Shown piece by piece: positions 1-64,000 of a stretch of DNA of 64,000 bases. The translations under genes were made by a program, and so were the position numbers. The stretch is taken from NCBI GenBank assembly GCA_025055285.1, contig JANWXM010000003.1, positions 94,714 through 158,713 on the forward strand, given 5' to 3'. Under the pieces are notes generated by a model. That model did no database searches, was not told the origin of the DNA, and saw only the letters and a program-made list of their open reading frames with translations. Source of the stretch: Saprospiraceae bacterium. GTDB taxonomy: Bacteria > Bacteroidota > Bacteroidia > Chitinophagales > Saprospiraceae. Numbering within the stretch: position 1 is the first letter of the stretch; each line of letters begins with the position of its first letter.

Positions 1-86
1 TGCTTTGTTTGCATGTGGTCTGTTGCTGAGGCAGCGCAACAACGAGGAGAAGAGTTACAAAAGCCATTCTTTCAGCAGATGTTGTT

Positions 87-1190
87 ATGTTCTCCTATCT
101 CAAATTAGGTCGCTATTGGGCAAAGCGTGCGGGGATGCTTCTCTTTGTTCTTGCGTCCAGCTGCTACAAAAGTAGCGTACCTTCTGCGCCCGCTGCTTCT
201 GTCCAGGAAGATGACTTTATTATAGCTGCTGATTTGTCTACCTACCCCGAGATAGAGCGAGGAGGCCTCACCTTCTACGCGGAAGATGGTCGAGCAGAAG
301 ATTTCTTGAAGATTCTCCGCACCAGTGGCATCAATACTGTTCGTCTTCGATTGTGGGTGGATCCTCCCAACGGCCACTGCGGTCTGGAGGAGGTTCAGCA
401 CTTTGCCAAGCGCTTGCGAAAAATGGGTTTTCGCCTGTGGCTTGCGCTCCATTACGCCGACACTTGGGCTGACCCTGCTCGTCAGCAAACACCCGCGCGC
501 TGGCAATCGCTGAGTTTCACCGCCCTCAAGGATTCGGTGCATCACTACACTTGGCAAGTAGCTGAATGGCTAAAACCTGAGTTTATTCAGTTGGGCAATG
601 AAATCAATGCGGGCTTTTTGCATCCACTAGGCCATTCGGCCCATTACCCGCAGCAATTTCGCCAATTCCTGTCTATAGCTGCCCAAGCCGTGCGAATGGC
701 TTCTCCCACGACAAAAATTATCCTACATTTTGCTGGTCTTGAGAATGCTCTCGAATTTTATGCGTCATTAATCGATGTTGATTTCGACGTAATTGGCCTT
801 TCTTATTATCCAATTTGGCACGGGAAAAGCCTTTACAAGCTTCAAACAACGTTGGCTCAATTGAGTCAATATAAGCCAGTCGTTGTCGCAGAGACGGCTT
901 ATCCGTTCACGCTTGGGTGGAACGATTGGACGACAAACATCGTAGGTTTGCCAGAGCACCTCATTTTGCCAGATTATCCAGCCACTCCAGAGGGACAGCG
1001 GGCCTTTGTCGAGAGCATCCGATCCGTTGTTCGGCGAGTGCCCAAAGGCATAGGGTTCTGCTACTGGGGAGGCGAGTGGGTAGCTTGGAAAGGGCCGACT
1101 GCTACCGATGGTTCGCCTTGGGAAAACCAGGCCCTGTTCGACTTTAAGTATCGAGCCCTGCCAGCTTTGAAAGCCTTCAAGGAGGAATGA
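87..1190 (+). CDS. GH53 endo-beta-1,4-galactanase, lipoprotein
   Basis: This is probably a surface or periplasmic endo-1,4-beta-galactanase that cleaves the galactan backbone of type I arabinogalactan. A basic start, a hydrophobic stretch and LASSC (Cys26) make a lipoprotein signal. The family signature follows: N-terminal AADLS, GINTVRLRLWVDPP (81-94), HYADTWADP (122-130), then QLGNEIN with the expected acid/base Glu172, and VAET with the expected nucleophile Glu269. The 367-aa length suits a single-domain GH53 enzyme, and the C-terminal YWGGEW segment is also typical. It lies 121 bp upstream of a sodium/solute symporter on the same strand, so a galactan or oligosaccharide use locus is a reasonable inference. 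No SusC/SusD pair is visible in the window. The ATG start is supported by the signal peptide that follows. Confidence 0.9.
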   Translation: MFSYLKLGRYWAKRAGMLLFVLASSCYKSSVPSAPAASVQEDDFIIAADLSTYPEIERGGLTFYAEDGRAEDFLKILRTSGINTVRLRLWVDPPNGHCGLEEVQHFAKRLRKMGFRLWLALHYADTWADPARQQTPARWQSLSFTALKDSVHHYTWQVAEWLKPEFIQLGNEINAGFLHPLGHSAHYPQQFRQFLSIAAQAVRMASPTTKIILHFAGLENALEFYASLIDVDFDVIGLSYYPIWHGKSLYKLQTTLAQLSQYKPVVVAETAYPFTLGWNDWTTNIVGLPEHLILPDYPATPEGQRAFVESIRSVVRRVPKGIGFCYWGGEWVAWKGPTATDGSPWENQALFDFKYRALPALKAFKEE

Positions 1191-1311
1191 GTCTGTCGTG
1201 CTTGTTGGTACTCTGTGCGAACCAGACCACCGGATAAAAAGTTTATAATGCATCCTTTCTCTATTTGGACACTACCTTTGTCGCGCTACACCAGTTGATG
1301 TCTGACGCAAG

Positions 1312-2796
1312 ATGCAAAATGGAGTACTTCTGGCTTTTATCGTACTCTATCTGTTGGGTACGTTGGCCATAGGATGGTGGGCTGCCCGCCGAGTGAAAAC
1401 AACTGCTGACTTTGTGGTGGCAGGTAAAAATTTGCCCATGTTTATTGCCGCTTGTGCACTCTTTGCGACTTGGTTCGGCTCTGAGACGATCATGGGCGCC
1501 TCTTCGGAGTTCATTTCGCGCGGATTGCTGGGCGTTATTGAAGACCCGATGGGAGCCGCGCTGTGTCTATTTCTTTCTGGGCTGCTTGTTGCTCGGCCAT
1601 TGTACAAGCGCAATCTGTACACTTTTAGCGATTTTTTTCGCTTGCGCTACAATCGACAAACTGAGATTGTCTCGGCAATATTCATGGTGCCGTCCTATTT
1701 CAGTTGGATTGCTGCCCAGCTTGTAGCGCTGGCCATCATCCTTCAAGTAGTGAGCGGGCTAGAGAAAGTTTACGGTGTACTCATCTGCACCCTCCTAGTG
1801 TTGGGCTACACTTATGTGGGTGGCATGTGGTCAGTGACGATTACTGAGTTTGTCCAGACGATCCTCATCATTGTAGGCTTGCTCTTTCTAGCATTTAAAC
1901 TCTTCCTTCAAGTAGGCGGGCTGGAACCCATGCAGGCTGCTGCTCCAGAAGATTTTTTTCGATTTTGGCCGGAAGCTGAACCTATACCTATTCTGCATTG
2001 GATTGCTGCCTGGATGACCATAGGGCTCGGAAGTATACCACAACAAGATGTTTTTCAACGCGTTATGTCGGCGCGTTCGGAGCGCGCCTCCGTAAATGCA
2101 TGCTATACTTCGTCGTTCATGTACCTGACAGTAGCGGCTTTACCGTTGCTCATCGCCTACTGTGGACGCATGCTCTATCCTGAGTTGGCTGAAGGCGATG
2201 AGGCGCAAATGATGATTCCGCATCTGGTCTTGGAGCACACTGGGCTATGGACACAGATTCTGTTCTTTGGCGCTCTACTGTCGGCCATTTTAAGCACGTG
2301 CTCGGGCGCTATGTTAGCGCCTGCCACAGTCATTGGCGAGAACCTCATTAAACCACTCTACAACGACCTGAGCGATAAGCAACTTTTACGCATTATGCGC
2401 CTCTCAGTGGTAGCTGTAGCGGGCGTAACGAGCGTAATGGCTATGATGCGAAACAACATATATGAATTGGTGGGTGAATCTTCGGCACTTAGTCTAGTCT
2501 CTTTGTTTACGCCGCTTTTAGCTGGGTTATATTGGAAGCGCTCCACGGCAGCAGGCGCCATGGCTTCCATGGTAGCGGGAATTGTCGTATGGGTAATAAC
2601 TCTTCAGTTGTGCAGCGACCATGAAGAAGTGGCTACAGGAATGGGCTCTTTTTGGGAGCAAATGGCTCAGGTGCCGCCTATGCTTTATGGCTTTGCGGCT
2701 AGCATCATAGCTATGGTCGTGGTCTCTCTGCTCACGTCACACCAACCTCAAGAAAATCAATGGCATTATCCAGAACAAGTGAAAGAAGCACCATGA
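1312..2796 (+). CDS. Sodium:solute symporter (SSS family)
   Basis: A 494-aa polytopic inner-membrane protein of the SSS/PutP family, which drives solute uptake with the sodium gradient. The N-terminus shows the family pattern: a first helix (FIVLYLLGTLAIGWWAARR), then TADFVVAGKNLP and the conserved helix ATWFGSETIMGASSEF. About 13 hydrophobic segments can be counted. The substrate cannot be read from sequence. Its position behind a GH53 galactanase suggests a sugar, but PutP-like transporters carry many solutes. Its TGA stop overlaps the ATG of the next gene (ATGA), so the two are probably translationally coupled. Confidence 0.88.
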   Translation: MQNGVLLAFIVLYLLGTLAIGWWAARRVKTTADFVVAGKNLPMFIAACALFATWFGSETIMGASSEFISRGLLGVIEDPMGAALCLFLSGLLVARPLYKRNLYTFSDFFRLRYNRQTEIVSAIFMVPSYFSWIAAQLVALAIILQVVSGLEKVYGVLICTLLVLGYTYVGGMWSVTITEFVQTILIIVGLLFLAFKLFLQVGGLEPMQAAAPEDFFRFWPEAEPIPILHWIAAWMTIGLGSIPQQDVFQRVMSARSERASVNACYTSSFMYLTVAALPLLIAYCGRMLYPELAEGDEAQMMIPHLVLEHTGLWTQILFFGALLSAILSTCSGAMLAPATVIGENLIKPLYNDLSDKQLLRIMRLSVVAVAGVTSVMAMMRNNIYELVGESSALSLVSLFTPLLAGLYWKRSTAAGAMASMVAGIVVWVITLQLCSDHEEVATGMGSFWEQMAQVPPMLYGFAASIIAMVVVSLLTSHQPQENQWHYPEQVKEAP

Positions 2797-3263
2797 CAAA
2801 ACGCCTTCGTTACGTACTCCTTTTGGAAGTGCTTTGGTGGTTGCTGACGGCGGTAATAACATGGGCGGTATTGTGGCCCATTCATAAAGCCATTCATGTA
2901 TGGCCTTTTGAGCGATGGAACATCATCTTCATCGTAACGCTCATCACTTTGACGCGGTATATTTTTCTGTTGCCTCACACCCTCATTGCAAAGGCGCAAG
3001 AGGTGAAAGTAGGGCTCTTGCTGTTAATGTTCCCGCTTACTTTCGTCCTGGTCGAGGCCGTCAATAGTTTTATGGTATACATCGAAGAAAATACTTGGGA
3101 TGCCCTAACTGGGCATCTGCCCTTGGAATACAAGCACGCCATCGAAAACTACATTTGGAGCGAAATGCTCTTCTTCGGCGTAGGCAGTTTTATCGCCGCT
3201 CCACTTTTCGCCATACGTTTGCTTATTTCCGTATGGCGCACCCGCAACTTAGGGACGGTTTGA
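2793..3263 (+). CDS. Small polytopic membrane protein coupled to the symporter
   Basis: A 156-aa protein of unknown function with about four predicted membrane helices (LLLEVLWWLLTAVITWAVLW, IIFIVTLITLTRYIFLLP, VGLLLLMFPLTFVLVEAVN and MLFFGVGSFIAAPLFAIRLL). An in-frame extension upstream exists, but the ATG at 2793 is preferred because it forms an ATGA overlap with the symporter stop. That overlap implies co-translation and perhaps a role in the same transport step. The spacers between helices are amphipathic and contain no motif I recognise. Confidence 0.75.
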   Translation: MTKRLRYVLLLEVLWWLLTAVITWAVLWPIHKAIHVWPFERWNIIFIVTLITLTRYIFLLPHTLIAKAQEVKVGLLLLMFPLTFVLVEAVNSFMVYIEENTWDALTGHLPLEYKHAIENYIWSEMLFFGVGSFIAAPLFAIRLLISVWRTRNLGTV

Positions 3264-3310
3264 ACGAGCGAATGAGCCTCGTTGACGTGCGCGCCCAATG
3301 GCTTGCCTAC

Positions 3311-4984
3311 TCATTTAGACACAGCCTCTTCGCGCAAAACACGTCGTAAAATCTTGCCGACGTTTGTCTTCGGCAATTCTGTGCGGAATTCAATCTGTTT
3401 AGGCACCTTGTAGGCAGTGAGCTGCTCTCGGCAATATCCAATAATTTCGTCTGCTGTTAAACTAGGGTCTTTCTTGACGATAAAAGCTTTCACGGCTTCG
3501 CCTGACTTTTCGTCTGGCACACCAATCACTGCGACTTCAAGCACTTTCGGATGGAGGGCAATAACGTCTTCAACCTCGTTGGGATAAACGTTAAAACCGG
3601 AAACTAGAATCATGTCTTTCTTTCGGTCTACAATGTGGAAGAAGCCGTCCTCGCTCATGTAGCCAATATCGCCCGTACAGAGCCAGCCATCCTTAATGAC
3701 CTCGGCCGTCGCTTCCGGGCGCTGCCAGTAGCCTTTCATGATTTGAGGGCCTTTAGCCTGAATTTCGCCTATGTGATCGCGTCCTGGAGGAAGGACGTTG
3801 CCCTGCTCATCTACGATGCGCATGTCTGTGGAAGGTACGGGCAAGCCAATAGAGCCTACGCGGTTGTTCTCGTCTACAGGATTAACACTGAGTACAGGGC
3901 TAGATTCCGTCAGACCATAACCCTCTACCAAAGGACTACCCGTCACCTGGCGCCAACGCTCCCAAACAGCGCGCTGCACAGCCATGCCGCCGCCTACTGC
4001 TACGCGTAGATTGCTGAAATCTAGCTTGGCAAAGTCGGGATGATTGAGTAACGCATTATACAGCGTATTCACACCCGTAAATACATTCGGTTTATGCTTT
4101 GCCCATTCCTTGATTACCGACTTGATGTCGCGCGGATTGACAATGAGTACATTGCAACCGCCTACTGACATGAAGGCTAAGCAATTTACCGTGAAGGCAA
4201 AGATATGATACAAAGGCAGCGGACACAGCGCCATCATTTCACCCTCGGGCATCACTGGCGCTAGCCAAGCGCGGATTTGCTCCATGTTGGACACTAAGTT
4301 CCGGTTAGTTAGCATGGCACCTTTCGACACACCCGTCGTGCCGCCCGTGTACTGAAGGATAACTGTATCGTTGGGGCCGGACAGGTAAGGCTTCACCGTA
4401 AACTTACGCCCTTGCCGCAGTGCCTCGCTGAAGGTAACTGTGTTCGTTAAGTGATATTTTGGGACCATCTTTTTGATTCGGCGGATAACGAAATTAACAA
4501 TATGGCCCTTCAGGCCGAGCATCTCGCCGATACTCGTCAGAATGACCGTCCGAATGGATGTCTCGCCGATGATTTGTTCCAAATTGTGGGCAAAGTTTTC
4601 GGCAATAAGGATAGCTTTTGCTCCTGAGTCTATAAACTGGTGGCGCATTTCACGCGGAGTATAAAGAGGGTTGGTATTGACTACGATAAGCCCTGCGCGT
4701 AGCGCGCCAAACAGCGCAATAGGGTACTGCATGATGTTAGGCATCATCAAAGCAATGCGGTCGCCAGGCTCTAGACCACGCGATTGTAGGTAAGCGGCAA
4801 AATAGTAGCTTAATTCATCTACTTCTTTGAAAGTCAGCACCTTATCCATGAAAATAAAAGCTGGTAGGTTGCTGTACTTCTTGAAGCACGCATCGAGCAT
4901 ATCTGTTAGGCGCGGATAAATGTCGGGGTTTATGTTAGCAGGCACGCCTTTTGGATACAACTTGAGCCAGGGTCGTTCTGTCAT
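3311..4984 (-). CDS. fadD: Long-chain fatty acid--CoA ligase
   Basis: An AMP-forming acyl-CoA synthetase of 557 aa that activates long-chain fatty acids to acyl-CoA through an acyl-adenylate. All hallmarks of the ANL superfamily are present. They are the phosphate-binding loop YTGGTTGVSKG (212-222), a YGLTESSPV motif, GWLCTGDIGYM, and the FadD-type linker DGFFHIVDRKKDMILVSGFN. The C-terminal PKTNVGKILRR carries the catalytic lysine. Length and the N-terminal LKLYPKGVP opening match FadD orthologues. It converges with the small membrane protein gene, 47 bp away. Upstream lies a 414-bp stretch without genes. Confidence 0.93.
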   Translation of the reverse strand: MTERPWLKLYPKGVPANINPDIYPRLTDMLDACFKKYSNLPAFIFMDKVLTFKEVDELSYYFAAYLQSRGLEPGDRIALMMPNIMQYPIALFGALRAGLIVVNTNPLYTPREMRHQFIDSGAKAILIAENFAHNLEQIIGETSIRTVILTSIGEMLGLKGHIVNFVIRRIKKMVPKYHLTNTVTFSEALRQGRKFTVKPYLSGPNDTVILQYTGGTTGVSKGAMLTNRNLVSNMEQIRAWLAPVMPEGEMMALCPLPLYHIFAFTVNCLAFMSVGGCNVLIVNPRDIKSVIKEWAKHKPNVFTGVNTLYNALLNHPDFAKLDFSNLRVAVGGGMAVQRAVWERWRQVTGSPLVEGYGLTESSPVLSVNPVDENNRVGSIGLPVPSTDMRIVDEQGNVLPPGRDHIGEIQAKGPQIMKGYWQRPEATAEVIKDGWLCTGDIGYMSEDGFFHIVDRKKDMILVSGFNVYPNEVEDVIALHPKVLEVAVIGVPDEKSGEAVKAFIVKKDPSLTADEIIGYCREQLTAYKVPKQIEFRTELPKTNVGKILRRVLREEAVSK

Positions 4985-5398
4985 AATGCTGTTACTTTTG
5001 GTTGAAAAATTTCGTTGCGCGAAGGTGTTAAAAGATTAGAAATTGTCATCGCCATTTAAGAAGTTTTTCAGCGCTATAGCGGCCTTCGCCTAGCGCAGTT
5101 TTTATCGCACTAAGCCTGCAAAAGCAGCCCAGCAGAAGAAGACTCGTGCACAAGTAGGCTGCTATATCTAAAAACCACTCGGCCTCGAATAAGTTATGGG
5201 CTTAACAAGTAGCTCTCTTAGAGGTTTTTTAGGCCTTTTGTCCTTCTTATCAGGCTATTCATCAGGATTTCCGCTAAAAAGTCAACATACGCTTAAAGGT
5301 GCTCTGCGAAGCCCACTTTACTCAACCCATATACCGTTGCAGCCTTGATAGATAGAAGGAAGAGGCTTCACTTCGGCCTCAAACTCCCTTTGCGCGTG
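4985..5398. other. Intergenic stretch, no gene seen
   Basis: This 414-bp space lies between fadD and mazG, both on the minus strand. It should contain the fadD promoter and the mazG 3' end. A T-run at 5223-5229 (plus strand) follows a small stem-loop, CTCT-CTT-AGAG. No convincing reading frame or RNA gene was found on either strand. No clean TAnnTTTG box is visible close to fadD; the best approximation is degenerate. Confidence 0.5.
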
Positions 5399-6187
5399 CT
5401 ATTCTTCCGCATTTCTTTCTAGTGCTTTGGCTTCTAACCACAAGGCATCCATCTCCTGCAAGGTCAGTTCGCTCAAGGGACGCGGGGCATTGGCTTCAAT
5501 GTATTCAAAGCGCCGTTTAAACTTTCGGTTAGCCAGTTCTAGTGCCGCCTCGGCCTCTATACCGATGAAGCGCCCGTAATTAACCAGGGCAAAAAGCAAA
5601 TCGCCAAATTCTTCCTCTATTTTGCGCAAAGGCGCGTTATGCTCGATATGGCAGCGCAGTTCGGCCAGTTCCTCCTCGACTTTTTCCCAAACCTCTTCTG
5701 GGTGCTGCCAATCGAAGCCGACCTGGCTGACCTTCTCTTGCATTCGGTAGGCCTTGACCATAGCAGGTAAGCTATTGGGGACACCTGCCAATAAAGAGCG
5801 CTTTCCCTCGCGCAATTTGAGTTTTTCCCAGTTGCGCTTGACCTCTTCCTCGTTAGCTACCTGAACATCGCCGTAAATGTGCGGATGGCGGGCTATGAGC
5901 TTATCGCAAACAGCATGGAGAGCATCGGCGATATCAAAAGCGCCCTTTTCCGAGGCAATTTTGGCGTAGAACACCATGTGAAGCATTAAATCACCAATCT
6001 CCTCCTGCACACTACTGAGGTCGTTACTCAAGATGGCATCGGCCAACTCATAGGTTTCTTCGATGGTCAAATGCCGCAGAGATTCAAATGTCTGCTTGCG
6101 GTCCCAAGGGCATTTCTCCCTCAGCTCATCCATGATGTGCAATAGACGGCCAAAGGCGTGTAGCTTTTCCTCATGAGAATGATGCAT
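5399..6187 (-). CDS. mazG: Nucleoside triphosphate pyrophosphohydrolase MazG
   Basis: A 262-aa NTP pyrophosphatase that hydrolyses (d)NTPs to monophosphates and pyrophosphate, acting as a house-cleaning enzyme. It has the two tandem MazG domains of full-length MazG. The N-terminal one carries CPWDRKQTFESLRHLTIEE, then EETYELADAI and EEIGDLMLHMVFYA, the EExxE...ExxD metal-binding pattern. The C-terminal one carries VEEELAEL and EEEFGDLLFALVNYGRF. The longer frame up to 6229 starts with a hydrophobic, family-atypical extension. The ATG at 6187 gives the usual start (MHHSHEEKLHAFGRLL). A perfect -7 box lies about 40 bp upstream. Confidence 0.92.
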   Translation of the reverse strand: MHHSHEEKLHAFGRLLHIMDELREKCPWDRKQTFESLRHLTIEETYELADAILSNDLSSVQEEIGDLMLHMVFYAKIASEKGAFDIADALHAVCDKLIARHPHIYGDVQVANEEEVKRNWEKLKLREGKRSLLAGVPNSLPAMVKAYRMQEKVSQVGFDWQHPEEVWEKVEEELAELRCHIEHNAPLRKIEEEFGDLLFALVNYGRFIGIEAEAALELANRKFKRRFEYIEANAPRPLSELTLQEMDALWLEAKALERNAEE

Positions 6188-6572
6188 GGCCAAAAAGAAA
6201 AATAACGTCTTGACAAAACAACGGCGCAAAGGTAGTCTTTGCCTAAGAAGTACTCTCTTTCAAGGAGCTAAAAAGGAATGGTTTGCTACCGCAACTAGTA
6301 AAAAAGTAGCCTAAGAGATCTTTCCCACTACCGCTTTTCGCGCTTAAACACTAGAGCAAAGAAAAAAAGTACAGCGCCTGTTTGCGCTTCCCTATTGGCG
6401 TTTAGTGGACTGTAAGAGGTAATGCAAAATTTTAGATAGATCGTTTTTGCCTTCAAATTGAAATTTTTCTCGAAGGATTGAAACCGTAGGTTACAGGAGG
6501 CAACCCTTTGTTTAAAAAATTTACCACCTTTGCCAGAAAGAAACTTTCTTATTTCTGACAAAAACGAGTAGC
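6188..6572. other. Divergent intergenic region between mazG and the M43-like gene
   Basis: This 385-bp gene-free stretch separates two divergent genes. It contains a perfect minus-strand TAnnTTTG box for mazG. On the plus strand, a TTTG (6507-6510) followed by CACCTTTG (6523-6530) might form a poor promoter for the downstream gene. A minus-strand reading frame here starts at TTG, has low-complexity lysine/phenylalanine-rich translation and is not accepted as a gene. Confidence 0.45.
6227..6234 (-). promoter_or_regulatory. -7 promoter box for mazG (TACCTTTG)
   Basis: Read on the minus strand this is TACCTTTG, an exact match to the Bacteroidota -7 consensus TAnnTTTG. It lies about 40 bp upstream of the mazG ATG. 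No clear -33 TTG at the usual distance was found, so the call rests on the -7 element and its position. Confidence 0.5.
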
Positions 6573-7361
6573 ATGCGCACGCTAATTTTTCTGCTCTTTT
6601 GTTCGACGGTTTGGATACCCACCTGGGGGCAGCAATACACGTTTAAGCATACTTCGCTGCCGTGTTTAAACAAGACATTCACCATAGTTGTGCATGTGTT
6701 TCCCGATAGCCTAGGCAACCTCAACATGAACGAATCAGACGTTCGCAAAGCTGTGGCCGAGGCCAATGCTTTTTTCAAACCCATATGCGCGCAATTTGAG
6801 GTATGCGAGTTCCGCTACCATCAGAATTGGCAATACGACACGCTGCGCCGGCCTCAACAGGAAATAGCTGAGATTACAACGAAGTATAATGTAGAGCGGC
6901 GCATCAATCTGTATTTAGTAGACTCTTTCTCCGCTCCATATCCGCTGTGTGGTCTTGCTACACTCAAAGGTATCCAAGACCCTGTATCGGCCTTCGTCCT
7001 GCTGAGTAAGAGGTGTATATCGGCGCGTGCAGTAGCGCGGGAGTTAGGGCGTTTCTTCGGTCTGTTGCATACCTTTGAGGGCAATGGCGACGAACTAGTC
7101 GACGGCTCCAATTGTACCACGGCAGGCGACCGCATTTGTGATACTCCAGCAGATCCTTATGTATTGGGCGAACCGCTTGAAGCTTACGTAGCACCTCCTT
7201 GTCTATTTATAAGCAATAAGCGCGATGCTAAAGGCGAATACTATACTCCCGACTTGGGTAATATTATGTCGTATTATTTGTGCGATACTTGTGGCTTCAC
7301 TTGGGAGCAGCTTCAAGTTATGGCGCAAAATTATCTGGTCTCGGCGGTTAGGTTCTGGTAA
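6573..7361 (+). CDS. Pappalysin/cytophagalysin-like M43 protein with mutated zinc motif
   Basis: A 262-aa exported protein with a signal peptide of about 20 residues (LIFLLFCSTVWIPTWGQ). It has the fold signature of Bacteroidota M43 metalloproteases. After the expected catalytic position come FFGLLHTFEGNGDELVDGSN, GDRICDTPADP, and the Met-turn NIMSYY (Met232). The zinc motif itself should read HExxHxxGxxH. Here it reads RELGRFFGLLH (156-166), with both first histidines replaced by arginine (codons CGG and CGT). The general-base Glu157 and the third ligand His166 remain. By family knowledge such a protein should not bind catalytic zinc in the normal way, so it is probably inactive as a protease. 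The frame is intact, which argues for retained non-catalytic function. It has no T9SS tail. Confidence 0.85.
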   Translation: MRTLIFLLFCSTVWIPTWGQQYTFKHTSLPCLNKTFTIVVHVFPDSLGNLNMNESDVRKAVAEANAFFKPICAQFEVCEFRYHQNWQYDTLRRPQQEIAEITTKYNVERRINLYLVDSFSAPYPLCGLATLKGIQDPVSAFVLLSKRCISARAVARELGRFFGLLHTFEGNGDELVDGSNCTTAGDRICDTPADPYVLGEPLEAYVAPPCLFISNKRDAKGEYYTPDLGNIMSYYLCDTCGFTWEQLQVMAQNYLVSAVRFW

Positions 7362-7388
7362 ATAAACGCGCAGAAGAAGGCAAAAAAT

Positions 7389-7423
7389 AAGCGAGCAAGT
7401 GACGTTCGATTCCTTGCTCGCTT
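7389..7423. terminator. Bidirectional terminator hairpin
   Basis: A perfect 11-bp stem AAGCGAGCAAG/CTTGCTCGCTT with a 13-nt loop, in the 99 bp between two convergent genes. An A-run lies on its left (useful for minus-strand transcripts as a U-run), and a T-rich stretch (GGCATTTTATA) lies on its right. It can serve both genes. Confidence 0.75.
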
Positions 7424-7460
7424 GGCATTTTATACTATACGACAACAGTCGACGCGAGGT

Positions 7461-8045
7461 TCATTCTTCCTCATCATCGAGTTTCTGGGTAGTGTAGCCC
7501 TCTGCATTTTCCATGGCTTCGCTACTAATCTCCCATTCGTCTCCCGCTCCAGCGGCAAAACGGGTATTGGGTAATCGAACTCGGTCGCCAATAGCGCGGC
7601 CCGACGCAGAGCGATCACTTTCTTCATCGTAAGAGGGAAATGAGGCCTCTGCCGACGAGGAGCGTTGCGCATTAGCAATAGCCTTCCCTTCCATGCTTTT
7701 CGTAGCGTGCGGTACCAATCGCAAACGGTTCTTGTCAATTAGTTGACCCGTCACGGTACAGATTCCGTAAGTTTTATTTTGAATACGCAGTAGGGCATTT
7801 TTCAAATCCTGAATGTAGCGTTGTTGACGCTGAGCCATGCGCTGCAAGAGTTCCAAATCTGCATGCGTAGAGGAATCGTCGTACCAGTCTCCGCCCTGCT
7901 GGTTAAAGCCTTGCTCATTTAGTTCATCGATCTGCCTTTGCGTAAAGGCCAATTCCTCTTCAGCCTTTGCCAATTTTTCTAAAATGAGTGTTCGAAATTC
8001 TTCCAATTCCTCGTCGCTATATCTGATTTTCGGTTCCTGCGCCAT
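7461..8045 (-). CDS. TraR/DksA-family regulatory protein
   Basis: A 194-aa member of the DksA/TraR family in its Bacteroidota form. DksA proteins bind the RNA polymerase secondary channel and alter promoter kinetics, often with ppGpp. The N-terminal half is a coiled coil (EELEEFRTLILEKLAKAEEEL). It is followed by the GDWYDDSSTHADLE segment and the family hallmark YGICTVTGQLIDKNRLRLVPHATK. Only one of the four zinc cysteines of E. coli DksA is kept, which from memory is usual in this clade. An acidic tail (KLDDEEE) follows about 60 low-complexity residues. The ATG at 8045 (MAQEPKIRYSDEEL) is chosen over an upstream start; a -7 box lies about 50 bp upstream. Confidence 0.88.
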   Translation of the reverse strand: MAQEPKIRYSDEELEEFRTLILEKLAKAEEELAFTQRQIDELNEQGFNQQGGDWYDDSSTHADLELLQRMAQRQQRYIQDLKNALLRIQNKTYGICTVTGQLIDKNRLRLVPHATKSMEGKAIANAQRSSSAEASFPSYDEESDRSASGRAIGDRVRLPNTRFAAGAGDEWEISSEAMENAEGYTTQKLDDEEE

Positions 8046-8419
8046 ACTAGGATCGGTTTTCTTTTTCGAAACTGGATGTCTTTTACTTTGAGCGGCAAAG
8101 TTAGAAGAAAAAATTAGGGTGAAGGAAGAATAAGCAAAAATTCTCGACAACCCGGACTTTTTTTGTGAGCCCTACACCATTTATTCCACTTGCTCAAATA
8201 GGCGATTAAAGGAGGCTCAATGTGCTTGCCACAACAAGGCAATACGACTCGTAGAAAGCGGCATTCCATCTTGCCTGCCAATGGCCGTTACTTTCGGCAT
8301 ACGGCCTCAGCAGCGTCTGAGGAATTGCTCCTACCTTAGCGCCGCTAGTCTCGCGGTACTGATGCAGCACTCTTAATCTGACCGAGAGCGCTGGTTGCTC
8401 TTTGCTAAATGCTTTTACC
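8046..8419. other. Divergent intergenic region upstream of hpt
   Basis: This 374-bp region lies between the divergent TraR/DksA and hpt genes. It holds a minus-strand TAnnTTTG box, described separately. I see no additional gene or RNA in it, and no clear promoter box for hpt. Confidence 0.4.
8096..8103 (-). promoter_or_regulatory. -7 promoter box (TAACTTTG)
   Basis: On the minus strand this reads TAACTTTG, an exact TAnnTTTG match about 50 bp upstream of the chosen ATG of the TraR/DksA gene. It lies inside the longer alternative frame, which supports the downstream start. No obvious -33 box was found. Confidence 0.5.
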
Positions 8420-8971
8420 ATGCCTAACGACGACTCTGTTCAGTTATACGATTCACTCTTCGCCTTGCTTATAAGCGCAGACCAGGTGGCCGCGCGCGTA
8501 CGTGAACTGGGAGCAATGCTTGAGCAACGCTACGGCGATAAGCAACCTATTTTCATTAGCATTCTCAGCGGAGCCTTCGTATTTGCTGCAGACCTCATTC
8601 GAGCCTTTCGCGCGCCGTGTGAGGTAAGCTTTGTAAAGCTCTCCTCTTACGAGGGAATGCAGTCTTCTGGTGTCTTGCAAACAGTACTAGGCATTGATAC
8701 AACTCTAGAACACCGGCACGTCATCGTAGTAGAGGATATCGTAGACACGGGTCGTACTTTGCATTTCTTTTTAGCGCACTTGCGCGCACAACAGCCAGCA
8801 AGTCTCTGTACGGTGACCTTCTTGCGCAAGCCTACGGCAGCCCTTTTCCCTGTCGAAGTGGACTTTGTAGGTTTCGATATTCCCAACCGTTTTGTTGTAG
8901 GTTACGGCCTAGATTACAACGGGTTAGGGCGAAATTTGCCGGGAATATATCAGTTGGCCGAGAAACGATAA
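8420..8971 (+). CDS. hpt: Hypoxanthine phosphoribosyltransferase
   Basis: A 183-aa purine salvage enzyme that makes IMP (and usually GMP) from hypoxanthine (guanine) and PRPP. The PRPP-binding motif VVEDIVDTGRT is intact. So are the flexible-loop region (KLSSYEGMQSSG) and the C-terminal base-contacting segment FVVGYGLDYNGLGRNLPG. The frame extends back to a TTG at 8402, but the ATG at 8420 is the more natural start (MPNDDSVQLYDS). An FAD oxidoreductase gene begins 11 bp after the stop, suggesting co-transcription. Confidence 0.92.
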   Translation: MPNDDSVQLYDSLFALLISADQVAARVRELGAMLEQRYGDKQPIFISILSGAFVFAADLIRAFRAPCEVSFVKLSSYEGMQSSGVLQTVLGIDTTLEHRHVIVVEDIVDTGRTLHFFLAHLRAQQPASLCTVTFLRKPTAALFPVEVDFVGFDIPNRFVVGYGLDYNGLGRNLPGIYQLAEKR

Positions 8972-8982
8972 GTTCACAGCTT

Positions 8983-10128
8983 ATGCAGGAATCTTGCGAT
9001 GCCGTTGTTATCGGTGGAGGTATATTCGGTTGTTATGCAGCGCTCTACTTAGCAGCAAAAGGCATGCGCGTGGTACTCTTGGAAAAAGAGACAAACCTGT
9101 TACAAAAGGCCTCATTAGTTAATCAGGCGCGATTACACAGCGGTTATCATTATCCTCGTTCGATAGCCACAGCTAAGATGAGCGATGCGCACAAGGAGCG
9201 CTTTACCGCTGAACATCGGCCCTTCATTCATTCCACTTTTGAAAAATACTATGCCATAGACCGATACGCGTCTTTTACCGATGCCGCTCAATTTGAACGT
9301 TTTTGCCAATATCTACGCATTCCTTGCGTCCGCGTTGAACGGCATCCGCTGTTTAACTTTGAGCGCCTAGAAGCGGTCTTCCGTACGGTAGAACATTCCT
9401 TTGACCCCGTATTGATTGCAGCCTGGTATCGCCAGCGCATCCAAGCACAGCCCAATATTGTTGTTCGCCTCCAAACTCAAGTGGAAGCCGCTGAGGCAGA
9501 GCGAGACGAATGGCGCATACAAATTCGCATGAGTGATCGGTCGCAACCCCTTCCCCTCATGACTTTACGTGCTCCAATCGTCATTAATGCTACTTACACT
9601 GCTACAAATGCTATCAATCGCCTCTTCGGCGTGCGCTCGCTAGCATTGACGCACGAAATCTCAGAAATCGCCTTCGCTGCCTCTCCTGAACTTCAGAATA
9701 TTGGCTTCACTGTTATGGACGGATACTTTGCCTCGATTATGCCTTATGGACTAAGCGGCTTGCTCTCTATCTCCTCCGTAGCCTATACTCATCATACTAT
9801 CTCCTATGATGATTTGCCAACCTTTGATTGCCAACGCCCTCAGGAAGATCCTCGCTGCCGACCTGAAGCTCCAGGTATCTGTACTATTTGCCCACGCCGG
9901 CCACCTACTAACGCACACAAAATGATTGCTCAAGTACGCCAATACCTCGCTGAAGGTGTACAATTACAGTATTTCTTTTCTTATTTCACCATAAAAACCA
10001 AATTGAAGGCCAGCTACATCGACGATGGACGACCTACAGAAATCGCACTTTTGCGCGAACGCCCTCGCTTTTACTGCCTCTTTGCTGGTAAAATCAACTC
10101 CATCTACGAAATTGAAAAAATGCTCTGA
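8983..10128 (+). CDS. FAD-dependent oxidoreductase (DAO fold)
   Basis: A 381-aa protein of the D-amino-acid-oxidase-like FAD superfamily. The N-terminal dinucleotide-binding motif is VVIGGGIFGCYAA (8-20) with the acidic strand end LLEKE. The segment NQARLHSGYHYPRS is typical of a subgroup of FAD oxidoreductases of unknown substrate. A segment near residues 280-305 is rich in cysteine (CRPEAPGICTICPRR) and could bind a metal or cluster. The C-terminus (FFSYFTIKTKLK, then DDGRPTEI) keeps the usual FAD/substrate pocket pattern. It follows hpt at 11 bp and probably shares its transcript, although no functional link is evident. The substrate is not predictable. Confidence 0.75.
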   Translation: MQESCDAVVIGGGIFGCYAALYLAAKGMRVVLLEKETNLLQKASLVNQARLHSGYHYPRSIATAKMSDAHKERFTAEHRPFIHSTFEKYYAIDRYASFTDAAQFERFCQYLRIPCVRVERHPLFNFERLEAVFRTVEHSFDPVLIAAWYRQRIQAQPNIVVRLQTQVEAAEAERDEWRIQIRMSDRSQPLPLMTLRAPIVINATYTATNAINRLFGVRSLALTHEISEIAFAASPELQNIGFTVMDGYFASIMPYGLSGLLSISSVAYTHHTISYDDLPTFDCQRPQEDPRCRPEAPGICTICPRRPPTNAHKMIAQVRQYLAEGVQLQYFFSYFTIKTKLKASYIDDGRPTEIALLRERPRFYCLFAGKINSIYEIEKML

Positions 10129-10357
10129 CTATTTCTCCAGCGGAAAGAATTCGTCGGGGCGAACGCAGCAGGCGGAGGCAGATAAATGCAGGCCCTCTGC
10201 TAGTTAGCTTTCTCGTCTTTTTCGAAGAAACTTGAGAAGGAGGCCTTGCACAGGGTGAGCAGACTTTACGCTGGCTTGAGTTTCCTTACGGCTCGGTGTT
10301 CGCGCAAAAGATGCTTGACCATATAGTTGAATCCGGTTGCCGGAGGAAAAACTTCAC

Positions 10358-10385
10358 TTCGACAACATAATTTTGCATAGATTTG
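10358..10385 (+). promoter_or_regulatory. Promoter for the secreted deiminase gene
   Basis: TAGATTTG (10378-10385) is an exact Bacteroidota -7 box. TTCG, 16 nt upstream (10358-10361), is a one-mismatch -33 element. The ATG of the deiminase gene is about 39 bp downstream of the -7 box. The box lies inside a longer alternative frame and so supports the start at 10424. Confidence 0.45.
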
Positions 10386-10423
10386 TATTTCATCTAATTA
10401 GTAAAGTTTTAAAAGCTATTGCC

Positions 10424-12235
10424 ATGAAAAACCTTTTTTACTTCCTGCTCTTGGCGAGTATCTATGCTCTTTTACAACCCAATAAAGTATTCGGACAAGA
10501 AGATGAGGTCTTACCTCGATATATGACGCCTACCGAACGAGCGTTGCTCGCAAAATATCGGGATATCCCTGGATGGGCTCAAGGCAACTTCAATCCGCCT
10601 CCTCGGCCAGTGCGCGCTATGGCAGAATGGGAGGAACTTCAAGCATTAGCTATTACGTGGCGAGGTTATTGGAACGTATTGGCTGAAATCGTTCGTGCTT
10701 CGCAAAAAGAGTGCCGTGTATTGATTACTTGCCCAGACAGTACGACCCTTAGCACCTGCCGTTCCTATTTAAATAACCGGGGCATAAACCTACAACAAAA
10801 CATTGACTTCCTTGTGACACCGAGCAATTCGGTGTGGATTCGAGATTATGGCCCAAATACGGCCTACATGGGGGAGGTAGACTCCATGTGCATCATAGAC
10901 TGGATATACAACCGCCCTCGACCGCTGGATGATGTCTTACCCGCTGCGGTTGCCCAATACTTAAATGTGCCTATTTACAATGCCGCTCAAGCTCCTGACG
11001 ACCTGGTGAATACGGGTGGCAACTTCATGTGCGACGGACAGGGAACAGGCTTTTCCTCAAAGCTCGTCCTGTACGAAAATGCTCCGGGGAATGGATTTGG
11101 CGTTACGCCTAAGAATGAAGCTCAAATTGACCGCATCATGCGGGATTACATGGGAGTAAAACAATATATCAAAATGGAAGTCCTACCCTACGATGGTATT
11201 CACCACATCGATATGCACATGAAGCTGTTAGATGAAGAGACCCTGCTTGTAGGCGAGTATCCACCAGGGATAGCGGACGGCCCTCAAATCGAGGCAAATA
11301 TTCAGTACGTGTTGAGCCATTTTAAAACATACCTAGGCACGCCATTTCGAGTCATTCGCATCCCTATGCCGCCTCATAATGGAAAATATCCTCACGAGGG
11401 CGGCCATTATCGAACCTATTTGAACGCAGTATTTGTGAACAAAACCGTCATTGTTCCCTTCTATGAAGAGAAATATGATACGATGGCAAAGCGCATTTGG
11501 CAAGAAGCGCTTCCAGGATATAATATCGTAGGAATTGACTGCAATCATGTTATTCCTGCTTTTGGCGCTATCCACTGCATCACGAAAGAAATAGGGGTGC
11601 CCGACCCACTGCTCATTCTTCACCAGCCTCTGTCTTATCAAAAACCTTTGTGCGTTGTCAATACTCCTGCTACAACAGGTTATGTCATTTGGGCCAGTGC
11701 TCATCATCGCAGTGGAATAGATTCTTTTAAAGTGTGTTACACCACTGATTTAAACGGCCCCTGGACGTGCAGGCCTCTCCAACCTTATGTGCTTGGCGAT
11801 ACCCTTTGGACACATCAAGGGCTCATTCCTCGCCAGCCTGCAGGTACCACTGTCTATTATTACTTAGAGGCTACAGCCAAAAATGGGAAACGCTTAGCAC
11901 GCCCCATGCCTGCGCCTAGGGGCTACTGGAAGTTCTGTGTCAAAGAAGAAAGTGTGAGTACGCGCCCAGAAGCTGTTCAAGTGTCGCTTTTGCCTGTTTA
12001 TCCCAATCCCGCTTCGGCTATTACAGTAGTGCCGCTGCGCGCTGATCAGCCGATATTCGCTACTGTAAATCTCTACAACGCTGTAGGACAATTGGTGCAG
12101 ACCCTCTTCGAAGGAGAATTGCCTGAAGGAGAGAAAAATCTCTTCATCCATGCAGATCGGTTATTCGCCGGCACGTACTGGGTGAGCGTACAGACACCTT
12201 ATCAAACGTTAACGCAAAAGTTGCTTGTTCGCTAA
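10424..12235 (+). CDS. Porphyromonas-type peptidylarginine/agmatine deiminase with T9SS sorting domain
   Basis: A 603-aa secreted enzyme. A signal peptide (MKNLFYFLLLASIYAL...VFGQ, cut near residue 25) precedes a PAD_porph catalytic domain. Catalytic-type residues are visible: WIRDYGP with Asp141, GGN (198-200), HHIDMH with His261 and Asp263, and AIHCIT with Cys385. By family knowledge these convert a guanidino group to a ureido group with release of ammonia. An Ig-like segment (residues about 400-515) follows. The final ~80 residues are a T9SS type A sorting domain (YPNPAS, then GQLV, then FAGTYWVSVQT and KLLVR). This order, signal-catalytic-Ig-CTD, is that of P. gingivalis PPAD. Peptidylarginine and free agmatine cannot be separated as substrates here. 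The longer upstream frame has no signal peptide. Confidence 0.88.
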   Translation: MKNLFYFLLLASIYALLQPNKVFGQEDEVLPRYMTPTERALLAKYRDIPGWAQGNFNPPPRPVRAMAEWEELQALAITWRGYWNVLAEIVRASQKECRVLITCPDSTTLSTCRSYLNNRGINLQQNIDFLVTPSNSVWIRDYGPNTAYMGEVDSMCIIDWIYNRPRPLDDVLPAAVAQYLNVPIYNAAQAPDDLVNTGGNFMCDGQGTGFSSKLVLYENAPGNGFGVTPKNEAQIDRIMRDYMGVKQYIKMEVLPYDGIHHIDMHMKLLDEETLLVGEYPPGIADGPQIEANIQYVLSHFKTYLGTPFRVIRIPMPPHNGKYPHEGGHYRTYLNAVFVNKTVIVPFYEEKYDTMAKRIWQEALPGYNIVGIDCNHVIPAFGAIHCITKEIGVPDPLLILHQPLSYQKPLCVVNTPATTGYVIWASAHHRSGIDSFKVCYTTDLNGPWTCRPLQPYVLGDTLWTHQGLIPRQPAGTTVYYYLEATAKNGKRLARPMPAPRGYWKFCVKEESVSTRPEAVQVSLLPVYPNPASAITVVPLRADQPIFATVNLYNAVGQLVQTLFEGELPEGEKNLFIHADRLFAGTYWVSVQTPYQTLTQKLLVR

Positions 12236-13186
12236 ATCTAACTATTTCCGCCGCGTCAAAGACAGGTTGAAGAGGGAAAACCTTCCCCGGAAACGGGATA
12301 GGAAAGCTCCCGATGTTGTTCGAGGTGTGCTTAAGGTGTCCTCCTCGGCGGAAGAGGAGGTGTGGGAGGGAGGCTTTTGGGATAGGTCGGGAGAAGGTCT
12401 TTGAGCGGGCCGCGAGGAAGTAATGCTGGTGTTGGTGGCCGTGTTGACGTTCAGTTACCCGGAGTGAAGGAACGCGGGTATTGTAGAAGAGAAAGATCTT
12501 ATTGTGAGCAAGGTGAGGTGTTGCTTTTTGTCCTCTGTCATTCTGCAGGGGCAGACACGTCGAACATCCTGTACTTGCCTAATGGGCGGGTGGAATAGGG
12601 TGAGATTCCTCCTCAGATTTGTCTAACATGCTGATATGAAGCCTATTGTGAAAAAATGCCCAATGCTGTCTAGTAAGTTTTCAAAAGCATATAGACGGCG
12701 GCGACAAGGGTTTTACGGCGCGGGCTGGATGCCAACGAGTTGCTCCCCGCTGCTTGTAGGGAAATCGTTTGAGAGGCCCTTGGAACTCCTCAATCAAAGG
12801 CTTAGAGGTAACCTGGAAAATATGATGTGACTAAATTGCTCTGAGTTCGTATCTTTTCTAACGTTATTTGCTTCCGTCGAGTAGGAGGGCGCTGCATTCT
12901 AATTTGTGCCTGACAGATGATGCCCTAGCTATAAAAGCAAGGGCAATTAGCTATTGACAAAATTGACCTATTGTGGGAAGAGGTGGCATGTTTTTTGGAA
13001 AATGAGCCCTGCTCTTTGGCCGGTCTCTGTTTGCGCGAGATGCTCGAAAACTAAAACGGAGGAATTTGTGTTTGCATTTAGATGGCTTCTAACTGTCTTT
13101 AGAAAACGCTAATTCTTCGAAAAATTTCAATATTACTCATTTAAATGTTGTATTTTTGCGGCCCATAAAAATATGCGAATTGCGCC
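12236..13186. other. Gene-free 950-bp stretch upstream of rpoD
   Basis: No protein with family-like sequence could be found on either strand. Two short plus-strand frames (12401-12598, 12636-12830) have implausible translations. The first ~350 bp are notably G/purine-rich on the plus strand. They contain local stems such as CCTCCTC-GGCGGAA-GAGGAGG (about 12340-12361), which suggests a structured transcript, but I could not match conserved cores of RNase P RNA, tmRNA or SRP RNA. The last ~150 bp are A/T-rich and hold the rpoD promoter. Confidence 0.4.
13151..13158 (+). promoter_or_regulatory. -7 promoter box for rpoD (TATTTTTG)
   Basis: An exact TAnnTTTG match 28 bp upstream of the rpoD ATG, in an A/T-rich leader. 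No TTG occurs at the usual -33 distance, so the assignment rests on the -7 element and its position. Confidence 0.5.
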
Positions 13187-14056
13187 ATGAGGCAGTTAAA
13201 GATCACAAAGTCTATTACGAATCGAGAGAGCCAGTCTTTAGAGAAATACCTTCAAGAGATTGGCAAAGTAGATTTGTTGACGCCGGAAGAAGAGGTAGAA
13301 TTGGCTAAGCGCATTAAACAAGGCGACCAAGCAGCATTAGAAAAACTGACGAAGGCCAATTTGCGTTTTGTGGTCTCTGTGGCCAAACAGTACCAAAACC
13401 AAGGCTTAAGCCTTTCAGACCTTATTAACGAAGGTAATCTGGGTTTGATTAAGGCTGCTCAGCGCTTCGATGAAACGCGTGGCTTTAAGTTCATCTCTTA
13501 TGCGGTCTGGTGGATTCGCCAGTCTATCCTTCAAGCGCTAGCAGAACAGAGTCGCATTGTGCGACTGCCTTTGAATAAGGTGGGTTCCTTGAACAAGATT
13601 AACAAAGCTTTTTCGGAGCTGGAGCAAATGTACGAGCGAGAACCCAGCGCAGAAGAACTAGCTGAACTATTGGAAATAACCCCTGAAGAAGTAGAGACTA
13701 CATTGGGTGTAGCTGCTCGCCATGTCTCTATGGATGCACCCTTCGTAGAAGGCGAGGACAACTCCCTTATCGATGTGTTGGAGAACAAAGACGTACCTAG
13801 CACTGACCAGCATTTGGAATACGTCGATTCATTGCGTCGCGAAATTGAGCGTTCGTTGAGCACGCTCACTGACCGACAAGCCGATGTAATTAAACTATAC
13901 TTCGGTATTGGCGTAGACCATCCGCTTTCGCTAGAAGACATCGGCGACCGCTTTGGCTTGACGCGCGAACGCGTGCGACAAATTAAAGACAAGGCTATCA
14001 ACAAGTTGCGGGCAACTAGTCGCAGCAAGTTGCTGCGGTCCTATCTTGGTGCATAA
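13187..14056 (+). CDS. rpoD: Primary RNA polymerase sigma factor, Bacteroidota RpoD
   Basis: A 289-aa sigma-70 family factor, the short primary sigma of Bacteroidota, which recognises TTTG/TAnnTTTG promoters. Region 1.2 is [20 protein letters not shown] (17-36). Region 2 contains [21 protein letters not shown] and [20 protein letters not shown], the -10/-7 recognition and melting helices. Region 4 contains [16 protein letters not shown] and the helix-turn-helix [20 protein letters not shown]. It lacks the long N-terminal region 1.1 of E. coli RpoD, as is normal for the phylum. The opening [10 protein letters not shown] is nearly invariant across Bacteroidota. Confidence 0.97.
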
Positions 14057-14063
14057 CAAAAAA

Positions 14064-14124
14064 AAGAGCCTTCTTTACAAAAGCAGGGCGTGCCTTCTAA
14101 ACGAGGGCGCGCCCTGCGGCTCTT
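14064..14124 (-). terminator. Strong hairpin terminator between rpoD and the lipoprotein gene
   Basis: An outer stem AAGAGCC/GGCTCTT encloses an inner stem GCAGGGCGTGCC (14083-14094) paired with 14105-14117, including one G:U pair and a ~10-nt loop. Read on the minus strand the structure ends in a run of about eight U, so it is a canonical intrinsic terminator for the minus-strand gene at 14153. It may also stop rpoD transcripts, though without a U-run on that side. Confidence 0.7.
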
Positions 14125-14152
14125 CGCAAGCGTCGAAAAGTAACGAGAGCGC

Positions 14153-14599
14153 TCACTGCTTAACAAACTCGATACGCACTGCCTGTTTGCTGTAGTCTAC
14201 TAGGATACCGGGCGTCGGATTGCTCGGATTAACCAACTTGATTGAACTAGCCGAGTATTGCTCTACATTCCAGGTACCGACGATTTCTTCCAACAGAGCA
14301 GGCGGATTTTCCATACTGATAGACAACTTAGTGTCGTTGGTGTGCAAACGCCATTTTCCTTCTTTTAAGTTTCCGCCTGGCTGGTGAATGACAAGGAGGT
14401 CTCCGCTTCGAAACTCAAAGGAGTAACCCGCAAATCGCTGGGTATCATCGTTGAAAACTTGATCAGGGCCTGGTTTTAGGTCTACGAACTTAGCAACTAC
14501 CCACAGGTCAGAACTTTCTGGATTCGGATTTTCTTTACCACAGCGGGCGAAAAGTACTAAGCTAAGAAGCACGAGAACAGGTAAAAATGGTCTTTGCAT
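14153..14599 (-). CDS. Lipocalin-like lipoprotein, unknown function
   Basis: A 148-aa probable lipoprotein: basic start, hydrophobic core and LFARC with Cys20. The mature part alternates short beta-strand-like segments (SFEFRSGDLLVIHQPGG, GKWRLHTNDTKLSISMEN, TWNVEQYSASSIKLVNP). This resembles the small lipocalin-like lipoproteins of Bacteroidota, which have no known ligand. It sits 21 bp downstream of the coiled-coil protein gene on the same strand and likely shares its transcript. Confidence 0.7.
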   Translation of the reverse strand: MQRPFLPVLVLLSLVLFARCGKENPNPESSDLWVVAKFVDLKPGPDQVFNDDTQRFAGYSFEFRSGDLLVIHQPGGNLKEGKWRLHTNDTKLSISMENPPALLEEIVGTWNVEQYSASSIKLVNPSNPTPGILVDYSKQAVRIEFVKQ

Positions 14600-14620
14600 A
14601 GTGCTGACTCTAATTAAAGG

Positions 14621-15271
14621 TTATAAGATTTGTTCTAATCGTTGAATGTCGTTATTAATTTTGGCTATCATAGCTTCGCAGGCAGCTATGTATCCTCGTT
14701 GTACTTGCTCGATTTTGCTTTTCTCCTGTTCTATTTCGCGCTGAAGTTGTTCCATGCGCTTCTCACTAGCAGCTATTTCCTGCTGGAGTTGAGCTATTTG
14801 ACGCAGGCGCTCATCGTTTTGCTGCTTCAAAGTTTGCCACTCTGATTGCCGCCCGCCAATTTCAAGCTGAATCTTTTGCTGCGCAGCAGCTTCAAAATTA
14901 ACCTTGTCTTGCAGGAGGATGTCGCGATATTGCACAGCAGTATGCAACAGTTTTGCCTTGTCTAGCCCTTGAACCTGAAGTGAGGCGAAGGCCGCCTTCA
15001 TGCGCGTGCCTTCGTCGGGAACATGGGCTTCGAGAGCCTCCATCGTTTGCCAAAATTCAAAGTAATCTGGGCCGGGTAAGTTGGCGTTTTCAAAGAGCTG
15101 CTGAAAGTGACGTTCATATTTATCTAACTCTGCGGCCGACAGTACTGGCTGAGCTTTTTCCTCTGACGTCTTAGAAGAAGAGTTCGCTGCCGCAGAGGCA
15201 TCTGCCGTTCCTTCAGCAGGTTCATCTAACACAACGAACAACCGCAAGGCTTTGCGCAAAAAAGAAGACAT
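14621..15271 (-). CDS. Coiled-coil protein of unknown function
   Basis: A 216-aa hydrophilic protein with no signal peptide. Residues 1-50 contain an Ala/Ser/Thr-rich linker. Residues 50-120 look globular (ELDKYERHFQQLFENANLPGPDYFEFW). Residues 125-215 form a long heptad coiled coil (QIAQLQQEIAASEKRMEQLQ). The spacing of hydrophobic residues is regular and the frame is clean. I do not recognise a named family. It is followed 21 bp later by a lipoprotein gene. Confidence 0.65.
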   Translation of the reverse strand: MSSFLRKALRLFVVLDEPAEGTADASAAANSSSKTSEEKAQPVLSAAELDKYERHFQQLFENANLPGPDYFEFWQTMEALEAHVPDEGTRMKAAFASLQVQGLDKAKLLHTAVQYRDILLQDKVNFEAAAQQKIQLEIGGRQSEWQTLKQQNDERLRQIAQLQQEIAASEKRMEQLQREIEQEKSKIEQVQRGYIAACEAMIAKINNDIQRLEQIL

Positions 15272-15361
15272 AAGCGGAAATTTACTCTAATTATGTGGTA
15301 GCTAAGGTATAAGGCAAAACGAACACAGCGTTATTTGCGTTGTTATTTTTGCTTACAATTT

Positions 15362-15389
15362 TTTGCCTAGAAATACCTTAGTACCTTTG
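15362..15389 (+). promoter_or_regulatory. Promoter for the DUF1573 gene
   Basis: TACCTTTG (15382-15389) is an exact -7 box. TTTG (15362-15365) sits 16 nt upstream as a -33 element. The ATG of the next gene is 41 bp downstream. Both boxes match the Bacteroidota consensus, with slightly short spacing. Confidence 0.6.
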
Positions 15390-15430
15390 CAGGCCGATAC
15401 ACATGTTTTCACAAAAAATGCGGTTTCACC

Positions 15431-15994
15431 ATGGATAGGAGCAAAAAAATTCAAATTGGCCTTCTAGTTTTGGTAGCGGCATTGTTGGTGGCAAACTTTG
15501 CCTTGGGTGGTTTTGATGCTTGGTTTGGCCAGTCGGAAGGCGACAAGATTCGGGAGGCTGCTGAAGCGAGCACTCCTCAAGCGCCCTCTCCGTTCAGTGC
15601 TAGTGGCAACATCCCTGGCATGAATGAAGGCACTACGACGCCGCCTAACGTGCCTACGACAACCATCAAGTACGATCAGACGGTGTACGATTTCGGCGTA
15701 GCCGATGAGGGTGCTATCGTTAAACATGTTTTTAAATTTACAAACACAGGTAAAGAGCCGCTTATCATCTCTAATGCTAGAGGTTCTTGTGGCTGTACCG
15801 TTCCAATTTGGCCCAAACAACCCATTCCTCCGGGTGGGCGCGGCGAAATTGTAGTCGAATTTGATACAAAGGGCAAGCCTGGCCGCCAGACCAAACACGT
15901 GACCGTTACTGCCAATACTATCCCTGCAGAGACTCACCTGGAAATCACTGGCGAAGTGCGCGGCAAAGAGCAGGCTGCTAAGGGCGGAAAATAA
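15431..15994 (+). CDS. DUF1573 (ASH-like) domain protein, membrane-anchored
   Basis: A 187-aa protein. A membrane anchor (IGLLVLVAALLVANFALGGF) is followed by a Pro/Thr-rich linker of about 50 residues. The DUF1573 domain spans about 78-175. Its typical features are visible: YDFGVADEGAIVKHVFKFTNTG, the signature SCGCTVP, PIPPGGRGEIVVEFDTKGKPG and a closing ITGEV. DUF1573 is an immunoglobulin-like fold common in exported Bacteroidota proteins, and its function is unknown. It ends just before a strong palindromic terminator. Confidence 0.88.
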   Translation: MDRSKKIQIGLLVLVAALLVANFALGGFDAWFGQSEGDKIREAAEASTPQAPSPFSASGNIPGMNEGTTTPPNVPTTTIKYDQTVYDFGVADEGAIVKHVFKFTNTGKEPLIISNARGSCGCTVPIWPKQPIPPGGRGEIVVEFDTKGKPGRQTKHVTVTANTIPAETHLEITGEVRGKEQAAKGGK

Positions 15995-16018
15995 GCAAAG
16001 TCACCACTGACTTCGATA

Positions 16019-16070
16019 CCACAAAAACATGTCTCGCCAGGGCGCGCCCTGGCGAGACATGTTTTTGTGG
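16019..16070. terminator. 52-bp perfect palindrome, bidirectional terminator
   Basis: A 26+26 bp exact inverted repeat with no spacer, centred on GGGCG|CGCCC between 16044 and 16045. Its outer part is ACAAAAACATG/CATGTTTTTGT. As RNA it would form a long hairpin with U-runs at the 3' side in either direction, so it suits termination of the DUF1573 gene and of the convergent tRNA gene. Its right end (16068-16070) overlaps the last three bases of the tRNA-Arg gene. Confidence 0.8.
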
Positions 16071-16139
16071 CCCCGACAGGAATCGAACCTGTATCAAAGG
16101 TTTAGGAAACCTCTATTCTATCCGTTGAACTACGGGACC
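16068..16139 (-). tRNA. tRNA-Arg (anticodon CCU)
   Basis: On the minus strand a 72-nt cloverleaf can be folded. The acceptor stem is GGTCCCG/CGGGGCC with one G:U. The D arm is GTTC...GAAT. The anticodon stem is GAGGT/ACCTT with loop TTCCTAA, giving anticodon CCU for AGG codons. The T arm contains the invariant GGTTCGATTCC. The discriminator is A; CCA is not encoded. Its 3' end touches the palindromic terminator. Confidence 0.95.
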
Positions 16140-16189
16140 GGTATGATTTGCGCTGCAAAGGTAAAGCATTTGGAAAGCCAAGTCCAAAT

Positions 16190-16687
16190 TTATCGATTTC
16201 CAAGTTCAATAACTTCCACTTGTTGAATGGCGCCTTTTTCTAACCTAAGGCGCACGATAGTTTTCACGCGATGCCAACCTTCATTGCCGCAGGCACCTGG
16301 GTTAATGTGCAAAAAACCTAAGGTCTGGTCAGGTATTACCTTCAGAATATGGGAATGACCGCAAATAAATAATCCGCCGCGAGGAGGGTCGGCTTGCAAG
16401 ATTTTGCGCACCTTCGGAGCATACTTTCCTGGATAGCCGCCGATGTGAATCATAAATATGGGTACATCCGCACAAGTAAAGCGAAGTTGCTCAGGCATTT
16501 CGGCTCGAATGCGTGCGTCGTCGATATTTCCATATACGCCGCGCAAAGGCTTGAAGGCGCGCAGGCGGTTTACAACGTCTATGCTGCCAAAGTCGCCCGC
16601 ATGCCATACTTCATCGCAAGGGGAAAAATAGTCGAAAATGCGTTCATCCAATACGCCGTGGGTATCTGACATGAGTCCAATAAACAT
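16190..16687 (-). CDS. YfcE/MJ0936-type metallophosphoesterase
   Basis: A 165-aa calcineurin-like phosphoesterase, probably a small phosphodiesterase with unknown physiological substrate. Metal-binding motifs appear in order: GLMSDTHG (DxH), HAGDFGS (GD), GVYGNID (GNxD), IHIGGYPG and FICGHSHILK (GHxH), then HINPGACG. The length matches YfcE-like enzymes. The frame begins at TTG two codons earlier, but the ATG at 16687 (MFIGLMSDTHG) is the standard start. It lies 18 bp downstream of the LuxE-like gene on the same strand. Confidence 0.9.
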   Translation of the reverse strand: MFIGLMSDTHGVLDERIFDYFSPCDEVWHAGDFGSIDVVNRLRAFKPLRGVYGNIDDARIRAEMPEQLRFTCADVPIFMIHIGGYPGKYAPKVRKILQADPPRGGLFICGHSHILKVIPDQTLGFLHINPGACGNEGWHRVKTIVRLRLEKGAIQQVEVIELGNR

Positions 16688-16705
16688 GGGCAAAACGCAG
16701 TTTAT

Positions 16706-17719
16706 TCATTCAATCATTAAATTGCAGCCGCGCCATTCAGCAGCGTCTAAGCGACCAAGCACTTCGAATGAGCCATCAGGGTACACGCGCCCTAAATCTT
16801 CCGTGGCGATGAAGCTACAGGTGTCTATGTTGGCCAAGTCTATGAAGCACAACACGCCGGTATGCCCTGCTTTTGCGCGTGCAAGTGGGTCGTAAACTTC
16901 TGTAGCAGTGGCGCGTAAGGTAGGTGCAGGTCGAAAACGCGCAGGGAACCCTGGCAGAGGTCGGCTATAAGCTTGTGAAAACAGCTCCGTCATTCCATAC
17001 TCTGAGTGTACGCCCTCCAAACTGAAAGCTTCACATAGAAAAGTGTGCAGGGCCTCGCGCGTTAGTTCTGGTCGCCGGCCTTTCATACCGCCTGTTTCCA
17101 TGACGGTTACATTTGGCAGTGGCATCGGATGGCGTTCAGCAAAATCCAGCAGCGCATAACTAACTCCTATCAGCAGGGTAGGGTAGCGCTGCTCCTGGCA
17201 GTTTTGGAGCACGTGAACAAGCGTTTCATCGCTTCGCAAAAAGAAACCGCTTTCTGCATAGCGCGATAAGCGGATAAAATGATCTACCATGGCTACAAGA
17301 GAAGAGCCTTGTCGCTCAAGGTAAGAAGGCAACAGTGCTAGGATACACCATTCGGAGGGTTCTCCATAATGAGCAGCAAAACCTCGACGTGCGTTTTCTC
17401 TGTAAAAGGACTTGTCGCGAACCGCATGGCGAGAAGGTTGTTGTCCAGTAGTACCACTGCTAAGGAAGGTTTCCTGAGCCCTCCAACGTCCGCTCTTCAC
17501 CCAATGGCGTTTGAACAAACTAATAGGCAAAAAGGGTATGTCTTCCAAGGAGGTAATTCGACGCGGTGAGCATCCAATTAGGCGAAGGAAGCGAGCATAT
17601 AGGCCGTTGTGTGCTGCTTGGTAGTGAAAAACAGCTAGGGCAACCTCCTCCCAAGAAAGAGCGTCGAGTGAAGCAAGTCGGGAGAATAATTCTTCGCGAC
17701 ACAATATGCGTGAAGGCAC
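16706..17719 (-). CDS. LuxE/PaaK-family acyl-protein synthetase-like enzyme
   Basis: A 337-aa protein of the LuxE acyl-protein synthetase family, relatives of phenylacetate-CoA ligase. Family features visible are FLPISLFKRHWVKSG, the adenylate loop FLSSGTTGQQPSRH, VTVMETGGMKGRRPELTREALH, HSEYGMTELFSQAY, and a C-terminal RGCNLMIE. The last includes Cys332, which corresponds to the acyl-accepting cysteine near the end of LuxE. LuxE activates a fatty acid in bioluminescence, but no lux genes are here. Bacteroidota homologues are thought to act in surface or lipid biosynthesis; that part is inference. The start is GTG at 17719; no ATG is available near it. Confidence 0.82.
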   Translation of the reverse strand: MPSRILCREELFSRLASLDALSWEEVALAVFHYQAAHNGLYARFLRLIGCSPRRITSLEDIPFLPISLFKRHWVKSGRWRAQETFLSSGTTGQQPSRHAVRDKSFYRENARRGFAAHYGEPSEWCILALLPSYLERQGSSLVAMVDHFIRLSRYAESGFFLRSDETLVHVLQNCQEQRYPTLLIGVSYALLDFAERHPMPLPNVTVMETGGMKGRRPELTREALHTFLCEAFSLEGVHSEYGMTELFSQAYSRPLPGFPARFRPAPTLRATATEVYDPLARAKAGHTGVLCFIDLANIDTCSFIATEDLGRVYPDGSFEVLGRLDAAEWRGCNLMIE

Positions 17720-17753
17720 TAAAGTTTGTTTTTTACGGACAAAGTAAGGGATT

Positions 17754-18254
17754 ATGAAGAAGATAATTGGCGCCTTGGCGCTGTTGTTCGTCTTAGCGGG
17801 AGCGCTTTTGCGGTGCGTAGACCCTCCAGACTATCCTGTCGAGCCGGTAATTGAGTTTCTTCGCTTTTCCAAAACAACCCTTCGCCAAACGCCCCTAGGC
17901 CAAGATAGCGTCGTTGTAACTATTGGCTTCACGGATGGCGACGGTGACCTCGGCTTTCAAGGGCCAGAACCAAGCCTCTTTGTAGTAGATGGGCGCGATT
18001 CCTTTTCCAAACCTCCTTATCGCATCCCTTACGTTGACCAACAGGGTGCGGGCAATGGCATATCAGGAGAGATTTCCTTCGTCTTGCCTACGACTTGTTG
18101 TGTCTACACCGACCCGCAGACGGGATTTAAACTGTCGTGCGAAAACGTTCCAGTACCTTTTGATAGCGTGTTCTACTACATCCAAATTCGGGATCGAGCT
18201 GGGCATTTTAGCAATCGAATAGCTACGCCTAAATTGCGGCTCATTTGTCGCTAA
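17754..18254 (+). CDS. Putative lipoprotein, unknown function
   Basis: A 166-aa protein with a lipoprotein-like signal (MKKIIGALALLFVLAGALLRC, Cys21; Arg just before the Cys is unusual). The mature part contains an Asp-rich turn (GFTDGDGDLGF) and four closely spaced cysteines (TTCCVY, LSCENV, LICR). Similar short lipoproteins with the TDGDGDLG motif occur in Bacteroidota, without known function. Its start is 34 bp from the divergent LuxE-like gene, so the promoters must overlap. Confidence 0.7.
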   Translation: MKKIIGALALLFVLAGALLRCVDPPDYPVEPVIEFLRFSKTTLRQTPLGQDSVVVTIGFTDGDGDLGFQGPEPSLFVVDGRDSFSKPPYRIPYVDQQGAGNGISGEISFVLPTTCCVYTDPQTGFKLSCENVPVPFDSVFYYIQIRDRAGHFSNRIATPKLRLICR

Positions 18255-18501
18255 GGAAATAACACCCTTGTAGGGAGGAGTTGCTGCTTCAGAAAATTTG
18301 CAAAGGCACAGCAATCGCTTTGCGGAAGTTCTTGTAGAAGCCTAGTTCAACAGCCTTTGTGCGAGCGAGGCAAGATGCCGCTCTCCTTGGTTAGTTGTCG
18401 TCTGAGCGTAGTGAATACACTGAGCATCCTACGATCGCCCAACTTATCGAACGAAGGAATGCTTTCAAGGAAGATAAATTTTGAAGAAAAATTGCATGCG
18501 G

Positions 18502-19062
18502 TCAGAAGGATGAGGATATCTGTTCGCCTCTGAAAAAGGAGAAATAGGTTTGTCCGTAACGGCGCACGTCGGTCAATCGAGGGTGATAGGAAAAATCGCG
18601 CTGAGGATTGTGCTCCAATACGAGTATTCCGCCTGGTTTTAGAATATTGGCTTTCAGAATTTTGTCGGGTAAAGTTTCTAGAGCAGGGAGATTGTAAGGA
18701 GGACCAGCAAAGATGTAATCGTATTGGTCAGAGGTAAAGAGGATGAATCGAAATACATCCATCTGATAGATTTTCAGGTAAGGTTCGATTCCCAATTGAA
18801 GAGCCATTTGGCGCACAAAGCGCACGCAGCCAGGGAATTTATCTACGTAAGTGGTGTCTGTGCAGCCTCTTGAGATAAACTCGTAGCAATGGCAGCCTGT
18901 TCCGCCGAAGAGATCTAGCATTTTAACACTTTCAAAGTCAATGAGATGTGTTAAAATGTTAAAAAGGGCTTCTCTGGCGAGGTCTGTCGTTGGTCGTGTA
19001 GGCCAGTTGGCGAATGGCGGCTCGAAGCGCCGTCCTTTGAATTTGCCTCCAATGATCCGCAC
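18502..19062 (-). CDS. rsmD: RsmD-like 16S rRNA (guanine-N2)-methyltransferase with altered motif IV
   Basis: A 186-aa Rossmann methyltransferase of the RsmD family, which methylates G966 of 16S rRNA using S-adenosylmethionine. Family features are MRIIGGKFKGRRF, PTTDLAREALFNIL and the SAM-binding MLDLFGGTGCHCYEFISRG. Motif IV is normally (D/N)PP(Y/F) and holds the catalytic residue. Here it is AGPPY (119-123), with Gly120 (GGT) where Asp is expected. Activity is therefore doubtful unless the base is a sequencing error. The start codon is GTG. It follows a DUF3822 gene by 7 bp, the usual Bacteroidota arrangement. Confidence 0.88.
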   Translation of the reverse strand: MRIIGGKFKGRRFEPPFANWPTRPTTDLAREALFNILTHLIDFESVKMLDLFGGTGCHCYEFISRGCTDTTYVDKFPGCVRFVRQMALQLGIEPYLKIYQMDVFRFILFTSDQYDYIFAGPPYNLPALETLPDKILKANILKPGGILVLEHNPQRDFSYHPRLTDVRRYGQTYFSFFRGEQISSSF

Positions 19063-19069
19063 AGCGATT

Positions 19070-20023
19070 TCAACGGGTTGGTAAGTTCATAAGTTCAAAA
19101 TAGCAATGAGCAGGCAAAGCAGTATTTGCCGCTTCGCGTGGAAAGCGCCAAGGCCCTTTTGCTTCAGCGAAGCGAATGTCGCGTATGTAAGCGTATAATT
19201 TCCGATGAAGCTCTGAGCCAGGCATAATAGAACCACTCAACCAGAGCGTTACTTCTTGAGGATTTAGTCGAAATTGGTGATAAGCAAGTAAAACGTAGTA
19301 CAACAAGTCGCTAGCGTTAGAGAAGGGAAAAGTATTGTAGAAGAGAGGGCTATCGCGCTCGAGCACGACAATTTGAACGAGGCGATTGCGGATGTTGGCC
19401 AATAGAGTATGCTCTTGGTGCGTAGCCAGGGTACGTGCGCCGATGAGCAGAGCTGCAGCAGAGTGACGAATACGCGCACCAGGGAAGAGATTCTGGAAGA
19501 ATCGGGCGTGCGCTCCGTCGGTAGCTGCTACCAGGTAAGCATCCCAAAAGGGCAATTCCTCGCTGGTGTAAATGTAATTGTCGGGTTCGAGCAATAGTCG
19601 AAAATACCCCGAAAGGTCGCCGTGACGAAACAGCCGCCGCGGCACAAGGGTGACGTTGGGATGAAACAAAAAGCCCTGCCTTTGACCGAACGGCAAGTGC
19701 CAAACCAGCGAGGACTCTAGCATGCGCTGAGCGTGCGGCCCAATGCGCCAGAAGGGAGCATCTACTACCTCCAGATAGTCGCGATGTACGGTAGCGAGGA
19801 TTTCGCCTTGCCCATTCACTGCTGTATAGAGGGCACTTTCGCTGCCCACTACAACCCACAGGGTGCAGGAAGGAGCTATTTCAGCAGTTAGGCGACTATC
19901 TATCCAATCTACCGTGTGATGACTCATACCATAGGTTTGCTCAAGGCAAAGTTTTAGTTCACAAAGATGCGTCGTCGTAAGGAAGTCTGAATAACCTTTT
20001 GTTTCTTGTCTTTGCTCCTCCAA
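19070..20023 (-). CDS. DUF3822 family protein
   Basis: A 317-aa protein matching the DUF3822 family, which in Bacteroidota commonly precedes rsmD. The fold resembles actin-like ATPases, but no function is established. Recognisable features are the early HLCELKLCLEQTYG strand, the central DNYIYTSEELPFWDAYLV, and FPFSNASDLLYYVLLAYHQFRLNP followed by LWLSGSIMPGS. The frame starts at a TTG (20023). A later ATG at 19927 would delete the first beta strand, so the longer form is kept with some doubt. The stop is 7 bp from the rsmD start. Confidence 0.75.
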   Translation of the reverse strand: MEEQRQETKGYSDFLTTTHLCELKLCLEQTYGMSHHTVDWIDSRLTAEIAPSCTLWVVVGSESALYTAVNGQGEILATVHRDYLEVVDAPFWRIGPHAQRMLESSLVWHLPFGQRQGFLFHPNVTLVPRRLFRHGDLSGYFRLLLEPDNYIYTSEELPFWDAYLVAATDGAHARFFQNLFPGARIRHSAAALLIGARTLATHQEHTLLANIRNRLVQIVVLERDSPLFYNTFPFSNASDLLYYVLLAYHQFRLNPQEVTLWLSGSIMPGSELHRKLYAYIRDIRFAEAKGPWRFPREAANTALPAHCYFELMNLPTR

Positions 20024-20277
20024 ATTTTTTAGCCTTTCGCGCTTGCTATGGGCTTTTCCTCAAAGCATCCCTGCGCGTTCTCCGTTGTCGAGTAAAGATA
20101 AACTCAAGTTTAGCATCTCTCAACATTGTGCCAAGAGAAGGGTATCGCGTCTATGAAGACCACCTGCCTGACGTCACTGCGTCAGAGGCCTCTGTTTTTG
20201 TCTAGTATTACAGCTTGGCGAGGCGGCTTCCTTGCCTTTGTTCTAAAGGGCTCTTCTACCATCTATCCGCTACCGCC

Positions 20278-20889
20278 TTACTCTGTACCTGGTCGTTTCA
20301 TCGGGTAGTAGTGAAGGCCAGCTCCAAAAACCCATCCCTCCTTTCCCGATTGAGTGCGAATGAAGATCCAGTAGTCTTTGACCTTTTCTCGACCGAGATT
20401 TATTTCTTCGAGTTGTTCACTCTTCTTGTTGAGAAACAAAACAGGCTCGTAAAGCTTTAAGCGTCCGATTATAGCACTGCGGCGGTTGGGTTCTTTGCGC
20501 AGGTTGAGCCCGTCAATAGTGACGTAAAGGGTACTATATGTAGCTGTAGGAGGTTCAGAGGGAGTAAGAGCAGGTGGCTGAGGTTCCTTTGTCAACATTG
20601 GCCGTTTTAGCGGTGCAGGCTTTGGCAAAGAATAAGTTGTAACAGGAGAAGAAGAATCTAGCGCCTCTTTTGGTGGCGAAGAAGGTATGGGCTTCATCGA
20701 AGGCGAAAGCGTGCCATTAGTTTTCACTGGGAGATGTGCCGAAGTAGAGGATTCCTCCTTTTGCATTCGCTCCTGATTTTTAATGAGTTTTGCACGCGAC
20801 TCTGCGCACTTGGATACGGCCCAAAGAGCCACGCTCAGAATGAAAACCGTGACGATGACGGATTCTAAATTGGGCATTTTTATGGACAT
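20278..20889 (-). CDS. Membrane-anchored bacterial SH3 domain protein
   Basis: A 203-aa protein with an N-terminal membrane helix (VIVTVFILSVALWAVSK), a Pro/Ser/Thr-rich linker of roughly 75 residues, and one C-terminal SH3b domain (YVTIDGLNLRKEPNRRSAIIGRL, then WIFIRTQSGKEGWVFGAGL). Such domains bind peptidoglycan or other envelope ligands. It is divergent from dprA. The linker length points to a domain held at a distance from the inner membrane. Confidence 0.8.
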   Translation of the reverse strand: MSIKMPNLESVIVTVFILSVALWAVSKCAESRAKLIKNQERMQKEESSTSAHLPVKTNGTLSPSMKPIPSSPPKEALDSSSPVTTYSLPKPAPLKRPMLTKEPQPPALTPSEPPTATYSTLYVTIDGLNLRKEPNRRSAIIGRLKLYEPVLFLNKKSEQLEEINLGREKVKDYWIFIRTQSGKEGWVFGAGLHYYPMKRPGTE

Positions 20890-20954
20890 GGAGGAAAAAA
20901 TTAAGGCAAGATGAAAGAGATAGAAACTTGAGGCAGCGCTTTACCTTTAGCCGA

Positions 20955-20962
20955 CAAAAGTA
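20955..20962 (-). promoter_or_regulatory. -7 promoter box for the SH3 gene (TACTTTTG)
   Basis: On the minus strand this reads TACTTTTG, an exact TAnnTTTG match about 65 bp upstream of the SH3-domain gene. The nearby plus-strand TACCTTTA (20942-20949) is a one-mismatch box that may serve dprA. No convincing -33 boxes were found. Confidence 0.35.
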
Positions 20963-20979
20963 GGCACAATGTAATAGAT

Positions 20980-22089
20980 ATGACAGATGCGCTGTTGTAC
21001 CAAATAGCGTTGACGTTCTTACCTCAAGTCGGTGCAATCACGGCACGGACGCTAGTTAGTTATTGCGGTGGGGCAGAGGAGGTTTTTCGCGCTTCGCGCA
21101 AAGAACTGCTTAGAATACCAGGCGTGGGTCCAGTTATTGCAGAAAGCGTGACCCATGCTAAGGAGGCACTCAAACGGGCAGAGGCTGAATTGTATTTTAT
21201 AGAAAGTCACGGTATTGAGGTGATCTTCTATACCGACAATCGCTATCCGGCGCGGTTAAAGCAGCACAACGACAGCCCGGTGTTGTTGTATTACAAGGGT
21301 TCATCGGTGGATGTGCTCAATGCGTTGCGCATTGTCTCGATTGTAGGTACGCGTCAGCCCACGGAATATGGGCGTGCGATATGCGAAGAGCTAATTGACG
21401 GGCTCAGGGCATATGATGCTGTAGTAGTGAGCGGTTTAGCTTTCGGCATTGATGTTGTGGCCCATCGAAAGGCAATTGCGCACGGCATGCCCAATGTAGC
21501 CGTCCTTGGGCATGGCCTAAGCCACATATACCCGGCAGAGCATCGTTCCGTTGCTTTGCGCATTGCTGAAAATGGAGGTCTACTCACGGAGTTTTCACAC
21601 AAAGAAGGCCCTGAGCGCGAGCACTTTCCAATGCGAAATCGCATAATTGCTGCCCTATGTGATGCGTTGGTCATAGTAGAGACGGGCGCTGCGGGTGGCT
21701 CTATGATTACCGCTAACTTGGCGGCTCAATACGGGCGTGAGATCTTTGCTGTGCCAGGGCGGCTGCGCGATGTTAAGAGCGCGGGTTGTAATCGTCTTAT
21801 TCGAACAGGGATAGCTACTTTGATAGAATCGGCTGCCGACATAGCCGTTGCATTGAATTGGAGCGAAAAAGACAAGGTGCGCGCCGTACAAGCGCAACTG
21901 TTTGTAGATCTGTCGCCAGCTGAGCAGGCGCTGGTAGATGTTATTCGCGCTCGGCCACAGATACCTGTAGACGAATTGGCTTTGGCAACTCAGTGTACGT
22001 CTGGTCAACTGGCTGCACTGTTGCTTGGCTTAGAATTCAAAGGCATTGTCCGCGCCTTGCCTGGCAAACGCTATGAACTAGTGCGCTAA
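20980..22089 (+). CDS. dprA: DNA processing protein DprA
   Basis: A 369-aa protein that loads RecA on incoming single-stranded DNA during natural transformation. The N-terminal helix-hairpin-helix region (LRIPGVGPVIAESV) is followed by the Rossmann-like DprA core. The core shows VGTRQPTEYGRAICEELIDGL, VVSGLAFGIDVVAHRKAI, TEFSHKEGPEREHFPMRNRIIAALCDALVIVE and GSMITANLAAQYGREIFAVPG. The C-terminal winged helix (residues about 305-369) is present, so this is the three-domain form. No other competence genes are in the window. Confidence 0.95.
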   Translation: MTDALLYQIALTFLPQVGAITARTLVSYCGGAEEVFRASRKELLRIPGVGPVIAESVTHAKEALKRAEAELYFIESHGIEVIFYTDNRYPARLKQHNDSPVLLYYKGSSVDVLNALRIVSIVGTRQPTEYGRAICEELIDGLRAYDAVVVSGLAFGIDVVAHRKAIAHGMPNVAVLGHGLSHIYPAEHRSVALRIAENGGLLTEFSHKEGPEREHFPMRNRIIAALCDALVIVETGAAGGSMITANLAAQYGREIFAVPGRLRDVKSAGCNRLIRTGIATLIESAADIAVALNWSEKDKVRAVQAQLFVDLSPAEQALVDVIRARPQIPVDELALATQCTSGQLAALLLGLEFKGIVRALPGKRYELVR

Positions 22090-22138
22090 ACTTTCTTAGG
22101 TTAGTCGGATTTCCGACGATTTTCTACATACCAAGACC

Positions 22139-22169
22139 TTGTTTTAAGCGGCCTAAACGGCTACATTTG
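22139..22169 (+). promoter_or_regulatory. Promoter of the 2305-aa adhesin gene
   Basis: TTG (22139-22141), 20 nt, then TACATTTG (22162-22169): both elements and their spacing fit the Bacteroidota consensus. The ATG is about 120 bp downstream, leaving a long leader. This is the best-formed promoter found in the window. Confidence 0.65.
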
Positions 22170-22289
22170 CATGGCTATCGAGTAAAAGTCTCAACTGCTC
22201 GAATCAACCGCCTTCGGCAGGAATGAGCGTTTCTCTAGGCCATTCTTCTCCCTCGATTTAGAAAGTCCATCCGTTTAAATTTCTTCCTC

Positions 22290-25200
22290 ATGACCATTCT
22301 CCATACCCGATGGCCCACTAGCGTTGCACTTTGCATCGCGCTTACTTCGCTGTCTTCAGCCCAGGCACCTAGCGTTACAACACTCATTCCCGTCGATTTG
22401 TCGGCTTGCTCAGAAGTTGTTTTTACTGTAAAAGTTACTAATCCTAACAATCAGCCAACAGCTAACGGTGAGCTGCGCTATTGCTTATCTGACGGGCTTT
22501 CTTACCTCGGTGCGGCGGGCATCACAGTCGGAGATTCTTCCAATCTGCGCTGCCCGCAATTTATTCTGCCGTCTATTCCTGCCAAAGATAGCCTTACCTT
22601 TTCGCTTCGGGTGCGTGTCGGCTGCTTTCCAGTGGATGTAGGAGAACGACGCGACACGCTGTTTGTGAGCTTGAATAACAATCCTTTACTACCATTTTTG
22701 GGCAGTACTTACAACATACGCACGCCGCTCATTACGTTGACTCCGGGAATTAATTGGTCGTTTTCTGGAGCAAATGGCGAAGTGTTTACGCGCACTTTTA
22801 CACTGCGCAACGAAGGTATCGGCAATGCCTACCAAGTGTTCGTCATAGATCCTTACGCCAATGCTGGCCTAGAACTCATCCAAACTACAGGCATATACAA
22901 GGGCGATACCCTCATTTTAAATGGTTCTGCTTTAGGGCCAGATGGCTTCTTGGCCTTTCGCGACTCCACAGTGGTAACGCAAACCTTTCGCCTGCGCGGT
23001 TGCTCGCTTGCTACCAATGCTGTTGCTTATGGCTGGGCGTGCACCAGTGGCGAGTTCTGTACAGCACTTCGCTTCCAGCAATATGAAGTATACAGCAGTG
23101 AGGTGGTGCAAGCCGTAGTAAAGGTGCGTTTTGAAAGACCTTTTGTGACGCCTCAGCCTTGTCGGCAAGACTCCATTGTCCTATTGGTGGAAAATAAGGG
23201 ACAGGTACCTGCTTTTCATTTGACATGGACACATGGCTTAGTGCCCAATTCTGTCCTGTCTGCGCAGGAGGGGGTAAAACAGAGCGAATGCCATCCAATG
23301 ACCCAGTTTCGCGCAGGTGAGACCCTGCTCGCTGATGCTTCTAACGGCTTGCCCTCGGAGCCCTACCTGTTTCCCCTTTCTATTTTGAAGAGCGATCCCG
23401 ATGGTCCTGGTGGCTTAAGCGACGAAGATGGCGACGGCGAATTTGACGACCTGGCTCCAGGTGCTACGGCGCGGCTGTCGTTTCTCTTTGCCCACGACCC
23501 ACAGTGTAAACCCTGCAATCAAAATCTGACTCGTCAATATATTGCAGCTGACATAAATTTCGTCAATGCGTGCAATCGGCCTGAAACGAGCCTTTTGGAT
23601 CCGGCCAACGGGAATATCGGCATTAGCTTTGAACAGCACCGGCTAGAGGTCGAGCACGACTTTATCCTGTGGGCCGATTCTGTTTATACATTTTCTTACG
23701 ACTTAGATGCTGCGTACACAGGCCTATCGGAAATATGCCCAAACGACAGCATTATTGCTCAATTTACTTTGCCCGTGACGCTGCAGGTGCCGTCAGCTTT
23801 TTTTCCGGAGATGGACGGTCAGCCTGTGTGGTGGTGGAAATCAGACGATACGACGCTTAATTTGCTGTTGCCGCGCAGCCATGGGAAAGTGCTTGTACCG
23901 TTGTTGGTCGTATGCCCGCCCGACATAGATAACTCGGCCATTTGCACGCCCACGTATGAACCGCGCACCTATCGCATGCCCGTTCGTGTCTACTGGCGCT
24001 GCGGCAACGGATGCCCGTTTCCCTACGAACTAGTATGTATCGGTGGGCCTTATTTTACGGTGGATTGTCCTCGACCTCAGGACTCTACTCAACAGCACGG
24101 CATTTTTGCCGATACTTTCTTCGTTCAGCGGCTGTCTTTAGGTTACGTAGACAATCTCTTATCGGCGCAGGTAGCTCCTCAGCCAGGTCTGCAGTTGGAT
24201 ATAGCCTTGCCTTTTGATACAGTGCTTATGCAGGCTTTTGGCCGTGTGGAGGGGTTTTTGGGCGAGGCGTTCGACTCAGCGAAGATAGAACTTTATTACT
24301 GGAGCGGAGGCAGTCCTTTTTTCCACTTGCTCTCGGCTCAACTTGTTGTTGCTGACATAGAAACGGGTCTCTCTGCGACGTGTGCCGGTTTGCAGCCTGC
24401 TTATCGAGAGATAGATGGCTACCACATATGGGCCTTTGACTTACTGCCGTTGGCTGTGCCTGGCGGATGTCTAGCTAACAGCGGTATTCGACTGACAGCA
24501 GGAGATAGTATTCGCCTTGAGTTGTTGGCGCAAATGACACAGGGACTGCCTACTCGGGAGGCCAGGTTTGTCAATGACTTGCGCATACGTTTCCCATATC
24601 GCGTCGGAGGCGATACGCTGTTGTGCAAGACAGCTAACGCCGCCTTTCGCTGCATTAACCCTTTGTACGACGTCAACCTTTTGGCATCTATTCAGGACGG
24701 TGTTTGTGGCCACCTCGTGCTGGATGTATTTCTTCAACAGGGTGTGTCCGGAAAAGTAAGTACAGATCTTTTTCCTGGCGAAATCCGCCCTCTATTCGCC
24801 TACGATACGCTAACCGTAGAAATACCCTTAGGCTATACTTACGTGCCAGGCAGTTCGCAGTGGCTCTACAGGGTAGGCGATGGTGTTTTAGGCGAACCGC
24901 CTGCTGCAGTAGTCTCTTTGCCCGACCCGGACATTCTTCCGTTAGCCAACGGCCATCAACTTCTGCGGTACGTGCGACCTGCAGGTTTGCCAGTAACAGA
25001 CTATTACAAGGGAGGCGCGGCTTCCTCGCTATCGCTGATGCTCAACGTTTTCTGTCCGCCTGATACGGCAATTTTCCCCGTCCGCATAATAGGTAATAGT
25101 TATTTCAGCCTCTTCGATACGGTGAGCGTGTTTTACAACGGCTTTACGGGGCACCTGGAGAATCTCAACGAAACGGGCCTTGAAGCTTTGAATGCAGTAT

Positions 25201-28200
25201 CTAACCTCCGCGAGCCGGCATGGCGTATTCGATTGTGTAATCCTAGTTCGGGCATGCGCATACCCGAGCCTGTTTTGTTTTTTGACAACAAAGGGCGGAT
25301 GCCGTTGCTTACTGTGTTGAACGTAAGCTCGCTCCCTGACACTCAAGTGCTAGCTATTGAGCCCAGCTCGGATGGGCAATGGCTAGTTCGCTTGCCCGAG
25401 TTAGCTGCACCCTCTTGTATCGAACTGCTCGTACGGGCTGCAGCACCAGTGGATTGCCAGCCTGATACGCTGCGCGTTCGAGCGGGATTTCGATGTCCAG
25501 GGCAGGTTGAACCCTGTTTCCTAAAAAGAGACTTGGAACTGTACTACCGCTTAGATCCAGCATTACCTCAAGTCATTGTCCTGAGCTCGCCTACGTCAAT
25601 AGAGCTTTGTACACCAGTGCCTTACGAAGTTTACTTAGTCAATCAAGGTGAAGGACCGATGTACGACATTTTTTTGCTGCTGCAATTGCCCGAAGCAGGT
25701 TTGACGTACGTTTCCGGCAGTTTATCTGCTGAATACAATGGCGTTAGGTTGCCGCTGCCCGACCCTCAGCTCACGCCGGCAGGGTTGCAGATTTGGGTGA
25801 ATTTTGCTCAGTTGCCTTTCTCTTTGGAGGCCTTACCCGGGCTTGCTTTCGCTCCGAACAACGTGCTGGTATTCCGTTTCTTAGTGGCGCCGAATTGCGA
25901 TTACCTCGATGCTGCGCGTATCCGCTATAGGGCTGCTTGGCAAGATGCCTGTGTTAGTTCAGAAAAAAAGACAGATCGCTTTGCTGCACCTCCTCCAAAT
26001 ATTCTCGGCGCTCCCACCCAAACCAACAACTACGCCATCAACTTTAGGGTGCCTGAGGTAGCGGCTCATTGCTCACACGTGCCAGTGCGCGTACGTATTG
26101 CCAACCCTGGCAACTTAGGCCCTACGCAGGCAGGTGAGAAGATTCGCCTAGTTCTGCCCGAAGGTTTTCAATACGTGGCTGGCAGCGTAAGGTCTATTCA
26201 CAACGGACCTACTCTTGAACCCTCTACTGCGATTGCCGACGGCAATCTTTTTCTCGTCTTCGACCTGCCTCAGGGAGTCGGCGCGGGCGATTCTATTGTA
26301 TTCGAAATAGTCGTGCGCAATCAGCGGCCTGCACCTAGTTGCGCGTACCTAGCTGCCCTTAAGGCTCAAATGCTTCAGACGGTTACACTTCCTTGCGGGA
26401 CAAGTAGTTGCCAGGTTAGCTTTGCCATGTTAGAAGCAGAAACCTCGCTGTTACTGGAGAAAAATCGCTATGCGTTAGCCAACCTCAGAGGCACGGCTGT
26501 TCCTCTCAATTCCAACACCGAGAGATGGGACATGCAGGTAGAGATTCTCAACGCCTCTGCTGTTCGAGGAGAGGGTTCTCTAACCCTCGAAGTCTTTCTA
26601 GATGCCGACATGAATGGAATTCTCGATACAAAAGATTCCTTCTTGCGCTTCGTTGGAGTGCCTATAGATAGTTTGTTGCCCTTGACCGCAACGCCGGTCT
26701 CCTTCACAGTGCAAGTACCTTCGACGCTGGGATGCGCGGGCATATGGGTAATCTTGCGCGACACGGCATGTGCCTGCTTAGCAGATACCATCTACCTTTC
26801 AGTGAATACCCCGTTGCACAATGCGGGGCCAGACCTGATCCTGTGTGCTGGCCAGGAGGTTATCTTAGGCAGCATACCTTTGGCGGGTGCTACATATGCA
26901 TGGAGCCCTCCCTCTAGCGTAAGCAACCCAAAATTACCTAATCCATCCTATCGTTACGACGGGCCTTTCGATGCCTCGATGCAATACGAGCAGCTGCTCC
27001 TGCTAACGACGACGCGTGCCCAGGGGTGCAAGTCGCAAGACACTGTGCGCATTGTAACACGAAAAGTAAAGGCCTCTCTGACAGCGATTCCTATACGCTG
27101 CGCAGGAGACAGCACAGGCGTGCTCCGTGCCTCTGTAAGTGGCGCATGGCCGCCGGTGCAATACTTATGGGATGATTTATCTATTGCGGATAGTTTGCGC
27201 GCACAGCTCCCCGCCGGCACATATCGCTTGACGGTACGAGACTCGCTGGGTTGCTCAGATACCGTTTCAGCAGTTGTCCACGAGCCTTCGCCACTGGTCG
27301 TTCAACTAAATTCTTCAAACTATAATGGCTTTGGCGTCTCGTGTGCCGGAGCACGAGATGGCAGCATCAGTGCTTTTGCAAGCGGAGGTATACCGCCTTA
27401 TGCCTACCAATGGCAGCCTACAGGGAATGGCGCTAACCTGAGTAGCTTGCCGCCTGGCACATATGCGCTCACATTAACGGATGCTAACTTGTGTACGTGG
27501 GAAGCTATAGTAGTGTTAACTGAGCCGCTGCCGCTACAAGTATCCATTGTGGCCGAAGACGAACGCTGCATTGGTTCGGCCAACGGGAACCTGTCTCTTA
27601 CCATCTCGGGTGGGGTAGGCCCATACCGCATCAACAATCAACCTCCAGGTGGGGCAACGCAGGTACTTACAGACTTATCTGGTGGTTCCTATACTGTAAT
27701 CGTTACTGATGCCAACGGATGCAGCATTAGTGCCGAAGCAACGCTACAGACGTTGACCTCTATGGTGTCTGTCAGTGCAGATTCTGTTCGTTGCTTTGGC
27801 GGTTCAGATGGTCGCGCTGAGGTATTGGCCTCTGGATATTCGCCGTTTGCCTATGTTTGGTCGAACAAAGATACTACCGCTGCTATCGTTGCTCCAGCAG
27901 GCACCTATACGGTGACAGTGTCGGATGCGCTGGGTTGTACTTACGTCCTGCAGACGAAAATTGATCAGCCATCTTTACTTACAGGACAAGTCGTGGCTCA
28001 AGGGGTGCGTTGCTTCGGCGACAGCAATGGTCGCATTGAGCTATCAGCCCAAGGCGGGACACCTCCCTATCGATTTGATCAGGGCGGTCAACCTGTGTCC
28101 TCGCCTATAACAGGCCTTTCTCCAGGCACTTATACTTTTACCTTGACCGATGCTAAAGGATGTGTGGCTTCTTTGACAGCTCTTGTAAGCCAACCGGCTC

Positions 28201-29207
28201 CGCTAGGGATGAATTTCACAGTGACTGACGTGCGCTGCGCCGGCCAAAAAACGGGTGCTGTTTTGGCCCAGCCTTCAGGAGGCACACCACCTTATGCATA
28301 TGCGTGGTCGAATGGAGCCAACACCGTCTCAATACAAAGTCTCGCTGGAGGGAGTTATACGCTAACACTGACCGATGGGGCTGGATGTACCTTTACGGCT
28401 ACAGCCAAAGTGCGCGAACCAGAACCTTATACTCCTAACTTTGAGGTGGAGCGCACCCCTTGCGCCAATCGGGCGAACGGCATTTTGGTAGTATCGGGCT
28501 TTCCACAGGGTACGCGCTACAGGCTCAATCAGTTGCCCGACACCGATATTCCTCGCTTTGTAGGCGTAGGAGGCGGCTCTTTGAAACTAACGGTTCTGGA
28601 TACGGCTGGTTGTCGCTTTGATTACGACTTCAATATGCCGACTTTACCAGCCCAATTGGGCGAAGTATTGACAGATACAACCATCCGCCTAGGCGACAGT
28701 GCTTATCTGCGCGTCCAGCTCTCTCCACAAGCTGTTAATGCTGCTCCGGTGCGTTTTCGCTGGGTCAATCCTAGCGATGTGTTGGCGGGCTGCGATACGT
28801 GTTTGGCTCTTTGGGTACAACCGCTGCGAACTACCCTTTACCTTGTTGAATTTACCACTGAAAGCGGCTGTCGCTCAGAAAGTCGCGTTGTCGTGCGTGT
28901 AGTGCGCGATGGCGTATATGCGCCTAATGTCATTCATCCGGAGGCTTTGACGCTTGATAACCAGCGCTTTATGCTTTATGCGCGTACTGGCCTGGTGCGT
29001 TCTATTCGCCTAATGCGCGTTTTTGACCGATGGGGAGAGCTCCTCTTTGAGCAGCGCGCTTTTGCTCCTAATGATCCCGCCCTTGGTTGGGACGGCCACT
29101 ATCGCGGCCAGCCGCTTAATCCCGGTGTATACATCTGGTACGCCGAAGTAGAGTACCTCGATGGTGCCGTAGAGCTCCTCAAGGGCGACGTCCTTCTGGT
29201 TCGATAA
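22290..29207 (+). CDS. Giant T9SS type B surface adhesin with DUF11-like, PKD-like and SprB repeats
   Basis: A 2305-aa exported protein. A signal peptide (WPTSVALCIALTSLSSAQA) precedes about 1,480 residues of repeated DUF11/COG1361-like beta domains. Recurrent phrases mark them, such as VKVTNPNNQ, TFTLRNEGIGNAYQVFV and VRIANPGNLGPTQAGE with paired cysteines. Residues about 1510-1595 form a PKD-like domain (AGPDLILCAGQEVILG, then YAWSPPSSVSNPKLPNPS). Residues about 1600-2115 hold six SprB-type repeats and a degenerate seventh. The last ~100 residues are a T9SS type B sorting domain (RLMRVFDRWGELLFEQ, GWDGHYRGQ, GVYIWYAEVEYLDG). The usual entry motif (FSPNGDGxND) is replaced by VIHPEALTLDNQRF. 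SprB relatives carry cells in gliding or bind surfaces; the role here is inferred from the domains. Confidence 0.9.
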   Translation: MTILHTRWPTSVALCIALTSLSSAQAPSVTTLIPVDLSACSEVVFTVKVTNPNNQPTANGELRYCLSDGLSYLGAAGITVGDSSNLRCPQFILPSIPAKDSLTFSLRVRVGCFPVDVGERRDTLFVSLNNNPLLPFLGSTYNIRTPLITLTPGINWSFSGANGEVFTRTFTLRNEGIGNAYQVFVIDPYANAGLELIQTTGIYKGDTLILNGSALGPDGFLAFRDSTVVTQTFRLRGCSLATNAVAYGWACTSGEFCTALRFQQYEVYSSEVVQAVVKVRFERPFVTPQPCRQDSIVLLVENKGQVPAFHLTWTHGLVPNSVLSAQEGVKQSECHPMTQFRAGETLLADASNGLPSEPYLFPLSILKSDPDGPGGLSDEDGDGEFDDLAPGATARLSFLFAHDPQCKPCNQNLTRQYIAADINFVNACNRPETSLLDPANGNIGISFEQHRLEVEHDFILWADSVYTFSYDLDAAYTGLSEICPNDSIIAQFTLPVTLQVPSAFFPEMDGQPVWWWKSDDTTLNLLLPRSHGKVLVPLLVVCPPDIDNSAICTPTYEPRTYRMPVRVYWRCGNGCPFPYELVCIGGPYFTVDCPRPQDSTQQHGIFADTFFVQRLSLGYVDNLLSAQVAPQPGLQLDIALPFDTVLMQAFGRVEGFLGEAFDSAKIELYYWSGGSPFFHLLSAQLVVADIETGLSATCAGLQPAYREIDGYHIWAFDLLPLAVPGGCLANSGIRLTAGDSIRLELLAQMTQGLPTREARFVNDLRIRFPYRVGGDTLLCKTANAAFRCINPLYDVNLLASIQDGVCGHLVLDVFLQQGVSGKVSTDLFPGEIRPLFAYDTLTVEIPLGYTYVPGSSQWLYRVGDGVLGEPPAAVVSLPDPDILPLANGHQLLRYVRPAGLPVTDYYKGGAASSLSLMLNVFCPPDTAIFPVRIIGNSYFSLFDTVSVFYNGFTGHLENLNETGLEALNAVSNLREPAWRIRLCNPSSGMRIPEPVLFFDNKGRMPLLTVLNVSSLPDTQVLAIEPSSDGQWLVRLPELAAPSCIELLVRAAAPVDCQPDTLRVRAGFRCPGQVEPCFLKRDLELYYRLDPALPQVIVLSSPTSIELCTPVPYEVYLVNQGEGPMYDIFLLLQLPEAGLTYVSGSLSAEYNGVRLPLPDPQLTPAGLQIWVNFAQLPFSLEALPGLAFAPNNVLVFRFLVAPNCDYLDAARIRYRAAWQDACVSSEKKTDRFAAPPPNILGAPTQTNNYAINFRVPEVAAHCSHVPVRVRIANPGNLGPTQAGEKIRLVLPEGFQYVAGSVRSIHNGPTLEPSTAIADGNLFLVFDLPQGVGAGDSIVFEIVVRNQRPAPSCAYLAALKAQMLQTVTLPCGTSSCQVSFAMLEAETSLLLEKNRYALANLRGTAVPLNSNTERWDMQVEILNASAVRGEGSLTLEVFLDADMNGILDTKDSFLRFVGVPIDSLLPLTATPVSFTVQVPSTLGCAGIWVILRDTACACLADTIYLSVNTPLHNAGPDLILCAGQEVILGSIPLAGATYAWSPPSSVSNPKLPNPSYRYDGPFDASMQYEQLLLLTTTRAQGCKSQDTVRIVTRKVKASLTAIPIRCAGDSTGVLRASVSGAWPPVQYLWDDLSIADSLRAQLPAGTYRLTVRDSLGCSDTVSAVVHEPSPLVVQLNSSNYNGFGVSCAGARDGSISAFASGGIPPYAYQWQPTGNGANLSSLPPGTYALTLTDANLCTWEAIVVLTEPLPLQVSIVAEDERCIGSANGNLSLTISGGVGPYRINNQPPGGATQVLTDLSGGSYTVIVTDANGCSISAEATLQTLTSMVSVSADSVRCFGGSDGRAEVLASGYSPFAYVWSNKDTTAAIVAPAGTYTVTVSDALGCTYVLQTKIDQPSLLTGQVVAQGVRCFGDSNGRIELSAQGGTPPYRFDQGGQPVSSPITGLSPGTYTFTLTDAKGCVASLTALVSQPAPLGMNFTVTDVRCAGQKTGAVLAQPSGGTPPYAYAWSNGANTVSIQSLAGGSYTLTLTDGAGCTFTATAKVREPEPYTPNFEVERTPCANRANGILVVSGFPQGTRYRLNQLPDTDIPRFVGVGGGSLKLTVLDTAGCRFDYDFNMPTLPAQLGEVLTDTTIRLGDSAYLRVQLSPQAVNAAPVRFRWVNPSDVLAGCDTCLALWVQPLRTTLYLVEFTTESGCRSESRVVVRVVRDGVYAPNVIHPEALTLDNQRFMLYARTGLVRSIRLMRVFDRWGELLFEQRAFAPNDPALGWDGHYRGQPLNPGVYIWYAEVEYLDGAVELLKGDVLLVR
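27090..28640 (+). repeat. SprB repeat array (7 units) in the 2305-aa adhesin
   Basis: About 73-codon units begin with (R/S)C(A/F/I)GxxxG and contain SGGxPPYxYxW, GTYxxTxxD(A/S)xGC and an (E/Q)P closing turn. Unit starts are near 27096, 27342, 27560, 27790, 28008, 28230 and 28460. The last unit has lost the central PYxYxW core. The units are divergent at DNA level, so the array is old rather than recently expanded. Confidence 0.85.
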
Positions 29208-29753
29208 GTTTCCGCCGCAGAACGAATAAGTGCCTGGTCATCTAGCACTTTGTATAAAGTTAAGGATTAATGCTTTGATTGTTTCAACCAACGAGCCATG
29301 AAGGGCAAGGCTACGCATTTGGCGAACGAAAGCAATACCTTGAGCTGCTGAAAACTAATTTTAGTCGACGATTTATGGACGCACAGGTTTATTGAGGTTT
29401 TTCGTTGTGAAAAAGTGTTGGTTTGTATTTCTAGTTGTCTGATTTCTATGCAAAAACGTGAAAGCAAATAACTAATTCTGAGACTTGGTACATGAAAAAC
29501 ACAGGCCAGAGCGCTGATACTGACGGATAGGCAGAAATATCTTTTTTGGAGCTACTGATTTTCGAGGTGTCTTGTCGTGAGGACTTTTCTTGAGGAGGGT
29601 CGAATTATTTCACAGGTTCAGCAAGTGCGTTCCAACCACTAGGCATTTGAAGTTCACACCGATTTAACGCAAATCTACTTACAGGTTCGCTCTATCTTCG
29701 CCCCATCGAAGTATCGCATTTATGCGGTGTTTTTTCCTCATTTTTTTGCAATT
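29208..29753. other. Intergenic stretch, no gene seen
   Basis: A 546-bp, rather A/T-rich region between the adhesin gene and the PhoD-like gene. No convincing reading frame or RNA gene was found on either strand. TATCTTCG near 29692-29699 is a one-mismatch -7 box that may serve the PhoD-like gene. Confidence 0.45.
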
Positions 29754-31115
29754 ATGATGCGTTGGATTGCTTGCTCCTGTTTTTCATTTATCGCTATTTT
29801 GGTAGAACCATTCTTTTTTTGTTCGCTTTTTGCCCAGCACCCTTTGTTGCAAGCTGGACCAATGTTAGGGTATGTAGACATGAAAGAGGTGCTTCTTTGG
29901 GTGCAGACGAAACAGGAGGCTCAAGTTTACTTTGAATATTGGGACAAGGAGAACCCTTCACAGCGGTATGCAACTGAGTCGGTCACTACCCACAAGCGGT
30001 TGGGTTTTACGGCCAAATGCATAGCCGATCGCGTAGAGCCAGGCCGTTCGTATGCTTATCAGCTTTACATCAATCGGGAGGCCGTAACGCTACCTTATCC
30101 GACGGAGTTCAAGACCCAACCCTTGTGGCGCTGGCGGACAGATCCTCCGGCCTTTACCGTAGCTGCAGGTAGCTGTTCATACATTAACGAAGAGCGCTAC
30201 GACCGCCCTGGACGCCCTTACGGAAGCAACTACCGCATATTCAATGCCATAGCTGCTCAAAAGCCTGATCTTATGATCTGGCTAGGAGACAATATGTATT
30301 TGCGCGAGCCAGATTGGTATACGCGTACAGGTTTTCTGCATCGTTTCACGCATGACCGTTCCTTGCCCGACCTGCAACCCCTGTTGGCTGCGACTCACCA
30401 CTACGCCATCTGGGATGACCACGACTATGGCCCTAACGATAGTGACGGCACTTGGATCAACAAAGACCTCGCTTGGGAGGTCTTCCAGGCCTTTTGGGGC
30501 AACCCGACTTTTGGCTTGCCAGGCCAAAAAGGTTGTACCACCCAGTTTCAGTATATTGATGTGGATTTTTTCTTACTCGATAATCGATACTTTCGCACGC
30601 CTAACAATTGCAAAACATGCCCTTGTACGATTTTGGGTAAAGAGCAAATGGACTGGCTTCGAGGCGCATTGGCCGCTAGTTTAGCGCCTTATAAGGTGAT
30701 AGCAATGGGTGGTCAATTTTTAAATACGCATGCCGACTACGAAACGTACATCCATCTTTGCCCGGCCGAGCGCGATAGCTTGCTCGCCTTTATTGAGCGA
30801 GAGAACATTCGCGGCGTCATTTTCCTTACCGGCGACCGCCACCACGGCGAATTAAGCGCTTACAAAAACGCGCGCGGGAATTGGATTTACGAACTCACTA
30901 CCTCGCCGCTCACTTCTGGTGTGCACACGGGTGCTGCTCGCGAGGTCAATCGCCATCGAGTAGAAGGGTCGCTGGTAACGGAACACAACTTTGCTTTGCT
31001 GCGTTTTAGCGGGCCGCGCACCCAGCGCCAGGTGGAAATAGCCCTCCTAAATAGCGAGGGTAATATCTTGTGGAAAAAAACCATTCTCCCAAACGGTGAA
31101 TTGGTTAAAGAATGA
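29754..31115 (+). CDS. PhoD-like metallophosphatase, exported
   Basis: A 453-aa secreted enzyme of the alkaline phosphatase D family (phosphomonoesterase or phosphodiesterase). A signal peptide (WIACSCFSFIAILVEPFFFCSLFAQ) precedes an N-terminal Ig-like domain (AGPMLGYVDMKEVLLWVQT). The metallophosphatase core shows GSCSYINEERYDRPG, PDLMIWLGDNMY (metal GD), YAIWDDHDYGPND (DDHD), and a late FLTGDRHHGELS. These are the metal-ligand motifs of PhoD. The frame extends upstream to a GTG at 29727, but the ATG at 29754 gives a clean signal peptide. gpsA follows 27 bp later, with a small hairpin (AATGAGG/CCTCATT, 31111-31129) over the stop codon. Confidence 0.88.
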   Translation: MMRWIACSCFSFIAILVEPFFFCSLFAQHPLLQAGPMLGYVDMKEVLLWVQTKQEAQVYFEYWDKENPSQRYATESVTTHKRLGFTAKCIADRVEPGRSYAYQLYINREAVTLPYPTEFKTQPLWRWRTDPPAFTVAAGSCSYINEERYDRPGRPYGSNYRIFNAIAAQKPDLMIWLGDNMYLREPDWYTRTGFLHRFTHDRSLPDLQPLLAATHHYAIWDDHDYGPNDSDGTWINKDLAWEVFQAFWGNPTFGLPGQKGCTTQFQYIDVDFFLLDNRYFRTPNNCKTCPCTILGKEQMDWLRGALAASLAPYKVIAMGGQFLNTHADYETYIHLCPAERDSLLAFIERENIRGVIFLTGDRHHGELSAYKNARGNWIYELTTSPLTSGVHTGAAREVNRHRVEGSLVTEHNFALLRFSGPRTQRQVEIALLNSEGNILWKKTILPNGELVKE

Positions 31116-31142
31116 GGGTATGCCTCATTAACTTTTGAGTAC

Positions 31143-32225
31143 ATGGACAGCGATACTCGACCTGTTGGTGTCATCGGTGCTGGCTCTTTTGGTATTGCTA
31201 TTGCTAATGTGTTAGCTTGCAACCACCAAGTACTTCTCTACAGCCGCAAGGCAGATAAGGTGGAGCAAATCAACAAAGCACATCAGTGCGATGAAGTGTT
31301 TGTCAATCCTCGCGTGCAAGCCACTGATGACGTAGAAGAAATTACGTCCAGATGTCGACTACTTTTTCCTCTTGTACCTTCTGACAATTTCCGCCAAATG
31401 ATGCGCGTATTTGGGCCCTATCTAAAGCCCTATCACTTCCTTATTCACGGCACGAAAGGCTTCGACTTGGTACCTCCCTTCTGTGAAGATAGGCTTGAAG
31501 TAGAGGGCTTTGTGCTTTCTCGCGAGTATATGCGCACAATGAGCGAAGTGATTCTTGAGGAGAGTTGTGTGTTGCGCGTTGGCTATTTGGCTGGCCCTAG
31601 CCTGGCTCGAGAAATTTTGGAGGGAAAACCCTCTGCTGCTGTAATTGCCAGCCATTTTCAGGAGGTCATTCAGGCTGGGCAGGTAGCGTTATCCTCCAAA
31701 AATTATCGCGCTTTTGGTTCCTTCGATCTGTTGGGTGCTGAACTGGCGGGCGCCTTCAAGAATATTATCGCTCTTGGCGCTGGCCTTTTAGACGGCCATG
31801 GCTTAGGGCGAAACCTCCATGGCATTTTTATCTCTCGAGGGCTGCGCGAAATGCTCTACCTTGGCAGCATGTTGGGAGCCTCTAACCGAGCTTTTCTCGG
31901 AATCGCGGGCATAGGCGATATGGTCACCACCTCGACAAGCCCTCATAGTCGGAACTATCAGTCTGGAGTACAGCTGGCCAAAGGAAAAACAGTCGAGCAA
32001 ATTCGCAGCGATAACACTTTCCTTGCTGAAGGTATTCGTACCCTGCGCATTGTTCGACAGCTCATAAGACAAAACAACCTCGACTCTCCCATAATGGATA
32101 TTTTATACAAGGTGGTCTTCGAACAATATCCTATTGAACATGCCGTAGATGAGTTGATGTCTTTATCCTACGATGAAGACTTGGACTTTTTAGAAATGAC
32201 AACTAGGCCGAAATACCGCTCTTAG
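31143..32225 (+). CDS. gpsA: NAD(P)-dependent glycerol-3-phosphate dehydrogenase
   Basis: A 360-aa cytosolic enzyme that reduces dihydroxyacetone phosphate to sn-glycerol-3-phosphate for phospholipid synthesis. The nucleotide-binding loop is VIGAGSFGIAIANVLA (10-25). GTKGFD and the family box AGPSLAREIL follow. The catalytic lysine sits in ELAGAFKNIIALGAGLLDGHGLGRN. The C-terminal helical domain includes FLGIAGIGDMVTT and EGIRTLR. It is somewhat longer than E. coli GpsA (339 aa), mostly at the C-terminus. Confidence 0.94.
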   Translation: MDSDTRPVGVIGAGSFGIAIANVLACNHQVLLYSRKADKVEQINKAHQCDEVFVNPRVQATDDVEEITSRCRLLFPLVPSDNFRQMMRVFGPYLKPYHFLIHGTKGFDLVPPFCEDRLEVEGFVLSREYMRTMSEVILEESCVLRVGYLAGPSLAREILEGKPSAAVIASHFQEVIQAGQVALSSKNYRAFGSFDLLGAELAGAFKNIIALGAGLLDGHGLGRNLHGIFISRGLREMLYLGSMLGASNRAFLGIAGIGDMVTTSTSPHSRNYQSGVQLAKGKTVEQIRSDNTFLAEGIRTLRIVRQLIRQNNLDSPIMDILYKVVFEQYPIEHAVDELMSLSYDEDLDFLEMTTRPKYRS

Positions 32226-32440
32226 AAGGCAGCACATGCTTTAGATAGCCATCGGGAACATCGCTTCTTCACGGGGCGAAAACGCTCTCTTGTTGCTGGT
32301 ATTCTATAGATCAAAGTATCTCAATACTTGAATGAAAAGACCTTGCCCTCACCATATGGAACGAGCCCTGAGAAGCGTTCCCTGCACTGAACTGGATAAA
32401 AACTTTTGCCTCATAGGAAACGATACTTCATCTTATCGCT

Positions 32441-32448
32441 TACATTTG
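32441..32448 (+). promoter_or_regulatory. -7 promoter box for the PorP/SprF gene (TACATTTG)
   Basis: An exact TAnnTTTG match about 54 bp upstream of the ATG. Its extended sequence TACATTTGCA is the same as at the promoter of the 2305-aa adhesin gene. No convincing -33 element was found. The box lies within a longer alternative frame, which favours the ATG at 32502. Confidence 0.5.
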
Positions 32449-32501
32449 CAGCTAACTCAAATCTTTTTGACCAAGTACATATTGGAAATAAGTACTTAAT
32501 C

Positions 32502-33560
32502 ATGCGCCTGTCTCAATGCATCTGGCTAGTTGGTGTACTTGCGTTTAGCCCTCAAATGCATGGGCAAGATATTCACTTCACGCAGTACAATATGTCACCT
32601 ATGACGCTAAATCCCGCAAACGTAGGCCGATTTGAAGGTACCATTCGGGTTGGAGGCATTTACCGCAATCAGTGGTCGAGCATTATTAATAATCCTTACA
32701 GCACGCCCTCCGCATGGGTAGATGCACCCATCATTCGCGGGCTTCGCCCAAAAGATTGGATAGGTGTGGGTTTGCTCCTCTATCAAGATCGCGCGGGGGC
32801 TGCAGGACTGACGCATGGCGCTTTCAAGTTCGGCGCCACTTATCATCTCGCATTTGGCAAGAAAGGCAACACTGTGCTTTCTGTAGGAGGGCATTATGGC
32901 GGTGAACAGCGGCGCATCGACATCAACCGCCTCCAATTTAGCGATGGTTTCAATAAGCAAGGCGAATACGTCCCAGCCTTGAGCATGGACAACGGTCGCG
33001 TTCTGGGAAGCGCCAACTATCGGGATATTGATCTTGGAGTTGTTTTCTTCTCCAAAATCAATAAAACCATGGATTTGCACTTGGGTTTCTCGGTTTATCA
33101 CCTTACGGAACCCAATTACAGCTTGATTGGCAGCGGTCCTGGCTCAGGTCCTACACCTGGCCCGCAGCAGGGCTTTGCGCGTTTGCCGCGCCGGTACGTA
33201 ACCCACGGTCAGTTTAACGTCGAGTGGGGTAAGCGATTTACCCTTAGCCCCTCCTTCCTCTTTCAAACCATGGAGAAAAATGATGAAATCATCGTCCAAA
33301 CGATGGCCGGTTACTTGTTCAATCCAGAGAAAGATGTCACCTTGCGCGCGGGCGTAGGTTATCGCCTCAGCGATGCCATTCACGTTATGGTCGGTGCAAG
33401 GGTCAAAGATCTCACGATTGGTGCAGCGTATGATATCAATATCTCTGACCTGACCATTGTTAGTAATTATCGCGGTGGCTTTGAAATTGCTGCCAACTAC
33501 ATTATAAAAATTTATAAACCTACAGTAATTAAAACCAAAGTGCTTTGCCCGCGCTTCTAG
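32502..33560 (+). CDS. PorP/SprF family outer-membrane protein
   Basis: A 352-aa beta-barrel of the PorP/SprF family, which in T9SS bacteria holds or presents type B substrates at the surface. A signal peptide (MRLSQCIWLVGVLAFSPQMHGQ) is followed by the family opening DIHFTQYNMSPMTLNPANVGRFEGT. GGIYRNQWSSI, the loop DWIGVGLLLYQDRAGAAGLTHG and the C-terminal strands (LRAGVGYRLSDAIHVMVG, TIGAAYDINIS) follow. The longer upstream frame begins with an implausible sequence. An OmpA/PD40 gene follows 49 bp later, the standard PorP-PorE-like pairing. Confidence 0.92.
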   Translation: MRLSQCIWLVGVLAFSPQMHGQDIHFTQYNMSPMTLNPANVGRFEGTIRVGGIYRNQWSSIINNPYSTPSAWVDAPIIRGLRPKDWIGVGLLLYQDRAGAAGLTHGAFKFGATYHLAFGKKGNTVLSVGGHYGGEQRRIDINRLQFSDGFNKQGEYVPALSMDNGRVLGSANYRDIDLGVVFFSKINKTMDLHLGFSVYHLTEPNYSLIGSGPGSGPTPGPQQGFARLPRRYVTHGQFNVEWGKRFTLSPSFLFQTMEKNDEIIVQTMAGYLFNPEKDVTLRAGVGYRLSDAIHVMVGARVKDLTIGAAYDINISDLTIVSNYRGGFEIAANYIIKIYKPTVIKTKVLCPRF

Positions 33561-33609
33561 TTCGCCAAAAGACGCATTCTTCCAGATCGCTAAAAAAGAG
33601 ATATCTACC

Positions 33610-35640
33610 ATGCTTAGATATGGCATTTCTCTCTGCCTTTTATTCTTGTCACTACAGTTGATTGCCCAACCTTTAAATCGCTCGACGCCTGACGCCATGC
33701 TTAAGGCCGCCAAACAGGCTCAAGAAGAAGGCAATCCTTACGCTGCTGTAGAATTTTACGAAAAAACCTATCAGGAGACCAAGGATCCCGCGCTTAACCC
33801 GCTGATTGCGCGCTTATACTTTGAGTTGCGCGATTATCAGCGTGCCGAGCGCCTTCTCAGTCGGATTGTCTTGCGCGACCGGCGCAATATGTATCCCGAA
33901 TTAAAATTTCTTTACGGCCTCACCCTTAAATATAACGGCAAATATGCCGATGCAGAGGAAATCTTCAACCAAGTCATTTCTGATAATTTAGACTCGGCTC
34001 TAGTCGCGCGAAGCAAGCTCGAGATCGCCGGCTGTGCCTTGGGCCGAAAGGCAAAGCAGCCAGAGACCCTTAAAGTCATTAATGTCGGCAAAAAGATCAA
34101 CAGCCCTCAAACAGAGGCTTCACCTTGGTATAGCAACGGCGAATTGTACTTCGCCTCGATGGCAGCAAGCGAAGTCATCGTCCTCGATGGAAAGGAGGGC
34201 GACTGGTACACCAAGATCTACATGACGAAACCTCCTACCCAGCCGAGTGTAGAGTATCCGGAGGCCAAAGCGCTGAATACCCGCATTAATCGCGAAGGCT
34301 GGCATCAAGGTAACGTTAGCATTAGCCCTGATGGCAAGACCATGTACTTTACCCGCCAGCAGATGCAAGGCAACTATATCAGTACGAGTAAGATTTACTA
34401 TGCGCTCAAGGGAGAAGATGGCTGGGGCGCTGCCAATGAGGTAGCAGGCGTAAATGGCGATTACATTGCCAAACACCCATGCGAGGGAGAGCTCTACGGC
34501 GAAAAAGTGCTCTTCTTTGCGGCCGATATGCCTGGAGGGCGAGGTGGCTTCGACCTCTATTACGCGCCGAAAAAACGCGACGGCGTGTTCGGTTTGCCTG
34601 TTAATCTTGGCCCTGTGATCAATACGCCTGGCGATGAGGTATCGCCTTTCTATCAAGACGGCAAACTGTATTTCAGCAGCAATGGACATCCCTCCCTGGG
34701 CGGATTGGATGTCTTCGTTAGCGAATGGGATGGTTCGCGGTGGAGCCCCCCTCAGCCCTTGCCGGCCGGAATTAACACCAGCCTGGACGACCTTCACTAT
34801 ATGCGCCTACCTGATGGCTACTCGGGCTACTTAGTCAGCAATCGACCAGGTATCAATAACCTCAAAAGCAAAACGTGCTGCGATGACATTTATTTTTGGG
34901 AAATGGAACGCATAAAGGTGGATCTCTTGGCCACTACCTTCCGCTTGCGCAAAAAAGACGAAAAAACCAATCCACCGCTCGAGGGTTGCACCGTGCAGGT
35001 CATTGATATGACAGAAAACTCCCCTCTCAACGTGGACGCCAAAACCAATCCGGCGGGAAATGATTTCTCCTTCACGCTGCTGCCCGACCGCTCCTATCTT
35101 GTAATTGCCGACCGCGACGGTTTCCTCCCCGATACTGTGCGGTTTAACACTATAGGTATAAAAAAGAGCACTAAAATTGAAAAGAAACTGACGCTTCGCA
35201 CCAAGCAGCCGCCTAAGCCGCGCATCGTGCGTCGCGACGAACCAATCCGCTTAAACAACATCTACTACGATTTCGATAAGGCCGATATCTTGCCGGATGC
35301 GGAAAAAGATCTCCAGTTCTTGGTCGATTTAATGAATAAATACCCTGACATGAAGATTGAGTTATCTTCACATACCGATGCTCAGGGTAGCGATGAGTAC
35401 AACGAGCGTCTCTCGCAGCGCCGCGCCGAGAGTGCCAAAAATTGGATGGTCGCTCGTGGAATTGCACCTGAACGCATTGTCGCTGTGGGCTATGGCGAGC
35501 GTTTTATTCTCAATCATTGCAAGAACAACGTTAAGTGCACCGATGAAGAACACCGGTTTAATCGCCGGACGGAGTTCAAAATCATCGCTGGGCCAACGAG
35601 CATTACCATCGAAGAGGAGGTAAAAGAAGAGGGTCAATAA
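33610..35640 (+). CDS. OmpA family protein with TPR and PD40 repeats (PorE-like)
   Basis: A 676-aa envelope protein. A signal peptide (YGISLCLLFLSLQLIAQ) is followed by TPR-like helices (about 25-140; DAMLKAAKQAQEEGNPYAAVEFYEK). PD40-type beta-propeller repeats run from about 155 to 425 (ISPDGKTMYFTRQQ, EVSPFYQDGKLYFSSNGH, GLDVFVSEW). A carboxypeptidase-regulatory-like domain covers about 435-530. An OmpA C-terminal peptidoglycan-binding domain covers about 545-660 (NNIYYDFDKADILPDAEKDL, ELSSHTDAQGSDEYNERLSQRRAESAKNW). PorE anchors the T9SS rings to peptidoglycan in Porphyromonas. Paralogues next to PorP/SprF genes are common, so this one may serve the nearby adhesins rather than the core machine. 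Confidence 0.9.
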   Translation: MLRYGISLCLLFLSLQLIAQPLNRSTPDAMLKAAKQAQEEGNPYAAVEFYEKTYQETKDPALNPLIARLYFELRDYQRAERLLSRIVLRDRRNMYPELKFLYGLTLKYNGKYADAEEIFNQVISDNLDSALVARSKLEIAGCALGRKAKQPETLKVINVGKKINSPQTEASPWYSNGELYFASMAASEVIVLDGKEGDWYTKIYMTKPPTQPSVEYPEAKALNTRINREGWHQGNVSISPDGKTMYFTRQQMQGNYISTSKIYYALKGEDGWGAANEVAGVNGDYIAKHPCEGELYGEKVLFFAADMPGGRGGFDLYYAPKKRDGVFGLPVNLGPVINTPGDEVSPFYQDGKLYFSSNGHPSLGGLDVFVSEWDGSRWSPPQPLPAGINTSLDDLHYMRLPDGYSGYLVSNRPGINNLKSKTCCDDIYFWEMERIKVDLLATTFRLRKKDEKTNPPLEGCTVQVIDMTENSPLNVDAKTNPAGNDFSFTLLPDRSYLVIADRDGFLPDTVRFNTIGIKKSTKIEKKLTLRTKQPPKPRIVRRDEPIRLNNIYYDFDKADILPDAEKDLQFLVDLMNKYPDMKIELSSHTDAQGSDEYNERLSQRRAESAKNWMVARGIAPERIVAVGYGERFILNHCKNNVKCTDEEHRFNRRTEFKIIAGPTSITIEEEVKEEGQ

Positions 35641-35718
35641 AAGAGTCTCTGCCCTACGGCAAGAAGTCTCTACCGCGGCGAGGGCACGCGCAAGTCCTTC
35701 CCGGTGGTAAATGAGCAC

Positions 35719-37008
35719 TCATAACAGACCTAAAAATGGCTCTTCGAGTATTGCTTTGAGTTGTTGTAAGAAGCGCGCAGCATCGGCACCGTTGATCACG
35801 CGATGATCCCAACCGATTGTCATGGGCAGCAGGAGGCGCGGTTCGAAGGTATTGCCATTCCACACAGGTTCGTAGCGAGCGGCCGTGACACTGAGAATGG
35901 CTACTTCGGGCCAATTTACGATAGAATGCATGTTTGTACCTCCAATGCCTCCGATATTCGAGATACTGAACGTGCCGCCCTCTAAGTCCTCAAGTTTGTT
36001 TTTGCCCTCGCGCGTGCGAGCACTTATTTCGGTTAATTCTACGGCAATTTCAGTAAGGCTCTTCTGGTCGGCATGCTTAATGACGGGCACGAGCAGACCG
36101 CGCGGTGTGTCTACAGCCACACCGATGTTGTAAAATTTTTTGTAAATGATCTCTCGTTTCTCTGGGTCGTAGCTGGCATTAAATTGGGGCATTTTGCGCA
36201 GCACAGTGGCCACAACTTTTACCAAGATAGCTGTAGTAGTGAGATTTCCACCGGCTGCTTTGACCTGTTCTTTGTATTGTAGGCGCAGTTGTTCTAGTCG
36301 AGTGATGTCGGCCTTTTCTGAAATCCAGGCATGCGGTATGGCATTAAAGGCGTATACCATGTTATCGGCTGTGATGACGCCGATGCGGCTTTGAGGTTGG
36401 CGTTCGATGGGACCGAACTTCTCAAAATTAGGTAGCGGACGGTGCGTTGGAGCGGTGGCTGGGGCTGCGAGAAGGGCACCACCCGCAGTTTCCATCTTTC
36501 GCTTGACGTAGTCGAGTACATCCTTGTAGGAAATGCGGTCGCTGCCGGGAGCCGGCGTAATTTCTGATAGTTCAATACCAAATTCCTTAGCGCGCTTGCG
36601 GGCCAACGGACTTGCGCGCCAATGACCCTGAGAGGGCGCTTGAACGGTCGGCTTGTGGGTTTCTACCTCGCGGGTCTCAATTTTGCTAACGAGACTAACC
36701 TCTTCACCCTTAGTTGGAGGTTCTTGTGCGGATACCTCAGTCGCGGGTGTTGCGACTGCAGTTGAAGCACCGTTGGTCAACTGAATGCGTAGAATAGGAG
36801 TGCCCTCTGTAACATCGTCCCCTACTTTCACTAAGACTTCCTCAACGATTCCGTCAACATCTACTGGCATTTCCGCATCTACTTTGTCGGTGCCTACCAC
36901 AAGGACAATTTGCTCCTTAGTCACTAAATCGCCCGGCCTAACGCGAATTTCAGTGACTTTTCCTACGACGCCATCGCCTAGCGAAGGTAGCTTGTATTCG
37001 TATGCCAT
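35719..37008 (-). CDS. 2-oxo acid dehydrogenase E2 (dihydrolipoamide acyltransferase)
   Basis: A 429-aa E2 component that passes an acyl group from lipoamide to CoA. The lipoyl domain (1-78) has the modified lysine in VGTDKVDAEMP (Lys42). An Ala/Pro/Thr-rich linker leads to the peripheral subunit-binding domain (SPLARKRAKEFGIELSEITPAPGSDRISYKDV). The C-terminal catalytic domain carries HAWISEKADITRLEQLR and GWDHRVINGADAARFLQQL, with the catalytic His. The Asn in HRVING also occurs in active pyruvate dehydrogenase E2 enzymes. Pyruvate and branched-chain acids cannot be separated. No E1 or E3 gene is in the window. The ATG at 37008 (MAYEYKLPSLGDG) is the family start; the longer frame is not believable. 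Confidence 0.93.
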   Translation of the reverse strand: MAYEYKLPSLGDGVVGKVTEIRVRPGDLVTKEQIVLVVGTDKVDAEMPVDVDGIVEEVLVKVGDDVTEGTPILRIQLTNGASTAVATPATEVSAQEPPTKGEEVSLVSKIETREVETHKPTVQAPSQGHWRASPLARKRAKEFGIELSEITPAPGSDRISYKDVLDYVKRKMETAGGALLAAPATAPTHRPLPNFEKFGPIERQPQSRIGVITADNMVYAFNAIPHAWISEKADITRLEQLRLQYKEQVKAAGGNLTTTAILVKVVATVLRKMPQFNASYDPEKREIIYKKFYNIGVAVDTPRGLLVPVIKHADQKSLTEIAVELTEISARTREGKNKLEDLEGGTFSISNIGGIGGTNMHSIVNWPEVAILSVTAARYEPVWNGNTFEPRLLLPMTIGWDHRVINGADAARFLQQLKAILEEPFLGLL

Positions 37009-37198
37009 GCAGCGTTTGTTTATTAGGGTGCAAAGATGCGGTGCAGCGCGATAGTTTACTAAAGCAGTTAGGAGTTTTGATGAACAACAAAGGGTGGAAA
37101 TTCGATATTTGCAGTAGCCGTTCTTCTTTTTCAAGGTGTACTGGTTTTGCTCACCGCCTTCCAACGCCTTGTTTTTTCCATCCCAATTCCGCTTTGTC

Positions 37199-40100
37199 AT
37201 GAGGAGGAAATGTCTTCTGGTTCTATGGTTATGGATAGGACGCGGCCTGTGCTCCCAGGCCCAAGTGTTCAACATGTCGGAAACGCCCATTTTCTCCTGT
37301 AGTGGAATCTTTTTCGATGCCGGAGGAAGTGCGGGTAATTACCCAAACGATCAAGACTTGCATACGACGCTTTGTCCGGATAGCACTGCTCAGGCTCAGA
37401 TTAGGCTGCGCTTTGACAGCTTAACGCTAGCCGCAGGCGATACCCTGTGTATACGAGATGGAAATTCCCTTTCGGCACCTTTATTGGCTTGTTACGCTGG
37501 GCCCGTATTTGCTTCCACGTTTTCCCTGACGGCCTCTCCTGCCAATTTAAGCGGATGCTTGACAATAAGATTTCGCTCCGATAGCTTAGCCACAGCAACG
37601 GGATGGAGCGCTGTTATTCAGTGCACGCCTTGCGTGTTACCAGCTCCGGCTGATGTACAAGTGGTAGAGATGCGCAATGGAGAAATGCACTGGCAATGGA
37701 GCGACGTGCTTGGTAGTTTAGGCTTTGAGGTCAGTGTAAATGGAAGTCCCTGGCAATTGGCCAATCGTCCGTTAGGACACGTCATTAGCGGGCTCTCGCC
37801 GGGCGATGTAGTTATTTTGGAAATAAGGCCCATTAGCCCTAATCCAAACTGCAGTGTACAGACAGTTTCCGTGAATAAAACCTATGTAGAATGTTTGCTA
37901 AAAATGCTTTTGGTTTCCGTAACTGACGTACGTTGTGCGGGAACGTCTACGGGCTCTGCTGAAGTATTGGCAAGTGGTGCAATAGGGCCGGCGCAGTTCT
38001 TTGTCGTGGGCAATCCCATGCCATTTCCCAGCGGTGCATTTGTCAATTTCTTTGCAGCGGGCAACTACCGCCTTGCTGCGCGCGACTCTGTAGGCTGCCG
38101 CGATACGTTGTCTTTTCGCATCGAAGAGCCTCCGCCACTGGTCGTACAGACGATTATGACTAATGCGAGGTGCTTTGCCGACAACAGTGGAAGAGCGACA
38201 GCCTTTGCCTCCGGAGGAACGGGGGGCTACACGTTCCGGTGGCAACGCTGTCAGGGCGGACCCTTGTGGACAGGAGCGACTGTGCCCGATCTCTTTGCTG
38301 GCTGCTATGCCGTAACAGTGCAGGATGCAAATGGCTGCACGACAGTCGCTCAAGATACCATTGGCGAACCACCTCCCTTTTCCTTTACTTCAAGCCAAGA
38401 CTCAGTGCGTTGCAATGGTGAAGCCAACGGACGCGCCACGATATTGGCTACCGGTGCTACGCCTCCTTATACCTATCAGTGGTCAAACGGTGACAAAGGC
38501 CCTGTGGCGGATAGCTTGAAGGCGGGTTTTCACAGTGTGACTGTTAGCGATGCCATCGGTTGTCAGGCTGTTACGCTGGTGCAGGTGTTTCAGCCTCCTT
38601 TATTGCGCTTCGATAGCTTAAAAGCTGTGGGCGTCACGTGCTTTGGCGATGCGGACGGCTTGGTCTCTGCCCTGGCAATCGGAGGAAACCCTCCGTTGAC
38701 CTATTCGTGGAGCAATCAACAGAGCGGACCTATCTTATCTGGGATGAAAGCGGGCGTTTATACGGTAACCGTCACAGACCACAAAGGCTGCACGGCTGTT
38801 GGTACAATCACTGTCGGTACACCCCCACTTATTACTGTTCAGAAAAACGTTCAAGCTGAGCGCTGTGCAGGTCAGTGCGACGGCTCCGTTGTGCTTCTTC
38901 CAACAGGTGGTACACATCCAATAAGCATAGTATGGGCAACGCCAGACATCCCGCCGGGTCAAACGACCGTAGCCGACTTATGCCCGGGCATATATCGCTT
39001 TACAGCCTCAGATGCGCGCAACTGCTCGGTGATAGATTCGTTTGTCGTTGCTCCCGCTCCGCCTCTTGCAGTATCGTTTGTACTGCAGTCGCCTACTTGC
39101 ACGAGTAGCTCAGACGGCTCTATAAGAGCGACACCCAAAGGAGGTATACCGCCTTATCAATACGTTTGGAACAACGGAGGCACCACAGCAATGATTGCGG
39201 ACCTCCCTTGTGGTGTATACACAGTGACTGTACGCGATACCTTAGGCTGCATTCGCAGCGATACAGTTGTGCTCCTTTGCCCTGATTCATTGGTGATAGA
39301 CAGCGTTCGAACTACGCCTATTTCTTGCTTTGGCGGTGCAAATGGTTCTGCACGTGCTTTTGCCCGCGGCGGTACGGGTAGCCTCTTGTTTGCGTGGAAC
39401 GACGCCAACCAGCAGGTTGCCGCTACAGCGGTCAACTTAATTGCAGGGACATACACGGTAACCGTATCCGATGCTAAGGGCTGTACATCAACGGCTACTG
39501 CAGTGGTAACTCAACCTCCTCCTCTCCAAGCCACATTGTTTTCAAGACCCGTTACCTGTTTTGGCGATACTGATGGCGCTGCATGGCCCATCGTCAGTGG
39601 CGGAACGCCTCCGTATACATACCTGTGGAATACCCAACGAACAGACTCTGTCATTTCCGGTCTTCCCACCGGATTGTATGTCCTAACGCTCACCGATGCT
39701 AATGGCTGTACACTTACTCCGCCGCCAGTCGTTGTCTCGTCGCCGACTTCGCCATTACGGGTTGCAGCTATTGCTACTCAGCGCGCTTGCTTCAATGGAG
39801 GTGGAGGAGCCGCACGCGCCGAGGCAAGCGGTGGAAACGGTTCTCCTTACCTCTATACATGGAGCAATCTGGCTACAGGTGCTCAAGTTGACCAACTTTC
39901 TACCGGCATTTACACTGTGACCGTTTCTGATGCGAAGGGCTGCACTGCCGTCCAAACAGTTAACATAGGCCGATGGGATAGCATTGTTGTATCCATTGCT
40001 GTTATTGCTCCTACTTGCCCAGGTGGCCGCAACGGACAGGCCTCTATCAACAAATTAGAAGGAGGCGCCGGCAAAGGCCTTCGAGAAAATTACAAGCTTC

Positions 40101-41476
40101 AGTGGAACATTTCGGGAATAGGCGACACCATTTACTTGAATGGGCTTAGCGGCGGTCAACTCCTTTTGCTTACAGTAACAGACAACGCTGGCTGTACTGC
40201 CGTCTTTGAACGCTATGTGGACAGTTTACCCGCTATTCGCCTGGTGTTGCAAGTAGATAGCATTCGCTGCTGGGGCAAGAACGATGGCGCCATTCGTGTG
40301 AGCAGCGTTCAAAGTTCTCGCCCAATCGCTAACTATCGCTGGAGCAATGGTGTTATCGATCAGAGTATTGTTCTTCTGCCACCAGGCACATATACCGTGA
40401 CTGCTACAGACGTGCAAGGTTGCACAGGCACTGCTTCGGCAACCTTGACCGAACCACCTCCTCTAAACCTGCTGCTTCAGGTAGATTCGATCAAATGTCC
40501 AGGCGACCGAAACGGCTCAATAAGCGCTCGACCATTCGGTGGAACACCTCCCTACAACTTCCGCTGGAGCACTGGCGCTACCACTGATCGCGCAATAAAC
40601 CTCGCTTCAGGTACCTATACCCTCACGCTTACTGACCGAAACGGCTGTTCCTTGACTGTTTCTGCCGAATTGCAGCCACCAGTTCCGCTAGCTATTGATA
40701 TTCAGGCACTAAGACCTTCGTGTTTTGGCTATGCCAACGGCCGTGCTACTCTTGTCGTAAAAGAAGGGAAGCCTCCTTTTCGCTTTCGGCTCGACGGCGG
40801 GCCCTTTACTGGCTCGCCTACTTTCGTCGGTTTGAAAGCAGGTAATTACACCGCTACAGTGCTCGATGGCAAAGGCTGCTTAACAGATGTCTCTTTTGAA
40901 CTTGATCAGCCCCCTCCTCTATGGGTGACGCTATCATCTACTGACACTATAATCTTTCTTGGAGATAGCCTGCTGCTCGAGGCTGAAGTCGCTAATGCAG
41001 TAGGTGATGCAATCCTTCTGTGGCGCAGTGCATTGATTGACTCGATACGCTGCACAGACCCTCCTGAGTGTACTGCGGTATGGATAAGGCCATTTCACGC
41101 TAATGTCTATACTGCTGTAGCCACGGATGCTAATGGCTGCACCGGCAGCGCGGAAGTCCGCGTTAGCGTAGAGAAGCCGCGCGGTGTGTACGTGCCCACG
41201 GCTTTCTCGCCTAATGGCGATAACAATAACGATCGCCTAGTGGTCCATGGCAAACACCAACAAATTCGTCGGATTCGCCTCTTCCGAGTATACGACCGTT
41301 GGGGAGAACTAGTCTTCGAGGCGCAAAAATTTGCTCCTAACGAGGCTATTTACGGATGGGATGGCACTTTTCGCGGCCAACCTGCTTCTGAAGGTATCTA
41401 CCTCTGGTATGTTGAAGTCGAATACCTCGATGGATATGAAGAACGCCTCAGCGGCAACACGTTGCTCATTCGATAA
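37199..41476 (+). CDS. T9SS type B adhesin with CUB-like, FN3-like and 13 SprB repeats
   Basis: A 1425-aa exported protein. A signal peptide (KCLLVLWLWIGRGLCSQAQ) precedes a CUB-like domain (about 25-140; CSGIFFDAGGSAGNYPNDQDLHTTLCP, GDTLCIRDGNS). An FN3-like segment (about 145-230) follows. Thirteen SprB repeats run from about 235 to 1240, roughly 77 residues each. A linker (about 1240-1325) resembles the PKD/Ig-like domain found before type B sorting tails. The last ~95 residues (YVPTAFSPNGDNNNDRLVVHG, RLFRVYDRWGELVFEAQ, GWDGTFRGQ) form a full T9SS type B sorting domain. It lies downstream of the PorP/SprF and OmpA genes, so it is a likely client of them. The ATG at 37199 replaces an earlier GTG frame start. 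Confidence 0.92.
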   Translation: MRRKCLLVLWLWIGRGLCSQAQVFNMSETPIFSCSGIFFDAGGSAGNYPNDQDLHTTLCPDSTAQAQIRLRFDSLTLAAGDTLCIRDGNSLSAPLLACYAGPVFASTFSLTASPANLSGCLTIRFRSDSLATATGWSAVIQCTPCVLPAPADVQVVEMRNGEMHWQWSDVLGSLGFEVSVNGSPWQLANRPLGHVISGLSPGDVVILEIRPISPNPNCSVQTVSVNKTYVECLLKMLLVSVTDVRCAGTSTGSAEVLASGAIGPAQFFVVGNPMPFPSGAFVNFFAAGNYRLAARDSVGCRDTLSFRIEEPPPLVVQTIMTNARCFADNSGRATAFASGGTGGYTFRWQRCQGGPLWTGATVPDLFAGCYAVTVQDANGCTTVAQDTIGEPPPFSFTSSQDSVRCNGEANGRATILATGATPPYTYQWSNGDKGPVADSLKAGFHSVTVSDAIGCQAVTLVQVFQPPLLRFDSLKAVGVTCFGDADGLVSALAIGGNPPLTYSWSNQQSGPILSGMKAGVYTVTVTDHKGCTAVGTITVGTPPLITVQKNVQAERCAGQCDGSVVLLPTGGTHPISIVWATPDIPPGQTTVADLCPGIYRFTASDARNCSVIDSFVVAPAPPLAVSFVLQSPTCTSSSDGSIRATPKGGIPPYQYVWNNGGTTAMIADLPCGVYTVTVRDTLGCIRSDTVVLLCPDSLVIDSVRTTPISCFGGANGSARAFARGGTGSLLFAWNDANQQVAATAVNLIAGTYTVTVSDAKGCTSTATAVVTQPPPLQATLFSRPVTCFGDTDGAAWPIVSGGTPPYTYLWNTQRTDSVISGLPTGLYVLTLTDANGCTLTPPPVVVSSPTSPLRVAAIATQRACFNGGGGAARAEASGGNGSPYLYTWSNLATGAQVDQLSTGIYTVTVSDAKGCTAVQTVNIGRWDSIVVSIAVIAPTCPGGRNGQASINKLEGGAGKGLRENYKLQWNISGIGDTIYLNGLSGGQLLLLTVTDNAGCTAVFERYVDSLPAIRLVLQVDSIRCWGKNDGAIRVSSVQSSRPIANYRWSNGVIDQSIVLLPPGTYTVTATDVQGCTGTASATLTEPPPLNLLLQVDSIKCPGDRNGSISARPFGGTPPYNFRWSTGATTDRAINLASGTYTLTLTDRNGCSLTVSAELQPPVPLAIDIQALRPSCFGYANGRATLVVKEGKPPFRFRLDGGPFTGSPTFVGLKAGNYTATVLDGKGCLTDVSFELDQPPPLWVTLSSTDTIIFLGDSLLLEAEVANAVGDAILLWRSALIDSIRCTDPPECTAVWIRPFHANVYTAVATDANGCTGSAEVRVSVEKPRGVYVPTAFSPNGDNNNDRLVVHGKHQQIRRIRLFRVYDRWGELVFEAQKFAPNEAIYGWDGTFRGQPASEGIYLWYVEVEYLDGYEERLSGNTLLIR
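37915..40915 (+). repeat. SprB repeat array (13 units) in the 1425-aa adhesin
   Basis: Units start near 37930, 38164, 38404, 38635, 38860, 39090, 39320, 39550, 39780, 40010, 40260, 40490 and 40715. Each has RCxGxxxG, a central SGGxPPYxYxWSN, GxYTVTVxDxxGC and a PPPL spacer. Unit 10 is longer and lacks PYxYxW. The DNA copies differ throughout, so this is not a recent tandem expansion. Confidence 0.88.
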
Positions 41477-41537
41477 ATTTCTGCGTTAGACAATTATGTA
41501 AAGTAGATAAACCTCTCTCGAAGAAGAGTATTGTTTT

Positions 41538-42551
41538 TCATATCTTTATCCAACGCATCGTTTTTTCCCATTCGCCTTTGCGCATGCGGATGCGGTAGAC
41601 GCCTGGCGGGCCAAAGTCTCCTACGAGTAAATAAGGGAGATCAGCGTTAAACTGCCGCAATAGGCGTCCGTTGATGTCGAACACACTGATATTAACTTGC
41701 GCCATGGGTTGGTCGGCTTTTAGAAGTAAGTTTACAGCGGGCAGTGGGCGAATGACTGGCTGGCGCAAAGCGTTATCGGTCGGGGGCACAATGTGGTTCC
41801 AGCGCTTCTCTAGCGCATACAGAGGGCGTAGATAAATTGCTTGAAAGGGTATTTGGTGGGCAATGACCTGTTCGACGAGGATTGCGTGCCCGCGATTGTT
41901 GAGGTGGATACCATCTCCGGCATCCACATGCGGGCTAAGCCTGCCAGAGGGAGTAGCTAACAGGTGCCATACAGGAATGAGGCGGTCGGGAAAACGTTTT
42001 TGCATGGCCTCGAGTACCTGGAGTTGAGTTTTCACTTTTAAGCTGTCGAAATTGCGCGGCTGCAGAGAAATAAACCAAAGAGGCACGTCTGCTGTCCAGG
42101 CTGTATGAGCGATGATCTCCAAATTGCGCACTTGGGTCGCGGCGTCGTACCCTGCAGCAGCATCATTAGAGGGTAGATTGACAATGATGGCGTCGGGGCG
42201 TAGCGCTAAAGCTCTACTGATGTTGTGTTCAGGGTCAGGAGCCGGATAGGAAAGCCCTCTCCGAAAACCATCGGGCAACAAGTGAAAAGACTGGTAACCG
42301 CTTTTTGCTAAATTTACCACCTGACAGCCCGGGTGAAGGCGCTTTAAGTAAGCCCGATACCGATTAACCCATGCGCTGTCTATGGGACGAGCACCTACCC
42401 CTGCTGCCGTCGAAGAGCCTAGAATTACAATTCGAACAGGCGACGGTAAGTAACGCTCGCCATTAGCGCCGTGCACTTCCAGCTGACTTGCCCCAGTGCC
42501 ACCTACAAATGTGCTCAAAAGGAGGAAAATCAAAGGACGCGCAAAGCTCAT
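41538..42551 (-). CDS. SGNH/GDSL hydrolase with T9SS type A-like tail
   Basis: A 337-aa secreted esterase-type enzyme. The signal peptide (ARPLIFLLLSTFVGGTGAS) is followed by an SGNH domain (about 38-225). Its blocks are VILGSSTAAGVG (Ser), NLAKSGY (Gly), IIVNLPSNDAA (Asn) and DAGDGIHLNNRGHA (Asp/His). The C-terminal ~75 residues (ADQPMAQVNISVFDINGRLLRQF, then GVYRIRMRKGEWEKTMRWIK) look like a T9SS type A sorting domain that has lost its YPNP start. The natural substrate (acetyl-sugar, lipid or thioester) is unknown. It converges with the 1425-aa adhesin gene. Confidence 0.85.
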   Translation of the reverse strand: MSFARPLIFLLLSTFVGGTGASQLEVHGANGERYLPSPVRIVILGSSTAAGVGARPIDSAWVNRYRAYLKRLHPGCQVVNLAKSGYQSFHLLPDGFRRGLSYPAPDPEHNISRALALRPDAIIVNLPSNDAAAGYDAATQVRNLEIIAHTAWTADVPLWFISLQPRNFDSLKVKTQLQVLEAMQKRFPDRLIPVWHLLATPSGRLSPHVDAGDGIHLNNRGHAILVEQVIAHQIPFQAIYLRPLYALEKRWNHIVPPTDNALRQPVIRPLPAVNLLLKADQPMAQVNISVFDINGRLLRQFNADLPYLLVGDFGPPGVYRIRMRKGEWEKTMRWIKI

Positions 42552-42979
42552 ACCTCAAAAGTATGTTTCATAATTGTCTATCCGCACCGCAAAACTCATA
42601 GCAATTTTTACGCCTCTTGATAGTTTAAACCGCTCTTTTATTTCAAAATGACGGAAATTTTAATATATTTTAACACTTCTCTAGCATCTGGCTGCTGAAT
42701 AGGAAAATACAGATTATAAGCAGCGCGTTATCTATTAGCTAGCCTTCGTACAAAAAGTCGCACTGCGCCATTTTGGCGGACACATCGAACACTCTGAAAC
42801 TGTCTTACTTCTTGGGTGAAAGAGAGCTACCCCTCCACTTTAGCATTAATTCCGCAGAAGAATAAATGCCCAGTAGAGGGTCTGTCAGCGTTGTGGAGCA
42901 TCTTAGGGAGAGGAGTCTTGGTTGAGCGATTTGGATGCCAGCAAGGCGCTCGGCTGCAACTGGGCGTAATGTTGGTTCG
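42552..42979. other. Intergenic stretch, no gene seen
   Basis: A 428-bp A/T-rich space between two minus-strand genes. A minus-strand frame (42805-43077) overlapping the next gene has no signs of coding. The stretch near 42650-42680 (AATATATTTTAACAC) is very A/T-rich and may be the promoter area for the SGNH gene. No TAnnTTTG box was identified with confidence. Confidence 0.4.
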
Positions 42980-44455
42980 CTAAAAGCTCTCCAACTTTTT
43001 GCGAATGATGAACAGGTACGGATATTCCCAGACATAATTTGCCAATTGATAGTTGCCATGGGGCTCGAATACAGCAATCGGAATCTTCCGGTCTCTTAAA
43101 TTTCTAAAATCTTCTTCTGAGAGCGTCCAATGATAGGCAGTAATGCCTTCGTTGTAAAACATCACATCTATGTCTTCGAAAGAATTCATATTCATTACGA
43201 CCTTTACGTTGGATGGCAGTTCGGATTTCAAGTTCCGATAAATCTTGGCATTGTAGATCCTTTTTTCTCTTTCTCCTGTTGGAGAGGATAGATACTCTGC
43301 AATTACTTTCGGATTTAAGCACAGACAACAAATTGCAAATAGAGCGCTGACTTGAAGCATGCTATACTTTAGCACTTTTTCAAAGAGGAAATCTATTGCC
43401 AAACCTATGTAAATTAGAAAAAGCGGAACAATGAAGAATAGGTATGTTGTAATCTTCGTCCTTACAATAATAGAATAGAACAGAAAGACGAATACAAGGG
43501 CGGTTACAATGGCTGTATTTGACGAAAAATTTATTCTTCTGTGCCAAACAGAAACCCAGATACCTACAGGGATTAAGAAATGCAAAAACCAACCGAATAA
43601 CTCTCCTAGATGCTTGAAATAATAGAAGATGTTTCCGCCGTGTCCCTCTACTACCTCTCGGATGTGCTTTAGGTTGAAGTTGTGTTCGTGTTTGGCAATT
43701 TCAGGAAAGCGATGGAAGATATATATCTGCCAAGGCAAAAAGACTGCTAAGCATACGAGGAAAGAAATGGCAAAGTAAAGCACTTCTTTTCGGGATGCAA
43801 GTCCGTCTATAGAATCGGAAAAAATTGCTATCCCCCATATTAAGTAGACCAGCAGGCCGGTGAGCCACTTGTTGAGCACAGCTGCGCCAGCGAAGAATCC
43901 GATGAGAATAACCCAGTAAGTGCACCTATGGTGACGATACTCACACCATGCCCATATGCTTGCAACAACATAAAAGCCATGAGCTACGTCGTTGTGATCC
44001 ATGCCTTTGATGCCAGAGATCAATTGCAGATGGTAGTTAGACGTTGCCATCATGAGGGCACTCAGGAGGGCAACTGTTTTGCGCTGGGTGAGGAGAAAGG
44101 CAGTGCGGTATAGAAGAAGAATAAGCAACGTGCCCATAATGGCGCTAGGCAACCTCATGGCCCACTCAGAAACACCAAACACCTTCATGCTTAGGGCCAT
44201 TTGCCACATGAACAGTGGTTGTTTGTGAAGCCAAATGTGGTTACAGCACCAAGCAAATGGGTCATAATTCTCGGTAATGGGATTTACCCTTAAGATTGGA
44301 ACGAAAGGGTTTTCCATCATGTTCCGAGCTACCAGAGCGTGGAAGCGCTCGTCCCAAGGGTGTAAGAAAGGGTCGAGAAAAATGGCTATAACCCTTAGGA
44401 TCAGGCCCATAAGCACGATGCTCCAGAGACCGAAATCTACCTTGCTGGATTGCAT
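42980..44455 (-). CDS. GT39-family membrane glycosyltransferase
   Basis: A 491-aa integral membrane protein of the PMT/ArnT (GT39) family, which uses a polyprenyl-phosphate sugar to modify protein, lipid or glycan on the periplasmic side. The first loop carries the catalytic-type motif HPWDERFHALVARNMM (Asp-Glu), followed by W-rich WLHKQPLFMWQMALSMKVFGVSEWAMRLPSAIMG. About 11-12 membrane helices are seen, then a soluble C-terminal domain (about 395-491). The target is not predictable. The gene looks more A/T-rich than its neighbours, which could reflect transfer but could also follow from its hydrophobic residues. Confidence 0.82.
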   Translation of the reverse strand: MQSSKVDFGLWSIVLMGLILRVIAIFLDPFLHPWDERFHALVARNMMENPFVPILRVNPITENYDPFAWCCNHIWLHKQPLFMWQMALSMKVFGVSEWAMRLPSAIMGTLLILLLYRTAFLLTQRKTVALLSALMMATSNYHLQLISGIKGMDHNDVAHGFYVVASIWAWCEYRHHRCTYWVILIGFFAGAAVLNKWLTGLLVYLIWGIAIFSDSIDGLASRKEVLYFAISFLVCLAVFLPWQIYIFHRFPEIAKHEHNFNLKHIREVVEGHGGNIFYYFKHLGELFGWFLHFLIPVGIWVSVWHRRINFSSNTAIVTALVFVFLFYSIIVRTKITTYLFFIVPLFLIYIGLAIDFLFEKVLKYSMLQVSALFAICCLCLNPKVIAEYLSSPTGEREKRIYNAKIYRNLKSELPSNVKVVMNMNSFEDIDVMFYNEGITAYHWTLSEEDFRNLRDRKIPIAVFEPHGNYQLANYVWEYPYLFIIRKKLESF

Positions 44456-44478
44456 ATTAAGCGCGCTGCAAGTGACTT

Positions 44479-46320
44479 TTACTTGTTTTCTGCTTCATCC
44501 AATGGCAGCGTTAGCGGGTGTAATAGCCTTGCTACAGGGTAGAGTCGGTGAGAGGTTTCGTACCAAGGCGATCGCCGATAGACCCAATCCAACTGTTTAC
44601 GCGCATTAGCCGCAAATTCCGGGTCGCTTTTTTGAAGTTCCTGCAATTCGGCGCGCACCTCCGGATTTTGGCGCAAAAATTCGGCGGCTAAGTCTTCGAA
44701 AACGTAAGCAGAAAAATATTCCTTTTGCATGAGGATAGGGTCGAAAAAGTTCCAAGCAAACCAAGAGTCAGGCGCATGTGGTTCGAGGGTTTCCACTAGG
44801 TATCGGTTTGCTGGCTGATTGGTCAAGACGACGTAATCGCCTTTCCGGAACAGGTGTTGGCGTCGTTGCAAGGTTACACGGACATCGTAATGGTAATAAT
44901 GCCCTTCCCACTCGTTGCGATTTTTAAAGGAGTCGATGCGGTACATTTCTACCTCGAGTAGTGCGTCTTCTCGAAGACGTGACATGTGGACTCCGTTGTT
45001 TTGCAAACGGCTGAGGACATTTTCCCAAGCCTGTGGGATAAGGTATGCCCAAGGCTTCACTACAGTAAGACTAGGCTCGAAAGTGTTGTAATACGGTATA
45101 TCGCGTTCCCAGACTTCGGAGCGGTCGTAGTATAGGCGAGGCAGCCCTGACACTTCAGAGGGTTTGTACTTGGCGGCATATCCTTTGAAGCGGAAGGAGT
45201 CCCGTTGGTTTTGGTTTATGCGCCAGTCTAGAGCGAATTCGCGCTTTGTTACGGTACGTTGGATAGCCTGAGTGCGCGCTCTAGCTAAGGCTTCACCGTG
45301 TTCGTGTAGAAAGGCGATGGTTTCCTCCATAAATGCTAGAGTGCTGCGCAGCCGATCGGCAAAAGGCTTGAGCATGTGTGTTTCTGGCATAAAGCCGATA
45401 CAGTTCCACATTGCAGCATAGCCGGTAGAGAAACGACCGTAGTCACAAAATCCTTGTAGCCCTTGGTCAGGCGTTTCGCCTAGGCCGTCGACGTAAGGGC
45501 ACATTTCCCAGCCGCGGTGAGCCATGCGAGCATAGAGGTCGGGTAGCATAGTGTGGCGCAGGAAATCGCCCAGGGGAGCCTCTAGTTTGTTGTGTTGTGT
45601 AGCGATGAGCGTCATCGTGTAGGGGTAATCGGCTCCGTTGCTTGTGTGGTTGTCAATTAATACGTCAGGCTGCCAGGTGCTAAATAGGCGATTGAATGTT
45701 TGCGCATTGCGCGAATCGCACTTAATAAAATCTCGATTTAGGTCGTAGTTTCGAGCATTGCCACGAAATCCGTAGGCTTCAGGGCCGTTTTGATTAACTC
45801 GGCTGAAAGAGCCGCGGTTCAAGCACCCGTCTACGTTGTATATAGGTACGACGACGAGCACTGTGTTTTCTAGAAGGTGTTGGCGCTGCGGTTGTGTCAG
45901 GAAATCGCGCAACAGTAGGAGGGTAGCATCGATGCCTTCTGGCTCGCCGGGATGTATGCCATTGTTAATAAATAGAATTCGCTTACCGGCTCGGCGCAAT
46001 GCCTCAGGGTCAAATTCTCCGCTGGTGGAGAGCACAGCTACATGCAAGGGATAGCCGCTATCTGTAGGGCCGGCGATGCTGAGCCGAAAGATGCACGGAA
46101 AGGCTGCTGCCATCTTTTCGTAGCAAGCAATAGCTTCGTGATAAGAGACTGTCCGATTTGGATGTGTTTCGAACGGGATTCGAAAAAGAGGATCTGACAT
46201 GGTCGAAGGCGATTTAAGTGTTGCACAGGAAATTATGCACAGGGCATTCATCAACCCTATGCATAGGCTTCTCTTAAAAAAAATCGAACTATAGCAACAG
46301 CGGAACGAGGACAGAAGCAT
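44479..46320 (-). CDS. M14-family zinc carboxypeptidase, lipoprotein
   Basis: A 613-aa peptidase. A basic KR followed by a hydrophobic stretch ending IISC (Cys32) suggests a lipoprotein signal. The M14 domain shows NNGIHPGEPEG (zinc ligands His123 and Glu126), NYDLNRDF (substrate-binding Arg196) and LIDNHTSNG (third ligand His225). GFMPETHMLK carries the catalytic Glu313. About 270 further residues follow with no recognised domain. This is the Bacteroidota M14 type, which probably trims peptides outside the inner membrane. ATG start; the upstream neighbour is divergent. Confidence 0.88.
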   Translation of the reverse strand: MLLSSFRCCYSSIFFKRSLCIGLMNALCIISCATLKSPSTMSDPLFRIPFETHPNRTVSYHEAIACYEKMAAAFPCIFRLSIAGPTDSGYPLHVAVLSTSGEFDPEALRRAGKRILFINNGIHPGEPEGIDATLLLLRDFLTQPQRQHLLENTVLVVVPIYNVDGCLNRGSFSRVNQNGPEAYGFRGNARNYDLNRDFIKCDSRNAQTFNRLFSTWQPDVLIDNHTSNGADYPYTMTLIATQHNKLEAPLGDFLRHTMLPDLYARMAHRGWEMCPYVDGLGETPDQGLQGFCDYGRFSTGYAAMWNCIGFMPETHMLKPFADRLRSTLAFMEETIAFLHEHGEALARARTQAIQRTVTKREFALDWRINQNQRDSFRFKGYAAKYKPSEVSGLPRLYYDRSEVWERDIPYYNTFEPSLTVVKPWAYLIPQAWENVLSRLQNNGVHMSRLREDALLEVEMYRIDSFKNRNEWEGHYYHYDVRVTLQRRQHLFRKGDYVVLTNQPANRYLVETLEPHAPDSWFAWNFFDPILMQKEYFSAYVFEDLAAEFLRQNPEVRAELQELQKSDPEFAANARKQLDWVYRRSPWYETSHRLYPVARLLHPLTLPLDEAENK

Positions 46321-46840
46321 TGCTGCGCGAAAGTAGGCGAGTTGTCTCTTACTGTACGAATAGCTTGCAACAAATTTTAAAACACTCGTGTGGGAAAGGC
46401 GAAAAAGATTGTTGCCCGGCCGAGGCAGATGCGTTCACTATTCCAAAGTCATTTCACTTATCGAACGAATTAGACAAGGCAAGGCTACCTGCTTTAGGCT
46501 ATAAAGGCTTCTCCTTAGTAGGTCTTGCGCTAGAGGGCGCCCTGTATCTTGAGCAATAATTGATCCAGCGGAGGTTGGTTGCGATGCAGTACAGAGGCAT
46601 TACCATTCGCCTTAAAAAGGCGCTGCGTTGCTATTTTCGATTTGTCCAAGCAGGATTGAGTTAATAGACAGGCAAGAGGAGAAAATCCTACTTAGCGTTG
46701 CTGGCGCAGGATAAACATGTGGAAGAAGAACAGTACTGGAGCAATCTGTTTAGGAGAGGGTCACCTAATTCGAGCAGGATAAATCTTGAACTCTTTACGA
46801 ATCATTAGGTTTTATCAGAAATTGCTTTCTCGTAGGGCGT
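46321..46840. other. Intergenic stretch between M14 peptidase and rhomboid genes
   Basis: A 520-bp gene-free region separating divergent genes. A plus-strand frame at 46320-46559 starts with TTG and has no coding character. A perfect hairpin CGCCTT-AAA-AAGGCG lies at 46608-46622. No promoter box could be assigned with confidence. Confidence 0.4.
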
Positions 46841-47701
46841 TTGGAGTTAGGCCCAAGGATAAGAGAAGAGAGAGTAGCACGAAAATTATCCTCTATTCTG
46901 TTGCCGGCTTTATCTTTGGCTATGTTTCTGTCCGCTGATCGAGATACGATAGGACCTACAGGGCGACACCTCCTAGACAGCCTGCGTTTTCCGGCGGGGC
47001 TAGTAGCGTTTTTGTGGGCAGTTCATCTTTACTTCCTTTTTTCCTCCGCAGATCCGGGAGAGTACGGCATTTTTCCTCGCCGTTTTGCTTGGCTAAGAGG
47101 AGTAGTTACGGCACCGCTAGTGCATGGCAGCTGGGAGCATTTGATGTCGAACAGTGTGCCGCTTTTTGTCCTTACAGCATTGACGTTATACTTTTACCGG
47201 CGTGTTGGGATGCGGGCTTTTTGGCTGATTTACTTCCTTACGGGTCTGTCCGTTTGGTTATTAGGGCGCTCGGTGATTCACATAGGAGCCAGCGGTGTAG
47301 TTTACGGATTAGTAGCCTTTATTTTTTGGAACGGCATTTTTCGGCGCAGTACACGTTCCATCATCTTAGCCCTTATCGTGTTGATTTTGTACAGCGGCAT
47401 GTTTTTGGGGATCTTGCCCGACCAAGAGGGTATTTCTTGGGAAAGCCATTTACTCGGCAGTTTGTCGGGCATTTTCGCGGCTTTTTGGTTTAGAAGAGAA
47501 TTAGAAGATGATGAGGTAGATATGCGCCAGGCTTGGGACAACGACGGAGAAACCGAAAAACAGTATTTTCTACCGCGTGACATTTTTGAGAAAACGAAAA
47601 TTCAGCGCGCCCTAGAAGCTGAAGAAGAAGCGCGCCGGCGCCAACGCGAGCAGCAAGAAAACATCTGGCCTCCCTTTTGGGACAGGCCTGAGTTTCATTA
47701 G
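46841..47701 (+). CDS. Rhomboid family intramembrane serine protease
   Basis: A 286-aa polytopic membrane protease that cleaves transmembrane substrates. The six-helix rhomboid core shows FPAGLVAFLWAVHLYFLF, GIFPRRFAWLRGVVTAPLVHGSWEHLMSNSVPLFVL, IYFLTGLSVWLLGR, HIGASGVVYGLVAF (catalytic Ser in GASG) and WESHLLGSLSG (catalytic His). About 70 charged residues follow the core (EAEEEARRRQREQQ). The only start codon that keeps the first helix is TTG at 46841, without an ATG nearby; the first in-frame ATG (46922) would cut into helix 1. Its stop overlaps that of the convergent gene by 4 bp. Confidence 0.88.
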   Translation: MELGPRIREERVARKLSSILLPALSLAMFLSADRDTIGPTGRHLLDSLRFPAGLVAFLWAVHLYFLFSSADPGEYGIFPRRFAWLRGVVTAPLVHGSWEHLMSNSVPLFVLTALTLYFYRRVGMRAFWLIYFLTGLSVWLLGRSVIHIGASGVVYGLVAFIFWNGIFRRSTRSIILALIVLILYSGMFLGILPDQEGISWESHLLGSLSGIFAAFWFRRELEDDEVDMRQAWDNDGETEKQYFLPRDIFEKTKIQRALEAEEEARRRQREQQENIWPPFWDRPEFH

Positions 47702-48303
47702 TTTCCAAGTTGGTAGAAAATCCCTAAGCCGAAGGAAACGACTGGAGTAAGGTAATATGTCGAGCTCGATGTTATAGTGCCGAAAATGTCCACACGTTGA
47801 ATAACGTGATGTATGGGTTCGGGGTGTTCACCCTCGGGAATACGCAAAGAAAAACGGCCAAAACAACTCAATTTTTTGAATAGCGGCCTTATGACTTCGC
47901 CACTCAAGAATGCATATCGAGATAATGCTCGACGGTTGCGAAAATCCTCTTTTTCGACCACACCTCTCCTCAGTCTAATTTCAATGTCAGCACAAGAATT
48001 ATAAGCAAAGCCATAGCCTACACCGAGGGCTGCGTCTAGATGTTTGGTCGACAAAAAGCGCCAGCGAAGAAGGAGGTCAAGGAACCATGCGCGTTCGAAA
48101 AACTTCAAGCGCGCTCTCCTGTTGTTTTCAATGAATTCGTAATAGATTTTCGCTCGTTGGAAGCTTGTAGCTGCCCCGAGATACCAGCGGCCACTGAGGT
48201 TATAACTGCCTCCTATTTCGACATTTCCCGCATATAGTCCTGTAAAGGGCATGGACGCACGCGAGTAGCTTAAAGATGCTTCCCATTTCGATTGGCTCCA
48301 CAT
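47698..48303 (-). CDS. Outer-membrane beta-barrel protein, probably with a 5' frameshift
   Basis: A 201-aa protein rich in alternating aromatic/polar strands (VEIGGSYNLSGRWYLGAATSF, AALGVGYGFAYN, TYYLTPVVSFGLGIFYQLG), ending like an outer-membrane barrel. It starts at an ATG with WSQSKWEASLSYSRAS and has no signal peptide. WSQ is a common end of Bacteroidota signal peptides. In the next minus-strand frame an ATG at 48344 reads MRKIYFITAFMA, a plausible signal start, so a one-base change may have split the gene. The neighbouring gene (48489-49136) is a similar barrel with its signal intact. Function unknown. Confidence 0.6.
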   Translation of the reverse strand: MWSQSKWEASLSYSRASMPFTGLYAGNVEIGGSYNLSGRWYLGAATSFQRAKIYYEFIENNRRARLKFFERAWFLDLLLRWRFLSTKHLDAALGVGYGFAYNSCADIEIRLRRGVVEKEDFRNRRALSRYAFLSGEVIRPLFKKLSCFGRFSLRIPEGEHPEPIHHVIQRVDIFGTITSSSTYYLTPVVSFGLGIFYQLGN

Positions 48304-48488
48304 CGTCGGGCCATAAATGCTGTAATAAAGTATATTTTTCGCATAATGAGGTTTGGTTTGTACGCCAAGATAAGTTTAGAAGCAATGCGCAAACTTGTTC
48401 GGAAAAGAAATGCTCATTTTGTTACTCGCGTGCCAGCAAATAACCCTTAAGTTACCTCGAGAAGACGTAGGTTTGTTTCCCTTGAAAA

Positions 48489-49136
48489 TTAGAAAATTCG
48501 ATAAGCTAGGCTAATTCCGCCAGTGAGAATGGGTCCGGCGACGTACATCTTCTCAAACCTCTGAACGAAGTTTACTTCTCGGACAATAATGATGAATTCA
48601 AGTGGATCAGGCGGACTTTTCAGAACGAAGCGAAAAACAGGGCGAAAGGCGAGAAGAAAGCGCTCTCCTATCGGTAGGCCTGCTTCTACAAAGACGGGAA
48701 AATAGGCAGATACTTCAGTGGTTGTGGAGAAATTTTTCGATTCAATAACTGTTCCACTAATCGAAACGGTTCCCTCATTCGCTACTAAACGAGCTAGGCT
48801 AATGCCACTACCGACATTTAGGCGCAGGGGTGACTGTATGAAGAAGCGCCTTGCCACCAGCAAATCGAAGATTGTACATGACTCATTAAAAGTGATTAGG
48901 CCTTTTACGCGGTCGAGTTCGATTTTTTCTTTCAAAGTAACTCGTTGATGACCAGCGGCCAACGAAACTGACCATCGCCCTGACCAAGCATAGCGGTAAT
49001 GTGCTGCAGCTCCCCAAGTGCTGCTGGCACTGTAGGGCAGGTGTGTATGTACGTAGCCCAACCCTACTTCGTGATATTGGGCCTTCGATTCAACGGCTGT
49101 CCAAAGTAGGACTAGAAGCGCTGAGAAATTTCGCAT
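48489..49136 (-). CDS. Outer-membrane beta-barrel protein, unknown function
   Basis: A 215-aa protein with a signal peptide (FSALLVLLWTAVESKAQ) and beta-barrel-like strands (YHEVGLGYVHTHLPYSASS, GRWSVSLAAGHQRVTL, LRLNVGSGISLARL, GPILTGGISLAYRIF, with a terminal Phe). It resembles the preceding gene in length, in strand order and in a shared SGRW element. The two are probably diverged tandem duplicates. No catalytic motif is seen. Confidence 0.65.
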   Translation of the reverse strand: MRNFSALLVLLWTAVESKAQYHEVGLGYVHTHLPYSASSTWGAAAHYRYAWSGRWSVSLAAGHQRVTLKEKIELDRVKGLITFNESCTIFDLLVARRFFIQSPLRLNVGSGISLARLVANEGTVSISGTVIESKNFSTTTEVSAYFPVFVEAGLPIGERFLLAFRPVFRFVLKSPPDPLEFIIIVREVNFVQRFEKMYVAGPILTGGISLAYRIF

Positions 49137-49846
49137 TACAGGCTGACATTTATCGATTACTTTGTTAACCGTATTAGACGAAAAATGGTCTTGCCAGCGT
49201 TGGCTAAGCTTTACAATAGGGCCAGGGCTCTGGCCAACGGGGGGCCCTCTTCTTTAGTTTTTAATGAGAAAAAGCAGACGGTTACTGAACGTGCTCCCTC
49301 GAGGTAGAACGGTTTTTGAGACAAATCATCGTAATACATTGCGCCAACGACGGGGCGCTTTCAGCCCTGACGAGTGTTTTCCTTTCAGCCGACTCGAGTC
49401 CAAAGGCGGCTGGGAATTGCGCCGTAAAATTCAGGCGGTTTCCTGAAGCACTTATTCCAAGGGAGGGCTTCAAGCTTCTTACATTTGATGTTACAACATG
49501 TTGGCTGTCAGTGCAACGGAGCGTGTACGAACATGGCGAAGTTTCTAGCCTTCGCGCGCTGTCCTGAGCGCACTCTTGCACTGCGCATTTCTTACTGCCG
49601 AGGTTTCAGGGCGTAGTCTTTGTCAAGGGGGTCAAGTGAACTATCCACTGATTATCAGGTTTCCGTAGGAAAACCAGTCGACGAAGAGTACGCGTCGACG
49701 TTTTCCTTTTCTGAAAGGCAAAAAAGAAGAGCCGATAAAATTCACCCTCTCCCAACGGTGAGTGATCCTAAGCGGGCACAGCACCTACCTTTAGGAGACG
49801 CTTCCAAAAGAGCCTCTGCACTTAGGCAAGGGCGAAAAAACGCAGG
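49137..49846. other. Gene-free 710-bp stretch
   Basis: Short frames occur on both strands, but none has a recognisable or compositionally convincing translation. One G/C-rich element (AGGGCC...GGCCCT followed by CTTCTTTAGTTTTT, about 49208-49260) looks like a terminator on the plus strand, although no upstream plus-strand gene is visible. A second long hairpin at 49667-49707 is listed separately. Confidence 0.4.
49667..49707. terminator. Long hairpin, terminator-like
   Basis: AGGAAAAC and GTCGACG pair with CGTCGAC and GTTTTCCT, interrupted by a small bulge, with a loop of about 9-10 nt. A T-run (TTTT) follows on the plus strand. It lies about 140 bp downstream of the minus-strand sigma-factor operon and could terminate that operon, or it may reflect an unrecognised plus-strand transcript. 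Confidence 0.45.
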
Positions 49847-50302
49847 TCAGTTTCGACGCTCGAGATGCTCCCTGCGGCGCTCGCGCGCATTTTGGAGGCG
49901 CTCAACGAGGCGCTCGCGGAAAGCCCGCTCTGCCGAGGGTATACGAGCGATTTTCCGGGCAGGTAATACCCGCCGAAGTTTTTGATACAACTCTTTCTCC
50001 AACTCGATTTCGCGCTGGCGCATCTCGAAGTGGCGCTTAATCGCTTCTTCCACCTCGCTATCGCTCATGGCGTCTACTTGTTTTTGAGGGCGCAAGGCTT
50101 CCAATGTTTTTTCTCGGTTCTCCAAGTATTCGTTGTAAATAGGCCAAAAACCTTGTGCTTCCTCCGGCGTTAGGCGAAGCACATCGGTGAACACCGCTAC
50201 TCGAAAGGCGCGTATGCGTTCGAGACGCGCTTCAGAATTGGGTTGAGCCTGAGCGGATAAAATTACGCCGAAAAGCAGTATGCTATAAATAAATTTTATC
50301 AT
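49847..50302 (-). CDS. CpxP/Spy-like periplasmic protein
   Basis: A 151-aa exported protein: a signal peptide (MIKFIYSILLFGVILSAQAQ), then a mostly helical, highly charged body (LTPEEAQGFWPIYNEYLENREKTLEALR) ending in an Arg/Glu-rich tail. The LTPEEAxxFWPIYNEY segment is the hallmark of the Bacteroidota proteins described as sensors of ECF-type sigma factors, which resemble CpxP/Spy. It starts 6 bp after the gene for the putative anti-sigma protein and is the last gene of the operon. A role in sensing envelope stress is inferred. Confidence 0.75.
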   Translation of the reverse strand: MIKFIYSILLFGVILSAQAQPNSEARLERIRAFRVAVFTDVLRLTPEEAQGFWPIYNEYLENREKTLEALRPQKQVDAMSDSEVEEAIKRHFEMRQREIELEKELYQKLRRVLPARKIARIPSAERAFRERLVERLQNARERRREHLERRN

Positions 50303-50308
50303 CGTACC

Positions 50309-50809
50309 TTATAGATTTAGGTTATTTAGTTCCTCTGGCGATAAATCGCGTAAAAATATTTCCCATGTAGTTTCAAAGCCTTGATGCTCAAACGTCTGGT
50401 CAGTCCAGGAATCCGGCGGCAAGTTGATGGCAATTTCCCGTGGTTCAACTAGATGAGGGTTTTCTTGCAGATACATTTCAATATCGTTAGCTGTTAGCTC
50501 AGCTTTGTCAACCTTAGAGGCTGTAGGTGATTGATTGCTTCGAATCCACCAAATGATGGCTAATATCAGGGCCGCTGCTATGCCCACGGGCCAGAGCAAA
50601 CGCCTAATGGCTCCCCGCCTCTTCTCTGGCATCAGAGGTTGAATGCCCTCTTCTTTTAGCCGTTGAAAGAGGCGCTCTTCTAGTTGATTGAAATAGCCCT
50701 CTGGCACCTTTAGGCTATGCCGGTGTTCTAGCTTGGGCAAGGAAGCGTTCAACTGAGCGAGTTCATCGAATAAATCTTTTTCTGTTGAATTCATAGCGGC
50801 ATTTGACAT
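50309..50809 (-). CDS. Single-pass membrane protein, putative anti-sigma factor
   Basis: A 166-aa protein. A soluble N-terminal part (about 1-65; LKVPEGYFNQLEERLFQRL) precedes one membrane helix (WPVGIAAALILAIIWWI) and a short periplasmic part. The VPEGYFxxLxxR segment is seen in many Bacteroidota proteins encoded after ECF sigma genes. There is no zinc-binding HxxxCxxC anti-sigma motif. Its ATG overlaps the sigma-factor stop by one base (TAATG), so coupling is likely. The anti-sigma role is inferred from topology and context. Confidence 0.75.
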   Translation of the reverse strand: MSNAAMNSTEKDLFDELAQLNASLPKLEHRHSLKVPEGYFNQLEERLFQRLKEEGIQPLMPEKRRGAIRRLLWPVGIAAALILAIIWWIRSNQSPTASKVDKAELTANDIEMYLQENPHLVEPREIAINLPPDSWTDQTFEHQGFETTWEIFLRDLSPEELNNLNL

Positions 50810-51444
50810 TATGAGAGGTTGCGTTCTCGAATGTAGGTTTCTACTTTCTTGACGGCGTGGTGGAAAGAGGCCTTCAATGCACCTACCGACGTATTGAAGA
50901 TTTGAGACATGGTTTCGTAAGGCATTTCTTCAAAATAACGGAGGTTGAAAACTGAGCGTTGCTTTTCAGGTAAGAGAGCTATGGCTTCATACAGTTGGCG
51001 TTGCAATCCTTCAGCGTCGAAGTAGGGATCGCTATATATGCGATTGAGTTCTGGGTTTGCTTCACCCTCAATAGAGTGGGCTTGGTGGCGTCGTTTTTCC
51101 TCCAAGAAAGACAAGGCTTCGTTCGTTGCTATGCGATACAGCCACGTATAGAGTTGCGACTTGCCTTCGAACCTTTCGATGCCTCGGTACACTTTTATGA
51201 ACGTATTTTGTAAGATATCGTCGGCATCTTCGTGCACTAGCACTAATCGGCGGATGTGCCAATACAGCCGCTCGCCGTAACTCCGCACCAGGAGGCGAAA
51301 TCCTTGCTCGAAGGTCTCCGGCGCGCGCAACAGCTTTAAAATGTGTTCGTCGGTGGCGGGTTTTTGAGTTGCAGGCACGAATTCGCACGGATTTTTTGTA
51401 AGTGAGACGGGAATTGAAGGTCTAGGTTTAAAAGCCTCCTTCAT
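50809..51444 (-). CDS. ECF-family RNA polymerase sigma factor
   Basis: A 211-aa extracytoplasmic-function sigma factor. Region 2 includes DADDILQNTFIKVYRGIERFEGKSQLYTWLYRIATNEAL; region 4 includes LPEKQRSVFNLRYFEEMPYETMSQIFNTSVGALKASFHHAVKKV. The N-terminal ~35 residues are an extra, Pro-rich extension. Its start lies within the last 17 bp of the tolC-like gene, and its end overlaps the downstream membrane-protein start by one base. The arrangement suggests expression from the tolC-side promoter and control by the membrane protein. Confidence 0.92.
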   Translation of the reverse strand: MKEAFKPRPSIPVSLTKNPCEFVPATQKPATDEHILKLLRAPETFEQGFRLLVRSYGERLYWHIRRLVLVHEDADDILQNTFIKVYRGIERFEGKSQLYTWLYRIATNEALSFLEEKRRHQAHSIEGEANPELNRIYSDPYFDAEGLQRQLYEAIALLPEKQRSVFNLRYFEEMPYETMSQIFNTSVGALKASFHHAVKKVETYIRERNLS

Positions 51445-52747
51445 TAAAAAAGTCGGCGGTTAGGAGGCGAAGCTGGATTTCACTTATCTTAAGGTTGTAC
51501 AGAGCGAGATTTTGACGCAAGAGAGCCTGTTCCAGAGTATTTTGAGCGGCCTGAATTTCTAGCGCACTTGCCTGACCCAGCCGAAAGCGCTCGGTGCTGA
51601 TAGTTAAGCTTTGGCGAGCAAGTTGGATATTTTGACTCTCTACTTCCACTGCTTGTTTTTGTTGGTTAAACAGGTTCAACTGACTTTCGAGAGCGGTTTC
51701 GAGTTCGAGTTGCTGAGCATCGACGCGTAAACGCGCTTGTTCCGCGGCGATGCGCGCAATTTCTACCTGACGCCTCAAGTTGCCGCCGTTGTACAAGGGC
51801 AAGACAAGAGATGCGCCGACGGCGAAGCCCGCCTGATTGTTGTTTCGGATGAAGCCCGCACCGTTATCGGTGCGCACGACAACTAACTGCCCATTAGCTG
51901 TGATGCGGGGCCCGCGCGCTGCATTGGCTTCGTCGGCGGCGCGCATGGCGGCTTCGGCGCCTTTGCGCAAGGCCATGAGTAGCGGCGCAGCAGTTCGAAT
52001 CCGTTCCAGTAGGCGCTCGCGCTGAGGCTGGTAAACGACGTCCATTTGCAAAACGACGTCGAAGGGCGTCTGAGGGTCGCGTGCAAGTAGTTGATTGAGC
52101 GCATTTTTGGCTGTTGCCGTAGCTGCTCGCTGGAGTAACAGGTTGGAACGCAATTGGTGAAGGTCTATGCGCGCTTGCAGAACTTCGGTTTGAGCGGCCA
52201 ATCCAGCAGTCAGACGCGTCTCTGCGATCCTTAGCCGCTCCTCGTTGAGGGCGATGAGCTCTTCAATGGCGCGTTCCTGAAGGCGATGGCGCACTACGTC
52301 GTAGTAAGCGATGAGTATTTGTGCTGCTGTCTGTTGAAGTGTAGCCTCTACATTCAGGCGCGCTTGTTCCTCGAGGGCTTGGAGCCGGTCTTGGGCAAAG
52401 CGCGCTCGGCCATTTTCATAAATTACCCAACTGACCTGAAGCGAACTATTTAAGTTATTAAATGGCGCGCCAGAGGCGTTAAACTCGTTTCCATTAGCCA
52501 ACCGCTGCTGAAAAGCGCTCAACGTGAAGGTTTCGTTAAGCGCTAAGTTAATCGTAGGTAGTCGTCCGGCATTACCTGCCGTGTTGTTCTGTTGCGCTAT
52601 CCTAGCCTCTGCTTCGGCCAGGCGAATGGCAAAGTTTTGCGTAAGCGCCAAGGTAACCGCCTCTTCTGGCGTCAAAAGTGGCTGACTTACACATGCTTTT
52701 CCGCAACATAGCAAGGTGACCAGTAAAAACAGCGTTGCTCTTTTCAT
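51428..52747 (-). CDS. TolC-family outer-membrane efflux protein
   Basis: A 439-aa outer-membrane channel for tripartite efflux or type I secretion. A signal peptide (ATLFLLVTLLCCGKACVSQ) is followed by two repeated OEP domains: LTPEEAVTLALTQNFAIRLAEAEARIAQ and long helices (RLRIAETRLTAGLAAQTEVLQARIDLHQLRSNLLLQ), then the matching C-terminal half (ERFRLGQASALEIQAAQNTLEQALLRQNLALYNLKI). The longer upstream frame is not credible. No periplasmic adaptor or pump gene is adjacent; the RND gene at 62332-64000 is separate. It overlaps the ECF sigma gene by 17 bp. Confidence 0.9.
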   Translation of the reverse strand: MKRATLFLLVTLLCCGKACVSQPLLTPEEAVTLALTQNFAIRLAEAEARIAQQNNTAGNAGRLPTINLALNETFTLSAFQQRLANGNEFNASGAPFNNLNSSLQVSWVIYENGRARFAQDRLQALEEQARLNVEATLQQTAAQILIAYYDVVRHRLQERAIEELIALNEERLRIAETRLTAGLAAQTEVLQARIDLHQLRSNLLLQRAATATAKNALNQLLARDPQTPFDVVLQMDVVYQPQRERLLERIRTAAPLLMALRKGAEAAMRAADEANAARGPRITANGQLVVVRTDNGAGFIRNNNQAGFAVGASLVLPLYNGGNLRRQVEIARIAAEQARLRVDAQQLELETALESQLNLFNQQKQAVEVESQNIQLARQSLTISTERFRLGQASALEIQAAQNTLEQALLRQNLALYNLKISEIQLRLLTADFFNEGGF

Positions 52748-52913
52748 AATGGATAGAAAAAGTAAGTTGTTTCGGCTGCTGCATCTCCGCCCAGGAGCGC
52801 GTTTGACAATGCCTTGCTTCAAACAAATGGGCATTTTAGCAAAGCAATGTTACGCCACTTCTCAGCGGTCGCCCTACTTTTCGCCCACAAAACAACTGCT
52901 TAACCGCAAACGC

Positions 52914-53864
52914 ATGAAACAGGACAACATCCTCGTCACTGGAGCAGCAGGTCAACTCGGCTCTGTACTTGTGGAAGCCCTTCAGGAAATCTATGGAACC
53001 AGTCGGGTATTAGCTACCGATATCAAGCCCATTGAAAATCACGAAGGCCCTTTTCACATACTCGACGCCTGCGATGGTGCAGCATTAGAGGCCGTCGTCC
53101 GCCAATGGCGTATCACTCAAATATACCATTTAGCAGCCATCCTGAGCGCAAAAGGCGAACAAGATCCCTTTAAAGCTTGGCAGCTCAACATGACCAGCTG
53201 GCTCAACGTGCTCGAAGTTGCTCGACAGCGCCACGTTGCCAAGGTTTATTATCCTTCTTCTATCGCCGTATTCGGCTACGCGGCTGCGCCCAAGAACACC
53301 CCTCAATATGAGGTACTCATTCCTGAAACCGCTTATGGAATTAGCAAAGTTGCTGGCGAAAACTGGGCATACTACTATCATCGCCGATATGGGTTGGACG
53401 TACGCTCTCTGCGTTATCCGGGCATCATTAGCCACCAAAGCATGCCAGGAGGCGGCACCACAGACTACGCCGTAGACATTTACCACCACGCTGTGCAGCG
53501 AAAACCTTACGAATGCTTCCTCCGAGCTGATACACCCTTGCCCATGCTCTATATCCCCGATGCTATTCGCGCTACGCTGGAACTCATGGAGGCTCCTGCT
53601 CAGCGCTTATCGGTGCGTACCAGCTACAACCTCGCAGGGATGACCTTCACACCCGCCGAGGTTGCCGCCAACATTCAAAAGTATTTACCCGACTTTCAAG
53701 TCACCTACAAGCCAGATTATCGCCAGGCAATTGCCGACAGTTGGCCTCAGTCTATCGATGATTCTTTCGCGCGCCGCGACTGGGGCTGGCAGCCCCAATA
53801 CGATTTGGATGCTATGACCCGCGATATGATTGCTCATCTAGAGAAAAAATACGCTTTGGCGTAG
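52914..53864 (+). CDS. NAD-dependent L-threonine 3-dehydrogenase (SDR type)
   Basis: A 316-aa extended short-chain dehydrogenase. It oxidises L-threonine to 2-amino-3-ketobutyrate, the first step of threonine breakdown. VTGAAGQLGSVLVEAL (8-23) binds NAD. The catalytic pair lies in ETAYGISKVAGENW. SLRYPGIISHQSMPGGGTTDYAVDIYHHAV is characteristic of the SDR-type TDH known from Bacteroidota and Archaea. The frame continues upstream, overlapping the tolC-like gene, but the ATG at 52914 (MKQDNILVTGAAG) is the family start. Confidence 0.9.
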   Translation: MKQDNILVTGAAGQLGSVLVEALQEIYGTSRVLATDIKPIENHEGPFHILDACDGAALEAVVRQWRITQIYHLAAILSAKGEQDPFKAWQLNMTSWLNVLEVARQRHVAKVYYPSSIAVFGYAAAPKNTPQYEVLIPETAYGISKVAGENWAYYYHRRYGLDVRSLRYPGIISHQSMPGGGTTDYAVDIYHHAVQRKPYECFLRADTPLPMLYIPDAIRATLELMEAPAQRLSVRTSYNLAGMTFTPAEVAANIQKYLPDFQVTYKPDYRQAIADSWPQSIDDSFARRDWGWQPQYDLDAMTRDMIAHLEKKYALA

Positions 53865-54932
53865 TGCTACTTCGCTTGTTCTCCTGTGCTGCTGCTATTA
53901 CCCGCGGGCAACGGGGAGAGTAGGAAATTGGCGCGCACTCGTAGTCAGCGCGCTGAAGACAGCAATTCCAAGGAGCAATATCGTTGTTTCTCGGTATTCG
54001 AGCTCTTCAAATGCGCGTGGGGCTGCTGTTTTCGTCGTAGTTTATTTGAATTTCCTCGTCTTCTTTCAAGTTTTCTGAAAGAAGGGCAGGTGGCCTTGCA
54101 GTTTTTATTTTTTGTGGTTTGCGTGTTCTAAAGCGTAGGTCGAGTGTAACGAAAACTTTGGGAGATAAAACGAGCGTTGAGCACATCGGACTCTAACCAG
54201 AATCAAAAAATAAAGCAATGATTTTTAAGAGATGAAATAGTCTAAAATTTTTCAAAATCGATAGATCTTAAAATTCTTTACAGACTGTCGGGCTTGCTTG
54301 AATGGAACGCTATTGAGGTGTTACATAATAAAGAGATTGAAGACTGCCTTCGAGTAAAATTTAATTGGTCTGGAGGGAAAATGGAAAGCATCGGAGGGAA
54401 GATGGCTGCAGGATGATGGTATTCACCTGCCGCTCCGGCGAAGCAAAAAATTTGGCAAATCAGAAGTTATGCGGCTTCTTTCTGCGGCAAAAGCTGCGTT
54501 TTTTCAAACGACAAATACTGAGGTGTACCTTCTACTACTCTATAGGAAAATGTGCGCAAAAGAGCAGCTTTTTTTCCCAGCGAAGCTTTAGCAGAACGAC
54601 ACGAGAGGTCGCTATCAGCTGCCTCGAGGAGAGCGAGCGTACCGTTTGTGCTGCACTTTCATATTGCTGGGAGCCTAGAGGCAGGGAGTCCAACTTTGGC
54701 AGCGCTTTCCCAAGAAACCTCATCCTGAACGAGCAAAGGGTCTCGTTCGATCTTTTAGTTTAAAAGGGTTTGCGGCCTACTTTTGCTGCTAGAAACAAGC
54801 GCTGCGAAGGATTGCAAATCTTCGACAGTGTCCTTGCAGTTAGCTCTTAGATGAGATTGAGCACATACGGCAGGTTTAAATAGCGCAACTCAAGACTTCT
54901 TTTTGAAAGATAACCAATTTATTACGCCACAT
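53865..54932. other. Gene-free 1.07-kb stretch
   Basis: This is the longest region of the window without a recognisable gene. Two plus-strand frames (53886-54131, 54365-54763) have compositionally implausible translations and no domain. A hairpin CTTTCA...TGAAAG lies near 54065-54083. About 54200-54360 is A/T-rich. A decayed gene or an untranslated RNA is possible, but I see no positive evidence for either. Confidence 0.4.
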
Positions 54933-55940
54933 ATGAATATTATTATACCTATGGCCGGCAAAGGTACGCGCTTGCGCCCGCATACGTTAACGGTGCCAAA
55001 GCCATTGATACCTGTAGCAGGTAAACCCATCGTGCAACGCTTAGTTGAGGAGCTTGCGCGTTCTTACGACGGCGACATTCGGACAATTGCTTTCGTCGTA
55101 GGTGATTTTGGCCTCGAGGTGGAACGTGAATTGCTGGCAATTGCCCAGGGCCTAAACGCTCAAGGAAAGATCTATTATCAAGAGAAAGCCTTAGGCGTAG
55201 GCCATGCTATTCATTGTGCTCGGGAGAGTTTGCGCGGGCCGTGCATGATTGCCTTTGCCGATACTTTGTTCAAGACCAATTTTAGCTTTGACCTCCAAGC
55301 CGATGGTGTCATTTGGGTGCAGCGCGTCAAGGATCCGTCTTCCTTTGGCGTCGTTCGCTTAAACTCAGAGGGTTATATCATCGAGTTTGTAGAAAAGCCC
55401 TCGACGTTTGTCTCCGATTTGGCGATTGTGGGCATTTACTATTTTCGCAATGGCGAGCAGCTGGCAGAGGCCTTAGAGTACGTTATAGCAAATGACATAA
55501 AAGAGAAGAATGAATTTCAATTAACCACCGCTCTCGAATACCTTAAAAATCGAGGTTTGCGCTTTCGCACAGGGCAGATAGAGGAGTGGCTCGATTGCGG
55601 TAATAAAGAGGCTATCTTACACTCAAACGCGCGGATGCTCGAACTCCACGCCCACGAACCGTTAATTTCCTCTAAGGCCATTATCGAGCACAGCGTCATC
55701 ATTCCTCCTTGCTTCATCGGAGAAGACGCTGTAGTGCGCGAATCTGTTCTCGGACCTTACGTTAGCGTAGGGCATCAATCGGTCGTTGAAAGCGCTATTA
55801 TCACCAATAGCATTATTCAGAACAAGTCTCACATTCGCAATGCATTATTGGAGAACTCGATGGTAGGTAATTCAAGTAAGTATCTGGGTGCTAAAGACGA
55901 ATTAAACTTGGGCGACTACTCACACTTGTCGAAGCGCTGA
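54933..55940 (+). CDS. Sugar-phosphate nucleotidyltransferase
   Basis: A 335-aa enzyme that joins a sugar 1-phosphate to an NTP, making a nucleotide sugar for surface polysaccharide or glycoprotein synthesis. The N-terminal pyrophosphorylase signature is NIIIPMAGKGTRLRPHTLTVPKPLIPVAGKPI. ALGVGHAIHCA and IAFADTLF (metal Asp) follow, then VEKPS and EWLDCGNKEAI. The C-terminal ~80 residues are a hexapeptide left-handed beta-helix (SVIIPPCFIGEDAVVRES). This architecture fits glucose- or mannose-1-phosphate transferases; the nucleotide and sugar cannot be read off. The ATG at 54933 is preferred to the TTG at 54903. Confidence 0.88.
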   Translation: MNIIIPMAGKGTRLRPHTLTVPKPLIPVAGKPIVQRLVEELARSYDGDIRTIAFVVGDFGLEVERELLAIAQGLNAQGKIYYQEKALGVGHAIHCARESLRGPCMIAFADTLFKTNFSFDLQADGVIWVQRVKDPSSFGVVRLNSEGYIIEFVEKPSTFVSDLAIVGIYYFRNGEQLAEALEYVIANDIKEKNEFQLTTALEYLKNRGLRFRTGQIEEWLDCGNKEAILHSNARMLELHAHEPLISSKAIIEHSVIIPPCFIGEDAVVRESVLGPYVSVGHQSVVESAIITNSIIQNKSHIRNALLENSMVGNSSKYLGAKDELNLGDYSHLSKR

Positions 55941-55953
55941 GCCTGCGTCGCAT

Positions 55954-56766
55954 TCACCAACTACCACCGGCTCCGCCGCCGCCGAAACTCCCACCGCCAA
56001 ACCCACCGCCTTCGCTCCAACCGCCACTACTGCCAAAGCCACCGCCCCAGCTGCTCGTCCAACCTCCATCAGGGTATCCCCAACGCCGATGACGACCCAC
56101 TGGCCAGTCGCGCATAGGGCCTGTCTCCGTGTAAAGAGTTCCGCGCTTTGCTAGGAGCACAAGCAACAGAAACACTACTATTACAATCAGGAGGATTATC
56201 CACAGCGGAATGGATTCGCTTTCAGCGCTATCGTCGGCCCTAAACTCGCCTGCTAAGGCTCGGAAAATACCCTCAAGACCGGCTTGAATACCCTCAAAAT
56301 AGCGCCCTTCTTTGAAGTAGGGAATCATGAGATGACGCGCGATCTGGCCTGCCGTAATGTCAGGCAGGGCGCCTTCGACGCCATATCCTGTAGCAATAAA
56401 TACGCCGCGTTGAGGAGGCTCAGTGACAATGAGTACGACTATGCCGTTGTTTTTGTCCTTGCGTCCGATGCCCCAGCGGTTGCCTAGTTCGAAGGCGTAG
56501 CTGGCGCGATCGTAGTCGCCGATACTCGGCCGAATCATGACCACGATTTGCGTAGAGGTAGTATCGGCATAACGGCGCAGCTTTTCCTCTAAGAAGGCTT
56601 TCTCTTCAGGGCGAAGCCACCCTGAGTAATCATGCACGTAAACCGCCGGATAGGGCTTGGGCGGAAACAGATCGGCTTGTGCGAAGAGGTCTCCAATAAA
56701 GATCCAGCAGACCAGTAGCAAGCCCACTCCTTGCTTAAGCCAATTCGGGCGCTTACCGTCCGCCAT
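55954..56766 (-). CDS. TPM domain membrane protein with glycine-rich tail (YgcG family)
   Basis: A 270-aa protein. A signal peptide (QGVGLLLVCWIFIGDLFAQ) precedes a TPM domain (about 35-170; VHDYSGWLRPEEKAFLEEKL, QIVVMIRPSIGDY, NNGIVVLIVTEPPQRGVFIATGYG). One membrane helix (IPLWIILLIVIVVFLLLVLLA) follows, then an Arg/Trp segment and a Gly/Ser-rich tail (GGFGGGSFGGGGAGGSW). TPM proteins are linked to photosystem repair in chloroplasts, and in bacteria to envelope functions that are poorly known. Its ATG at 56766 overlaps the preceding TPM gene by 14 bp, forming a LemA-TPM-TPM operon. Confidence 0.88.
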   Translation of the reverse strand: MADGKRPNWLKQGVGLLLVCWIFIGDLFAQADLFPPKPYPAVYVHDYSGWLRPEEKAFLEEKLRRYADTTSTQIVVMIRPSIGDYDRASYAFELGNRWGIGRKDKNNGIVVLIVTEPPQRGVFIATGYGVEGALPDITAGQIARHLMIPYFKEGRYFEGIQAGLEGIFRALAGEFRADDSAESESIPLWIILLIVIVVFLLLVLLAKRGTLYTETGPMRDWPVGRHRRWGYPDGGWTSSWGGGFGSSGGWSEGGGFGGGSFGGGGAGGSW

Positions 56767-57187
56767 AGAGAATATCGTCGGGAAGTTCATTCTCATTCTG
56801 ACTTGGGTCAGCGGGGAAGTATTCGCGGAGTTTTTCGCCTATTTGTTCAATGACGCGGCAGACGCCTTCGCATGCCTCGCCGCGTTGTAGGTAATGTCGA
56901 AGGAGTTGCTTTTCAGCCTCCCAAAAGGTGAGACCAACGCGCTCGTGTATGCCGGCATCGCCCCAAATAGCGAAATGATGGGACTTTTCGGCGATGTAAA
57001 GCAGCACGGCATTTCGCTGGCGTGTATTGTACATGCCGAAGCGTTGGAAGAGTTCTGCTGCGCGTTCGACCGGGTGATCGCGGTCGCAGAAATCTTCCAC
57101 AAAGAGGCGGATTTCGCCACTCGTGCGCTGTTCGGCTGCGCGTATGGCTGCTGTGATGCGGGCTTCCTCTTCAGCGTTAAACAGCAT
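56753..57187 (-). CDS. TPM domain protein
   Basis: A 144-aa soluble single-domain TPM protein (FNAEEEARITAAIRAAEQRTSGEIRLFVED, then NAVLLYIAEKSHHFAIWGDAGIHERVG). There is no signal peptide or membrane helix. The frame extends to a TTG at 57199, but the ATG at 57187 is the better start and lies 8 bp after the LemA stop. It overlaps the next TPM gene by 14 bp, so the three genes are almost certainly one transcript. Confidence 0.88.
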   Translation of the reverse strand: MLFNAEEEARITAAIRAAEQRTSGEIRLFVEDFCDRDHPVERAAELFQRFGMYNTRQRNAVLLYIAEKSHHFAIWGDAGIHERVGLTFWEAEKQLLRHYLQRGEACEGVCRVIEQIGEKLREYFPADPSQNENELPDDILYGGR

Positions 57188-57195
57188 TGTTCTCC

Positions 57196-57789
57196 TCAAA
57201 ATTTGACCTGAGGTGCGCGCTCAGCGCCGGGAGTAGATTGAAAGTAGGCCTTAGGCGTAAAGCCCATCATGCCAGCGTATAGGTTGATAGGAAAGCGTCG
57301 GACGTAGCTATTGTATTGGCTTACCACTTCATTGAAATTCTTGCGCTCGACAGCAATGCGGTTTTCGGTGCCTTCGAGTTGCGTTTGCAGGTTCAGAAAG
57401 TTCTCATTTGCTTTAAGATTCGGATAATTTTCGGCTACAGCCAATAGCCGCCCTAATGCAGAACTCAAAGCACCTTGGGCTTGCTCGTAGCGCTGGAGGT
57501 TTTCAGGCGTTAGTTCCTCTACCTTTAAAGTGACGCGTGTAGCATTAGCCCGCGCTTCTACCACTGCTTGCAGGGTTGACTTTTCAAAATCTGCATATCC
57601 TTTTACCGTCTCTACTAAGTTTGGAATAAGATCCAGACGGCGCTGATACTGGTTTTCGACCTGCGACCAGGCCTTCCTCACTAGTTCGTCCTTCTGTACT
57701 AGCGAGTTGTATGTGTTGCACATGTTGAAGGCTAGGATCAGCACTAGGCCGATGAATACCAAAGGAAGCCACTTGCGAAAGGTTGCCAT
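57196..57789 (-). CDS. LemA family membrane protein
   Basis: A 197-aa LemA protein: one N-terminal membrane helix (WLPLVFIGLVLILAFNMCNTYNSL), then a coiled helical domain. Family motifs are QKDELVRKAWSQVENQYQRRLDLIPNLVETVKGYADFE and LLAVAENYPNLKANENFLNLQTQLEGTENRIAVERKNFNEVVSQYNSYVRRFPINL. LemA proteins are found across bacteria, often with TPM partners, but their function is unknown. It heads the LemA-TPM-TPM operon. Confidence 0.93.
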   Translation of the reverse strand: MATFRKWLPLVFIGLVLILAFNMCNTYNSLVQKDELVRKAWSQVENQYQRRLDLIPNLVETVKGYADFEKSTLQAVVEARANATRVTLKVEELTPENLQRYEQAQGALSSALGRLLAVAENYPNLKANENFLNLQTQLEGTENRIAVERKNFNEVVSQYNSYVRRFPINLYAGMMGFTPKAYFQSTPGAERAPQVKF

Positions 57790-57869
57790 GTTTTGTTTTG
57801 AATAGGAGTCGTTAAAGAAATAATGCGGCGGCGAAGATAAAGCATTCCCGTAGGCTATTGATTGATCTT

Positions 57870-58634
57870 TTAAGGCAGCGTCTTTTTTCTGGCATTTGCT
57901 ACGAGGAGGGCTGCCAGAATACCGGCAGCAACGGCAGCGTTAAGCGATTCCGCGCGACTATTCGTGGCGCGTGTGATGGTCAGCCGATGAGTAAGATATT
58001 GGGCTATTTCAGGTCGAATACCCACACTCTCGTTGCCAATGACGAGTAGCGCGTTGGAGGGTAGAGGAGTGCAGAAGGCGTCTTCGCCGTCTAGTACAGC
58101 GCCCACGATTGCGCGAGATCTTACCAAGGGCAAAAGGTCTGTAAAGGGAATTTCAGCCACGGGTATACGCAAGATGGCTCCCATGCTAGACTGTACTACC
58201 TTCGGGCTAAAGGCGTCGGCGCAATCGAGTGAGCAGTACACCGCACTAAACCCGAACCAGTCGGCAATTCGAAGTATAGTGCCCAGATTACCGGGGTCAC
58301 GGATACCATCCAGATAGAAGGCTGGCCCTTCGTGGAGTGGGTGAAATTCTGGCAGCTGAGCAACAGCCAATACACCGGCAGGTGTGACGAGGGAGGATAC
58401 TTTGCGCAATTCCTCTTCAGCGATAAGTTGAAAAATCTTTCCAGCCCTCTTCCTTAAGGCTGAGTGTTGCTCCGCCCAAGTGGATGTTCCATAGATGCAG
58501 CATGGACGAACGCGCTGCTGATCGAGCAATTCCTCCACTAACTTTGTACCTTCAAGAACAAACATCTGGTACCTTTGCCGATACTTTTTCACTTGCAGCG
58601 CAGTTAGCATCTTCAGCTGTCGAGCGGAGAGCAT
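57870..58634 (-). CDS. TrmH/SpoU family RNA 2'-O-methyltransferase
   Basis: A 254-aa SPOUT methyltransferase. An N-terminal substrate-binding domain (SARQLKMLTALQVKKYRQRYQMFVLEGTKLVEELL) precedes the knotted core with FYLDGIRDPGNLGTILRIADWFG (motif 1), LLVIGNESVGIRPEI (motif 2) and ITRATNSRAESLNAAVAAGILAALL (motif 3). Motif 3 binds SAM. The position methylated in rRNA or tRNA cannot be deduced. The ATG at 58634 is used in preference to an in-frame GTG at 58661. It is divergent from the TamL gene. Confidence 0.92.
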   Translation of the reverse strand: MLSARQLKMLTALQVKKYRQRYQMFVLEGTKLVEELLDQQRVRPCCIYGTSTWAEQHSALRKRAGKIFQLIAEEELRKVSSLVTPAGVLAVAQLPEFHPLHEGPAFYLDGIRDPGNLGTILRIADWFGFSAVYCSLDCADAFSPKVVQSSMGAILRIPVAEIPFTDLLPLVRSRAIVGAVLDGEDAFCTPLPSNALLVIGNESVGIRPEIAQYLTHRLTITRATNSRAESLNAAVAAGILAALLVANARKKTLP

Positions 58635-58748
58635 ATGCTTTTGTCGGACGTTATACTGCACAAAGGTGTGAAAAAGTAGATGGGCTGGAGGTGCAAGCAG
58701 CGTTTTTTGCGACGCGTGTATAAACCCTTACGCTGATAGCAAGTTTAC

Positions 58749-61193
58749 ATGCAAAACGGCGAGCTACACTCTAGGCAACGCCCCTTTTTTCTCTTCATCC
58801 TCTGGATGAAACTAGCCCTTTTGGTAGGAGGAACAGGATGCCAGCTGTCGAAGTATTTAGCCGCAGAACAAGCGCCGATCCTGCGCTCTAATAGGATAGA
58901 AATCCAAAGCCAAGCGCCGTTGCCAAAAGAGGTAAAGTCAGCACTGAAATCAGAGCTGAAGCGCTTTGTTCGTCAAAAGCCTAATAAGCGCAGTTTTTTT
59001 GGCCTAGGGCCACCTGTTCAACTAAGTTTGTATTATCGCTATCGCCAAAAATCTTCGCCTTTAGCGCGCCTAATTCTCAAGCGACTTGCCGAACCACCGG
59101 CACTCTATGATGCAACGCTGAGCGAGCGTACGAACAAGAATTTCCAAAACTATGCTCGGCAGCGCGGTTATCTGAATGCTACTAGCCGGTACGAGGTAAG
59201 CTTTCGAGAGCGCCTACGCGGAGGGGGAGGGAGTGCTCCGCACCGTTGGAAAGAGGCCGCCGTCACCTATTTCGTTGACTTAGGCGAGCTGCACCGCATT
59301 GAATCTGTCTCTTTCAGTAGCTCCGATTCTCAAGCCCATGCACTTTTACAGCGCAGTGCGAGCAGTTCCCTATTGAAGCGCGGCAGTGCCTTAGACCGCG
59401 AGGTCTTCGAAGCAGAAAGGAGCCGCATTTCCTATGTATTTAAAAATCAAGGTTATGCCTTTTTCCCGCCAACATCCGTGGAGTTTGTTGGTGATAGCTC
59501 CGGTACGCGTACGCACGTAACAGTAGCGGTAAAGATGCCCGACGATGCTGCTGCTCATCGCGTGTATCGCGTCGGAAAAGTCGAAGTCTTCTTGGACTTT
59601 GTGCCCGAACTGATAGGCACAGGGCGCGATACCTTAATAGAAGGCATTTATTTCACTACTTCTTCTACGCAATTTGCAGTAAATCCTGAACGGCTGCTCG
59701 CTGCCATTGCCTTTCGCCCAGATTCTCTGTATCGTCAGGAGGACCTTGACCAGACCGCTCGCAATTTGAATACATTGGGCATTTTCCAATTTGTTACCAT
59801 CCGAACTCCTGCCGACTCTATTGCTCCCGGGCGGATCAACGTTGCCATAGCCCTATCGTTAAATAAGCGTTTATCGGTTAGTTCGGGTTTTGAGTTCAAT
59901 TCTTCAACCAATGCGGGCAGTGAAATTACAGGCCGACTCTTCGGCATGTCTGCCTATCTGTCGGTCAACCACCGCAACTTATTGAGAGGCGCAGAAAATT
60001 TGCGCACTGATCTCTCGTATAGCACTGAGCTGGACTGGTCTGCTCCGCGTAGCAATTTATTCTTCTCGCAAGAATTTAAATTTCAGAATGAGTTGCTTTT
60101 CCCGCGATATTTCGATTATTTGGGCATATGGGAGCGGCTCAACCGCTGGAATGCCGTTTCTGATCGTTTCTATCGACGCCTTCGTCGCGAAGGCCGCGTT
60201 CGCATGTCGCTGAATTATAGCTTTTTAGATTTAAGAGGCTTTTATACCTACGACCTATTTAACGCTGCTTGGGGCTATAGCGTGCCTATTGACAACGAAC
60301 ATCAACTGCTGCTCGACCATTTGGGTATTGATGTCCTTCGTCCGACGCTGAGGCCTAACTTCGACAGCATTTTCGGTCGAAACGAGTTCTTGCGCCGCAG
60401 CTTTGGCGATCAGCTCTTCACGGGCTTTTTGCTGCGTTCTTTTACGTATTTGTATACCGGAAGGCCGAATGTTTTTGGTGAACGCTGGTTCTTCCGCTTG
60501 AATGCCGAGTTTTCGGGCATCGAGGAACACCTTTTCAACCGTCTTTGGTCGGCAGCGTTTGGGCCGACAGATTGGCGAATTGCTGGTCTTGAGTTCTCTA
60601 AGTATGCGCGTTTGGATGTCACAGGTAGTTACACGCGCGACTTTGCTGAAGGTATCACAGCCGTTTTTCGAATGGGGGCAGGTGTTGCTCTCCCCTTTGG
60701 AAGCCGTCGCGATGTGCCTTTTGTCAAGCAGTTTTTTGTCGGAGGGCCCTCTAGCCTTCGCGCCTGGCGCATCCGCGAGATTGGCCCCGGAGGGTATGTG
60801 CAACTTGATGAATCATGCCAATGTGCTGCGCGCTTGTCGCCGCCATTTTATCAAGCAGCTGACTTTCGATTTGAACTTAACGGCGAGTTGCGCTTTCCTA
60901 TTCTTTGGTCACTTAAAGGTGCCGTGTTCGTAGATGCGGGCAACATTTGGACGCTAAAACCAGACCCTCAGCGACCAAACGCTGAATTGCGGTGGAATGC
61001 CTTTCAACACATTGCTATAGGTACTGGATTTGGATTACGACTTGATTTTCAGTACTTTGTATTCCGATTCGATTGGGGAGTCAAGGTGCGTCGTCCTTAT
61101 CGCACTCCAACAGAAGGCCATTGGGTAGACTGGAGTAGCGCTCGATGGCGCGATATCAGCAACTTTAACGTTGCTGTAGGATATCCGTTCTGA
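58749..61193 (+). CDS. Omp85/BamA-family outer-membrane lipoprotein, TamL-like
   Basis: An 814-aa protein. A signal with VGGTGC (Cys31) makes it a probable lipoprotein, followed by QLSKYLAAEQAPILRSNRIEI, the opening seen in TamL. POTRA-like alpha/beta domains cover about 50-370, and a C-terminal Omp85 beta-barrel covers about 380-814. Conserved barrel motifs are seen: FVGGPSSLRAWRIREIGPGGY (the GG..RxWR motif), KGAVFVDAGNIW and GTGFGLRLDFQYFVFRFDWG. TamL replaces TamA in many Bacteroidota. No tamB gene lies within the window. Confidence 0.9.
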   Translation: MQNGELHSRQRPFFLFILWMKLALLVGGTGCQLSKYLAAEQAPILRSNRIEIQSQAPLPKEVKSALKSELKRFVRQKPNKRSFFGLGPPVQLSLYYRYRQKSSPLARLILKRLAEPPALYDATLSERTNKNFQNYARQRGYLNATSRYEVSFRERLRGGGGSAPHRWKEAAVTYFVDLGELHRIESVSFSSSDSQAHALLQRSASSSLLKRGSALDREVFEAERSRISYVFKNQGYAFFPPTSVEFVGDSSGTRTHVTVAVKMPDDAAAHRVYRVGKVEVFLDFVPELIGTGRDTLIEGIYFTTSSTQFAVNPERLLAAIAFRPDSLYRQEDLDQTARNLNTLGIFQFVTIRTPADSIAPGRINVAIALSLNKRLSVSSGFEFNSSTNAGSEITGRLFGMSAYLSVNHRNLLRGAENLRTDLSYSTELDWSAPRSNLFFSQEFKFQNELLFPRYFDYLGIWERLNRWNAVSDRFYRRLRREGRVRMSLNYSFLDLRGFYTYDLFNAAWGYSVPIDNEHQLLLDHLGIDVLRPTLRPNFDSIFGRNEFLRRSFGDQLFTGFLLRSFTYLYTGRPNVFGERWFFRLNAEFSGIEEHLFNRLWSAAFGPTDWRIAGLEFSKYARLDVTGSYTRDFAEGITAVFRMGAGVALPFGSRRDVPFVKQFFVGGPSSLRAWRIREIGPGGYVQLDESCQCAARLSPPFYQAADFRFELNGELRFPILWSLKGAVFVDAGNIWTLKPDPQRPNAELRWNAFQHIAIGTGFGLRLDFQYFVFRFDWGVKVRRPYRTPTEGHWVDWSSARWRDISNFNVAVGYPF

Positions 61194-61661
61194 GCAGCAG
61201 GAGAGGAACAGTCAACCTACAAACTTAATCTGCCAAGAGTTGGAATTTCCTCTTGAACAAAACTTCTCGTAACGCCCAGGCCACCGAGAGGAACTGAGTG
61301 GAGAAGGCCTGTTCCAATAAACGGACGTTCAAAGAGAAGCGCCGCACATGGAAAGGATGGGTAGTCGCTAGAGCAGCAAAGCGCGTAGAAGGAATCTTGA
61401 CGCGTATATTTTTTCCAACAATTCGGAAGAGGGGAAGTCAGAATTTTACTCACGGTTTTGCCGTCAGTGTGCTTCGTTTTAATCGCAGGGTTAGTAGCAC
61501 ATATTAATCGTTCGCCGGCGTACAGGTATAGAGGAAATTGCCGGCGCAGTGTTTACAAACAGCATAGCGCCCAGCTACCATAAGGCTAATCATAGGGTTA
61601 ATGGCTATTTCGCCTAGCAAATCTTCTTCTGCCGATAAGAGATCGCCGTAGTACGCGTTGC
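61194..61661. other. Intergenic stretch with a possible gene remnant
   Basis: A 468-bp stretch between two convergent genes. Near its right end the minus strand has an open frame whose stop is at 61504-61506, listed separately. Otherwise no gene is seen, although the left part (61217-61507) has short frames on both strands with no coding features. Confidence 0.35.
61504..61660 (-). pseudogene. Possible 3' remnant of a small gene
   Basis: Minus-strand reading downstream of the Rossmann-fold gene gives LGNAYYGDLLSAEED, then EIAINPMISLMVAGRYAVCKHCAGNF, ending before TAA at 61504. The translation looks protein-like (hydrophobic/acidic balance, a CxxC pair), unlike most shadow frames here. No ATG lies before it; the first in-frame Met is internal, and the frame is open upstream only inside the neighbouring gene. 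It could be a decayed gene end, or chance. Confidence 0.25.
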
Positions 61662-62315
61662 CTAGGCTTGAGATACTTTGCTCAAAAGATGGAGTTGTTC
61701 TGACTCTACAAAGTGCATACCTTTTAGTTGAGCATGCGCCAAAGCGACGAGTGCTGCTGCCACTTGCTGTGCGTGAATGCCGCGGTAGCGCACCGGAATG
61801 AGCGGTCGAAAGAAGCGCTCTAAAACTATACCTATGCGCTCACCAAGGCGAAATTCCTCGCGCGGCCCTAACAATAGTGAAGGTCGAACCGAAATAAAAG
61901 TCTCAAAACCGAGTGCGGCGAGTTTTTCCTCGAGTTCACCCTTCATACGCAAATAGAACGACCATGCCCGGGCATTTGCTCCCGCCGATGAAACTAAAAG
62001 GTACTGCCGAACGCCTTGAGTGTGCGCCAGGTGACCCAACATGAGCGGATATTCAACATCCACTCGATATTGAGCGGCTTTTGAGCCCGCCTTCCAAAGT
62101 GTCGTGCCCAGCGCGCAGAAGAGATCGTCGCCGCGCAAAACTTCGACATCAGGGTGTTCGTAGTTAAAGATAACTGGGCGCAGACGCGGGTGTGTGAAGC
62201 GGAGAGGTCGACGCGTTAGAGCGATTACGCTGCTGTAGCGCTCGTCATTGAGTAGACGTTTCAACAAATATCCGCCTACCAGACCCGTTGCGCCTGCGAG
62301 AATAGCCGTTTTCAT
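61662..62315 (-). CDS. NAD(P)-binding Rossmann-fold protein (HTATIP2-like)
   Basis: A 217-aa atypical short-chain dehydrogenase. The N-terminal motif AILAGATGLVGGYLLKRLL (4-22) binds NAD(P). ALTRRPLRF, then DDLFCALGTTLWKAGS, and YLLVSSAGANARAWSFYLRMKGELEEKL (YxxxK active-site helix) follow. The pattern CALGTTxxKAGS is typical of the HTATIP2/YbjT-like group, which are reductases or regulators of unknown substrate. It lies 16 bp downstream of the RND-pump gene on the same strand and may share its transcript. Confidence 0.85.
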   Translation of the reverse strand: MKTAILAGATGLVGGYLLKRLLNDERYSSVIALTRRPLRFTHPRLRPVIFNYEHPDVEVLRGDDLFCALGTTLWKAGSKAAQYRVDVEYPLMLGHLAHTQGVRQYLLVSSAGANARAWSFYLRMKGELEEKLAALGFETFISVRPSLLLGPREEFRLGERIGIVLERFFRPLIPVRYRGIHAQQVAAALVALAHAQLKGMHFVESEQLHLLSKVSQA

Positions 62316-62331
62316 CGTTTCGAATTAAAAG

Positions 62332-64000
62332 TTAGTAAGTGAGGTCTTCCACAAATTCGACATGCTCTTTCTTATTTAGCCCAACTCGAGTGAGGAGATT
62401 GTCAAATAGCGCATACACTATGGGCACGAAAATCAGCGATAGAAACATCGAAGAGCTCAAGCCGCCGATAATTGCCCAGGCCAAACCTACTTTCCAAGCC
62501 GAGCCGGCACTAGTAGAAAGAGCCAGCGGCAATAAGCCGATGATCATGGAAATATTCGTCATGAGCACTGGGCGGAAGCGCAATTTAGTGGCTTGTAGCA
62601 GAGCGGCGTGAAGGCCTAACCCGCGCTGCTTGAGGTGGTTTGCAAAGTCTACGACCAAGATGGCGTTTTTGCCCACCAAACCAACGAGCATGAGCAAGCC
62701 TAAACCAGTGAAAACAGTGAGGTTTTGCTGCGCTAAGGCCATAGCTAGGAAGGCGCCAATCACTGATAGCGGAATGGAGAGCAAAACCACAAAAGGATAC
62801 ATCCAGTTATCGTACAGCGCTACCATGACCAAGTATACGAGCACAAGCGAGGTCCATAGAGCAAACCTCATGGTTCCGAGGCTTTCTTCTTGTCGTCTCA
62901 GTTCTCCGCCAAACTGATAATGCGCGCCAGTGGGCGGGCGAATCGCCGAGACTTTGGCCTTGACTTCGCGCGCTACAGTACCGGTGGGGCGGCCAATGAC
63001 AGAGGCTGAAAACTGTACTGATGGCAGTCGGTCGCGCCGTTCCAATCGCGTTGGGCCAAAGCCCTCCCGCACATTAGCGAATTGTCGAATGGCGATAGGT
63101 ACCCCCAAGGGATTAGTCAAGGTTAAATTTCGAATGTCTTCAGCACTGCGTCGATCGAAAGCGTCCAGGACGACGCGAATGGGATATTCGTAGGCTCCGT
63201 CGCGGAAGCGCACATCGGTATTACCACTAAAGGCCGCCTGAAGTGTTAGTCCCAACTGAGCCATAGTGATGCCGTATTCAGCCATGCGCTGCCTGTCTAC
63301 GACTACCTGTACTTCGGGGTTGCCCACTTCTACACTGGGCGTGATCTCTACGCAGCCCGGCACGGAGGCCATTGCTCGCATGATGGTATCCGACATCGCC
63401 AACAGGCTGTCTAAGTTTGGGCCGTTGATGCGCACTTCAATAGGCGAGAAAGAAAGCCCTAAAATGTCGATGGGATTGGCGCGAATTTGCGCCCCGGCAA
63501 TGCGCTCCTCTAGCTCGAGCTTTGTTTGCCGAGCAAAAACGTCCGTAGAAATGCGGCGCGGCCTAGGGTAGGGTGTTAGTTCTACCAGAATTTCAGCGAC
63601 ATAGGGTGCATTCAATCCAAACGATTTAGAAGTAGTGCCGACGGTAGTAAACAGGCGCACGACGTGCTGCTGTTGCTGCAACCAGTGCTCTACTTCGCGG
63701 ACAATGGCATCTGTTTGAGCTATAGAGGCCGTTTTAGGCAGTTCTATTTCCAGCAAAAACTCGCCGCGCTCACCTGACTCAATAAAAGCATTGCCAATGA
63801 AGCCACCCGTTACCAACCAAACAGACCCTACGCCTAAAAGGCTCACAACCAGCAGTACTACCGCCTTTGTTTTCCAGTTGCGCAAGGCCCATTTCAACAC
63901 ATCCACGAACCAATCTGCAAAACGTTCCAAAACAGTCTCAAATCGCAACACCGCTTGCCCGGCCCAATTCCGACCTTCGAAGCGGTGCAGCTTGCCTATG
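62332..64000 (-). CDS. RND/HAE1 efflux pump, C-terminal half (partial, runs off the window)
   Basis: The reading frame is open to the end of the window (translation begins ...GKLHRFEGRNWAGQ), so only the C-terminal part is visible, about 556 residues. A membrane helix (AVVLLVVSLLGVGSVWLV) is followed by the second large periplasmic loop (GEFLLEIELPKTASIAQTDAI, then SFSPIEVRINGPNLDSLLAM). The five final membrane helices follow, with LVYLVMVALYDNWMYPFVVLLSIPLSVIGAFLA, VGLVGKNAILVVDFAN and RPVLMTNISMIIGLLPLAL. These are AcrB/HAE1 family motifs. The substrate is unknown. An adaptor protein would be expected beyond the window. Confidence 0.93.
   Translation of the reverse strand, partial: IGKLHRFEGRNWAGQAVLRFETVLERFADWFVDVLKWALRNWKTKAVVLLVVSLLGVGSVWLVTGGFIGNAFIESGERGEFLLEIELPKTASIAQTDAIVREVEHWLQQQQHVVRLFTTVGTTSKSFGLNAPYVAEILVELTPYPRPRRISTDVFARQTKLELEERIAGAQIRANPIDILGLSFSPIEVRINGPNLDSLLAMSDTIMRAMASVPGCVEITPSVEVGNPEVQVVVDRQRMAEYGITMAQLGLTLQAAFSGNTDVRFRDGAYEYPIRVVLDAFDRRSAEDIRNLTLTNPLGVPIAIRQFANVREGFGPTRLERRDRLPSVQFSASVIGRPTGTVAREVKAKVSAIRPPTGAHYQFGGELRRQEESLGTMRFALWTSLVLVYLVMVALYDNWMYPFVVLLSIPLSVIGAFLAMALAQQNLTVFTGLGLLMLVGLVGKNAILVVDFANHLKQRGLGLHAALLQATKLRFRPVLMTNISMIIGLLPLALSTSAGSAWKVGLAWAIIGGLSSSMFLSLIFVPIVYALFDNLLTRVGLNKKEHVEFVEDLTY

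Follow-up and report, generated by a model that had tools for sequence, protein, structure and literature searches.

A secreted M43-fold protein of a Saprospiraceae bacterium that has lost its zinc site and probably partners a T9SS type B surface protein

Results

The locus and its features

The window (the whole stretch of DNA analyzed, 64,000 nucleotides) derives from a Saprospiraceae bacterium whose genome (G000) comprises 3.6 Mb in 93 contigs. The open reading frame at 6573–7361 (+) begins with ATG, contains no internal stop, and encodes a protein with a hydrophobic, signal-like N-terminus; its family is termed A herein. The features considered are listed by window position.

5399..6229, minus strand: MazG, the upstream neighbor; found in the same place in sister species
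6573..7361, plus strand: family A gene (262 aa), M43/pappalysin fold, zinc site lost
6573..6632, plus strand: probable Sec signal peptide, approximately residues 1–20 (MRTLIFLLFCSTVWIPTWGQ), judged by eye
7038..7052, plus strand: altered zinc motif, CGG GAG TTA GGG CGT = R156 E L G R160, where HExxH is expected
7068..7070, plus strand: third ligand position, H166 (CAT), retained
7092..7160, plus strand: scaffold and putative calcium-loop block, residues 174–196 (ELVDGSNCTTAGDRICDTPADPY), kept in intact and altered family members
7260..7277, plus strand: Met-turn NIMSYY, residues 230–235; M232 lies here, as does Y234, the Tyr-switch position, which is retained
7356..7358, plus strand: Trp262, the C-terminal residue; an aromatic residue ends the chain in 125 of 127 family members
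7461..8150, minus strand: DksA/TraR-like protein (229 aa), the downstream neighbor; found in the same place in sister species

The first-pass annotation had described an M43-type protein with its zinc-binding His residues changed to Arg and with the frame, signal peptide, third ligand, and M43 markers otherwise intact; this description was confirmed throughout. Residues 150–172 are SARAVARELGRFFGLLHTFEGNG. The motif at 156–166 is RELGR...H, in which R156 is encoded by CGG (7038–7040) and R160 by CGT (7050–7052), compared to CAY in sister species; E157 is kept. When read against HExxHxx(G/N)xx(H/D), the protein has RELGRFFGLLH; two of the three ligands are Arg, and the motif of an active M43 enzyme is lacking. 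On chemical grounds, such a protein would be expected to hold no catalytic zinc and to cut nothing. The M43 fold markers GLLHTFEGNGDELVDGSN, GDRICDTPADP, and NIMSYY are all present, and the sequence alignment features invariant or nearly invariant Asp and Thr residues between positions 186 and 194, where a calcium loop would be expected. The roles of the Met-turn and the Tyr-switch were taken from passages of PMC11674741; by the same passages, Y234 of the window protein lies at position M+2, as in cytophagalysin (M284/Y286). The Pfam M43 family (PF05572) matched the window protein with 20.9 bits, under the cut-off of 23, and the sister protein L034 with 35.9 bits. A T9SS sorting domain was absent from the window protein in Pfam and NCBIfam searches at E-values up to 1.

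The adjoining genes were considered as a guide to function, and MazG and the DksA/TraR-like protein were uninformative. No support was found for an inhibitor or an immunity-like partner, both of which had been put forward in the first-pass annotation. The zinc-finger match of the DksA/TraR-like protein (23.5) is just under the Pfam cut-off (24.9). Farther downstream, the product of 10337–12235 combines a Porphyromonas-type peptidyl-arginine deiminase domain (PF04371, 139.6 bits) with a type A T9SS tail (PF18962, 28.3 bits). Sister loci L034 and L063, both of which end there, contain partial matches to it at the corresponding position. With regard to a phage origin, the window gene had no match in a viral contig collection.

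Fold of the encoded protein

The AlphaFold model of the window protein (71 sequences) had a pLDDT of 93.4 and a pTM of 0.87. Among solved structures, it most resembles the pappalysins, with Z = 18.4 for PAPP-A (8a7d), 17.9 for ulilysin (3lum; rmsd 2.9 over 206 aligned residues), and 17.6 for mirolysin (7od0), and the protein was accordingly assigned to the pappalysin fold. These relatives were found by fold only; a search by sequence yielded no solved relative at E-values up to 0.1. The alignment to ulilysin begins at residue 28 of the model and at residue 61 of the ulilysin chain, which leaves no space for a zymogen pro-segment: the signal peptide and a few residues precede the catalytic domain, and the N-terminal pro-segment with a cysteine switch that marks the lower pappalysins is missing. 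A member of a clade with an altered site, L105, was also modeled (58 sequences, pLDDT 89.9). It kept the fold (Z = 17.6 to ulilysin 2cki; best row 17.8, tied), and it matches no Pfam family despite that retention.

Orthologues and codons in the genus

The genus search covered 42 genomes. HExxH...H was found in all 11 further orthologues of the genus in which the site is visible (L005–L015) and in 20 of the 20 longer M43 relatives fetched from the genus (L002–L004, L016–L026, and L028–L033; the 29-aa fragment L027 was left out of this count). Gene A is syntenic in the nearest species (L005, which equals L034; L006; and L014 with L063) as far as the loci extend, the order being MazG, A, DksA/TraR-like, phosphoribosyltransferase, FAD oxidoreductase, and PAD. 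The window protein is 66–72% identical to its sisters, and the adjoining proteins are mostly 77–81% identical.

G000 holds three longer, distant M43 proteins (L002–L004), all with HExxH. No second small A was found in it, and the notion that the window gene is a copy released by an intact paralogue was therefore ruled out in this genome. Of the longer proteins of the genus, L016 and L017 have SprB repeats and MAM in the same chain, and L028 has a PKD match there, just under the cut-off; these hint at a repeated joining of M43 and T9SS surface modules.

The codons at the two His positions are CAT/CAC in L005, CAC/CAC in L006, and CAT/CAT in L014 and L063. Because the sisters have CAY at both sites, reaching CGG takes two base changes and reaching CGT one or more, i.e. 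at least three in all. The first-pass annotation had named HELGH in close relatives, together with HELGH in the raw reads of this genome, as the signature of a sequencing or assembly error. The first half of that signature was found, as the close relatives do read HELGH; the second is unlikely, since it would take three or more base errors in a span of 15 bases. An error is thus extremely improbable, even for a sequence known from a single assembly in 93 contigs: those base errors would have had to occur without a frameshift, and Arg is found at the second His position elsewhere in the family (HELGR in L078, L082, L095, L098, and L157).

Repeated loss of the zinc site in family A

Members of family A were collected from the genus search, a named genome contig scan (best 80 of 175 relatives), a search of 298 genomes of the taxonomic family, and fetched stretches. 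The resulting 210 loci represented 135 distinct small proteins (≤330 aa, tblastn E ≤1e-25); seven fragments were dropped, and a quick tree was calculated for the remaining 128 sequences after removal of the motif columns (37 of its 125 branches are open). Sampling was by similarity to the window protein, and one of the six patterns used in the contig scan (LHTFEGNG) includes the third-ligand His, so that the sample favors intact members.

The site is H-E-H-H in 61 of the 128 sequences; in the other 67, a ligand or the catalytic Glu has been lost, and HExxH itself is lost in 59. The altered rows make up 15 all-altered clades on the best tree, with a minimum of 15–17 changes depending on the definition; on well-supported branches only, there are 6–8 independent pairs. 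Five of the altered rows read H-E-H-D and may still be active, because Asp can serve as a third ligand according to passages of PMC11674741. The change in the window protein is real, and it is not an isolated one: other members of this small family have lost ligands or Glu independently, and the idea of the window motif as a lone oddity was rejected (67 of 128 altered). By genome (n = 94 with A, counting A among the matches listed), 34 had only H-E-H-H copies, 56 only altered copies, and four both. One genome, G073, has three A copies (L173, L205, and L210), all altered (HHHN, HHHD, and HHHT), and two B matches (B is described below).

The Tyr-switch position (Tyr234) is kept in 60 of 61 intact sequences and in 12 of 67 altered ones. 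In a sign test of Tyr against ligand on six supported pairs, the two changed the same way in 4.2, the opposite way in 0.0, and without difference in 1.8 (median p = 0.125); with so few pairs, the 0.05 level was out of reach. For the scaffold, 66 rows with His or Asp as the third ligand were compared to the 62 others. Residues C181, D186, C189, D190, T191, D194, C210, D218, N230, M232, and Q246 are 95–100% kept in both groups, and the last residue is Trp in all 66 of the former and aromatic in 59 of the 61 readable others. Among 65 non-ligand columns that intact members conserve, the median number of deviations is seven in altered sequences vs. three in intact ones; altered members are thus somewhat less conserved elsewhere, and some relaxation is likely.

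These data also bear on whether the window protein could still be a peptidase, by means of other metal ligands or another mechanism. It does retain E157, H166, M232, and Y234. With Arg at two of three ligand positions, however, and with most altered relatives (55 of 67) having lost the catalytic Tyr too, as non-cutting proteins would, continued peptidase activity is very improbable.

Co-occurrence with a large surface protein

The regular companion of A, termed B, is a large surface protein (ca. 1,230–1,540 aa) with a PKD array and a T9SS type B sorting domain. Three B proteins were scanned with profiles: those of L035 and L105 have many PKD domains and the sorting domain (CHU_C/TIGR04131), and that of L095 has a PKD array and a CHU_C match just under the cut-off. 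The B alignment contained 56 long copies from A loci and the copy of the window genome.

Of the 298 family genomes, 92 have A and B, two A only, five B only, and 199 neither, where A was counted among the matches listed (small frames at E ~1e-29 or better, with weaker small members possibly missed). The 42 genomes of the genus comprise 13 with both, none with A only, none with B only, and 29 with neither, if the contig-end fragment L027 (G006) is counted as A. Fisher p-values for the co-occurrence are 5e-68 and 4e-11, respectively, with shared ancestry ignored. In three of the B-only genomes (G067, G115, and G135), B reaches a contig end, and A would be expected on that side; in the other two (G207 and G322), the matches are weaker and fall in frames of 1,878 and 1,900 aa. 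The A-only genomes are G108 and G150. In G108 (L208), the A frame is only ca. 110–113 aa long, has a Y-E-H-S motif, lies away from the contig end, and is possibly a broken copy. The A of G150 recurs in L058 (QQUB01000866.1), where the motif is H-L-H-H and no B is found in the 7.5-kb contig.

By direct count, 71 of 80 loci have B no more than 1.5 kb from A, as do 24 of the 25 loci with an altered A; the two genes are divergent or follow the order A–B on one strand. The nine loci without B at this distance are L034, L044, and L063, which are from the clade of the window gene; L041, L050, L061, and L064, which end close to A; L055, in which a B-cluster frame is located ca. 1.5 kb from A; and L058, described above. 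Clustering of the neighbors in 81 loci, for which stop-to-stop frames were used (antisense A frames joined group B in L038, L063, and likely L039), gave two further groups. Group C, present in 41 loci, is PorP/SprF by profile (two scanned, L054 and L105). Group D, present in 18, is OmpA/PD40/TPR by profile, with a PorE-like match under the cut-off (one scanned, L049).

The B of the window genome is intact (ca. 1,450 aa, G000:C11:425052-429401) and 62% identical to that of L035 over residues 55–1504. It is not adjacent to A, which is on contig C33. A and B are also on separate contigs in G027, G037, and G038, which belong to the window's lineage, and in G006. The A proteins of G027, G037, and G038 are intact or read HELGH, and the separation of A from B probably predates the loss of the zinc site in the window's species, with both genes kept. 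In this lineage (G000, G027, G037, and G038) the genes are unlinked, so that the pairing is supported there by co-occurrence alone. The "binder" of the first-pass annotation receives its support indirectly, from this close co-occurrence with the PKD/T9SS type B protein.

A different job can be imagined, in which A acts as a guard, decoy, or inhibitor, occupying the substrates or the inhibitors of active metalloproteases, and in which its link to B reflects shared regulation or co-transfer. Regulation of active proteases by inactive homologues is established (PMC11266112), and G000 has the three longer M43 proteins with HExxH that such a role could call upon. The presence and absence of A nevertheless track B closely, even in the window's clade, where the genes are unlinked; moreover, no H-E-H-H copy was found in 56 of the 94 genomes with A among the matches listed, so that no intact A sibling is there to be regulated. 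We regard this role as improbable.

Constraint on the window gene

A purpose-written branch codon model (GY94-type, F3x4) was applied to 10 genus sequences over 257 codons. The window branch had an omega of 0.099, and the remaining branches 0.107. When omega on the window branch was set to 1, the fit worsened by 12.3 lnL units, and neutrality was rejected; the profile likelihood range was ca. 0.045–0.19. The first-pass preference for a retained pseudoprotease over simple loss is thereby sustained, the window value being as low as that of intact relatives, as is its statement that there was no other decay: over the 65 conserved non-ligand columns, the only deviations of the window protein are residue 220 and one column in which most rows have a gap. 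Within altered clades, omega was 0.038 for HERY (five rows) and 0.077 for HHHN (seven rows), both with tree lengths near 9 and possibly part-saturated; two intact clades had values of 0.058 and 0.052. Two further values were set aside due to saturation: 0.012 for HQHD (tree length 38.65) and 0.008 for the intact clade of L046 (tree length 74.46).

The main rival explanation is a very recent loss, with the gene now at the start of its decay: the need for the activity has gone, selection acts on nothing else, and too little time has elapsed for damage to show. In its favor, the scaffold and Tyr234 of the window protein are still in place, and this protein is the sole altered member among genus orthologues with the site in view. 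It evolves faster than its sisters, with an end branch in the protein tree approximately four times as long as theirs (0.34 vs. ~0.09), although its omega is not elevated. Tyr234 is retained, as a recent loss predicts, so that retention has been put to a lesser test in the window protein than in old altered clades. A whole-branch omega is blind to roughly the last tenth of the branch, and loss followed by neutral evolution may have occurred within that span. The upper limit of ~0.19, however, confines strict neutrality to at most ~9% of the branch, B is still intact in the same genome, and loss of the site elsewhere in the family was followed by long retention. On balance, incipient decay is judged to be unlikely.

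Discussion

It is moderately probable that the window gene is a recently inactivated member of a family of T9SS surface-protein partners, the lasting role of which is to bind B. We infer the physical contact between A and B, along with A's site of action and contact surface. A is a small secreted family of the Bacteroidota and a near-obligate genomic companion of B, with a PorP/SprF-type carrier nearby in about half of the loci. In the proposed mechanism, it would bind B during export or display, with the putative calcium/disulfide lobe, the cleft, and the aromatic C-terminus as contact surfaces. The protease activity was probably ancestral and dispensable, having been lost in many lineages and, apparently, recently in the window's species. 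Repeated loss of the site without loss of the pairing suggests, as the simplest account, that binding of B is what lasts and that cutting is optional. Extended to the Bacteroidota at large, the M43-fold A would be an unrecognized, near-obligate, and essentially non-proteolytic partner of T9SS type B assembly (the PKD-array protein and its PorP/SprF carrier), with catalysis optional and repeatedly discarded; this extension is offered tentatively, as plausible though short of probable.

Compared to the pappalysins of MEROPS M43 (ulilysin, mirolysin, PAPP-A, and cytophagalysin), A shares the fold over the whole mature chain (Z ~17–18), the Met-turn, the Tyr-switch position, and the Cys/Asp scaffold, and the sister orthologues of the window gene keep HExxH...H. 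Unlike them, the window protein has two ligands replaced, has no room for a pro-segment, and stands alone without extra domains; family A is also accompanied by the PKD/T9SS type B protein and ends in a nearly invariant aromatic residue (125 of 127).

The T9SS type B systems with a PorP/SprF carrier (SprB-SprF and PorE-PorP-PG1035) are likewise related, as B combines PKD domains with a type B sorting domain, C is PorP/SprF, and D is PorE-like under the cut-off; here, however, the regular companion of B is an M43-fold protein. Passages of PMC9143113 and PMC12635249 report that T9SS type B cargo stays bound to a dedicated PorP/SprF-like carrier. The main texts of PMC9143113, PMC12618676, and PMC12635249 do not contain the terms "metalloprotease", "M43", or "PKD", and that of a review of inactive metallopeptidases (PMC11266112) contains neither "M43" nor "pappalysin". 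Among open PubMed Central papers, as represented by their titles or the beginnings of their abstracts, no description of the A–B pair or of an M43 pseudoprotease family was found.

Inactive enzymes with a retained job are already known. A family in which some 15 clades have lost the site yet kept one companion would be an unusual natural series; it separates the purpose of A (partnering B) from its former activity (cutting), and it offers testable stages: intact, freshly lost (the window gene), and long lost. If the reading is true, one gene family would hold many natural replicates of the conversion of an enzyme to a binder, and an unlisted component of T9SS type B surface proteins is suggested. 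For annotation, the fold should not be taken as proof of protease activity, as about half of the sampled members are without an intact site.

Human ADAM22 is catalytically dead; it belongs to another metzincin family and is a multidomain human protein. As in such inactive metzincins, the metzincin domain of A has been kept without a working catalytic motif, whereas A is small and bacterial, and its family has lost the site on many occasions. Structures of ADAM22 were present in the fold-match lists, where a complex of ADAM22 with LGI1 is named.
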